Assembly: GCA_947311115.1 (NCBI GenBank)
Contig: CAMZKE010000049.1
Coordinates: 1-41,212 of the forward strand
Length of the DNA: 41,212 nucleotides
Origin: an uncultured Bacteroidales bacterium
GTDB lineage: Bacteria; Bacteroidota; Bacteroidia; Bacteroidales; JAFGXI01
Reading direction: 5' to 3'
Made by a program: the position numbers and the translations under genes. The notes under the pieces were generated by a model. The model was not told the origin of the DNA, searched no databases, and worked only from the letters and a program-made list of their open reading frames with translations. This document shows positions 1 to 41,212 of the stretch, in pieces (the stretch's first letter is position 1; every line of letters starts with the position of its first letter).

Positions 1-117
1 AAACCGTACAGCATCGTTCGGTCTTGATTTTTTCCTCTATTTTGCATCAAGGCAAAATGGAGTCGCCTGTCCGGCGAAAGAGGACAAGTATTAAAAAATA
101 CAACTACAAATTACACT
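1..117. repeat. Structured intergenic fragment with two hairpins
   Basis: No gene is visible here. An 11-bp stem pairs 35-45 with 52-62 (one T-G pair, 6-nt loop), and a short GCC/GGC hairpin follows at about 65-75. TCCTCT at 33-38 could alternatively pair with AGAGGA near 77-82, so two mutually exclusive folds are possible. This could be a degenerate dispersed repeat or the 3' end of a transcript from outside the window; the window edge prevents a decision. Confidence 0.3.
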
Positions 118-336
118 AAATAGCATAAAAATTTATATAAAAATAGATGCAGATTTTATATGATTTTTATGATATTAAAATTACGAAAATTTAATAATAA
201 ATTAAGTGCTTCGTTTATTGCAAGTATTGGATATATTTAACCACAAATTTCACAAATTTACACAAATATTTATTAAAAATAGACTCAGATTTTAACTATT
301 GTATATACTTATTATATTGGGTGCGAAAGTTCAGTA
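118..336 (+). repeat. AT-rich dispersed repeat, family 2, copy A
   Basis: About 220 nt made of modules that recur at 6205-6511: an acacaaat/aatatttat block, an 'atgatttttatgatatt' block, a 'cttcgtttattgcaagta' block and a terminal block ending in 'gggtgcgaaagttcagta' (319-336). The last ~50 nt differ from copy B by about one base. A partial reverse copy lies at 17277-17365. No open reading frame runs through it. Intergenic repeats of this kind are common in Bacteroidota; function unknown. Confidence 0.7.
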
Positions 337-564
337 ATTAATATACTCTAATAAAATGTATTATAACAAGGTAAGTTTTATGTTTACCCTTCGTCTTTTA
401 AATTAGTATTATTGATTTTATATGGGCATAAAACAAAAATTGCACAGTTCTTGCAAAAAAACTAACTTTAAACTTTTAAAATGAATTTCCTTCATTAAAG
501 CAAACGAAGTATAATTATTTGATACGCCAAAGGGTGGTAATTAGATACAAACATATTAAATAGA
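337..564. other. Non-coding stretch upstream of the YKAD-repeat gene
   Basis: 228 nt with no coding potential. It holds only small inverted repeats (GGTAA/TTACC at about 370-388; TGAA/TTCA near 483-494). No clear TAnnTTTG box is present, so the promoter for the next gene is not resolved; a TTATTTG near 515-521 is the nearest approximation. Confidence 0.4.
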
Positions 565-906
565 ATGAAAATTACACTTTTAATACTAATAATTTTCGGC
601 ATTTTTTTATCACAAAAAGTTAATGCACAAAAAATATATTCTGTAAATGCTGAATATAAGGCAGATATAAAAATATATGTTGTAAATGCAGAGTATAAAG
701 CAGATTTGCTTGTTTATAAAGAAAATGCAGAATATAAAGCAAAAGCTAACGAAGGCAAATGGTATTTTGTTGATGCTGATTACAAAGCAGATAAAAAAAT
801 ATTTTTTGAAGATGCAGAATATAAAGCCGATTTAAAAATATATTTTGTTGATGCTGAATACAAAGCAAAATGGAAAAATTTGAGCAAAAAGCATTTACTA
901 TACTAA
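565..906 (+). CDS. Secreted YKAD-repeat protein (DUF6150-like)
   Basis: 113 aa. Residues 1-21 form a signal peptide (K-rich start, hydrophobic core, ending VNAQ). The rest is six imperfect repeats of about 13 residues with the pattern (K/L)IYxVxAEYKAD, ending in a short KWKN/SKKHLLY tail. The regular alternation suggests a small beta-strand repeat fold outside the cytoplasm. From memory it resembles the Bacteroidota family DUF6150, which has no known function. The stop codon lies 12 nt before the Ppx-like gene, so the two may be co-transcribed, but no functional link is evident. Start: ATG 565 is the only one giving the signal peptide. Confidence 0.75.
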   Translation: MKITLLILIIFGIFLSQKVNAQKIYSVNAEYKADIKIYVVNAEYKADLLVYKENAEYKAKANEGKWYFVDADYKADKKIFFEDAEYKADLKIYFVDAEYKAKWKNLSKKHLLY

Positions 907-918
907 ACAGATTTTATA

Positions 919-1836
919 ATGAGAATTGCAATATTAGATTTAGGGACAAATACTTTTAACTTATTAATTGTTGATGCTATTGATAATAAATTTTCTCCAG
1001 TTTTTAAACGTAAAATACCTGTAAAACTTGGTGCAGGAGGAATAAATAATAATTTTATCGATTTAAAAACTTTTAACAGAGGTGTTGATAGTTTTGTTGA
1101 GTTATATAAACATATAGAAAAAAACAACTATGATATTGTTCGTGCAATAGCCACCTCTGCTATTAGAACTGCCGATAATGGCAAACTATTTATTGAAGAA
1201 CTTTATTCTAGAACAGGAGTAAATATTGAACTAATATCAGGCGAACAAGAAGCCGAATATATTTTTAAAGGAGTAAAAAACACAATAAGTTTTCCTAACG
1301 AGAACATACTTGTTTTAGATATAGGTGGTGGTAGTAATGAGTTTATTTTGGCAAAAAACAATAACCTAATTTTAAAACGTAGTTTTAAACTTGGAATGGC
1401 TCGTTTGTTAGATTTATTTAAACCAGAAGACCGAATAACTGCAAAAACAATAAATAAGATAAATAGTTTTTTAAACACAGAACTTTCGCTGTGTATTAAT
1501 AATTGCTTAAATAAAAATATTACAAAACTTATTGGATCTTCCGGTGCTTTTAATACAATTGCATCTCTAATATTTATTCATAAAAATATGAGTAAAATGA
1601 AAAACTTATCTAATAAAATATTATTAGACGATTTTTATTCGCTTTACAATGAATTAATATATAGTAGCTTAGAGGAACGGCAAAATATGAAAGGAATGCC
1701 ACTTTTTAGAGCAGAAATGATTGTAGTTGCAATAATTTTTATAAAATTTATTATTGAAAAACTTAATATTACAGAATTATATCAATCGCGTTATGCTTTA
1801 AAAGAAGGCGTAATTTTCGATATTTTAGAAAAATAA
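919..1836 (+). CDS. Exopolyphosphatase / pppGpp phosphatase family (Ppx/GppA)
   Basis: 305 aa, the short single-module form of the family (E. coli Ppx is about 500 aa with an extra C-terminal domain). Sugar-kinase/Hsp70-like nucleotide-fold motifs are visible: DLGTNTFN (residues 7-14), ATSAIRTADN (78-87), SGEQEAEYIF with the likely catalytic Glu (107-116) and DIGGGSN (134-140). It should hydrolyse polyphosphate and/or pppGpp in the cytoplasm. It precedes the NtrC-type regulator by 24 nt, so an operon is plausible. Exact substrate cannot be told from sequence. Confidence 0.9.
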   Translation: MRIAILDLGTNTFNLLIVDAIDNKFSPVFKRKIPVKLGAGGINNNFIDLKTFNRGVDSFVELYKHIEKNNYDIVRAIATSAIRTADNGKLFIEELYSRTGVNIELISGEQEAEYIFKGVKNTISFPNENILVLDIGGGSNEFILAKNNNLILKRSFKLGMARLLDLFKPEDRITAKTINKINSFLNTELSLCINNCLNKNITKLIGSSGAFNTIASLIFIHKNMSKMKNLSNKILLDDFYSLYNELIYSSLEERQNMKGMPLFRAEMIVVAIIFIKFIIEKLNITELYQSRYALKEGVIFDILEK

Positions 1837-1860
1837 TACTTAGCTTAATAAAATAAAAAT

Positions 1861-3018
1861 ATGAAAATATTAGTAATAGACGACGAACGAAGTATAAGAA
1901 ATACTTTAAAGGAAATTCTTGAATACGAAAATTACAAGGTAGAAACTGTTGAATCGGGAAAACAAGCATTAGCTTTAATAGATAATAATGATTTTGATTT
2001 AATTTTTTGTGATATAAAAATGCCTGAAATGGATGGTATTGAAGTTTTAAAAGAAATTATAAAACTAAAATCAGAAATACCGGTAATAATGATATCCGGT
2101 CATGGAAATATTGAAACTGCTGTTGAAGCAATAAAATTTGGAGCTTACGATTTTATTCAAAAACCTCTAGATTTAAACCGTATCTTGGTAACAATAAAAA
2201 ATGCCACAGACAAAACAGCACTTGTTGCCGAAACTAAAGTTTTAAAGAAAAAAGTTAGCAAAAAATATGAAATGATAGGCGAGTCGGAGCAAATTACTAA
2301 AGTAAAAGAAATGATTGAAAAGGTTGCCCCTACCGATGCACGTGTACTAATAACCGGAAATAATGGAACAGGAAAAGAGGTTGTTGCTCGTTGGATTTAC
2401 GAAAAAAGTAATCGAGCTAAAGCTCCATTTATTGAAGTTAATTGTGCAGCGATTCCGTCAGAATTGATTGAAAGTGAATTGTTTGGGCATGAAAAGGGAG
2501 CGTTTACCTCAGCACACAAGCAACGCAAAGGAAAATTTGAACAAGCTAACGGAGGTACTATTTTCTTAGATGAAATTGGCGATATGAGTTTATCGGCACA
2601 AGCAAAAGTGTTGAGAGCATTACAAGAAAATAAAATTTCGCGTGTTGGTAGCGATAAAGATATAAAAGTTGATGTGCGTGTAATTGCAGCTACAAATAAA
2701 AATCTTAGAGAAGAAATAAATAATAAAAAATTTCGAGAAGATTTATATCATCGTCTTAGCGTAATAATTATTTCTGTTCCCGACCTAAATGAACGAAGAG
2801 ATGATATTCCATTATTAGTAAATTATTTTATTGCACAAATATGTAAAGAACAAGGTGTAAAACAAAAAGGTATTGATAATAAAGCTGTTGCAAAACTTAA
2901 AGAGTATAATTGGACAGGTAATATTCGTGAGTTACGCAATGTTATTGAACGTCTTATTATTCTTAGTTCTGATATAATTACCGAAAACGATGTAAACGAT
3001 TATGTTGTTTTAAAGTAA
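1861..3018 (+). CDS. NtrC-type sigma-54 response regulator lacking a Fis HTH domain
   Basis: 385 aa. Receiver domain at 1-120 with acidic pocket D7/D8, phospho-acceptor D51 and K101. AAA+ sigma-54 activator domain at about 138-365: Walker A GNNGTGKE (166-173), sigma-54 contact loop GAFTSA (213-218; the classical loop is GAFTGA), Walker B FLDEIGD (235-241), arginine region FREDLYHRL (291-299) and WTGNIRELRN (351-360). The protein stops shortly after the AAA+ lid, so the usual C-terminal Fis-type helix-turn-helix is absent and the sequence after the stop shows no remnant. It probably acts without its own DNA site or from solution. No partner histidine kinase is adjacent. Confidence 0.92.
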   Translation: MKILVIDDERSIRNTLKEILEYENYKVETVESGKQALALIDNNDFDLIFCDIKMPEMDGIEVLKEIIKLKSEIPVIMISGHGNIETAVEAIKFGAYDFIQKPLDLNRILVTIKNATDKTALVAETKVLKKKVSKKYEMIGESEQITKVKEMIEKVAPTDARVLITGNNGTGKEVVARWIYEKSNRAKAPFIEVNCAAIPSELIESELFGHEKGAFTSAHKQRKGKFEQANGGTIFLDEIGDMSLSAQAKVLRALQENKISRVGSDKDIKVDVRVIAATNKNLREEINNKKFREDLYHRLSVIIISVPDLNERRDDIPLLVNYFIAQICKEQGVKQKGIDNKAVAKLKEYNWTGNIRELRNVIERLIILSSDIITENDVNDYVVLK

Positions 3019-3089
3019 TTTACATTCCGGCTAAATAAGATATAGAAAAATATAATTTAAAACTATCGATAATTATAGAATAATTTTTA

Positions 3090-3097
3090 TAGTTTTG
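3090..3097 (+). promoter_or_regulatory. Bacteroidota -7 promoter element before the TPP riboswitch
   Basis: TAGTTTTG matches the TAnnTTTG consensus and would start transcription around 3101, about 10 nt before the riboswitch aptamer. No good TTTG -33 box is visible. Confidence 0.6.
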
Positions 3098-3108
3098 CCA
3101 AAGTTTTA

Positions 3109-3182
3109 CGAATAGGAGTGCCACAACGGCTGAGATAATATCCTTTGAACCTGATACAGATAATGCTGTCGCAGGAAATTCA
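3109..3182 (+). promoter_or_regulatory. TPP (thiamin pyrophosphate) riboswitch
   Basis: The conserved THI-box blocks appear in order: GGAGTGCC (3115-3122), GGCTGAGATAATA (3128-3140), CCTTTGAACCTGAT (3142-3155), CAGATAATGCTG (3157-3168) and CGCAGGAAA (3170-3178). It lies about 70 nt upstream of the TonB-dependent receptor ATG, with its own -7 element before it. The expression platform is unclear: no strong terminator lies between the aptamer and the start, so control of translation initiation is more likely, which is inference. Confidence 0.95.
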
Positions 3183-3249
3183 AATTTTACCTCACTTACA
3201 TCAAGCACTTTTTATTCGATTTTAGTTTAACAATTTAAATTTTTAATCG

Positions 3250-5676
3250 ATGAAAAGATTTTTTACAATTAGTTTATTACTAGTGGTTGTACTAGGTTTA
3301 CAAGCACAAAAAATTAAGTTATCAGGAAAAATAACCGATAACGAAAACAATCCATTACCGGGAGCAGCTATACAAATTAAAAACACTTTTTTAGGTACAA
3401 CTACTAATCAAGATGGAGTATTTGAATTTAACTTAAAAGAAGGTGATTACATCTTAAATTTTAGTTTTATTGGTTATAAGGATGTTGAAAAAACTGTTAA
3501 GCTTAATAAAGATTTAATCCTAAATGTACAATTAGAACCAAATACAGTTATGACCGATGAGGTTATTGTAAAAGCCACGCGTGCTAACGAAAACACTCCT
3601 GTTGTACAAACTACAATAAATAAAAAAGATATTGCAGTAAATAGTAATACTGCCGATATCCCTTTTCAACTTGAGATGTTACCTTCGGTTGTTGCTACTT
3701 CGGAAAACGGAACAGGAATGGGCTACACAGCTATGCGTATTCGTGGTACAGACATGAGTCGTATTAATGTTACAATGAACGGAATACCGGTTAATGATGC
3801 CGAATCGCAAGGCGTATATTTTGTAAATATGCCTGACTTTACTGCTTCGGTTAACTCAATTCAAGTACAGCGTGGAGTGGGTACATCAACAAATGGAGCC
3901 GCATCCTTTGGTGGCTCAATAAATTTTCAAACTCTTACATTAGAACCAAAACCTTATGCTATTTTATCGCAATCGGTTGGTTCTTTTAACACATTTAAAG
4001 AAAGTATTTCTGCTGGTACCGGTTTGTTAAATAATAAATTTGCATTTGATGTTAGATATTCAAAATTAAACTCTGATGGATATATAGACCGTGGATTCTC
4101 TGACCATCAATCGTTTTATTTCTCAGGTACTTATTATGGAAGAAAAGATATGTTGAAAGCTGTAATTTTGTTAGGAAAAGAGAAAACAGGTATTACTTGG
4201 TGGGGAGTGCCTAGTGATATAATTGATAGTATCAGAACATTTAATCCTGCCGGAGAATATTACGATAAAAATGGGAAACAGCAGTTTTATGACGGACAAA
4301 CCGATAATTATTGGCAAAATCATTATCAATTATTGTATTCAAGAGAATTATCTCGTAAATTTAGTTTTAATGCAGCATTACACGCCACAACAGGCAAAGG
4401 TTATTATCAGCAATATAAAACTAACGATAATTTTAGTGAATACGGTTTAAGCAATATAATTTATTCTAACGATACAATTTCTTCAACAGACTTAATTCGT
4501 CAAAAATGGTTAGATAATTTATTTTATGGCTTTACATCAAGCTTAAATTATAACTACAATAAGTTTGATGTTACACTTGGTATAGCCGGAAACAAATACG
4601 ATGGCGACCATTTTGGCAATATTAAATGGATGCAACACAATAACGGTACTGCTCAAGATTATCAATGGTATAAAAATAACGGTACAAAAACCGATTTTAA
4701 TACATTCTTAAAAGTTCAGTATTCTCTTAACGAGAAATTATCATTTTATGGCGATGTTCAGTATCGTAAAATACAATATAAAATGCAAGGTCCCGACGAT
4801 GATTTAGTTATTTTAGACCAAACAAATAATTATAATTTTGTTAACCCTAAGTTTGGTGTAAATTACAAATTAAATAATAGTAATACAATTTATGCAACAT
4901 TTGGCATTGCTAACAGAGAGCCTACCAGAACAGATATAAAAGATGCATCAAAAAATGGAGGTAAAACATTTCCTATGCACGAAACACTGTACGATTATGA
5001 GCTTGGGTATCAAATTACGAAGCAAAAATATGCTCTTGGTGTAAATATTTACTATATGGATTATAAAAATCAATTAGTTAGTACAGGTGAATTAAATAGT
5101 GTAGGATACCCAATAATGACTAATGTTGATAATAGTTATCGTACAGGTGTAGAATTTATTTTTGGAGTAAAGCCTATAAAAAATCTTGAGTGGATTGGGA
5201 ATATTACAGTTTCAAAAAATATTATTAGTAATTATGTTGATTATGACTATCATACAGATGTTAACTGGAATTACACTTATGAGAAACGAGAGCTAGGAAA
5301 TACAAATATTTCATACTCGCCTGAATTAATTGGAGCAAGTACAATATCTTATACTTTCCTTAAAAGCTTTACTTTTAACTTTATCAGCAAATATGTAAGC
5401 GACCAATATATTGATAATACTATGAGCGATGCTAGAAAACTAGATGCATACTTTATAAACAATGTTCGTCTAGATTTTTATAAGAGTTTTGATAAAGCAC
5501 CAAATTTTAGAATGCAATTTTTAGTTAATAATATTTTTAATGTAGATTATATTAGTAATGCCTATGGTGGCAAGTGGTACGAAACTGATGGTAAAAAAGA
5601 AATAGAAAAATCGTGGGTCTATTATTATCCTCAAGCAGGTGTTAATTTTATGATTAAATTGGCGTTAGAGTTTTAA
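3250..5676 (+). CDS. TonB-dependent outer-membrane receptor, predicted thiamin uptake
   Basis: 808 aa. Signal peptide 1-19 (ends LQAQ). A carboxypeptidase-regulatory-like beta-sandwich (about 22-105, GKITDNENNPLPGAAI...) is followed by a plug domain (about 110-230, with RIRGTD, GIPVNDAESQG and GAASFGGSINFQT) and a 22-strand-type barrel ending in the terminal aromatic F typical of outer-membrane beta-barrels. The TPP riboswitch directly upstream implies repression by intracellular TPP, so the cargo is most likely thiamin or a precursor. No SusD partner or inner-membrane thiamin transporter is adjacent. Confidence 0.93.
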   Translation: MKRFFTISLLLVVVLGLQAQKIKLSGKITDNENNPLPGAAIQIKNTFLGTTTNQDGVFEFNLKEGDYILNFSFIGYKDVEKTVKLNKDLILNVQLEPNTVMTDEVIVKATRANENTPVVQTTINKKDIAVNSNTADIPFQLEMLPSVVATSENGTGMGYTAMRIRGTDMSRINVTMNGIPVNDAESQGVYFVNMPDFTASVNSIQVQRGVGTSTNGAASFGGSINFQTLTLEPKPYAILSQSVGSFNTFKESISAGTGLLNNKFAFDVRYSKLNSDGYIDRGFSDHQSFYFSGTYYGRKDMLKAVILLGKEKTGITWWGVPSDIIDSIRTFNPAGEYYDKNGKQQFYDGQTDNYWQNHYQLLYSRELSRKFSFNAALHATTGKGYYQQYKTNDNFSEYGLSNIIYSNDTISSTDLIRQKWLDNLFYGFTSSLNYNYNKFDVTLGIAGNKYDGDHFGNIKWMQHNNGTAQDYQWYKNNGTKTDFNTFLKVQYSLNEKLSFYGDVQYRKIQYKMQGPDDDLVILDQTNNYNFVNPKFGVNYKLNNSNTIYATFGIANREPTRTDIKDASKNGGKTFPMHETLYDYELGYQITKQKYALGVNIYYMDYKNQLVSTGELNSVGYPIMTNVDNSYRTGVEFIFGVKPIKNLEWIGNITVSKNIISNYVDYDYHTDVNWNYTYEKRELGNTNISYSPELIGASTISYTFLKSFTFNFISKYVSDQYIDNTMSDARKLDAYFINNVRLDFYKSFDKAPNFRMQFLVNNIFNVDYISNAYGGKWYETDGKKEIEKSWVYYYPQAGVNFMIKLALEF

Positions 5677-5849
5677 AATTAATGTTTTCTTGGCAAGTTA
5701 CAAGTTCACATTTTGTTTTATACATTCGTAAAATATAGAATTAAACTTTATAATGTAAAATAATTTACCAAATATAAATTACTTTATACCAAATATAAAT
5801 TGTTATTGACCAAGTATTGATTTGCTATTTTATTTACTTAAATAGTGCC

Positions 5850-5857
5850 TATATTTG
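5850..5857 (+). promoter_or_regulatory. -7 promoter element of a candidate small RNA
   Basis: TATATTTG matches TAnnTTTG exactly. A TTTG lies at 5821-5824, but its spacing is about 5 nt longer than the usual -33/-7 distance. Predicted start is around 5861, with a terminator about 90 nt downstream and no ORF between. Confidence 0.5.
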
Positions 5858-5860
5858 TAT

Positions 5861-5962
5861 CGGTGTAAGTAAAATGTTAACAACGTCTCATTTGGTTTTA
5901 CAGATTACTTTTCATAGTGTGTGTAAAAAAGGACAGTCTCCCCGATTGTCCTTTTTGTTTTT
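5861..5962 (+). ncRNA. Candidate ~100-nt small RNA
   Basis: Intergenic transcript inferred from a perfect -7 box (5850-5857) and a strong terminator (5926-5956). The body can form a rod: GTAA (5865-5868) with TTAC (5905-5908), and GTAAAATG (5869-5876) with CA...TTTTAC (5889-5890 and 5896-5901, separated by a 5-nt bulge). No reading frame of useful length is present. Size and rod shape would suit a 6S-type RNA of Bacteroidota (6S-Flavo), but I cannot match the consensus from memory. Alternatively it is the 3' tail of the TonB receptor transcript. Confidence 0.45.
5926..5962 (+). terminator. Rho-independent terminator
   Basis: A 10-bp perfect stem pairs 5926-5935 with 5947-5956 (AAAAAGGACA/TGTCCTTTTT) around an 11-nt loop, followed by GTTTTTA. 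Because the stem has A- and T-tracts at both ends, it could act in both directions. Confidence 0.8.
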
Positions 5963-6204
5963 ATTAAATTACATGACTGAAGTTCCGCACTTATAATTAA
6001 TGTACTTTATATTAGTGATTTAATGTTAATGTAAATCATCTATTTACAGTTTATTAAATTTTTTTTGTGGTTTTGAGTAAGGTTCCAAAATTCCAATAAT
6101 TTTCATTATATGTCTTCAAGCCAGACAGGCTTTAACTTTTCCAATAGCTGAAAAGTAAACAAAAAGCCACCGCTGACAATAAATTTGCTAAAAACTAAAT
6201 AATT
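5963..6204. other. Non-coding spacer between the sRNA candidate and repeat B
   Basis: About 240 nt without coding potential. It contains a block near 6110-6180 (short inverted pieces AAGCC/GGCTT and CTTTTCC/GAAAAG) that looks like a decayed dispersed repeat. Nothing else is supported. Confidence 0.35.
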
Positions 6205-6511
6205 TCACTAAACAACACAAATATTTATATACAAATAGACGCAGATTGTATATGATTTTTATGATATTAAAATTACGAAGGTTTATTATAATAAATTAGC
6301 TACTTCGTTTATTGCAAGTATTGAATATATTAACCACAAATTACACAAATTTACACAAATATTTATATAAGAATAGACGCAGATTATATATGATTTTTAT
6401 GATATAAAATAACGCAGATTTAACAACAAATTTACACAAATATTTATATAAAAATAGATGCAGATTTTAACTATTGTATATACTAATTATATTGGGTGCG
6501 AAAGTTCAGTA
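6205..6511 (+). repeat. AT-rich dispersed repeat, family 2, copy B
   Basis: About 307 nt, a longer version of 118-336 with one extra internal module: the block of acacaaatatttatat plus agacgcagatt occurs three times. It ends in the same 'gggtgcgaaagttcagta' element (6494-6511), which touches the stop codon (6512-6514) of the minus-strand DUF4421 gene. It could supply that gene's 3' untranslated end. Confidence 0.7.
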
Positions 6512-7537
6512 CTATAATATCCTAAAACCTGCCGTTACTTTAAAAAACTCTCTAAAGAATTTATAATTTGTTGTACAGTTGTATGGTGTGTACGACGACC
6601 TAAATCCAATAATATCTTGAGAATTTGAATAAATTATATTTGCAAAAAATATTTTTCCGTTATATCCCAAAGCAAGTTTAGCTAAATAATAAACCGAGAG
6701 CCAAGGGCCAAACCTTGTTCTGGTATTAGCTTCTAAATCGTACCATTTAAACTGAGCACTTAAACCTCCAACAGCAATAAACGAGAGACTGAAATAACGT
6801 TTGAAAATAAGGCTATACCCTATACCGGGAGCAAATTTTACTGATAGCGTACTCAAATTATACATATCTTTTGTTCTTGGGAAAAACTCTTTCTCTGATT
6901 CAAGTATTAATGAATTTCCCTTGTCATTTTTTACACCCATATAATTAGCTCCAAATAGCATTAAAAACGAACCTGCTGTTTTCTTTTGGCGTTCGGTTTG
7001 CTCAAACGCTGCATTTATTGAAAAACTTTTTGTCATTGTAAAATGCGTTTCAAAGCCAATATTATTAAATTTTACATCAGGTCTTATAATATATGCATCA
7101 TCAACACCTTGTTTGTGAAAATCGTCGAAAATACCGTAGCGGTCAAGAGTATCTAAATATAACCCTTTGTACTGTGTCCAATAAAATTGCATTCCAAATA
7201 AACGCTTTTGAAAATTAAACACAAGGTTTCTCGATTCCGTTTTACCAAACTCCTCAGGCTGTGGTAAAGACCTAACATAAGATATTGTGAAGTTTTTTAT
7301 ACTTATTTTACCTCCAATGCTACCTATAATATTAGGTTTGTATTTCATTTGACCTGCTTGGTCGTTTTGTCTGCTTTTAATTAACAGATAGGAGTATTCG
7401 TTTACATAAATAGGTGCAAACGAAAACTTACTTTCAATAGCTTCGATGTTTTCAGGAAGTTTTTTTGTTTTTTTTTGTGCATTTATTTTTAATGCAATTA
7501 AAAATACCAAGAATAATGTAATATAATATTTAAACAT
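6512..7537 (-). CDS. DUF4421-like outer-membrane protein
   Basis: 341 aa with a signal peptide (1-20, ends INAQ) and alternating aromatic/polar beta-strand sequence throughout. Family-like landmarks are the N-terminal FSFAPIYVNEYSYLL region, FNFQKRLFGMQFYWTQYKGLYL, the central KKTAGSFLMLFGANY and a C-terminal beta-strand ending FRIL. This matches my memory of DUF4421, predicted outer-membrane barrels of Bacteroidota with no known function. The gene overlaps the preceding methyltransferase gene by 8 nt on the same strand, so they are translationally coupled. Confidence 0.75.
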   Translation of the reverse strand: MFKYYITLFLVFLIALKINAQKKTKKLPENIEAIESKFSFAPIYVNEYSYLLIKSRQNDQAGQMKYKPNIIGSIGGKISIKNFTISYVRSLPQPEEFGKTESRNLVFNFQKRLFGMQFYWTQYKGLYLDTLDRYGIFDDFHKQGVDDAYIIRPDVKFNNIGFETHFTMTKSFSINAAFEQTERQKKTAGSFLMLFGANYMGVKNDKGNSLILESEKEFFPRTKDMYNLSTLSVKFAPGIGYSLIFKRYFSLSFIAVGGLSAQFKWYDLEANTRTRFGPWLSVYYLAKLALGYNGKIFFANIIYSNSQDIIGFRSSYTPYNCTTNYKFFREFFKVTAGFRIL

Positions 7538-8039
7538 TTTTACTCAATAACTTTTTTATACACTCATATTTTAAACAAAACCAAGGAGTGTAGTTCATAT
7601 AATCGATATAATCTTTTCTAAATTTACGTTTAGCTTCTGGCTCTTCAACAAGTTTTATCATAACTAACATAAAAATAATTTCGATAGGTGCAATTATAAT
7701 AATAAACGATACCGAACCTAATAAAAGGGCTATCGATAACGGAAAAAACAACAAACCTAAATGCATAGGATGTCGCATATATTTATATATACCTTTATCA
7801 ACAAATTTATTAGTATCCATTCTTGGTAAATTGCCTTCACGACCATATTTAGCAAGTGTTTTACCAGTGTTTTTACTAACTCTTAGTACTAATAAAAGCA
7901 AAATAAAACCAATAATAAAGCTAAATGTATGAAATACAATATCCTTTTGCATAAACGGGAATAATTGTTTATCGATATAAAACGATAAAATACCGCCACC
8001 AAAAATCATTAATATCCAAATAAGTATTCGTAAAATCAT
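7530..8039 (-). CDS. Membrane methyltransferase of the ICMT/PEMT type
   Basis: 169 aa with four hydrophobic segments (about 3-22, 33-52, 95-125 in two parts). The C-terminal half carries the family's SAM-binding signature: KYMRHPMHLGLLFFP (residues about 89-103) and EEPEAKRKFRKDYIDYMNYTPWF near the end. Such proteins methylate isoprenylcysteine, phospholipids or other lipophilic substrates at the inner membrane; the substrate here is unknown. TATCTTTA on the minus strand at 8045-8052, a near-match to the -7 consensus, lies only 5 nt from the ATG. Confidence 0.8.
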   Translation of the reverse strand: MILRILIWILMIFGGGILSFYIDKQLFPFMQKDIVFHTFSFIIGFILLLLVLRVSKNTGKTLAKYGREGNLPRMDTNKFVDKGIYKYMRHPMHLGLLFFPLSIALLLGSVSFIIIIAPIEIIFMLVMIKLVEEPEAKRKFRKDYIDYMNYTPWFCLKYECIKKLLSKNV

Positions 8040-8077
8040 TAGTGTAAAGATAGTGTTTTTATATAATTAAAAAACAT

Positions 8078-8085
8078 TAACTTTG
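8078..8085 (+). promoter_or_regulatory. -7 promoter element for rbfA
   Basis: TAACTTTG matches TAnnTTTG exactly. Its final G overlaps the GTG at 8085, so that codon cannot be the start; ATG 8097 can. Confidence 0.65.
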
Positions 8086-8096
8086 TGAAAAAAAAT

Positions 8097-8444
8097 ATGG
8101 AAGCATATAGTGTTCGACAAAATAAAGTGTCAAAATTAGTTCAAACAACTCTTGCCGAGATTATTCAAAAAAAAGGTTTTCAGGCTTATGGCGGAGCAAT
8201 GATTACTGTTGCTCAGGTTAGGGTAAGTCCTGATTTAAACTATGCAAAAGTTTATATTAGTATTTTTGCTACATCAAAAACTAAAGAAGAAGTGTTAGAA
8301 ATGGTTAAAAAAGACACTAAAACTTTACGATACGAATTAGGAAAACTGGTGAGAAATCAACTTAGAGTTGTTCCATCACTTTCTTTTTTTATTGATGATA
8401 CTCTTGACCATATTGAGAAAATAGACGATTTACTTAAAAAGTAA
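8097..8444 (+). CDS. rbfA: Ribosome-binding factor A
   Basis: 115 aa from ATG 8097. A GTG 12 nt upstream overlaps the promoter box and is rejected. KH-type fold with the family pattern: N-terminal SVRQNKVSKLVQTTLAEIIQ, central ITVAQVRVSPDLNYAKVYISIF, C-terminal LRYELGKLVRNQLRVVPSLSFFIDDTLDHIEKIDDLL. It binds the 30S subunit during 16S rRNA maturation and cold adaptation. The LolC/E-type gene follows 9 nt downstream, an arrangement I recall as common in Bacteroidota. Confidence 0.96.
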   Translation: MEAYSVRQNKVSKLVQTTLAEIIQKKGFQAYGGAMITVAQVRVSPDLNYAKVYISIFATSKTKEEVLEMVKKDTKTLRYELGKLVRNQLRVVPSLSFFIDDTLDHIEKIDDLLKK

Positions 8445-8453
8445 AAATACGAT

Positions 8454-9671
8454 TTGAATTTCCCTCTTTTTATAGCACGCAGATATTTTTTTTCGAGAAA
8501 AAATACTAATGTAATAAATATTATATCGTTTATTTCAATTATTGGCGTTGCTGTTGGGTCGTTTGCTCTTATTGTAATTCTTTCTGTTTTTAACGGAATG
8601 GAGAATATTGCAATTTCAAACTTTAATTCTTTTGACCCGGAAATAAAAATTGTACATACAGGAAACACAAATTTTGATAAATCATTAGTATCAAGTAAAA
8701 TATCAGAATTTACTGAAATTGAAAGTATATCGTACACATTAACCGAAAATGCTCTTGTAAAATATCAGGATAAGCAACACCCATTTAAAATTAAGGGTGT
8801 TGATAGTAATTTTGAAAAAATTACAGGTATAGATACAATGATAATTAGAGGTGTTTTTAATGTTTCGGAAAAAGATGTGCCTTATGCAGTAATTGGCTAT
8901 TCAGTTGAATATCATTTATCAGTTGGAATCTATTTAATGTATCCGTTGAATATTTATTTGCCAAAAAGAAACGGAAAAATATCAGTAATAAACCCTGAAA
9001 CTGCCTTTAAAAAAGCAAATATTTTCCCTTCAGGTGTATATGGCATTGATAAAAGTATTGATGATTATATAATTGTTCCTTTAAATTTTTTACAAAAAAA
9101 TGCAGATTTAAAAGCTAAATGTGATGCAATAGATTTAAAATTAAAAAATGATGTTAATTTTGAAGATGTTAAGGAAAAATTACAAGCAATATTAGGCAAT
9201 AATTTTATTGTTAAAGATAGATTTCAGCAACACGAATTTATTTATAAGGTGCTAAAATCGGAAAAATCAATAGTTTTTTTAATACTTATTTTTATTTTGC
9301 TTATTGCTTCATTTAATATAATTGGCTCTATAGCAATGCTTATTTTAGATAAAGAACACGATATTTTTATCCTGAAAAGTATAGGTATTTTAAATAAAAA
9401 TGTGAAACGTATTTATATTTTTGAGGGTTGGCTAATTTCACAAACAGGAGTTATTATTGGTATTGCTATTGGAGTTGTTGTTGTATGGTTACAAGCTAAA
9501 TATGGGTTTATTACTATTGGCGATGGTAGCGAAAAATTTATTATTAATGCTTATCCTGTAAAGTTTAAAATGTTAGATTTAGTTTATGTTTATTTTACAG
9601 TTTCTGCAATAGGGTTGTTGGCTAGTTATTTACCTGTTCTTTACGTGTTTAAAAAACGAATAACAGCATAA
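8454..9671 (+). CDS. LolC/LolE-type lipoprotein-release ABC permease (FtsX family)
   Basis: 405 aa. The start is TTG 8454: it gives MNFPLFIARRYFFSRK, the canonical N-terminus of the family, and no in-frame ATG is near. One transmembrane helix at about 20-45 is followed by a large periplasmic domain (about 50-265) and three helices near 270-300, 320-350 and 370-397, with LILDKEHDIFILKSIG as the cytoplasmic coupling region. It should extract lipoproteins from the inner membrane with a LolD ATPase and LolA, neither of which is in the window. It ends with a terminator at 9769-9792. Confidence 0.9.
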   Translation: MNFPLFIARRYFFSRKNTNVINIISFISIIGVAVGSFALIVILSVFNGMENIAISNFNSFDPEIKIVHTGNTNFDKSLVSSKISEFTEIESISYTLTENALVKYQDKQHPFKIKGVDSNFEKITGIDTMIIRGVFNVSEKDVPYAVIGYSVEYHLSVGIYLMYPLNIYLPKRNGKISVINPETAFKKANIFPSGVYGIDKSIDDYIIVPLNFLQKNADLKAKCDAIDLKLKNDVNFEDVKEKLQAILGNNFIVKDRFQQHEFIYKVLKSEKSIVFLILIFILLIASFNIIGSIAMLILDKEHDIFILKSIGILNKNVKRIYIFEGWLISQTGVIIGIAIGVVVVWLQAKYGFITIGDGSEKFIINAYPVKFKMLDLVYVYFTVSAIGLLASYLPVLYVFKKRITA

Positions 9672-9768
9672 GTTATGGGTATTTTTACAAGTAAATGTCA
9701 GTTAGGGCAAATTCATACTTTATATTTTGTTTAGCGATATTTTAGGACGGGACAATATTGTAAAATAA

Positions 9769-9792
9769 AAAAGCAGGAGATATCCTGCTTTT
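9769..9792 (+). terminator. Rho-independent terminator after the LolC/E-type gene
   Basis: Perfect 10-bp stem AAAAGCAGGA (9769-9778) / TCCTGCTTTT (9783-9792) with a GATA loop. The terminal T-run is only four long but belongs to a T-rich tail. Confidence 0.8.
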
Positions 9793-9819
9793 AAGTGATT
9801 TTTTAAACCATAATATAAT

Positions 9820-9915
9820 AATAAATATCCTCGCTGTAAGTGAACGAAGTATCATTATGGAAAACAATAATTAATACGCCCAAATAGGCGGGGAATTTAA
9901 CTCAAACAGATTAAA
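9820..9915 (-). repeat. Two-hairpin repeat, family 1, minus-strand diverged copy
   Basis: Read on the minus strand it follows the same order as 39104-39200: TTTAATCTGTTTG, AATTCCCC, hairpin 1 (CGCCTA-TT-TGGGCG at 9877-9890), a 'ttttccataatgata' linker, then hairpin 2 (CTTCG...CGAGG). The stem bases differ from the other copies but mostly still pair. Its first bases supply the TAA stop codon (9911-9913) of the minus-strand gene. Confidence 0.65.
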
Positions 9916-10507
9916 AAGCCTTTTTCTTAAGTAAATATTTGGCCAAAGTTTTGGCTCCTTTTGCATAGCTTTCGCCAACTCTAACACCTGAGTCATAATC
10001 GCCACCACCAACGCCGGTTGCTTTTTGTGAATCAATTTTTAATAGTACATTTCCTTCTTTATCGCTAAAAGTTGCATACCAATTAACTAATGCAGGTTTT
10101 TTCATTATACCAATATTAAAACCCGGCTCAATAAAATAAGTGTGAATTACTAGCGTACAATCATAATTTTCCATAGCATCAGATGCACTAACACCAACTT
10201 TAGCTAAAACTTTATTAAATAAAGCTTCAAATTTTGGTTTGTAATGCACGTCTCTATCAGCTTTCCAATTTGTTTCCCATTTATCGCCATCACCAGGATT
10301 TTTTTCATTGTATTTTGCTTTTTTTTCTTTTATATACTCTGCTTCAGTAGTTTTTCCAACTTTTAAATTATCATCGTATATAAATTCAAGTTTAATGTTT
10401 TTTATTCCATTTAAGTTTTTGTAATCGCCATTAAGCTTAGTTAATTTTTGTGCGAAACTGCTTGTTGTAAATGCTATTATAATAGCAAATAATATTGCTT
10501 TTTTCAT
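9911..10507 (-). CDS. Secreted conserved hypothetical protein
   Basis: 198 aa with a signal peptide (1-19, ends SFAQ). The mature part begins LTKLNGDYKNLNGIKNIKLEFIYDD, has a charged stretch about 50-80 (EKNPGDGDKWETNWKADR), then alternating beta/alpha sequence including DCTLVIHTYFIEPGFNIG and a Gly-rich GVGGGDYDSG before a Lys-rich C-terminus. The pattern suggests a periplasmic or lipoprotein-like alpha/beta domain of the kind that builds a response from several strands; I do not recognise the family. Monocistronic; its stop codon lies inside a family-1 repeat. Confidence 0.7.
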   Translation of the reverse strand: MKKAILFAIIIAFTTSSFAQKLTKLNGDYKNLNGIKNIKLEFIYDDNLKVGKTTEAEYIKEKKAKYNEKNPGDGDKWETNWKADRDVHYKPKFEALFNKVLAKVGVSASDAMENYDCTLVIHTYFIEPGFNIGIMKKPALVNWYATFSDKEGNVLLKIDSQKATGVGGGDYDSGVRVGESYAKGAKTLAKYLLKKKAF

Positions 10508-10668
10508 TTGTTTTATTTTATATTAATATTTTTATTATTGTGCAAATTAATACTTTTTCTACAAAAAACATATAATATCATCTTATAATCAATCTAAATT
10601 AAAACATATTTGTCGTTTAAATATATATTTTTCCATATATTTAGAAAACATTTAAAAAAATCAATACT

Positions 10669-11331
10669 ATGAAAATTAATTTTATAATAATGCTAATTAT
10701 GTTTAGCACGGTATCATTTAGTCAAAACAAAATTGAAATAAAATCAGGAACAGATAAATTTTCTGTAGGAAAAGCTGATGTACTTATCGCAAATATATAT
10801 GATGCAGATGTTGAGTATGTTAAAAAGTCATGGAAAAAACTTATTAAACGATATAGCGGAAGTGTAAAAATGGGTTCTGAAATTTTTGCTGATGATGTTA
10901 CAATAAAAAAATTGTCAACAAATACAGCAGATATTTATGCTAAAATTAATAGTAAAAAGGATAATATTGTAGAAATAATTGTTGCAGTTGATTTGGGTGG
11001 TGCTTTTTTATCTAAATCGGCACACCCTGACAAATTTAAAGTATTTGAAGAAATTCTTAAAACATTTGCTACCGAAGTAAGTAAAGAAGCTGTTAGAGAA
11101 GAAATTGACACCCAAGAAAAAATACTTAGCAAAATGGAAAAAGGACAAGAAAAACTTGTTTCAGATAAAGAAAAATTACAATCAGAAATTGAAAAATACA
11201 AACAAAAAATAATAGATAACGAAAAGGAAATTGAACAAAATACAAAAGCCCAAGAAGAAAAACAAAAATTAATAAAAGCTCAGAAAGCTGTAATATTAAA
11301 ACTTTCTGACAAAGAAAGAGCAATTAAATAA
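10669..11331 (+). CDS. Secreted protein with a long C-terminal coiled coil
   Basis: 220 aa. Signal peptide 1-18 (ends SFSQ). Residues 19-130 form a small alpha/beta domain of unknown family (KIEIKSGTDKFSVGKADVLIANIYDADVEYVKKSWKKLIKRY...); about 140-215 is a continuous charged heptad-type coiled coil rich in E, K and Q. A near-consensus -7 box (CATATTTG, about 10606-10613) would give a leader of about 50 nt. It may be co-transcribed with the next gene 34 nt downstream. Function unknown. Confidence 0.7.
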   Translation: MKINFIIMLIMFSTVSFSQNKIEIKSGTDKFSVGKADVLIANIYDADVEYVKKSWKKLIKRYSGSVKMGSEIFADDVTIKKLSTNTADIYAKINSKKDNIVEIIVAVDLGGAFLSKSAHPDKFKVFEEILKTFATEVSKEAVREEIDTQEKILSKMEKGQEKLVSDKEKLQSEIEKYKQKIIDNEKEIEQNTKAQEEKQKLIKAQKAVILKLSDKERAIK

Positions 11332-11365
11332 TTTATTTTTTACAACATATTATTAGCTTTCATTT

Positions 11366-12280
11366 ATGAATTTGCGAAAATTATTTATTAATGTATTAAT
11401 TATTGTAATAGGATTAACTTTTATTTTTTCTGCCTATTCTAAACTTGTAGATATTTCTGTATTTACCGATACTATTAATAATTATGGATTTAAACAATTA
11501 GGCTTTCTTGCTCCGGTAATTGTTATTATTGAGTTGCTTTTAGGTTTGCAACTTTTGCTTTTTATTAATGTAAAAAAAGTTTTACTCATCTCTATTTTTA
11601 CATTTATATTTTTTACAGGTATTTTTTCTTATGGTTATTTAGTTAAAGATATTGAAAGTTGCGGGTGTTTTGGTAATATGGTTTCAAAATTTTTGGATAC
11701 ACCATTGATGCTATACATCAAAAATGCTATTTTAATAATTATTAGTTTTATTGCATACCAAAAATACAAAGTATCTACTAACGAAAATAAAGTTTTAAAA
11801 ATTGTAATAATAGCTGTAATTACCGGATACGCTCTTTTTATTGCGGGTTATACATATAAGCCTACAATGATAATAAACTCGCCAAATGTAGAGAAATTTT
11901 TAAATAAATCAACACAAGAAGTTGGCTTAGAAAACTTTTATAAATTTTCTGAGGATTCAACTTATATAGCCATTATTTTTTCATATACCTGCCCTCATTG
12001 TTTAAATACAATAGCTAATGTAAATTTATTTAAAGAACATGCTTATGTTGATAATATTATTTATTTACCTGTAGGAGGAGGACAGGCAAAAATTGACTTC
12101 GATAATAATTATAAAGTCATAGGTCCTAGAATTGATGGTGCTTCTGCCGGTATTTCAAGAGTTTCAGGCACATACCCTACTATTTTGTTTATTAAAAACA
12201 ATAGTATTATATTTGTAAACGAAGGTTTTATATCGGCACCTCTAATATTTTTCAGATGGAATAACCTAAAACTAAATTAA
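11366..12280 (+). CDS. MauE/DoxX-type membrane protein fused to a thioredoxin-like domain
   Basis: 304 aa. Residues 1-125 form four transmembrane helices of the DoxX/MauE type with SCGCFG (about 96-101) between helices 3 and 4, a hallmark of this group. A fifth helix lies near 145-165. The C-terminal part (about 180-295) resembles a periplasmic thioredoxin fold with a CPHC motif (SYTCPHCLN) and a later cis-Pro-like loop (SGTYPTILF). This is the architecture of Bacteroidota 'BT_3928-like' proteins, thought to move redox equivalents across the membrane. A six-cysteine lipoprotein gene starts 6 nt after its stop. Confidence 0.8.
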   Translation: MNLRKLFINVLIIVIGLTFIFSAYSKLVDISVFTDTINNYGFKQLGFLAPVIVIIELLLGLQLLLFINVKKVLLISIFTFIFFTGIFSYGYLVKDIESCGCFGNMVSKFLDTPLMLYIKNAILIIISFIAYQKYKVSTNENKVLKIVIIAVITGYALFIAGYTYKPTMIINSPNVEKFLNKSTQEVGLENFYKFSEDSTYIAIIFSYTCPHCLNTIANVNLFKEHAYVDNIIYLPVGGGQAKIDFDNNYKVIGPRIDGASAGISRVSGTYPTILFIKNNSIIFVNEGFISAPLIFFRWNNLKLN

Positions 12281-12286
12281 TGTACT

Positions 12287-12502
12287 ATGAATAAATTTAT
12301 TATTATTATAATGGGAGCTTTATTGCTTGGCTCTATGATATACCTTACCGGTTGTGAAGCAGAAGGTGATGATGGATATGCTACTTGCGATGGCACTTGC
12401 GATTATAGTAATCCATACTCAAATCAGTATGCTTCAAGTTGTTATGCAAGCAAATCAGATTGCGAAAACGACACAGGTCATACTTGTACCGATTGTAGTT
12501 AA
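12287..12502 (+). CDS. Small six-cysteine lipoprotein
   Basis: 71 aa. A hydrophobic signal ends in the lipobox-like LTGC (Cys 23). The mature part of about 48 residues has six further cysteines in three clusters (ATC-GTC, SSC-SDC, HTC-TDC) and is rich in D, S, N and Y, consistent with three disulfides or a small metal-binding site. The gene is 6 nt downstream of the MauE-thioredoxin fusion, with which it almost certainly shares an mRNA, so the lipoprotein is a likely disulfide substrate or electron-relay partner (inference). I do not recognise a family. Confidence 0.75.
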   Translation: MNKFIIIIMGALLLGSMIYLTGCEAEGDDGYATCDGTCDYSNPYSNQYASSCYASKSDCENDTGHTCTDCS

Positions 12503-12557
12503 AGCATAAATAATACGGGTAAAAGAGCTATTGTTATGAAGTTGCTATTAGATGTTC

Positions 12558-13169
12558 CTATAATTTACTGTTAATATTTTTCCTAAAAAATAATATGATA
12601 GTAATAACACTTACTGTTATTGAAGCATCAGCAATATTAAAAACAGGTCGAAAGAAAATAAAATGCTCGTTTCCCCATATAGGAAACCACTCAGGGAAAT
12701 GACCGTTAATTATTGGGAAATAAAACATATCTACAACCTTACCGTAAAGTACCGGTGCATAACCACCACCTTCAGGTAAGACTTCTGCAACACGATAATA
12801 ACTGTCGCTAAACATTACACCATAAAATAAACTATCTAAAATATTACCCAAAGCACCGGCAAAAATTCCGCCAATACTAAGCATATAGCCCATATTTTTT
12901 TCTTTCGATTTTGATAATTTATAAAGATAATAGCCAATAAATCCAACAGCAATTATTCTAAAAATACTTAGTGCAATTTTACCAAAATTTCCACCAAGTT
13001 CCATACCATAAGCCATTCCGTTATTTTCGGTAAAATGTATAATAAACCAATTACCTATAACATTAAACTCTTGTCCTAAAAACATAGTACTTTTAATGTA
13101 AATTTTAAGAGCTTGGTCTATAAAAAGAATAATGGCTATAAGAATTATAGCTTTTGTAAGTTTTGACAT
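12558..13169 (-). CDS. lspA: Lipoprotein signal peptidase (signal peptidase II)
   Basis: 203 aa, longer than the ~165 aa of E. coli, mainly by an insertion around 118-145. Four transmembrane helices. Catalytic aspartates are in VVDMFYF (D147) and FNIADASI (D181); the GALGNILDSLFYG motif lies at 105-117. It cleaves the signal peptide of diacylglyceryl-prolipoproteins at the inner membrane. Last gene of the ileS-dksA-lspA cluster; 126 nt with a palindromic repeat separates it from the DksA-like gene. Confidence 0.95.
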   Translation of the reverse strand: MSKLTKAIILIAIILFIDQALKIYIKSTMFLGQEFNVIGNWFIIHFTENNGMAYGMELGGNFGKIALSIFRIIAVGFIGYYLYKLSKSKEKNMGYMLSIGGIFAGALGNILDSLFYGVMFSDSYYRVAEVLPEGGGYAPVLYGKVVDMFYFPIINGHFPEWFPIWGNEHFIFFRPVFNIADASITVSVITIILFFRKNINSKL

Positions 13170-13191
13170 CTACTGAGGGTAATTAGATATG

Positions 13192-13286
13192 AGACGATTA
13201 GATATGAGATGTGAGATATTATAATGAGATATGAAAATTTAGACATTTATTGTCTTAGTGTCTATCATTTCATATCTCACATCTAT
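13192..13286. repeat. Palindromic 'gatatgaga' repeat between the DksA-like gene and lspA
   Basis: Two inverted pairs overlap: AGATGTGAGATAT (13207-13219) with its exact 13-nt reverse complement (13272-13284), and GAGATATGAAA (13225-13235) with TTTCATATCTC (13268-13278). An inner AGACA/TGTCT pair closes a further stem. Tandem 'gatatgaga' units (13196-13232) form the left arm. It could form a long hairpin in the intercistronic mRNA. Confidence 0.65.
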
Positions 13287-13295
13287 AAATCTATG

Positions 13296-13673
13296 TTATT
13301 TTTGATTATTTTTTGCGTCAATACTTAAAGTAGCATGAGGTACTGCTCTAAGTCTTTCTTTACTTATTAATTTACCTGTTTCACGGCAAATGCCATAAGT
13401 TTTGTTACCAATTCGCATTAATGCAGCTTCTAAGTGATTAATAAATTTTTGTTGACGTTGCGCAAGTCGTCCTGCCTCTTCTTTAGATAAAACCGATGCT
13501 CCCTCCTCTAAAACTTTAAAAGTAGGTGAAGTATCGTCAGTTCCGTTACCATCACTATTAGTTATAGTTGCTTTTAACAACTTGTAATCTTCTTTAGCTT
13601 TTGCAAGTTTTTTTTCTATTAATTCTTTAAATTCTTGTAATTCTTCGTCAGTATATCTTGTTTTTTCTGCCAT
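13296..13673 (-). CDS. DksA/TraR-family protein without zinc-finger cysteines
   Basis: 125 aa. N-terminal coiled coil about 8-50, then a globular part ending RIGNKTYGICRETGKLISKERLRAVPHATLSID, the conserved TraR/DksA C-terminal motif. Only one cysteine (in GICRETG) remains of the four that bind zinc in E. coli DksA, so the finger must fold without zinc; from memory this is usual in Bacteroidota. Expected to act in the RNA polymerase secondary channel. It lies 17 nt after ileS and has a near-perfect Shine-Dalgarno. Confidence 0.88.
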   Translation of the reverse strand: MAEKTRYTDEELQEFKELIEKKLAKAKEDYKLLKATITNSDGNGTDDTSPTFKVLEEGASVLSKEEAGRLAQRQQKFINHLEAALMRIGNKTYGICRETGKLISKERLRAVPHATLSIDAKNNQK

Positions 13674-13680
13674 AATAAAG

Positions 13681-13689
13681 TCCTCCTTA
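13681..13689 (-). promoter_or_regulatory. Perfect Shine-Dalgarno before the DksA-like gene
   Basis: On the minus strand TAAGGAGGA sits 7 nt before the ATG (13673). Bacteroidota genes normally lack Shine-Dalgarno sequences, and no other gene in this window has one of this strength. Confidence 0.8.
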
Positions 13690-13690
13690 T

Positions 13691-16600
13691 TTAATTTACT
13701 TTAGTAATTTCAATCAATGTAGTTACGTCTTTTTCTATCTCTACGCTGATTCCGTTATTTTGTTCAATTTTTTCGACAAGTATAATTTCTTTTGCCAAAG
13801 TTTGATTAGCAATATAATCATTAAAATTGTTAATTGCCAAATTTATAGCATCGTGTTTTTCAATTTTTATTAATACTCTGTCAGTAACTTCAAAACCACT
13901 ATCTTTTCTAATGTTTTGAATACGATTTACAAATTCTCTTGCAATTCCCTCTTGTTGAAGCTTATCTGTAATATTAATATCTAAAGCCACCGTAATTTTT
14001 CCTTCGCTACTTACTAACCAACCCGGTATATCTTGCGAAACTATTTCAACATCGTCTAATCCTAACTGTATATTTTCTCCATTTACATTAATAATAAACG
14101 ACTCTTCTGTTTCAAATTTTGCAATACCATCTTGGTCTATTTTATTAATTTCGGCTGCAATAGCTTTCATATTTTTGCCGTATTTAGGTCCAAGAGTTTT
14201 AAAGTTAGGTTTTATTTTCTTAACCAAAACTCCGGTAGTATCGGTAAGATAATCAAGTTCTTTTACATTTATTTCAGATAAAATAAGGTCTTCAACTTTT
14301 TTAAGTTGCTCAGCAAAATTTTTGTTTAAAACAGGCACCATTATTTTTTGTAATGGCTGACGTACTTTTAAGCTTACTTTTCGGCGTAAACCTAATACCA
14401 TGCTTGAGATTTGCTGTGCAATTTCTTGACGTTCTTCAAGTGCTTTGTCAATCAGTTTTTTATCGTATTTTGGAAATTCTGCAATATGTACCGATTTATT
14501 GTCTCTACCTGTTGCTGTTGTTAAATCGCCATAAAGTTGCTCGGCATAAAACGGAGCAATTGGAGCCATTAATTTTGCAACTGTCTCTAAACAAGTGTAA
14601 AGTGTTTGGTAAGCTGCAATTTTATCGGTGTTATAATCGCCACCCCAATAACGCTTTCGGTTTAAGCGAACATACCAGTTACTTAAGTTTTCGCCAACAA
14701 ACTCCTGAATTGCTCTCCCTGCACGAGTTGGTTCGTAATTTTCAAGATTTTCGGTAACTTCTTTTATTAAAGAGTTTAATAATGAAATTATCCATTTATC
14801 AATTTCTTGACGTTGGTTAACCGGAACTTCATCTTCACTATAATTAAAACCATCAACATTAGCATAAAGCGAGAAGAACGAGTATGTATTGTAAAGAGTT
14901 CCGAAAAATTTACGACGAACCTCATCAACACCATCAATATTAAATTTTAAGTTATCCCAAGGTTGTGAGTTAGTTGTCATATACCAACGCACAGGGTCAG
15001 AGCCAAATTTTTCTATAGCACCAAAAGGGTCAACACCATTGTTAAGGCGTTTCGACATTTTAACACCATTTTTATCTAAAACTAAACCGTTTGAAATAAT
15101 ATTTTTAAATGCAACCGAATCGAATAACATTGTACCAAGTGCATGAAGTGTAAAGAACCAACCACGAGTTTGGTCAACGCCTTCGGCAATAAAATCAGCA
15201 GGGTAATATCCTTTTTCATCAATAAGTTCTTTGTTTTCGAACGGATAATGAAGTTGAGCGTAAGGCATTGCTCCTGAATCGAACCAAACATCAATAAGGT
15301 CTAATTCGCGAGTCATTTTTTGCCCTGATTTAGATACTAAATAAATATTGTCAACATAAGGGCGATGTAAATCTATTTTTTCGTAATTTTCTTTTGAGTA
15401 ATCACCAACAACAAAAGCTTTATCTTTATATGGGTTCGATGTCATAAATCCGGCTTTAACAGCTTTTTCTATTTCGTTATAAAGTTCTTCAATTGAACCT
15501 ATGCAGATTTCTTCGGTTTTATCTTCCGAAACCCAAATAGGTAATGGTGTTCCCCAGTAACGCGAACGTGATAAATTCCAATCTTGAAGATTTTCTAACC
15601 ACTTACCAAATCGTCCTGTACCTGTTGATTGAGGTTTCCAATTAATTGTTTGGTTAAGTTCAGACATACGAGCTTTTGCTGCAGTAGTTTTAATAAACCA
15701 ACTATCTAAAGGATAATACAATACAGGTTTATCTGTACGCCAGCAATGAGGGTAATTATGTTCGTGTTTTTCAACTTTAAAAGCTTTATTTTCTTTTTTC
15801 AGCATTACTGATAAATCAATATCAAGAGTAACAGCTTTAGCATCTAATGTTGTGTCATAAGCATTTTTCACATATCTACCTGCATACTCTTTATAAAGCT
15901 CAACATTTAAATTGTTTGCTATAAAATCTTCATGTAAATCTTCGATACGGAAAAAACGACCTTGACGGTCAACCATTGGCTGACGCTTTTCATCTTTATC
16001 AATTAAAATAAGCGGTACAATTCCGGCAGCTTTTGCAACTCTATCATCATCGGCACCAAAAGTTGGGGCAATATGTACTATACCTGTACCATCTTCGGTT
16101 GTAACAAAGTCGCCAAGAATTACCTTAAATGAATTACCATCGGGTTTAACCCAAGGTATTAATTGCTCATAGCTTATTCCTTCAAAATCTTTTCCTTTAT
16201 ATTCGGCAATTACTTTAAATGGTATTTTTTTATCGCCTAATTTATATTCATCAAAACTAAGTTCTGAATTTTCAGGTTTAAAGTATGCTGATAAACGGTC
16301 TTTTGCTAAAATTACAATTATTGGCTCGCCCGTGTATTGATTAAAACTTGCTACTTTTAAATAAGATATTCCACTTCCTACTGCCAGTGCGGTGTTAGAT
16401 GGTAATGTCCAAGGAGTAGTTGTCCAAGCAATAAATTGTACTTTGTCTGTCGCAAACTCATCAATATCGATAAATAAAAACTCCGATTTATCGTTTTTAA
16501 CAATATTAAATTGAGCAACAGCGGTTGTATCTTTAACATCTTTATAACAACCCGGCTGATTAAGTTCGTGTGTACTTAAACCTGTTCCTGCAGCGGGCGA

Positions 16601-17146
16601 AAATGGTTGTATTGTGTAGCCTTTATACATTAATCCCTTATTGTAAAGGCGTTGCAATAAGTGCCATAATGTTTCAATATACCTGTTATCATAAGTAATA
16701 TATGGGTCATTCATATCAACCCAATAACCCATTTTATCAGTAAGGTCTTCCCACATATCGGTATATTGCATTACATCTTCACGACAAGCTTTGTTGTAAT
16801 CGTCAACCGATACTTTTTTGCCAATATCTTCTTTTGTTATTCCAAGCTTTTTTTCTACGCTAAGTTCAATAGGTAATCCGTGAGTGTCCCAACCGGCTTT
16901 TCGCTTAACCTGAAAACCTTGCTGAGTTTTATATCGACAAAAAACATCTTTAATAGTACGTGCCATAACATGATGAATACCCGGTTTTCCGTTTGCAGAT
17001 GGTGGTCCTTCGTAAAATACAAATGCAGGTTTTCCTTCACGAGAAGAAATACTTTTTTCGAAAGTTTTTTCACTCTTCCACTTTTCTACTATCTCTTTGT
17101 TTATGTCCGACAGATTAAACTGCTTGTAAATATTAAACTTAGCCAT
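13691..17146 (-). CDS. ileS: Isoleucyl-tRNA synthetase
   Basis: 1151 aa, the long class I form. The HIGH-type signature is PPSANGKPGIHH (about 49-60), the editing domain lies at about 200-420 (WTTTPWTLPSNTALAVG, GTGIVHIAPTFGADD), KMSKR appears in GVKMSKRLNNGVDPF, and the C-terminal anticodon-binding region ends in a typical DUF5915-like extension. It charges tRNA-Ile and proofreads valine. First gene of the ileS-dksA-lspA cluster; a TATCTTTG -7 element lies 30 nt upstream. Confidence 0.97.
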   Translation of the reverse strand: MAKFNIYKQFNLSDINKEIVEKWKSEKTFEKSISSREGKPAFVFYEGPPSANGKPGIHHVMARTIKDVFCRYKTQQGFQVKRKAGWDTHGLPIELSVEKKLGITKEDIGKKVSVDDYNKACREDVMQYTDMWEDLTDKMGYWVDMNDPYITYDNRYIETLWHLLQRLYNKGLMYKGYTIQPFSPAAGTGLSTHELNQPGCYKDVKDTTAVAQFNIVKNDKSEFLFIDIDEFATDKVQFIAWTTTPWTLPSNTALAVGSGISYLKVASFNQYTGEPIIVILAKDRLSAYFKPENSELSFDEYKLGDKKIPFKVIAEYKGKDFEGISYEQLIPWVKPDGNSFKVILGDFVTTEDGTGIVHIAPTFGADDDRVAKAAGIVPLILIDKDEKRQPMVDRQGRFFRIEDLHEDFIANNLNVELYKEYAGRYVKNAYDTTLDAKAVTLDIDLSVMLKKENKAFKVEKHEHNYPHCWRTDKPVLYYPLDSWFIKTTAAKARMSELNQTINWKPQSTGTGRFGKWLENLQDWNLSRSRYWGTPLPIWVSEDKTEEICIGSIEELYNEIEKAVKAGFMTSNPYKDKAFVVGDYSKENYEKIDLHRPYVDNIYLVSKSGQKMTRELDLIDVWFDSGAMPYAQLHYPFENKELIDEKGYYPADFIAEGVDQTRGWFFTLHALGTMLFDSVAFKNIISNGLVLDKNGVKMSKRLNNGVDPFGAIEKFGSDPVRWYMTTNSQPWDNLKFNIDGVDEVRRKFFGTLYNTYSFFSLYANVDGFNYSEDEVPVNQRQEIDKWIISLLNSLIKEVTENLENYEPTRAGRAIQEFVGENLSNWYVRLNRKRYWGGDYNTDKIAAYQTLYTCLETVAKLMAPIAPFYAEQLYGDLTTATGRDNKSVHIAEFPKYDKKLIDKALEERQEIAQQISSMVLGLRRKVSLKVRQPLQKIMVPVLNKNFAEQLKKVEDLILSEINVKELDYLTDTTGVLVKKIKPNFKTLGPKYGKNMKAIAAEINKIDQDGIAKFETEESFIINVNGENIQLGLDDVEIVSQDIPGWLVSSEGKITVALDINITDKLQQEGIAREFVNRIQNIRKDSGFEVTDRVLIKIEKHDAINLAINNFNDYIANQTLAKEIILVEKIEQNNGISVEIEKDVTTLIEITKVN

Positions 17147-17175
17147 ATTAAAACACTTATTTTTTTATGAATTTG

Positions 17176-17183
17176 CAAAGATA
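17176..17183 (-). promoter_or_regulatory. -7 promoter element for ileS
   Basis: On the minus strand TATCTTTG matches TAnnTTTG and predicts a start near 17172, giving a leader of about 26 nt. Confidence 0.65.
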
Positions 17184-17276
17184 GTAAAAACTTAGGTGTT
17201 TTTAATATAGGGAACTTCTAATAATTCATTCGCATTAAGATTTTTAGAATTTTTTATAGGCGATTTAATTTTTAGA

Positions 17277-17365
17277 AGTACTATCAGGATAATACAATAA
17301 ACGAAGCAGCTAATTTATTAGGTTAAATCTTCGTCATTTTAATAGCTTAAATATCATAAAAAAAT
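17277..17365 (-). repeat. AT-rich dispersed repeat, family 2, partial minus copy C
   Basis: Read on the minus strand it matches the central module of copies A and B: tttttatgatattt, attaaaatgacgaag, aataaattagctgcttcgtttattg. It lacks the outer acacaaat modules and the 'gttcagta' end. About 80% similar by eye. It lies in the 341-nt ileS/cheR gap, which otherwise contains only the terminator at 17371-17400. Confidence 0.55.
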
Positions 17366-17370
17366 TGGGC

Positions 17371-17400
17371 AAAAAAAGCCAAAACTGAGAATTTTGGCTT
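17371..17400 (-). terminator. Rho-independent terminator for the CheR-like gene
   Basis: Perfect 9-bp stem 17376-17384 / 17392-17400 (AAGCCAAAA/TTTTGGCTT), followed on the minus strand by a run of T. It lies about 90 nt past the end of the minus-strand CheR-like gene. Confidence 0.8.
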
Positions 17401-17487
17401 CTAAACTGTACCTATGAGAATATTAAACTATTCTTATGCAAAAATATAGTTCATTTATATATTAAACATCAGTAGTTTTACTGATAT

Positions 17488-18315
17488 TTACAATTTTGTG
17501 TAGATATTATTATTATTTTCAAACTTATTTGATAGTGGAGGCATTATACTTTCGTGAGCACCCAAAATAAGTAAACCATTACTATTTAATAGTTTATGAA
17601 ATCTCTCAATGATTTTATTTTGTAAATCTAAATTAAAATAAATAAGTACGTTACGGCACATAATTACATCAAACTTATTATCAAAATTATAATCTGAATT
17701 TATTAAATTTAGTATTTGAAAATCGTTATTCTTTTTATACTCAGATTTAACCTCAAGTAAATTTGTTTTAGTATTACTTATCAAATAATGAGTAATATCT
17801 TTAAAATTTTCAACATCAGATAAGCCATCTTTAACCAAATTATAATTATCGATATAATTTGCAATAATATTGTTTTTATAAATTCCTTTTTTTGCTACCT
17901 CAATAATTTTATCGCTTATATCTGTGCCAACAGAATGCGCTACACCGTTATAGCCAATACCTTCTAAATATATACGCATACTATATAGTTCTTCGCCGGA
18001 AGAAACACCTGCATGCCAAATATTTACAGCGTTTTTATGTTTAAGATATTTTTTTAATGGTTTATATAACGATATCCACATATCAGAATCTCGAAACAAT
18101 TCGGTAGTGTTTACCGTTATTCTGTTTTTTATATGATTTAAATATTTTGCATCTTTCGATATTTTTTTTACCAATCGGTCAAGTGAAACGCCCTCATCAA
18201 TTAATATTTTTTCAATTCTTCTTTTAAACGATTTATCTGAATATTCGCTAAAATCAAAGCTTGAGTTATCCTTAAATACTGTAATTATTTTTTGTATATC
18301 TTCTTCTCTTATCAT
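17488..18315 (-). CDS. CheR-type MCP glutamate methyltransferase, stand-alone
   Basis: 275 aa from ATG 18315. A TTG at 18324 overlaps the promoter box and is rejected. N-terminal CheR_N helices (about 1-75), then a SAM-binding domain: IWHAGVSSGEELYSM (family consensus WSAGCSSGEEPYS), VGTDISDKIIEVAKKG and VIMCRNVLIYFN, ending LLILGAHESI. It methylates glutamates of chemoreceptors. No chemoreceptor, CheB or CheA lies nearby, as often seen with CheR-like proteins in gliding or non-motile Bacteroidota, so the real substrate is unclear. Confidence 0.9.
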   Translation of the reverse strand: MIREEDIQKIITVFKDNSSFDFSEYSDKSFKRRIEKILIDEGVSLDRLVKKISKDAKYLNHIKNRITVNTTELFRDSDMWISLYKPLKKYLKHKNAVNIWHAGVSSGEELYSMRIYLEGIGYNGVAHSVGTDISDKIIEVAKKGIYKNNIIANYIDNYNLVKDGLSDVENFKDITHYLISNTKTNLLEVKSEYKKNNDFQILNLINSDYNFDNKFDVIMCRNVLIYFNLDLQNKIIERFHKLLNSNGLLILGAHESIMPPLSNKFENNNNIYTKL

Positions 18316-18321
18316 TATTCG

Positions 18322-18329
18322 CAAAAATA
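18322..18329 (-). promoter_or_regulatory. -7 promoter element for the CheR-like gene
   Basis: On the minus strand TATTTTTG matches TAnnTTTG. Only 6 nt separate it from ATG 18315, implying a leader of about 2-3 nt. Confidence 0.6.
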
Positions 18330-18390
18330 ACTAAATTTAGCAACTAAAAATAATTAATTGTAACTTTCGCCGATTTTAATTCTTATTTTT

Positions 18391-19080
18391 ATGATAGACA
18401 AAGATTTATTTATAGAAAAAGTTAATTCTACTTTTACTGATAATGCTATTAATGCTGATGCATTTCAAATGGAAAAATATATGCGTAATAAGTTTAAATT
18501 TTTCGGATTAAAATCGCCATTAAGAAAACAATTACAACAAAATATAATAAAGCAAACAGGCTATCCTACTATTAATGATATAGAATATATTGTTATAAAT
18601 TTTTGGAATTCTGACGAAAGAGAACTGCAATATTTTGCAATGAATTTATTGCAGAAAAAACTAAAAGAATTTGACAAAAATATTATTGATGTTTTAGAAA
18701 ATTTAATACAAAAAAAATCGTGGTGGGATACTATTGATGTTATTTCACCAAATTTAGTAGGGAAATTATTCTTAAATGATAAAAAATTACAAAATAAGTA
18801 TATCACAAAGTGGATAAATTCCAATAATTTTTGGTTTAAGCGTTCAGCAATTATTTCGCAACTTAGATATAAAGATAAAACCGATTTTAATTTACTTAAA
18901 GAGTTAATTTTTATTACTAAAGATGATGATGAGTTTTTTGTACAAAAAGCTATAGGTTGGGCTTTACGCGAGTACTCAAAGCATTCCCCTAAGGAAGTAA
19001 AACAATTTATAAAAACTGCCAATTTAAAACCTCTTAGTGCAAGAGAAGGACTTAAGTATATTAATAAAAACAATCTGTGA
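18391..19080 (+). CDS. AlkD-like DNA alkylation repair protein (HEAT-like)
   Basis: 229 aa, the family's usual size. All-helical HEAT-like repeats with the recognisable segments FFGLKSPLRKQLQQ, ELQYFAMNLLQKKLK, KKSWWDTIDVISPNLVG, FWFKRSAIISQLRYKDKTD and DEFFVQKAIGWALREYSKHSPKEVKQFI. The WWD/T segment and the VQKAIGW...R region line the DNA groove of AlkD, a glycosylase for N3- and N7-alkylpurines. Overlaps the next gene by 4 nt. Confidence 0.92.
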   Translation: MIDKDLFIEKVNSTFTDNAINADAFQMEKYMRNKFKFFGLKSPLRKQLQQNIIKQTGYPTINDIEYIVINFWNSDERELQYFAMNLLQKKLKEFDKNIIDVLENLIQKKSWWDTIDVISPNLVGKLFLNDKKLQNKYITKWINSNNFWFKRSAIISQLRYKDKTDFNLLKELIFITKDDDEFFVQKAIGWALREYSKHSPKEVKQFIKTANLKPLSAREGLKYINKNNL

Positions 19081-20177
19081 TTTTGATATTTATTGTAGCA
19101 ATATTATTGTATTCTTTGTTTCTAACTATATTAGTATGGCAATTTGTTAAAGAACCAAATTACATTACAAATACACAGTCAAACATTAGTGTTAATGTTA
19201 TTGTTGCGTTTAAAAACGAAGAGGATAACATAAAAAACCTAATTAATAATTTAAAACATCAAACTTATGATAAAAATAATATTAAATATATATTAATAAA
19301 CGATAATTCAACCGATAACAGTTTAAGAATAGCCGAAAATGAAACTAAAAACTATCAACAATTTATTATTTTAAATCTTAAAAACACTAGCGGAAAAAAA
19401 CAAGCACTAAAGTACGGATTAAGCTATGCTGAAAACGAACTTATTATACATACCGATGCCGATGTTGTATTAAATAAAAATTGGATTAATACAATTGCAA
19501 ATTACTATACAAAAACCAATTTCAAACTTGCAATAGCACCTGTACTTTATACAAATGAAGCTAATATTTTTGAAAAATTACAATCGTTAGAAATTGTAAA
19601 TATTGCAGGAATAACAGCCGGTTCTACACTGCAAAAAATGCCATTAATGGCTAATGGAGCCAATTTAGTTTATACTAATAATTTAATCCCAACTTTTATT
19701 GAAAGCATTAATAATAAAGCATCGGGTGACGATATGTTTTTTCTTGAAAAGGTAAAAAGTAAATATGCTAACGATATTAAATATATTAAATCTATTGATG
19801 CAATAGTATATACTTATGCAGAAAAAAATATAACTGATTTTATTAGTCAACGTATTCGTTGGATTGGAAAATCTAGTTCATTTAAAAACCCATTAATAAT
19901 TATAGTTGGTTTACTAACATCACTAATTAATATTTTTAGTGTTTTTGGTATTATTTTAATTCTAATTGAACCTAAGTTTAGCTTTGTATATTTAATGTTT
20001 ATATTAATTAAATTTATTACAGAAGCCATATCTTCAATTATTTACAGTAAATATTTTAATAAAGTAAATTTAATATATTTAATACCAATACTGTTTATTA
20101 TTTATCCGTTTTATGTGGTAATTATTGGTATAGCTTCATTTTTTATTAGTCCTAAATGGAAAAATACCAACATATAG
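19077..20177 (+). CDS. Processive family-2 glycosyltransferase, membrane-bound
   Basis: 366 aa. Start GTG 19077, sharing GTGA with the stop of the AlkD-like gene. A single N-terminal helix (1-22) is followed by the GT2 domain: VAFKNEEDN, INDNSTDNS, HTDADVV (metal-binding D-x-D type), SGDDMFF and QRIRW (Q-x-x-R-W of processive synthases). Three or four C-terminal helices follow (about 270-360). Similar to cellulose/chitin-synthase-like or poly-GlcNAc-type enzymes; donor and product cannot be deduced. Confidence 0.88.
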   Translation: MILIFIVAILLYSLFLTILVWQFVKEPNYITNTQSNISVNVIVAFKNEEDNIKNLINNLKHQTYDKNNIKYILINDNSTDNSLRIAENETKNYQQFIILNLKNTSGKKQALKYGLSYAENELIIHTDADVVLNKNWINTIANYYTKTNFKLAIAPVLYTNEANIFEKLQSLEIVNIAGITAGSTLQKMPLMANGANLVYTNNLIPTFIESINNKASGDDMFFLEKVKSKYANDIKYIKSIDAIVYTYAEKNITDFISQRIRWIGKSSSFKNPLIIIVGLLTSLINIFSVFGIILILIEPKFSFVYLMFILIKFITEAISSIIYSKYFNKVNLIYLIPILFIIYPFYVVIIGIASFFISPKWKNTNI

Positions 20178-20203
20178 GTATTGAGTTACCTAAATATATA
20201 GAT

Positions 20204-20211
20204 TAACTTTG
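20204..20211 (+). promoter_or_regulatory. -7 promoter element for the ferredoxin-fusion gene
   Basis: TAACTTTG matches the consensus; TTG at 20181-20183 is a plausible -33 part at 20-nt spacing. The leader to ATG 20236 would be about 20 nt. Confidence 0.65.
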
Positions 20212-20235
20212 TATTGTAATTTTAAATAATACCAA

Positions 20236-22137
20236 ATGAAAACAATAAAATATAAAGTATCGGAAGAATGTATTGGCTGTCAGGCTTGTGTTGATGTTGC
20301 TAAAGATAATTTTGATATGAACGGAAATCAAGCATTTTTAAAAATGCAACCTCAATCAGATGATGATGTTAAAAATTGTGATGCTGCATTAGATATTTGC
20401 CCTGTTGATGCAATATCGAAGCAAGAAGAAAAAGTTGACACATCAATAAAACCAATCTTATCGAATGCAAATATTAAAGAAACACTTGATAAATATCCTG
20501 ATTTAAAAGAAATTTTAGTAAAACTTTCACCTAAATTTGCTAAACTGCAAAAACCTGCTTTATACAATACTTTAGCTCGGTTTGCTTCGTTTAAAGATGC
20601 TGCAAAACTAACAGGAGTATCGGTTTGCGAAATACTACATACAATAAACGAATATTTAGGCGTTTCCGAAGAACTTATAAAAAATGCTCCGGAATGTATT
20701 TCAACAAATACAAAAGAACAAAGCTTTACAGGAGAAGAAATTAGTTGGGAAGAAAGTAACGAACGCTATATTTTAAACGACGATACTTTACCTGAAATTG
20801 TGCAAAAAGTAAACGAACTAAAAGCTCAAGAAAATATTGTTATTATTTCGGTTGAAATGCCTTACGCGTTGCTAAAAACGGTTGAAGGACTTGGCTTTAA
20901 ATACAATATTGAGAAAGCTAGAGAAAATCGTATATCAATATTTAACCCTAAACAAGAACGAGTTTTACATTGGTACGACCGTATGGAAGATTTTGACATA
21001 CTTGATGTACGCCGTATGACCACCGACCCCTTCGATATTATTATTAAAAAAGCTTATGACACCCAAGAGGATGAAGGCTTTAGATTAGTTCAACGTTTTG
21101 AGCCAATACCTATAATAAACATGCTTTCTGAAATGGGTTTTGAACATCATACACGAATAATTTCTGAACAAGAAATTCAAGTCTTTTTCCATAAAAAAAT
21201 ACGAGAACGCGATGCTGACGAAAAAAGTGACAGCGAAAAGCCAAATATTGTAATACAGTCGGCAACACCTGTTGCATACCCTGTAATAATGAGACTTTTA
21301 CAATCTGACAAGATACGTAAAGCTGTAAACATAAAAGAGTTAAAAGTATGGGAAGAAACCGAAAAACACCTAGGTTGGATTGTAAACGGTAAAGCCGATA
21401 TTAGTTTTTCTGCAGTAATAACATCAGCTAAACTAAAAGAAAACGATGTTAAAGTTCCTGCACTTTTTGTTTGGGATAACTTTAGTATTTTAACTCGTGG
21501 TTATAAGGCTGAAAAACTTGAAGATTTAATAGGACACGATATCGAAACACCATTATTTGCCGAAGCTCCTCCTGCAAAAATTACCAAATATGTAATTGAA
21601 GCTAAAGGTCTTGATTATAACGATTTTTCTTTTAAATATGGCGAGCCATTTGGTCGTCCTGAGGAAATATTGATGAATTTTGTTAGAGGAATTTCTGACA
21701 CTGTTATTTTGCGTGAACCTGAGGCTAGTTATGCTATTAAAACAATGGAAAAAATGGGAGAACAAGTTTCTATTATTTCTTACAACAAAATTTGGAACGA
21801 AATAAACGAAGGTTTCGGCAGTTTCCCAAATGCAGGTATATTGTTTAAAGGCGAATTTGTACGAAACCACCCTGAAATTGCACAAGTAGTTTTAGATGAA
21901 TTAAAAGAGGCTATTAAATGGGTAAACTAAAACAAAACAGATTCAGCAAATCTTTCGTTTGATATGATGCGACAGCCACCTGAGAATGTCGAATTATTCT
22001 TAAATCGTGTAAACTTTACTTACGTTGATGGCGACGAACTTGTAGAAAAAGTAAAAAACTATTTCCAAATTTTAATTGACCAAGGAATTTTAGAAACCGA
22101 GGTCGACCAAAAACTATTGGATATGTTTAAATTATAA
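20236..22137 (+). pseudogene. Ferredoxin-DUF1858-DUF2249-substrate-binding-like fusion, interrupted by an in-frame TAA
   Basis: Intact reading to the TAA at 21928-21930 gives 564 aa; the same frame then continues for 68 coding codons to TAA 22135-22137. Domains: single 4Fe-4S ferredoxin at 1-62 (C12, C15, C18, C55 followed by P), DUF1858-like helices at about 82-145, DUF2249-like at about 250-330 (LDVRRM...RFEPIPIINMLSEMGF) and a cytoplasmic periplasmic-binding-like (NMT1/SsuA) domain from about 338, with no signal peptide. The stretch after the stop (SANLSFDMMRQPP, ELFLNRV, YFQILIDQGIL, LLDMFKL) reads like the missing C-terminal lobe end of that domain. Either a nonsense mutation, read-through or a sequencing error. 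DUF1858/DUF2249 are elsewhere linked to Fe-S and NO biology; role here unknown. Confidence 0.75.
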
Positions 22138-22195
22138 TAGTTCCAAGATAAAATTTACCATCTAAAATTAATTTTTTAGGGGGTATCTTTTTTAG

Positions 22196-22203
22196 TACAT
22201 TTG
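22196..22203 (+). promoter_or_regulatory. -7 promoter element for the PagL-like gene
   Basis: TACATTTG matches TAnnTTTG. The leader to ATG 22242 would be about 35 nt. This shows that the PagL-like gene has its own promoter, 60 nt after the interrupted fusion gene. Confidence 0.6.
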
Positions 22204-22241
22204 TCATTTATACACTATGTTTCTTGAAAAGGAAAATTATT

Positions 22242-23384
22242 ATGAAATTATTTTTTGTTTTAACTCTTATTTTTACAATTTACTTTATAGGTATTTCACA
22301 AGAAATAATTAAAACAAAAAAAACTAATCAGAAATTTATTGAATTAAAATATCATTACGGAAAATTTGCAAGAGTAACAACAAGCGATGTTACTTCAATA
22401 GTTGAAAATCCATACAATGCAATAAACATCAGAATGGGTATTCAATCAAGTGGAATTAATAATGAATGGGACCAAATATATGGGTATCCAAAATATGGTT
22501 TTGGCTTTTATAAAATATGGTTTCATGGAAATGAACTAGGTTCACCTCAAGCAATTTATATTTTCTTAAATCCACCTATTATTAGGTCTAAAAAGTTTAG
22601 CTGGAACTGGGAAATATCTACAGGCGTTTCTTTTGGATTTAACAAATACAATCCAACAACAAACCCTAAACAAAAGGTAATAGGCTCAAATATAAATAGT
22701 TATTTTAATTTAGGCACTGGTGTTTCATATCAAATTTCAAATAGCTTAGATTTAAGTTTAAATATTGATTTAACGCATTTCTCTAATGGGGCTGTCCGTA
22801 CTCCAAATATTGGAGTAAATTTAATGGGAATATCGCCAAGTATTATTTATAATTTTAATAATAATTCTGATAATAAAAAGTTTGCTCGAAATAAATTTCA
22901 ACAGAAAGAATTATCGAAATTTAAACGGAAATCTAATTTACAAATACTTGCTGTTGGAGGAGGAAAAACTACAACAAATGCAATTTATGACGGAGCTACA
23001 TATTTTGCCGGTTCGTTATCCTTAGATTATGCATTTCAATATTGCCGAGTTGGTAAAATTGGTTTTGGTCTTGACGGATTTTATGAATCTGCTTTAAGGG
23101 TATTTCCAGAACCCGGAATTGAAAATCCAAGCTTTTCAGATTTAACTTATGCCGGCATACACATAGCACATCATATAATGGTTTATCGTTTCAGACTTAT
23201 GGTTCAATTAGGTACATATTTAACTAATAATGTTTCACATAAAGGAAATACATACATAGTTGTTACTCTTGATTATTATGCAACAAAAAACTTGTTTCTC
23301 AGTTATCATTTAAAAACAAGAAATGGCTCTGTTGCCGATTTTATTGGCTTGGGTGTAGGTTATGATATTAGTTTTAAAAATTAG
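22242..23384 (+). CDS. PagL-like acyloxyacyl hydrolase / lipid A 3-O-deacylase
   Basis: 380 aa from ATG 22242. A TTG 18 nt upstream would add a charged leader ahead of the signal peptide and is less likely. Signal peptide 1-19 (ends GISQ), then a beta-barrel pattern. The motif DLTHFSNGAVRTPNIGVN carries the PagL catalytic His-x-Ser (H179, S181) and the conserved Asn-rich follow-up. It would remove acyl chains from lipid A in the outer membrane. About twice the length of Pseudomonas PagL, with a second barrel-like half (about 220-380), as usual in Bacteroidota. Its end overlaps the convergent flippase gene by 4 nt. Confidence 0.8.
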   Translation: MKLFFVLTLIFTIYFIGISQEIIKTKKTNQKFIELKYHYGKFARVTTSDVTSIVENPYNAINIRMGIQSSGINNEWDQIYGYPKYGFGFYKIWFHGNELGSPQAIYIFLNPPIIRSKKFSWNWEISTGVSFGFNKYNPTTNPKQKVIGSNINSYFNLGTGVSYQISNSLDLSLNIDLTHFSNGAVRTPNIGVNLMGISPSIIYNFNNNSDNKKFARNKFQQKELSKFKRKSNLQILAVGGGKTTTNAIYDGATYFAGSLSLDYAFQYCRVGKIGFGLDGFYESALRVFPEPGIENPSFSDLTYAGIHIAHHIMVYRFRLMVQLGTYLTNNVSHKGNTYIVVTLDYYATKNLFLSYHLKTRNGSVADFIGLGVGYDISFKN

Positions 23385-24475
23385 TTATTATTACTTTCAA
23401 TAATTTTTTTTACCCATTTAGGTAACACAAAAGCACCTATCAGTAAATAAGGGTAATAGGTTACTAAACGCCACATTAAAGCCATCATTGCAACAAAACC
23501 AATAGGTATAAATTCTGCCATATATTCACTAAAAATTGCTTCGGCAAAACCGCTACCCCCCGGAGTTGGCATAACAAGCATCATTATCCACATTACAAGT
23601 TGGCGTGCAAAAATTAAAAAATGCTCGTTAAACCCTGCAATATAATCGTTTGTATTAAAAGTAGAGCCTGCCAAAAGAGCTAATAATAAAAAGTTAATTA
23701 CCCAATAACGTGCTGTCCACGAAAAAAATGTAGCAATAAATGCTTTAACCCAAAACCATAAACCTTGTTTTTTTAATTCTGTTGAGGCTAAAACTAAATC
23801 GTTTCCTGTTTTTTCGGCTCCTGCACTCCATTTCTTTAAAAATCGTAATTTAAAAATATTTACAAGTAAGGATTTTATTGCTTTTGGTTTAATAAACAAA
23901 CCAAAACTTAAAAATAATGTAAAAGCAAGTTTTATTGAATAGCCAATAACAGCAAAATAAAAATATTTGTTTGTAAAATCTAAAGTTCCTATTTGGTCGC
24001 CTACCTGAAAAAGTTGAGTTGTAGAAACAATTAACAAAAGTGTTGGAAACATTATTATAAAATATAACTCGTCGAGTATGGAAGTGGCCATTACAATAGC
24101 AGTACTTTTACCCACGCTAATCCCCTCTTTATGAATAAAATATACAGCTACACTTGTTCCTCCAATTGCCGATGGTGTAATTGCTGAGGTAAACTCCCAT
24201 AACATAATAATATTAAAAATACTTTTCCAAGTAAGTTTTTTGTCTGACAATATACGGAGTCTTACCATATAGCCAAAATCACGAGTAAACATCATTACAA
24301 ACGAAATTAATAGCCATAAAACAACATATCCGCTAAACTGTAAAACAGAGAAAGTTTCAAGTCTTACTTCTTTTGATATCATATATATAACAACAGCCAA
24401 ACCTATTAACATTGGTAACAAAACTCTTGATGGTTTTATTTGTTTTAATACTTTATTGCTGTCGTTATTACTCAT
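23381..24475 (-). CDS. Flippase-like membrane protein (LPG synthase TM / UPF0104 type)
   Basis: 364 aa with about eight to ten transmembrane helices. Motifs typical of the lysylphosphatidylglycerol-synthase membrane region are present: FTRDFGYMVRLRILS, SAITPSAIGGTSVAVYFI and MPTPGGSGFAEAIFSEY. Members probably flip lipids or lipid-linked sugars. It starts 4 nt after the GT2 gene, so the two are coupled: the glycosyltransferase makes a lipid-linked sugar and this protein could translocate it (inference). The end is convergent and overlapping with the PagL-like gene. Confidence 0.87.
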   Translation of the reverse strand: MSNNDSNKVLKQIKPSRVLLPMLIGLAVVIYMISKEVRLETFSVLQFSGYVVLWLLISFVMMFTRDFGYMVRLRILSDKKLTWKSIFNIIMLWEFTSAITPSAIGGTSVAVYFIHKEGISVGKSTAIVMATSILDELYFIIMFPTLLLIVSTTQLFQVGDQIGTLDFTNKYFYFAVIGYSIKLAFTLFLSFGLFIKPKAIKSLLVNIFKLRFLKKWSAGAEKTGNDLVLASTELKKQGLWFWVKAFIATFFSWTARYWVINFLLLALLAGSTFNTNDYIAGFNEHFLIFARQLVMWIMMLVMPTPGGSGFAEAIFSEYMAEFIPIGFVAMMALMWRLVTYYPYLLIGAFVLPKWVKKIIESNNN

Positions 24476-24479
24476 AAAA

Positions 24480-25226
24480 TTATGGTCTTTCGTACATTTT
24501 ATATTTTACTAATCCTTTTCGTTGTAAAAAATGTCGAAACGATGTAAGCATAACACCCAAACCATATTCTGTACTGCGTTTTAGATTTATTGATGATGCC
24601 TCTTCAAAATACTTAGTAGGACAACTAATTTCTGCTATATCGTAGCCTGCATAAACTATTTGCGATAACATTTGATTGTCAAAAACAAAATCGTCGGAAT
24701 TAATATTATAATTAATTGCTTGTAAAACCTCTTTTGAAAATGCCCTATAGCCTGTATGATATTCCGATAATTTTTGGTCTATAAGTATATTTTGAAATAG
24801 TGTTAAAAACCTGTTTGCAATATATTTATATTTGGGCATACCGCCTTTTATTGCACCTTTTCCTAAAATTCGTGAACCTAAAACTACATGATAAAGTCCG
24901 CTTGCAATTAAATTTGCCATTGATGGTATTAAAAGTGGAGTGTATTGGTAATCAGGGTGAAGCATAATCACAATATCGGCATCTAATTCTATGGCTTTGT
25001 TATAACACGATTTTTGATTACCTCCGTAACCTTTGTTTTGTTCGTGTTCAATAATATGATTTATCCCTAATTCATTAGCTATTTTTACCGAGTTATCTGA
25101 ACTTGCATCATCAACAAAAATAACCTCATCAACAATATCAAAAGGTATTTCGTTATAAGTTTGGGTTAAAGTTTTTTCGGCGTTATAACCTGGTAATACA
25201 ACTACTATTTTTTTATTGTTTAACAT
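24480..25226 (-). CDS. Family-2 glycosyltransferase, dolichyl-phosphate mannosyltransferase-like
   Basis: 248 aa, soluble GT-A fold. VVLPGYNAEKTL (9-20), VDEVIFVDDASSDNS (32-46), a GYGGNQKSCYNKA segment and IVIMLHPDYQY (the metal-binding D-x-D position reads HPD), then HTGYRAFSKEVL. Resembles DPM1/ArnC-type enzymes that load a sugar onto a polyprenyl phosphate. It is the middle gene of HAD-GT2-flippase, with its own -7 element only 4 nt from the ATG. Confidence 0.88.
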   Translation of the reverse strand: MLNNKKIVVVLPGYNAEKTLTQTYNEIPFDIVDEVIFVDDASSDNSVKIANELGINHIIEHEQNKGYGGNQKSCYNKAIELDADIVIMLHPDYQYTPLLIPSMANLIASGLYHVVLGSRILGKGAIKGGMPKYKYIANRFLTLFQNILIDQKLSEYHTGYRAFSKEVLQAINYNINSDDFVFDNQMLSQIVYAGYDIAEISCPTKYFEEASSINLKRSTEYGLGVMLTSFRHFLQRKGLVKYKMYERP

Positions 25227-25230
25227 ACCA

Positions 25231-25238
25231 CAAATATA
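25231..25238 (-). promoter_or_regulatory. -7 promoter element for the GT2-flippase pair
   Basis: On the minus strand TATATTTG matches TAnnTTTG. Its last base is 4 nt from the A of ATG 25226, so transcription would start at or next to the start codon (leaderless). Confidence 0.55.
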
Positions 25239-25246
25239 AACAATTA

Positions 25247-25708
25247 TTATTCTCGCAAAGTACCTGCCAAAGATTTTATGTCAATAAATAAACTTAATGC
25301 GTCTTCAATTGTTGGTACAAGAATGTCAACATAGCGTAAAATTCCGGTATGAATACCTTCTGATTGCATTGTAGCAATAGAAATTTTTGAGTTCTCAAAA
25401 GTACCAATATCAATACGTGCATTACCTATTGATGCAGTAGTTTCTTTATCAAACTGTTTCATTTGTTCTGCTTTTGCTAAACTTGTTGCACCTAAAAACA
25501 GTTCAATCCCCAATTCATCAGAAATTATTTTTGCATTCCCTCTTATATCGCCCGAAATTAGTACTATTCTATAATTAAGCGTTTTTAATTTATGTATAAG
25601 TTGTTTTGTTTGCTCAGACACAACGCCTTTAACAGCAAGAGTTCCATTTAAATCTAAAACTATTGTGTTTATTTCTATTGTTTCTCCTTTAGGGATTTCA
25701 ATTTTCAT
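25247..25708 (-). CDS. Soluble HAD-family hydrolase (P-type ATPase-like P domain)
   Basis: 153 aa. HAD motif I is LDLNGTLAVKG (D19-L-N-G-T), motif II lies in RIVLISGD, and a conserved SIGNARIDIGTFENSKI segment replaces the GDGxND motif of true P-type ATPases. This matches the 'soluble P-type ATPase' group (COG4087 from memory), phosphatases of unknown substrate. It precedes the GT2-flippase pair by 20 nt on the same strand. Confidence 0.8.
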   Translation of the reverse strand: MKIEIPKGETIEINTIVLDLNGTLAVKGVVSEQTKQLIHKLKTLNYRIVLISGDIRGNAKIISDELGIELFLGATSLAKAEQMKQFDKETTASIGNARIDIGTFENSKISIATMQSEGIHTGILRYVDILVPTIEDALSLFIDIKSLAGTLRE

Positions 25709-25722
25709 AATCTAAAATTTTT

Positions 25723-25952
25723 ATTCGTGTATTCGTGGCATATCAATATATAATTTTTCGTTCATCTATTTTTTATTTTATTCGTGCATTCGTGACATTT
25801 ATTATACATTTTTTAGATTCTATATTTTCATTATTCAATCTCCCTGTCCCTCTTCTCCAAGAGGGAACGCATCTATAAAAGAACCTTTATATCCATTCGT
25901 GCATTCGTGGCAATTATATCATCATTAAAAAAATATTCGTGTATTCGTGGCT
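25723..25952. repeat. Four copies of an ATTCGTG(T/C)ATTCGTGGCA unit with a hairpin
   Basis: The 17-18-nt unit occurs at 25723-25740, 25780-25797, 25895-25912 and 25935-25951, always in the same orientation, separated by variable T-rich sequence. A 7-bp hairpin CCCTCTT/AAGAGGG lies at 25848-25865. Each unit is itself a direct repeat of ATTCGTG. No gene is present in this 248-nt gap. This looks like a dispersed Bacteroidota intergenic repeat; function unknown. Confidence 0.75.
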
Positions 25953-25956
25953 AAGT

Positions 25957-26973
25957 TTATATTCCAATCCGTTTGTTACTAATTATTAACCAAATTATTA
26001 TAGGTATTCCAAAAAGAGCAGTAACACTATTTATAGGTAATTTTATAGCCATACCCGGCAATTGCGAAAGTATATCGCTAAAAAGTAAAATGCTGGCACC
26101 ACCCATAATTGTAGTAGGTATTAAAACTAAATGATTAGAAGTTTTAAAAATTATACGTATAATATGCGGAATAATTATACCTATAAAACCTATTGGTCCG
26201 CAATAAGCAGTAGCAGTACCGGTTAAAATTCCTGTTGCGATAAATATTAACAATCTCGATTTTTTTATGTTTATACCCATACTTTTAGCATAAGCTTCGC
26301 CTAGCACCAGTCCGTTTAACGATTTTATTGATATAACTGATATTATTAACCCTAAAATAATACTTATTGTAAAAAATGGAAGTTTTGTATTTGTTACATT
26401 TTCTAAACTACCAAGAGTCCATATAACAAAAGATTTAAGTTGAGCATTATCGCTAAAAAACTGTAAAATACTTACTATTGCCGATACTCCTGAACCAAAT
26501 AAAATACCAAGAACCAAAAGTGTCATTATATCTTTTACTTTGGTTGATGCGGCTAAAATTAATGACAATACAAGCCCTGAGCCAATCCACGATGCAATAA
26601 CTAAAACACTTCCGTTTGAGTTAATAAAACCGAAATACCCACTAGTTAAAATAACCAAAGCAACACCTAAACTTGCCCCCGAACTAATACCTAAAACATA
26701 AGGTCCGGCTAGCGGATTTTTAAATACTGTTTGCATAAGTAACCCACTTATAGATAATGCACTACCTACAAGTAAAGCAGTAATTGCACGAGGAATTCTA
26801 AACTCTGTTATTATTGTTTTAATACTCGAATTTTCGGCTGAAAATAATGAGTTAAAAATTTCTTTTGCAGAAAATATTTCGGAACCAACAAACACATCTA
26901 AAACAAAAAGTAAAACCGTGATTAACAGTAATACAATAAATTTTAAGCTATATGTGTTATTGGTAGTAATCAT
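25957..26973 (-). CDS. FecCD/BtuC-type ABC transporter permease, orphan
   Basis: 338 aa, about nine or ten helices, the size usual for the family. Signatures: FRIPRAITALLVGSALSISGLLMQTVFKNPLAGPYVLGISSGASLG (about 58-105) and YCGPIGFIGIIIPHIIRII (about 256-275), the coupling region for the ATPase. It imports iron-siderophore, haem or cobalamin with an ATPase and binding protein, but neither gene is adjacent. The last codons run nearly into a repeat cluster. A near-consensus -7 (TAACTTTA, minus strand, 26983-26990) lies 9 nt upstream of the ATG. Confidence 0.93.
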   Translation of the reverse strand: MITTNNTYSLKFIVLLLITVLLFVLDVFVGSEIFSAKEIFNSLFSAENSSIKTIITEFRIPRAITALLVGSALSISGLLMQTVFKNPLAGPYVLGISSGASLGVALVILTSGYFGFINSNGSVLVIASWIGSGLVLSLILAASTKVKDIMTLLVLGILFGSGVSAIVSILQFFSDNAQLKSFVIWTLGSLENVTNTKLPFFTISIILGLIISVISIKSLNGLVLGEAYAKSMGINIKKSRLLIFIATGILTGTATAYCGPIGFIGIIIPHIIRIIFKTSNHLVLIPTTIMGGASILLFSDILSQLPGMAIKLPINSVTALFGIPIIIWLIISNKRIGI

Positions 26974-27044
26974 TTAAGTGTGTAAAGTTAGCATTTCATT
27001 AACAAAAATTATATTTTTTGTTGCAATAATTTGTTCAATACAAT

Positions 27045-27052
27045 TATCTTTG
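27045..27052 (+). promoter_or_regulatory. -7 promoter element for tatA
   Basis: TATCTTTG matches TAnnTTTG. ATG 27057 starts 4 nt after the box, so the mRNA would be leaderless or begin translation at ATG 27066. Confidence 0.6.
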
Positions 27053-27056
27053 CATT

Positions 27057-27272
27057 ATGATTTTAATGATTGGAACTAGTGAAATATTAATTATTGGCTT
27101 GGTTGTGCTTTTGCTTTTTGGAGCAAATAAAATTCCTACACTAATGAAAGACGTGGGAAAAGGCGTTAGAGAAATTAATAAAACCAAACAAGAAATTAAA
27201 GAAGAATTGAAGCTAGACGATATGGAAATTGTTAAAAACATAAAGAACATAAAAGACACTATAAAAAAATAA
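27057..27272 (+). CDS. tatA: Sec-independent translocase protein TatA/TatE family
   Basis: 71 aa (68 if ATG 27066 is used, which better fits both the promoter position and the usual short N-terminus). One helix (SEILIIGLVVLLLFGANKIP) with the conserved FG hinge, then an amphipathic helix (LMKDVGKGVREINKTK) and a charged tail. It forms the Tat translocation pore with TatC; no tatC is in the window. Overlaps the exchanger gene by one base (TAATG). Confidence 0.9.
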   Translation: MILMIGTSEILIIGLVVLLLFGANKIPTLMKDVGKGVREINKTKQEIKEELKLDDMEIVKNIKNIKDTIKK

Positions 27273-28216
27273 TGACAATTTTCATTTCTGATTATGCACT
27301 TTTAATATACGGCATACTAATTTTAGTTATTAGTGGCGATATTTTAGTACGTGGTAGTGTTTCGTTAGCACGATATTTTAAAATTTCAACTTTAATTGTT
27401 GGTGTTACAGTTGTGTCGTTTGGCACATCGGCTCCGGAGTTAATTGTTAGTATAAATGCAGCATTAACAGGGCATCAAGAAATTGCAATAGGTAATGTTG
27501 TTGGCTCAAATATTTCAAATATTGCATTAGTTTTGGCACTAACCGCAATAATTTTACCAATTGCCGTTGCTAAAAATAGTGTACGTATCGATTGGCCTGT
27601 AATGATGTTTTCAGGAATATTATTGTACCTTATGTCACACGATGGTAGAATTGAACAATATGAAGGCATCATTTTTATCATAATTCTTGTATTATATATA
27701 TTATTTATCATACATAAAGGGAAAAAAGAACGGAAGCATGCACCTGAGTTTAAAAAACCTCAGTATAATATATTTTTATCGTTAAGTTTTGTTATTGTTT
27801 CAATTATAGGTATGTATTATGGTTCTACTTTTTTAATTGATGGGGCATCAGGAATTGCCACTAATTGGGGGGTAAGCGAACGAGTTATTTCGGTTACAGT
27901 AATTGCATTTGGCACAAGTGTGCCGGAACTTTCTACTTCAGTAATTGCTGCAATAAAAAAGGAAAGCGATATTTCGGTAGGTAATATATTAGGTTCAAAT
28001 ATTTTTAATGTTTTTGCAATTCTCGGTATTACAGCAAGTATAAAAGATGTAACAGTATCATCAAAAATATTAACAAACGATATTTTATGGATGCTTGCAT
28101 CGTTTATTTTGTTATTAATTTTTATGTTCGTTCCTAAAAAATATAAAATAACTCGTGCCGGAGGTGTTATTCTTTTAGTGTTTTACATTATTTTTATTTA
28201 CACTAGTTTTTCGTAA
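27272..28216 (+). CDS. Calcium/sodium antiporter (CaCA family, YrbG-like)
   Basis: 314 aa with ten transmembrane helices in two inverted halves. The alpha repeats are SFGTSAPELIVSINAALTG...GNVVGSNISNIALVLAL (first half) and AFGTSVPELSTSVIAAIKK...GNILGSNIFNVFAILG (second half); the P-E and S/N residues bind the cation. It exchanges Ca2+ against Na+ at the inner membrane. Translationally coupled to tatA by a 1-nt overlap; no functional link is evident. Confidence 0.95.
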   Translation: MTIFISDYALLIYGILILVISGDILVRGSVSLARYFKISTLIVGVTVVSFGTSAPELIVSINAALTGHQEIAIGNVVGSNISNIALVLALTAIILPIAVAKNSVRIDWPVMMFSGILLYLMSHDGRIEQYEGIIFIIILVLYILFIIHKGKKERKHAPEFKKPQYNIFLSLSFVIVSIIGMYYGSTFLIDGASGIATNWGVSERVISVTVIAFGTSVPELSTSVIAAIKKESDISVGNILGSNIFNVFAILGITASIKDVTVSSKILTNDILWMLASFILLLIFMFVPKKYKITRAGGVILLVFYIIFIYTSFS

Positions 28217-28266
28217 AAATATAAACTTGTACAACACAACAAATACCACTTACTTTGCAAACATAT

Positions 28267-30132
28267 ATGGAAGTTTATTTACAAGTAGAGCAATTAACAA
28301 AATCGTTTGGCGATTTAGTACTTTTTGAAGACATTACATTTAGTATTCACAAAAACGAAAAAGTAGCTATTATTGCTAAAAATGGTGCAGGAAAATCAAC
28401 ATTATTAAGTATTATTAGCGGAATTAATACTGCCGACTCAGGCAATATTAGTTTTAAAAACGGAATACAAGTCGCTTTTTTAGAACAAACCCCTAATTTA
28501 CCTGAACAAAACACAATATTAGACGTGGTTTATTTTAGTGATGATGAACGAAGTAGCATAATAAAAGAATATGAAACAGCATTAAAAAACGGAAATAATG
28601 AATTAATTGCAGAGTTGTCGCATAAAATAGACACATTAAACGCGTGGAATTACGAAACAAACATTAAGCAATTACTTTCTAAACTTAAAATAAAAGACCT
28701 TTCTCAAAAAATTGAAACATTATCAGGAGGTCAAAAAAAACGTATTGCATTAGCTATAACCTTATTAAAAGAACCTGATTTACTTATACTTGACGAACCA
28801 ACAAACCATCTTGATTTAGAAATGATTGAGTGGTTAGAGCAGTACCTGAAAAAGTTTAAAGGTACATTGTTAATGGTAACTCACGACCGTTATTTTTTAG
28901 ATAGAGTATGTAATAATATTATTGAAATAGATGATTTTGGATTACATAAATATACCGGTAATTACGAATATTATCTTGTAAAACGTGCAGAACGAATTGC
29001 TCAAAAACAAAGCGAAATAGACAAAGCTAAAAACCTTATGAGCAAAGAACTCGATTGGATGAGGCGAATGCCAAAAGCAAGAGGTACAAAAGCAAAATAT
29101 CGTATTGATGCGTTTTATGAACTGGAAGAAAAAGCAAAGAAACGCATAAATAACGATACTGTTGAAGCTAATGTACTATCGAAACGGCTAGGTAAAAAAA
29201 TTGTAAATTTTAATAATGTATCAAAATCGTTTGGAAAACTAAAGGTTTTAGAAGATTTTACATACAGCTTTACACGTGGCGAAAAAGTTTGTATTGTAGG
29301 AAACAACGGAACCGGAAAATCTACATTTTTAAACCTGCTTACCGGTAATTTACAACCCGATAGTGGCGAAATTGAAGTTGGTTCAACCATAGAATTTGGG
29401 TATTACAAACAAGATGGTATTTCAATAAGCAATAATGAAAAAGTTATTGATGTGGTTACTAAAGTAGCCGAATTTATTGATATGGGTAAAGGTAAAAGTT
29501 TATCTGCATCGGGTTTTTTAACTCGGTTTTTGTTTCCTCCAGAAAAACAACATAACCAAGTTGCAAAGCTTAGCGGTGGCGAAAAACGCCGTTTATACTT
29601 ACTAACAGTACTAATTAAAAATCCTAACTTTTTAATTTTAGATGAGCCAACAAACGACCTAGATATAATGACTCTTAATGTGTTAGAAGATTTCTTACAA
29701 ACCTATCAAGGAGTATTAATAATAGTATCGCACGACCGTTATTTTACCGATAAACTTGCCGATAGATTATTTGTTTTATCAGAAAATGGTAAACTTAAAG
29801 GTTTTGAAGGTAACTATACCGAATATAGAAATTATAAAGAGCTAGAAGAATTAAAAGCACAAAAAAATAAACCAAAGGGAAATAAGTCAAAACCTATTAC
29901 TCAAAAAATAGAGAAACCAAAACGAATGGGTTTTAATGAAAAACGTGAGTTTGAACAACTTGAAAAAGATATTGAAGAATTAACAGCAAAGAAAACAGAA
30001 ATAGAAGAATTTTTAAGTTCAGGTACTACAGACCATACCGAGTTACAAGAAAAATCAGAAGAAATACAAAAAATAATAAATTTACTCGACGAAAAAGAAA
30101 TGCGTTGGCTTGAGTTGAGTGAGTTATTGTAA
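28267..30132 (+). CDS. ABC-F family ATPase, Uup-type
   Basis: 621 aa from ATG 28267; a TTG at 28255 overlaps the likely promoter box (TTACTTTG 28250-28257) and is rejected. Two ABC domains: Walker A KNGAGKST and signature LSGGQKKR in the first, GNNGTGKST and LSGGEKRR in the second, each with LxLDEPTN(H/D)LD. A linker of about 80 residues (KNLMSKELDWMRRMPKARGTKAKYR) and a charged C-terminal coiled coil (about 540-621) are Uup features. No membrane domain: it acts on ribosomes or nucleic acid structures in the cytoplasm. Confidence 0.94.
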   Translation: MEVYLQVEQLTKSFGDLVLFEDITFSIHKNEKVAIIAKNGAGKSTLLSIISGINTADSGNISFKNGIQVAFLEQTPNLPEQNTILDVVYFSDDERSSIIKEYETALKNGNNELIAELSHKIDTLNAWNYETNIKQLLSKLKIKDLSQKIETLSGGQKKRIALAITLLKEPDLLILDEPTNHLDLEMIEWLEQYLKKFKGTLLMVTHDRYFLDRVCNNIIEIDDFGLHKYTGNYEYYLVKRAERIAQKQSEIDKAKNLMSKELDWMRRMPKARGTKAKYRIDAFYELEEKAKKRINNDTVEANVLSKRLGKKIVNFNNVSKSFGKLKVLEDFTYSFTRGEKVCIVGNNGTGKSTFLNLLTGNLQPDSGEIEVGSTIEFGYYKQDGISISNNEKVIDVVTKVAEFIDMGKGKSLSASGFLTRFLFPPEKQHNQVAKLSGGEKRRLYLLTVLIKNPNFLILDEPTNDLDIMTLNVLEDFLQTYQGVLIIVSHDRYFTDKLADRLFVLSENGKLKGFEGNYTEYRNYKELEELKAQKNKPKGNKSKPITQKIEKPKRMGFNEKREFEQLEKDIEELTAKKTEIEEFLSSGTTDHTELQEKSEEIQKIINLLDEKEMRWLELSELL

Positions 30133-30173
30133 AACTATTATTTTGTTAATCATAATTTATTTATAACTTTATT

Positions 30174-30263
30174 TTTTGTATTCAATTCCATACCAATTGG
30201 TGCGTAAAATATTATTTTTCCATAATAACACCTTGTCCGCTTACGGATAAGAGGTTGTTTATT
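30174..30263 (+). repeat. Two-hairpin repeat, family 1, diverged copy
   Basis: Follows the same order as 39104-39200. Hairpin 1 is ACCAATTGGT (30193-30202); hairpin 2 is CTTGTCCG-CTTA-CGGATAAG (30232-30251), which pairs perfectly with one G-T. Both stems differ in sequence from the other copies yet still pair. It ends 12 nt before the ATG of the thioesterase gene, so it would be part of that mRNA leader. Confidence 0.6.
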
Positions 30264-30275
30264 AAATTATTAACT

Positions 30276-30713
30276 ATGATTTCAGCTCAAAATCAAGAAC
30301 AATTAGAAGCACTTAAATATAAAATGGAAGTGCAGTTACCTGTAAACAAAATACTAAACGCAAAAATTATTGAATTAAAAACAGGTTTTGCAAAAATAAT
30401 AATACCTTTTAAAAAAGAATTTGTAGGTAGTTTTAAGCAAGGCTTTTGGTTTGGGGGAATATTATCTGCTATAGCCGATTGGGCAGGAGCAACGGTAGCT
30501 AGCGCGGTTGTTGCAAACAACAATATTTTAATAAATACTGTTGATATGCGAATAAAATACTTAAAACCTGCATTAGAAAATATTGATATATATTGTGAGG
30601 CAACAGTTTTGAGTTATAACAATAATTTAATACGTATAGCAATTAAATTATATCAAAATACCGATAATAATATAGTTACCGATGTAAAAAGTTTATTTAT
30701 TGTAGTTAATTAA
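30276..30713 (+). CDS. PaaI-type hotdog thioesterase (DUF4442-like)
   Basis: 145 aa from ATG 30276. The alternative TTG 30255 lies in the repeat and is less likely. Hotdog-fold pattern: FAKIIIPFKKEFVGSFKQGFWFGGILSAIADWAGATVASAVV (about 40-83) with the catalytic-face Gly/Asp region, then MRIKYLKPALENIDIYCEATVLSYN. The usual His-Gly before the central helix is FGG here. Acyl-CoA thioesterase activity is probable; substrate unknown. A terminator follows at 30842-30880. Confidence 0.8.
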   Translation: MISAQNQEQLEALKYKMEVQLPVNKILNAKIIELKTGFAKIIIPFKKEFVGSFKQGFWFGGILSAIADWAGATVASAVVANNNILINTVDMRIKYLKPALENIDIYCEATVLSYNNNLIRIAIKLYQNTDNNIVTDVKSLFIVVN

Positions 30714-30841
30714 AGACTTTTGTTTTAGACAATTTAAGCCAATGGTAAACTGTAGATAAATGCAACAGGGAACTTCTAATAATAATAAATTTTCACGTAA
30801 AATGTTTGCAAACGTTTAATTTACAATGGGTTTTTACAAAC

Positions 30842-30881
30842 AAAAAAGCTGTCTAAATGTAAAATTAAGACAGCTTTTTTT
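30842..30881. terminator. Bidirectional terminator between the thioesterase gene and rplS
   Basis: A perfect 13-bp stem (AAAAAAGCTGTCT at 30842-30854 with 30868-30880) carries A- and T-tracts on both sides, so it can end transcription of both convergent genes. The rplS stop codon is only 19 nt away. Confidence 0.9.
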
Positions 30882-30899
30882 ATAGTATAAATATTTTTA

Positions 30900-31247
30900 T
30901 TAGAATCTTTTCTCTTTAATTCTTGCACTTTTTCCTTGCAATCCTCTTAAATAGAAAATTCTAGACCTGCGAACTTTACCTTGCTTATTCATCTCAATTT
31001 TGTCTATATTAGGAGATGATATTGGAAAAATTCTTTCAGTACCAAAAGTACCAGACATTTTTCTAACTGTAAAAGTTTCGGTATTTCCGCTTCCTCTACG
31101 CTGTATTACTACACCTTTAAATTGTTGAATACGTTCTTTATTACCCTCTTTAATTTTATAATGTACTGTTATTGTATCACCACTCTTAAAGTTTGGAAAC
31201 TTATTCTCTATAGCGTATTCGCCCTCTACATACTTCATTAAATCCAT
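30900..31247 (-). CDS. rplS: Ribosomal protein bL19
   Basis: 115 aa from ATG 31247; a GTG one codon earlier is possible but unnecessary. Typical features: [35 protein letters not shown] (about 21-55), [29 protein letters not shown] and [22 protein letters not shown] near the end. It sits at the subunit interface of the 50S. Monocistronic here, without its frequent partner trmD. The upstream leader of about 37 nt includes a short inverted repeat (CAACAAT/ATTGTT). Confidence 0.97.
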
Positions 31248-31287
31248 CACTACAACAATTTATTGTTATTGACTAAAATTTGGTCTG

Positions 31288-31295
31288 CAAAAGTA
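31288..31295 (-). promoter_or_regulatory. -7 promoter element for rplS
   Basis: On the minus strand TACTTTTG matches TAnnTTTG. The predicted start is near 31284, giving a leader of about 37 nt. Confidence 0.6.
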
Positions 31296-31533
31296 CAAAA
31301 ATTTTTAACAAATAAAAATCAATATTGCTATTTATTTATAAATATTTTATCACACATTATTACAGTTATTTCAAAAACATAAAACACAATATATAACATT
31401 CAGTCATACAAACAGTAACATTAACACAAGTTCTTGGTTAAATAAAAAATTATTTAAAATAAATTTGAGTAAAATAAATAATAATTGATAATTAAATTCT
31501 ATAATTGTATCTTTATGAAGAAAAACAATAGTA

Positions 31534-33048
31534 ATGGCTATTATCAATTCAATTATTTCTTGGTTTAACGAAAATAGAATTGCAAAAATTGATTTAATGC
31601 GTAAATATCCAGGAGAGATACAAAAAGAGGTATTTACAAATTTAATCGAAAAAGCAAAGGATACTGAGTGGGGAAATAAATATGATTATAAATCTATTCA
31701 TTCTATATCTGATTTTCAAGAGCGTTTTCCGGTAAACGATTACGAATTTTTCAAGCCTTATATAGAGCGTATTAAAAAAGGCGAAAAAGATATATTATGG
31801 TACGGCGAAACTAAATGGTTTGCAAAATCGTCAGGAACAACTAACGATAAAAGCAAATTTATACCGGTTTCAACAGAGTCTATAGACCAAACTCATATGC
31901 GAGGAGGAAAAGATGTGTTAGCAATATACACGCATAACTTTCCGGAAACAAATGTATATACCGGCAAATCGCTTATTCTTGGCGGAAGCCATCAAATAAA
32001 TAATTTTGAGAACCAATCGTATTATGGCGATATATCTGCTGTTTTAATTGAAAATTTTCCATTATGGGCTAAATTTTTAAGAGCCGGTAATCAAGAAACA
32101 GCTTTGCTTAGCGAATGGGATGTGAAAATTAAAAAAATGGCGGAAGAAACTGTAAATCAAAATCTTGTTAGTTTTGCGGGAGTTCCTTCGTGGACTTTGG
32201 TTTTTATTAAATATGTACTAAAATTAAAAAACACTAATAATTTACTCGATATATGGCCAAATTTAGAACTATTTTCGCACGGAGGTGTTAGTTTTGAGCC
32301 ATATAGAGAGCAGTTTAAACAGCTTATTCCATCAAGTAATATGAATTATTTAGAAACTTATAATGCATCAGAAGGCTTTTTTGGAATTCAGGCAAACCCC
32401 AATACCAACGATATGCTCTTAATGCTTGACTATGGTATTTTTTACGAATTTATTCCGATGACCAAATTTGGAACAGACAACCCCAAAACTTTAACTATTG
32501 AAGAAGTTGAATTAGATGTAAATTACGCAATAGTTATTTCAACCAATGGTGGTTTATGGCGCTATTTAATTGGCGACACTGTTAAATTTACTTCAAAATA
32601 TCCATTTAAAATACAAGTTACTGGTCGTACAAAGCATTTTATTAATGCATTTGGCGAAGAACTTATTGTTGACAATGCAGAAAAAGCTATAAATATTGCC
32701 TGTAAAAGAACAAATTCATCGATAAAAGAATACACAGCAGCACCAATATATCCAACAAAAACAACTAAAGGTGGACATGAGTGGATTTTTGAATTCGAGA
32801 AACCTCCTAGCGATATAAATTATTTTATTGATGTACTTGATACTGTTTTAAAATCGCTTAACTCTGATTATGAAGCTAAAAGGTATCAAAATATGAGTAT
32901 TGATACTCCAAAAATACATATTGCACCCGAAGGTTTGTTTTACCAATGGTTAAAAAACAAAGGTAAACTCGGAGGGCAAAATAAAGTGCCACGCCTTTCA
33001 AACAATAGAAAATATATTGATGAATTATTATTATTGATGAATAAATAA
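31534..33048 (+). CDS. GH3-family acyl-amino acid/adenylating enzyme
   Basis: 504 aa, the usual length of Bacteroidota GH3 proteins. ANL-superfamily ATP motif SSGTTNDKSKFIPV (about 104-117), a central SFAGVPSWTL, YNASEGFFGIQ (about 276-286) and a C-terminal GGLWRYLIGDTVKF...ITGRTKHFIN-like stretch. Plant members join amino acids to acyl acids; bacterial substrates are unknown. TATCTTTA (31508-31515) is a near-consensus -7. It is followed 4 nt later by a small secreted protein gene. Confidence 0.9.
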   Translation: MAIINSIISWFNENRIAKIDLMRKYPGEIQKEVFTNLIEKAKDTEWGNKYDYKSIHSISDFQERFPVNDYEFFKPYIERIKKGEKDILWYGETKWFAKSSGTTNDKSKFIPVSTESIDQTHMRGGKDVLAIYTHNFPETNVYTGKSLILGGSHQINNFENQSYYGDISAVLIENFPLWAKFLRAGNQETALLSEWDVKIKKMAEETVNQNLVSFAGVPSWTLVFIKYVLKLKNTNNLLDIWPNLELFSHGGVSFEPYREQFKQLIPSSNMNYLETYNASEGFFGIQANPNTNDMLLMLDYGIFYEFIPMTKFGTDNPKTLTIEEVELDVNYAIVISTNGGLWRYLIGDTVKFTSKYPFKIQVTGRTKHFINAFGEELIVDNAEKAINIACKRTNSSIKEYTAAPIYPTKTTKGGHEWIFEFEKPPSDINYFIDVLDTVLKSLNSDYEAKRYQNMSIDTPKIHIAPEGLFYQWLKNKGKLGGQNKVPRLSNNRKYIDELLLLMNK

Positions 33049-33052
33049 ACCA

Positions 33053-33814
33053 ATGAAATACCTGATACTTCTTATTACATTTTTTTTTATTAACACCAAA
33101 ATAATTATTGAAAAACCATACAGTTTCTTTGAAACAAACTCTATGGATAATATATTTTTGGTTAAAGATTATACAATTACACAATATACATACCAAGGCA
33201 AGAAAATTCAAACGTATTCAAAATCGGAGTATGGAAATATTACTTCTGTTGATGCGAGTAATCCTTTTAGAATATTACTTTTTTATAAAGATTTTAACAA
33301 GCTAGTTTTTTTAGATAACAAACTTGCCGAAATATCAGAACATATTTCACTTGATGAATTAGGAATAACAGAAGCAAATGTTATATGTTCATCTGCAACA
33401 GGTGGTTTTTGGCTATTTAACACTAATACATTTCAGTTAGAAAAATATAATTCTAAATTAAACTTGCTACAGTCTGGAACAAAAATGCAAGGCATAATAG
33501 ATAGGGCTGAAACTCCTGATTTTCTTTCAGAAACAGGAAATTATATTTATCTCGGATTCAGAAATAAAGGCGTATATTTGTATGATTTTTATGGTACATT
33601 TATTAAATTTATTCCAGTAAATTACAAAAGTACTATTAAAGTAATTAATAATTATATTTTTTATAATTCCGATTCATTATACCGATACAATACTAAAAGT
33701 TTTGAAACAAGAACTATTGATGTAAATTACTCAGAAACAAATAGTTTCAGTATTGAAAAAAACTTAATATTTATTGGTGACAATAAAACTATTCGGGTGT
33801 TTAATGATAAATAA
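33053..33814 (+). CDS. Secreted or membrane-anchored beta-propeller-like protein
   Basis: 253 aa. Hydrophobic N-terminus (1-18) without a clear cleavage site. The rest is regular short beta-strand sequence with recurring units such as NIFLVKDYTITQYTYQGKKIQTYSK, GGFWLFNTNTFQLEKYNSKL and GVYLYDFYGTFIKFIPV, like blades of a beta-propeller. Four nt after the GH3 gene, so co-transcribed. I recall such a small propeller next to GH3 genes in related bacteria but cannot name a family. Only 3 nt separate its stop from the convergent dnaE. Confidence 0.7.
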   Translation: MKYLILLITFFFINTKIIIEKPYSFFETNSMDNIFLVKDYTITQYTYQGKKIQTYSKSEYGNITSVDASNPFRILLFYKDFNKLVFLDNKLAEISEHISLDELGITEANVICSSATGGFWLFNTNTFQLEKYNSKLNLLQSGTKMQGIIDRAETPDFLSETGNYIYLGFRNKGVYLYDFYGTFIKFIPVNYKSTIKVINNYIFYNSDSLYRYNTKSFETRTIDVNYSETNSFSIEKNLIFIGDNKTIRVFNDK

Positions 33815-33817
33815 TTA

Positions 33818-36800
33818 TTAATTAAATTTATAATCTTCAATAAACCCTGATTCTTTAATATCTTTTACTAAATTAGGTGTTATTTCAACCGAAACTGAAC
33901 GTGAGAACATGTCTATCCACACCCTTGATTGTTGATGGTAAACCATAAATTTCACTTCAGTATTGCCATTATACTTTAACAATATTTCTTTAAGTTTTGA
34001 TATTTCATTCTCTTTAATTTTATCTACATTAATTTTAAGTGTAAGCGATTTAAAAATATTCTTTTTGGCTTCCGATAATAAATCTACTGTACGAATATCA
34101 AACATTAATTCGCCCTCCGGTCCCCAAGTTTTTTCTTTTACCACACCTTTAATTACAATAGTGTATCCTTTCTGAAAATATTGTTTTAGTTCAATCCATT
34201 GTTTATTCCAAAACAAGTGTTCGTAAGTACCAGCATAATCTTCAATAGTAATTCTACCAAATGGCTCGCCTTTTTTGTTAAGTCGCTCAATACTTTCGGT
34301 AACAAAACCTACTACTTTTATTTCTTGCCCCTTTATACTTGCTAAATTATTGAGCGTACTTGTATCAGTTACTTTAAGGGCATCAATTTCTAATTTAAAA
34401 GGGTCTAACGGATGTGCCGATAAATATACGCCAATTGTTTCTTTTTCATAGTTTAAGCGTTCCATTATTGGCCACTCATTAGAAGGGGTAGGTTTAGGTT
34501 TTTCTATTTGAGCATCTAAACTATCGCCAAAAAGACTTGGTGCCGAACCTGTTTCATTTTGAAAACTACTACCATATTTTGCTAATCGCTCAATAAAAGT
34601 TTGTCCTTTATCGTCTTTAGAGAAATACTCGTATCTTTCAAATTCAAACTCGTCGAACCCTCCCGCATAGGCAAGGTTTTCGAGTGTTCTTTTGTTTACT
34701 GATGACAAATTAACACGTTCAATAAAATCGTAAATATTTTTATAAGCACCGTTTTTATTACGTTCTTCTATAATATTGTCTACAGCTGAGCCTCCAACGC
34801 CTTTAATAGCTTTTAAGCCAAAACGCACATCACCTTTTTTATTTACAGCAAACTGCGAGTAACTCTCATTTACATCGGGTCCCATAACTTGCATTCCCAT
34901 ATGGCGACACTCATCCATAAAGAATGTAACTTTTTTAATATCGTTAAGGTTACGGCTAAGTACCGATGCCATAAATTCGGCAGGATAATGTGCTTTTAAA
35001 TAAGCAGTTTGGTACGATACGTAAGAGTAACAAGTGGCATGAGATTTATTAAAGGCATATTTTGCAAATGCCTCCCAATCGTGCCATATTTTTTCTATTG
35101 TTTTATTTATATCTTGGTTTAAATCGTTACATTCTTTTACAAATTGAGGGTTTGCATTACAACCGGCAACAAACTTAACTTTTAGTTCGTCCATCATCGA
35201 TTTAATTTTTTTACCCATTGCTTTACGTAATGAGTCGGACTCGCCACGAGTAAAACCACCTAAATGACGTGATAAAAGCATAACTTGCTCTTGGTAAACT
35301 GTAATACCATAGGTTTCTTCAAGGTATTTACTCATCATAGGTACATCGTAAACAATTTTAGTTTTATCGTGTTTACGTTCAATAAAATCAGGGATATACT
35401 CCATTGGTCCCGGACGATACAAGGCGTTCATTGCAATTAAATCTTCAAATTTAGATGGTTCTAAATTTTTTAGATGTTTTTGCATACCGGGCGACTCAAA
35501 TTGGAACAATCCAATTGTATCTCCTTTGGCATAAAGTTCGTAAGTTTCCTCATCTTCTAAGTCAATATTTTCAATATCAACATTTATTCCTTTAGATAGT
35601 TTTATATTTTCAACAGCATCTTTAATTATAGATAGTGTTTTAAGGCCTAAAAAGTCCATCTTAAGTAAACCAATATCTTCAACATGCTTGCCGTCGTATT
35701 GAGTTACGTAAGTTAGTTCAGAATCTTTTGTTATACTAATTGGCACATAATTTTCTAAATCATCTTTACCTATAATAATTCCACAGGCATGAGTTCCTGT
35801 ATTTCTTATAGAGCCTTCTAAAACTTCTGCATATTTTAATACATCAGCAGCTTCATCATTTCCATCTTTTATTTCTTTAAGCTCTTTTACTTCTTTAAAT
35901 GCTCCTTTTAAATTTGTTCCGGGTGTATCTGGTACTAATTTAGCAATTTTATCGGTTTCCGATAACGGATATTCTTGTACACGAGCTACATCTCTGATAG
36001 ACGATTTTGCCGCCATTGTTCCAAATGTAACAATGTGTGCCACACGTTTTTCTCCATATTTTTCTACTACCCATTTTAATATTTTAGCACGTCCGTCATC
36101 ATCAAAATCAATATCAATATCAGGCATTGAAATTCTATCTGGATTTAAAAACCGCTCAAAAAGTAAATCGTACTTAATTGGGTCGATATCGGTAATTCGC
36201 ATACAATATGCTGCTGCCGAACCCGCTGCAGAGCCACGTCCGGGGCCAACAACTACACCCATTTTACGAGCTGCAGCTAAGAAATCCCAAACAATAAGGA
36301 AATATCCGGGAAATCCCATTTCTCTAATTACCATTAATTCAAAATCAAGACGCTCTGTTCTTTCCTCATTTATATCGTCGCCCCAGCGCATTTTTGCACC
36401 TTCGTAAGTTACTTTTCTTAGGTAATCTGCCTCAAACAGTGTACGTAATACTTTATCGTATCCGCCAAGATTTATATATTTTTCTCTTTTTTCTTCTTCG
36501 GTAATATCACTTTTAAAAAAAGCTGCTATTAAACTATCGTCATCAATATATTTTTCTCGATATTGTTCGATTGTGCCAAAATCTTCAGGTATGTCAAACT
36601 CTGGCATAATAGGGCTCTTGTCAAGAGTAAATGATTCAACTTTGTTAGTTATTTCTTGTGTTGATACAATAGCCTCAGGAATATCGGCAAAAAGTTTTTT
36701 CATTTCTGCTTGAGTTTTCATCCACTCTTGCCCTGTATATTTCATGCGAGTTGGATCGCTCATAACACGCCCTGTACTTACACAAAGTAATCGTTCTTGT

Positions 36801-38236
36801 GCTTCTGAATCTTTTTCTTCTACATAATGAACATCGTTTGTTGCTACAATTTTAATATTGTGTTTTTTTGCAATTTCGATAATTTTAGAGTTTACAAAAA
36901 CTTGGTCGTCGTAAACTTTTTTATTCATTTCCGGATCGTCAGACTTATGTCTTTGAATTTCTAAATAATAATCCTCGCCAAATAATTCTTTATACCATAA
37001 AACTGCTTTTTCGGCTTCTTCAATAGTGCTATTCATTATTTTTTGAGGTATTTCACCTCCTAAACAAGCACTTAAAACTATTAAATCTTTGCTGTTTTCT
37101 TTTAATAAATCTTTATCAATACGTGGTTTCATATAGTACCCATTGAGCCACGAGTACGATACCATTTTTATTAGATTTTTATATCCATTTTCGTTTTTAG
37201 CTAAAATTACTAAATGATGTCCGCCGTAATCTTCTTTGGTTTCTTTGGTTTTCATACCTCTACGAGCAACATAAACCTCGCAACCAAGTATTGGTTTTAT
37301 TCCTTCTTTTGTTAACAGTTTATGAAATAGTTTATTCCCAAACATATTTCCATGATCAGAAATTGCTACGGCTTTCATACCGTCTTTTTTGGCTTTTGCA
37401 ACAATATCCGGTATTGCGGCGGCACCATCAAGAATAGAATACTGGGTATGTAAGTGTAAGTGTGTAAAACTAACATTTGAAATATCTATATTCTCAACTA
37501 AATCTACTGTCTTATTATCTGATACCTCGTCGGAATTTACTGTTTCATCTAAATCTTTGTTACTATATGGTTGTGTATTTAAGCCTATTGGCTGAAAAGG
37601 TTCCTGGTTTACTTTCTTAAATTCATCAATATCGTCAAAAGTAAATTTAATTTTTCTGCTAGGGATTATTTCCAAACGTATAAGTTCGAAGAAACAACGT
37701 GCTGTGGCCTCTACATCGGCGGCAGCATTATGAGCTTCTGAGAATTCTTCGTTAAAAAGTTTTTTATGAAGTTCTCCTAATGTCGGCCATTTATAGCCAT
37801 TTCCTCTGGGTTTTGGTATTGCACAATATTGAACAGGGTCCTCTTTTGTATCAATAACAGGAAATTTATCTAATTTAGTATTTATACTTTTTCTTATAAA
37901 TTCTGCACCAATTATATTATTATCAAAACTTATGTTATGGCCAATTACAAAATCAATTTTTTTTAAGGCTTTATTAAATTCTTTTAATACAAATGCTAAA
38001 TCAACACCTTGCTTATTTGCACGCTCAGTAGTAATGCCATGAATTTTTACCGCTTTATAAGGTATTTCGTAAGCTTCAGGCTTTATTATGTAATTTTTAA
38101 CCTCAATAAGTTCACCATTTTTACCGTGTACTTGCCATGATATTTGTACCATTCTAGGCCAATTTTCAGAATCGGTTAATGGGACATTCCAATTTTTTGG
38201 TAATCCTGTTGTCTCTGTATCGTAAATTAAAAACAT
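33818..38236 (-). CDS. dnaE: DNA polymerase III alpha subunit with fused DnaQ-like exonuclease
   Basis: 1472 aa versus about 1160 for E. coli DnaE; the extra length is N-terminal. Residues 1-195 form a DEDDh 3'-5' exonuclease (DTETTG with D6/E8, GHNISFDNN, HNAAADVEAT). A PHP domain follows (FTHLHLHTQYSILDGAAA, about 265), then the polymerase core with GPGRGSAAGSAAAYC and PDIDIDFDDDGR (catalytic aspartates), the helix-hairpin-helix/beta-clamp region and an OB fold near 1290-1370. Combines synthesis and proofreading in one chain. No upstream or downstream partner gene. Confidence 0.97.
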   Translation of the reverse strand: MFLIYDTETTGLPKNWNVPLTDSENWPRMVQISWQVHGKNGELIEVKNYIIKPEAYEIPYKAVKIHGITTERANKQGVDLAFVLKEFNKALKKIDFVIGHNISFDNNIIGAEFIRKSINTKLDKFPVIDTKEDPVQYCAIPKPRGNGYKWPTLGELHKKLFNEEFSEAHNAAADVEATARCFFELIRLEIIPSRKIKFTFDDIDEFKKVNQEPFQPIGLNTQPYSNKDLDETVNSDEVSDNKTVDLVENIDISNVSFTHLHLHTQYSILDGAAAIPDIVAKAKKDGMKAVAISDHGNMFGNKLFHKLLTKEGIKPILGCEVYVARRGMKTKETKEDYGGHHLVILAKNENGYKNLIKMVSYSWLNGYYMKPRIDKDLLKENSKDLIVLSACLGGEIPQKIMNSTIEEAEKAVLWYKELFGEDYYLEIQRHKSDDPEMNKKVYDDQVFVNSKIIEIAKKHNIKIVATNDVHYVEEKDSEAQERLLCVSTGRVMSDPTRMKYTGQEWMKTQAEMKKLFADIPEAIVSTQEITNKVESFTLDKSPIMPEFDIPEDFGTIEQYREKYIDDDSLIAAFFKSDITEEEKREKYINLGGYDKVLRTLFEADYLRKVTYEGAKMRWGDDINEERTERLDFELMVIREMGFPGYFLIVWDFLAAARKMGVVVGPGRGSAAGSAAAYCMRITDIDPIKYDLLFERFLNPDRISMPDIDIDFDDDGRAKILKWVVEKYGEKRVAHIVTFGTMAAKSSIRDVARVQEYPLSETDKIAKLVPDTPGTNLKGAFKEVKELKEIKDGNDEAADVLKYAEVLEGSIRNTGTHACGIIIGKDDLENYVPISITKDSELTYVTQYDGKHVEDIGLLKMDFLGLKTLSIIKDAVENIKLSKGINVDIENIDLEDEETYELYAKGDTIGLFQFESPGMQKHLKNLEPSKFEDLIAMNALYRPGPMEYIPDFIERKHDKTKIVYDVPMMSKYLEETYGITVYQEQVMLLSRHLGGFTRGESDSLRKAMGKKIKSMMDELKVKFVAGCNANPQFVKECNDLNQDINKTIEKIWHDWEAFAKYAFNKSHATCYSYVSYQTAYLKAHYPAEFMASVLSRNLNDIKKVTFFMDECRHMGMQVMGPDVNESYSQFAVNKKGDVRFGLKAIKGVGGSAVDNIIEERNKNGAYKNIYDFIERVNLSSVNKRTLENLAYAGGFDEFEFERYEYFSKDDKGQTFIERLAKYGSSFQNETGSAPSLFGDSLDAQIEKPKPTPSNEWPIMERLNYEKETIGVYLSAHPLDPFKLEIDALKVTDTSTLNNLASIKGQEIKVVGFVTESIERLNKKGEPFGRITIEDYAGTYEHLFWNKQWIELKQYFQKGYTIVIKGVVKEKTWGPEGELMFDIRTVDLLSEAKKNIFKSLTLKINVDKIKENEISKLKEILLKYNGNTEVKFMVYHQQSRVWIDMFSRSVSVEITPNLVKDIKESGFIEDYKFN

Positions 38237-38453
38237 AAAATAATAAATTTAAAAGTTATTGGTACTGAGTTTAGAATTTTAATTCTTAACAAAGTTTTGT
38301 AAAAATATTGCTTTTATGCGTCAAAATACGTCTTAGTATTGAATAATAATTAACAATTTTTTAAATACTATTTTATTTGTTAATTATTACAAAAACATAA
38401 ATAATATTTCATAAGCTCAATAAAATTTAAGAATTTTGTAAAAAATAAAATTT

Positions 38454-38693
38454 ATGGCTTTTTTAAGGACCATTCTTATAATAATAATTGTTGTTTATGT
38501 ACTAAAACTTATTGGTAGATATGTAATACCTTTACTTATAAAACGACAAATAAATAAATTTCAACAAGAGAATAACCGACAAACTTATCAGCAAAAACCC
38601 GAAGGTGAAGTTACAGTTGAAAAAGAAAAACCGGAAGGAAAAAAATTTAATTCAGATGAAGGTGAATATGTAGATTACGAGGAAATAAATTAA
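38454..38693 (+). CDS. DUF4834-like small membrane protein
   Basis: 79 aa. One N-terminal helix (FLRTILIIIIVVYVLKLIGRYVIPLLI), then a charged tail with a KPEGEVTVEKEKPEG stretch and an acidic end (DEGEYVDYEEIN). The shape matches the small Bacteroidota family DUF4834, function unknown. Followed by a strong terminator, so monocistronic. Confidence 0.75.
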   Translation: MAFLRTILIIIIVVYVLKLIGRYVIPLLIKRQINKFQQENNRQTYQQKPEGEVTVEKEKPEGKKFNSDEGEYVDYEEIN

Positions 38694-39103
38694 TATTTAA
38701 ATACATAGGCAACCTTTTTTATTTTTATTCAGTCTATGTTACGAAAGCTTACTTTATACATAAACAAATTCGGTAATTGTTTATAAAGGTTACAAATTGG
38801 CCAGCAGAAATGCTGGCTTTTTTATTTTCAAAATGTGTAAATAAAAAAATTTGTATCTAATCAGTCTGCAAGTTATACCAACTTAACACCAAAATACGCT
38901 ATATAAATCATTTTTATTTTCCTTTCTTTTTGTTAAAAATTATTTATAACGTACTTTGATATCAATTTGGTATTAGCAATAAATTTTAAAGAATTAAAAA
39001 CGCTAATCTTATTTTTAATAACAGTATCTGTAATAGACCTAAGAACAGCAAAACTGAAAGCACCGTAAGCTGATTTGAATTGCACGGACACTTTCTGCTT
39101 AAC
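38694..39103. other. Non-coding stretch with a terminator
   Basis: Apart from the terminator at 38800-38829 there is nothing I can support; short ORFs here (including 38933-39163 on the minus strand) overlap repeat sequence and show no protein-like composition. Confidence 0.4.
38800..38829 (+). terminator. Rho-independent terminator with a GAAA loop
   Basis: Perfect 7-bp GC-rich stem GCCAGCA (38800-38806) / TGCTGGC (38811-38817) closed by a GAAA tetraloop, followed by TTTTTTATTTTC. Ends transcription from the DUF4834-like gene about 107 nt downstream of its stop. Confidence 0.9.
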
Positions 39104-39200
39104 TTTAATCTGTTTGGGTTTAATTCCCCGTCCCTTGGGACGTATAAAAGAATAGTATTCCAAAACAATACCTCATCCGCTTGCGGCGAGGAGATTCATT
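39104..39200 (+). repeat. Two-hairpin repeat, family 1, reference copy
   Basis: 97 nt: TTTAATCTGTTTGGG, AATTCCC, hairpin 1 CGTCC-CTTG-GGACG (39130-39143), linker tataaaagaatagtattcc, then hairpin 2 CCTC-(bulge)-TCCGC-TT-GCGG-CGAGG (39171-39192), ending ATTCATT. Differs from the copy at 41079-41175 at three positions only. Confidence 0.85.
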
Positions 39201-39407
39201 ATTTCTTATTGCTCTTTTCGAAGCATTGTTATCTGGCGGAACATTTTGAATATAAAGAATTCTTAACAACCTATGAATAAAGGTAAAAAATGACAGCTTT
39301 TACAGAAAAAACGAACGAAAAATCAAAAAATAGCTTTATCTTTTACAATGATTAGCAACAAAATAAGAGATATAATTATTACATTTGTATATACAAACCA
39401 AATTATA
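39201..39407. other. Spacer before the TPR-AraC gene
   Basis: No supported gene. It holds the promoter element of the following gene; an upstream ATG at 39348 in the same frame is rejected because the -7 box lies downstream of it. Confidence 0.4.
39380..39387 (+). promoter_or_regulatory. -7 promoter element for the TPR-AraC gene
   Basis: TACATTTG matches TAnnTTTG and predicts a start near 39391, 17 nt before ATG 39408. It thereby excludes the in-frame ATG at 39348. Confidence 0.6.
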
Positions 39408-40958
39408 ATGAAAATTCTACCTATATTATTCTTTATTTTAATTTCTTTTGGATCTATTTTAAGTAATAATCAATCTCATATTGATGAGGTAAGGTATGGA
39501 AAAATTGACTCAAAACAATATACAATCAAGGAGATAAATAATTTAATAGTTCTTTATAAAGACTCATTACTTATTGCAAACAATGAAAACCAAATTAGAA
39601 AAGTAGCATTTTATAATTTAATAATATCAAAGCTATATTACAAACTAGGAAGCTATAATAATAGTATTGCTTTTGGGAAAACAGCCATACAGAATTATAA
39701 AATAATTAAAGACACTTTTTTTATAGTTTCTGCTCTTACAAATATTGGAGCTATTTATGGCGAAATTCAAGAGAAAAAGATAGCTTTTGAATATTTTAAA
39801 CAAATAGAACAACTTGCTTTAGAATCAAAAGACACTATAGTTTTAGCGTATAATTATATTAATCTAGGTGTATCATCATATGATGTAAATAATTCGTTAT
39901 ACTATTTTAAAAAGGCACAAGCTGTATTAGGTGATAAGAGAATAAATGAAACTTTTTATTTTAATCTGTCAGTAAATAAAGCTGCTATTTATTTTGATTT
40001 AGGTAAATATTATGATGCTAAAAACATTTATTTAAAATCGTTTTCTGAAATTGATTCTACCCATTTTTTTTATGGTGATATGGCTACTAATTTAGCACAA
40101 TCTTATGCAAAATTAGGTGTGTTAGATTCTGCATTATTTTACAGTAAACTTGCATTGTATGAGAATCCAAATATGCGTAACTTTAATAATTTGGTTAATG
40201 CCTATTCTATTATTACAGATATTTATTTAAGACTTAATAAAACAGATAGTGCAAGATATTATTTAGAAAAATACAAAGATTATAATGATAGTTTAATCAT
40301 AAAAAAGAAAACAGAATTTACTTCAAAACTTAGAGTTATATACGAAACAGATAAATTACTTAGCGATATTGAAAATAAAAAACAAGAACTTGAGAAATCG
40401 GATGCAAGATTAATTAATATGGCAATTGCATTAATTGTTACTATTATTGGTGTAATAATTTTTATTTTTTATTACCAAAAGCTTCAAATTAGTTATAAAA
40501 ACATTGTTAAGGAAAGTGTGCAAGCTATAAAAATGGAAGAACAAATTGCTAGTTTAGAAAATATATTAAGCATTGAAAAGGATGTTGTAAAAAAGGAGGA
40601 TGTAAATATTGAAAATAGTGATGAAATATTTGCAGAGATAATACGAATATTAGAACAAGAGAAATTATTTACTGAAGAGGATTTTGATGTAAATAAACTC
40701 GCAGATAAATAAAATACTAATAGAACATATATATCAAAAATTATTAATACTAAAACAGAAAGCTCTTTTGTTTCGTTTATTAATTCTTACAGAATTAAAG
40801 AAGCTAAAAAAATGCTTATTGATGAAAATTATAATAATTTAACTTTAACTGCTATTGGTAAAATGGCAGGCTTTAAATCGTCGGCTACATTTTATCGTGT
40901 TTTTAAACAAAAAACAGGTGTAACACCTTCTTTCTTTATGAAAAATAAAAATTTATAG
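39408..40958 (+). pseudogene. TPR membrane sensor with AraC-type DNA-binding domain, interrupted by an in-frame TAA
   Basis: From ATG 39408, 434 codons read to TAA 40710-40712, and the same frame then continues for 81 codons to TAG 40956-40958. Signal peptide (1-19), TPR-type helices about 30-310, a coiled linker, one transmembrane helix (about 345-365, INMAIALIVTIIGVIIFIFYY), a cytoplasmic coil, then the start of the AraC domain (KLFTEEDFDVNKLADK). After the stop: NTNRTYISKIIN, SFINSYRIKEAKKML, LTAIGKMAGFKSSATFYRVFKQKTG, VTPSFF: both HTH motifs of the family. Together they give a complete one-component regulator of a type frequent in Bacteroidota. The stop sits in the first HTH where LADKxNTNRTYIS is expected, so as translated the protein cannot bind DNA. 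Nonsense mutation, read-through or sequence error are all possible. Confidence 0.85.
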
Positions 40959-41078
40959 AAATTTTAAAACTTGTTAGGTATACTTTATTACAAACTACGT
41001 TCAAAATGACAAATGCCTTAGTTTTATGATGTAAGCTAACATCAACGCTGTCATACTGAGTAAAGTGAAGTATCTTAT
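40959..41078. repeat. Spacer with a dispersed 'gtcatactgag' repeat
   Basis: The block at 41050-41075 (GTCATACTGAGTAAAG and TGAAGTATCTTA) resembles the GTCATTCTGAGCGAAGCGAAGAATCT-type dispersed repeat of many Bacteroidota genomes, as I recall it. It abuts the family-1 repeat that follows. No gene. Confidence 0.5.
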
Positions 41079-41175
41079 TTTAATCTGTTTGGGTTTAATT
41101 CCCCGTCCCTTAGGACGTATAAAAGAATAGTATTCCAAAACGATACCTCGTCCGCTTGCGGCGAGGAGATTCATT
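41079..41175 (+). repeat. Two-hairpin repeat, family 1, near-identical copy
   Basis: 97 nt, three substitutions relative to 39104-39200. One changes hairpin 1 from a CTTG to a CTTA loop, and one converts an A to G (CCTCA to CCTCG), which restores a G-C pair in hairpin 2. The two copies flank the TPR-AraC gene in direct orientation, 1,975 nt apart. Confidence 0.85.
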
Positions 41176-41212
41176 CTGTGTGGGTTTTGTTTTTCTTATA
41201 TTTTGTGTAATA

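Follow-up and report, generated by a model that had tools for sequence, protein, structure and literature searches.

A single in-frame TAA codon interrupts the DNA-binding domain of a TPR-AraC regulator gene in a Bacteroidales draft genome

A gene for a TPR-AraC regulator of an uncultured Bacteroidales bacterium is interrupted by one in-frame TAA codon, placed midway through the first helix-turn-helix (HTH) of its AraC-type DNA-binding domain. We consider it probable that a single recent nonsense substitution inactivated a dispensable membrane regulator at this site. Rather than a new mechanism, the TAA most likely marks a recent gene inactivation of an ordinary kind, or else an error in the consensus. 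The window, that is, the whole stretch of 41,212 nucleotides analyzed here, corresponds to contig C49 of a draft genome (3.53 Mb, 163 contigs).

Layout of the interrupted gene

The premature TAA occupies positions 40710-40712 of the plus strand, in an open reading frame that can begin at ATG 39348 or ATG 39408. The second of these is the more likely start of the gene; the N-terminus that it gives, MKILPILFFILISFGS, is hydrophobic and typically signal-peptide-like. From there, the 5' part of the gene (39408-40712, plus strand) encodes, in order, the hydrophobic N-terminus, a TPR region, a single transmembrane segment (about 40417-40480), a linker and the premature stop. The TPR region, which lies N-terminal of the transmembrane segment, matches TPR_12 with 38-39 bits against a cut-off of 30.1 (7e-10), and the transmembrane segment is the hydrophobic stretch INMAIALIVTIIGVIIFIFYY, read directly from the translation.

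The sequence-only reading of this DNA had proposed that 81 open codons encoding an AraC HTH follow the stop, and both points held. The 3' remnant (40713-40958, plus strand) stays open for exactly 81 codons up to the natural stop, TAG 40956-40958, with no second stop or frameshift; in Markov-shuffled window DNA, inter-stop runs of at least 81 codons make up 0.13% of all such runs. Searched alone, these 81 residues give matches to HTH_18 (5.2e-15, 55.9 bits) and to HTH_AraC (5.4e-10). When the profile is aligned across the stop, the HTH_18 match reaches 59.4 bits against a cut-off of 33.6 and covers positions 1-79 with no shift and one TAA inside. The double-HTH of about 80 positions expected of an AraC/XylS-type domain is therefore present above the curated cut-off, but it is not translated as one piece. 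The TAA lies at what we take to be the end of the helix preceding the NRTYISK helix, the helices being assigned by analogy with AraC/MarA.

The gene is flanked by two copies of a 97-bp dispersed repeat in direct orientation, one upstream (39104-39200, plus strand) and one downstream (41079-41175, plus strand), just beyond which the contig ends. The copies are identical at 94 of 97 positions, and the repeat, which contains two short GC-rich hairpins, matches at least 40 places in the genome. Elsewhere in the window, a TPP riboswitch (3104-3194) lies upstream of a gene (3250-5676) that appears by eye to encode a TonB-dependent receptor, an arrangement that suggests a thiamine-related role for the receptor gene. 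Positions 565-906 encode a small, secreted-looking protein built from repeated NAEYKAD-like units.

Homologues and the age of the stop codon

A full-length, intact orthologue (L010/L039) is found in G004, a genome that belongs to the same family as the window's own. Its open frame of 516 codons continues past the stop position, and the alignment (49% identity over positions 7-514) runs straight through the TAA column. Identity is 45% before the stop (193/428 residues) and 63% after it (51/81 residues). Among 13 intact homologues in the alignment, the TAA column holds leucine in 11 and isoleucine in two, and reading by eye gives leucine in a further two, more distant homologues of the order, bringing the column to Leu in 13/15 and Ile in 2/15. 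None of the 15 ends at this column. The proposal that a single nonsense codon parts the sensor half from the DNA-binding half, with no frameshift needed, is thus supported: the orthologue and the homologues align gap-free at the TAA column. Orthologues that likewise end at the stop, with an independently translated HTH protein, had been named as one outcome that would speak against this proposal; neither such orthologues nor such a protein was found.

Clear orthologues are limited to two of the six family genomes, the window's own genome included, which is why we regard the gene as dispensable. The other genome of the same genus (G001) has no orthologue, only a distant homologue of 31% identity, and 393 genomes of the order contributed just two further homologues, both distant. 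Of two contig scans for further orthologues, the first returned none and the second, with a two-sequence alignment as the query, only the known G004 orthologue. The window's own genome holds several intact paralogues of the gene and ten HTH_18 matches, the present gene being the sole interrupted one.

The pattern of divergence bears on the age of the lesion. Identity to the orthologue at codon positions 1, 2 and 3 is 0.65, 0.89 and 0.49 after the TAA, compared with 0.59, 0.73 and 0.47 before it. From this pattern, the part beyond the stop appears to have been under selection as coding sequence during most of the period after the two lineages split. Because that part shows the codon-position pattern of selection and no second lesion, the stop would be either recent on the scale of this divergence or an error. 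A gene free of any second lesion does not demonstrate decay itself.

The stretch coding for the transmembrane segment has a close counterpart in a second G004 locus. Window positions 40402-40480 and positions 385-463 of L057 (G004:C145) are identical at 77 of 79 bases (97%), and the matching frame in L057 has stops close on both sides of the shared bases. The real G004 orthologue, at 45% protein identity before the TAA, has a different transmembrane segment from the 79-base stretch. The L057 stretch may be a decayed paralogue, a short transferred piece or part of a chimeric contig. An open reading frame of L057 (753-1298, minus strand) begins, by eye, like a ketoacyl synthase, and its tail (YWSSTVNG...GYTVRCIKD) resembles, again by eye, the tails of variable proteins of diversity-generating retroelements; L057 may be chimeric.

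Alternative explanations of the TAA codon

The strongest alternative, which we judge possible but considerably less probable than a nonsense substitution, is that the TAA is a consensus base error or the minority allele of a strain mixture, the gene being intact in most cells. It has to be weighed because the contig ends only about 500 bases beyond the stop. Indeed, the evidence weighing against a genuine substitution is that the lesion is one base in a 163-contig draft, near a contig end that bears a repeat, and the downstream frame, free of further lesions, looks selected. On the other hand, the consensus is not generally poor: among 122 domain matches sampled genome-wide (10 HTH_18, 47 Response_reg, 31 ABC_tran and 34 HATPase_c), only one is interrupted, namely the HTH_18 of the present gene, and the other families were sampled without stops. 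Moreover, one-base substitutions are less typical of consensus errors than indels are, and the lesion here is a one-base substitution. We take the base at the TAA to be probably real.

The remaining alternatives fare much worse. The intact N-terminal part and the several intact paralogues in the same genome would be in keeping with a truncated TPR-transmembrane protein that is retained as a functional product, e.g. as a decoy or dominant-negative partner of the paralogous regulators. This is improbable, as no homologue was found with its end at the TAA column. We give marginally less credence still to the broader idea that the TAA is a naturally kept switch, with the truncated membrane protein or a rare read-through product having a regulatory role of its own.

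Read-through or recoding of the TAA, yielding some full-length regulator, would agree with the open and conserved downstream part, but the other results make it very improbable. No tRNA with a TTA anticodon, and hence no suppressor, was found among 33 tRNA places, a set that is incomplete in a draft genome; most window genes, 25 of the 30 clear ones, terminate in TAA; the region around the stop (40690-40760) gave no folding signal (z +0.84); and no homologue carries the same stop. Reassignment or suppression of the stop codon was likewise rejected, with one interrupted match in 122 and no TTA-anticodon tRNA. Equally remote is a split regulator in which the HTH half is made separately as a small protein by internal initiation: the 81 open codons would allow it, but a search for a translational start within 40713-40810, proposed in the sequence-only reading, found none in frame, the first start codon (ATG 40812) would yield 48 residues lacking the first HTH, and no split homologue was found. 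The results on tRNAs, domain matches, terminator use, folding and start codons together make read-through, reassignment and a split protein unlikely.

Predicted loss of regulation and comparison with known systems

A recent nonsense substitution thus stands as our preferred explanation. The intact gene would have encoded a one-component membrane regulator with an N-terminal TPR sensor, a transmembrane helix and a cytoplasmic AraC HTH, from a family with several members in the same genome. A single recent substitution would have hit the conserved leucine codon in the first HTH, and translation ending at TAA 40710 would leave a membrane-anchored TPR protein without its DNA-binding domain. We infer that this product does not regulate, so that regulation by the TPR-AraC protein would be lost. 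Whether substitution or error, the finding is ordinary and matters little past annotation, where marking the gene as a probable pseudogene would keep either half from being counted as a functional regulator. It is one case in which a dispensable regulator with several paralogues has probably been lost.

A literature search on TPR-AraC regulators returned no directly relevant paper. The order of parts and the type of HTH domain here are the same as in the TPR-transmembrane-AraC one-component regulators of Bacteroidetes (TPR_12 plus HTH_18), intact examples of which occur in this genome and its relatives; the present copy differs by the nonsense codon in the first HTH. With recent bacterial pseudogenes formed by nonsense substitution, it shares a single in-frame stop in place of a conserved residue, an otherwise open frame and intact homologues elsewhere, and we saw no feature in which it differs from them.
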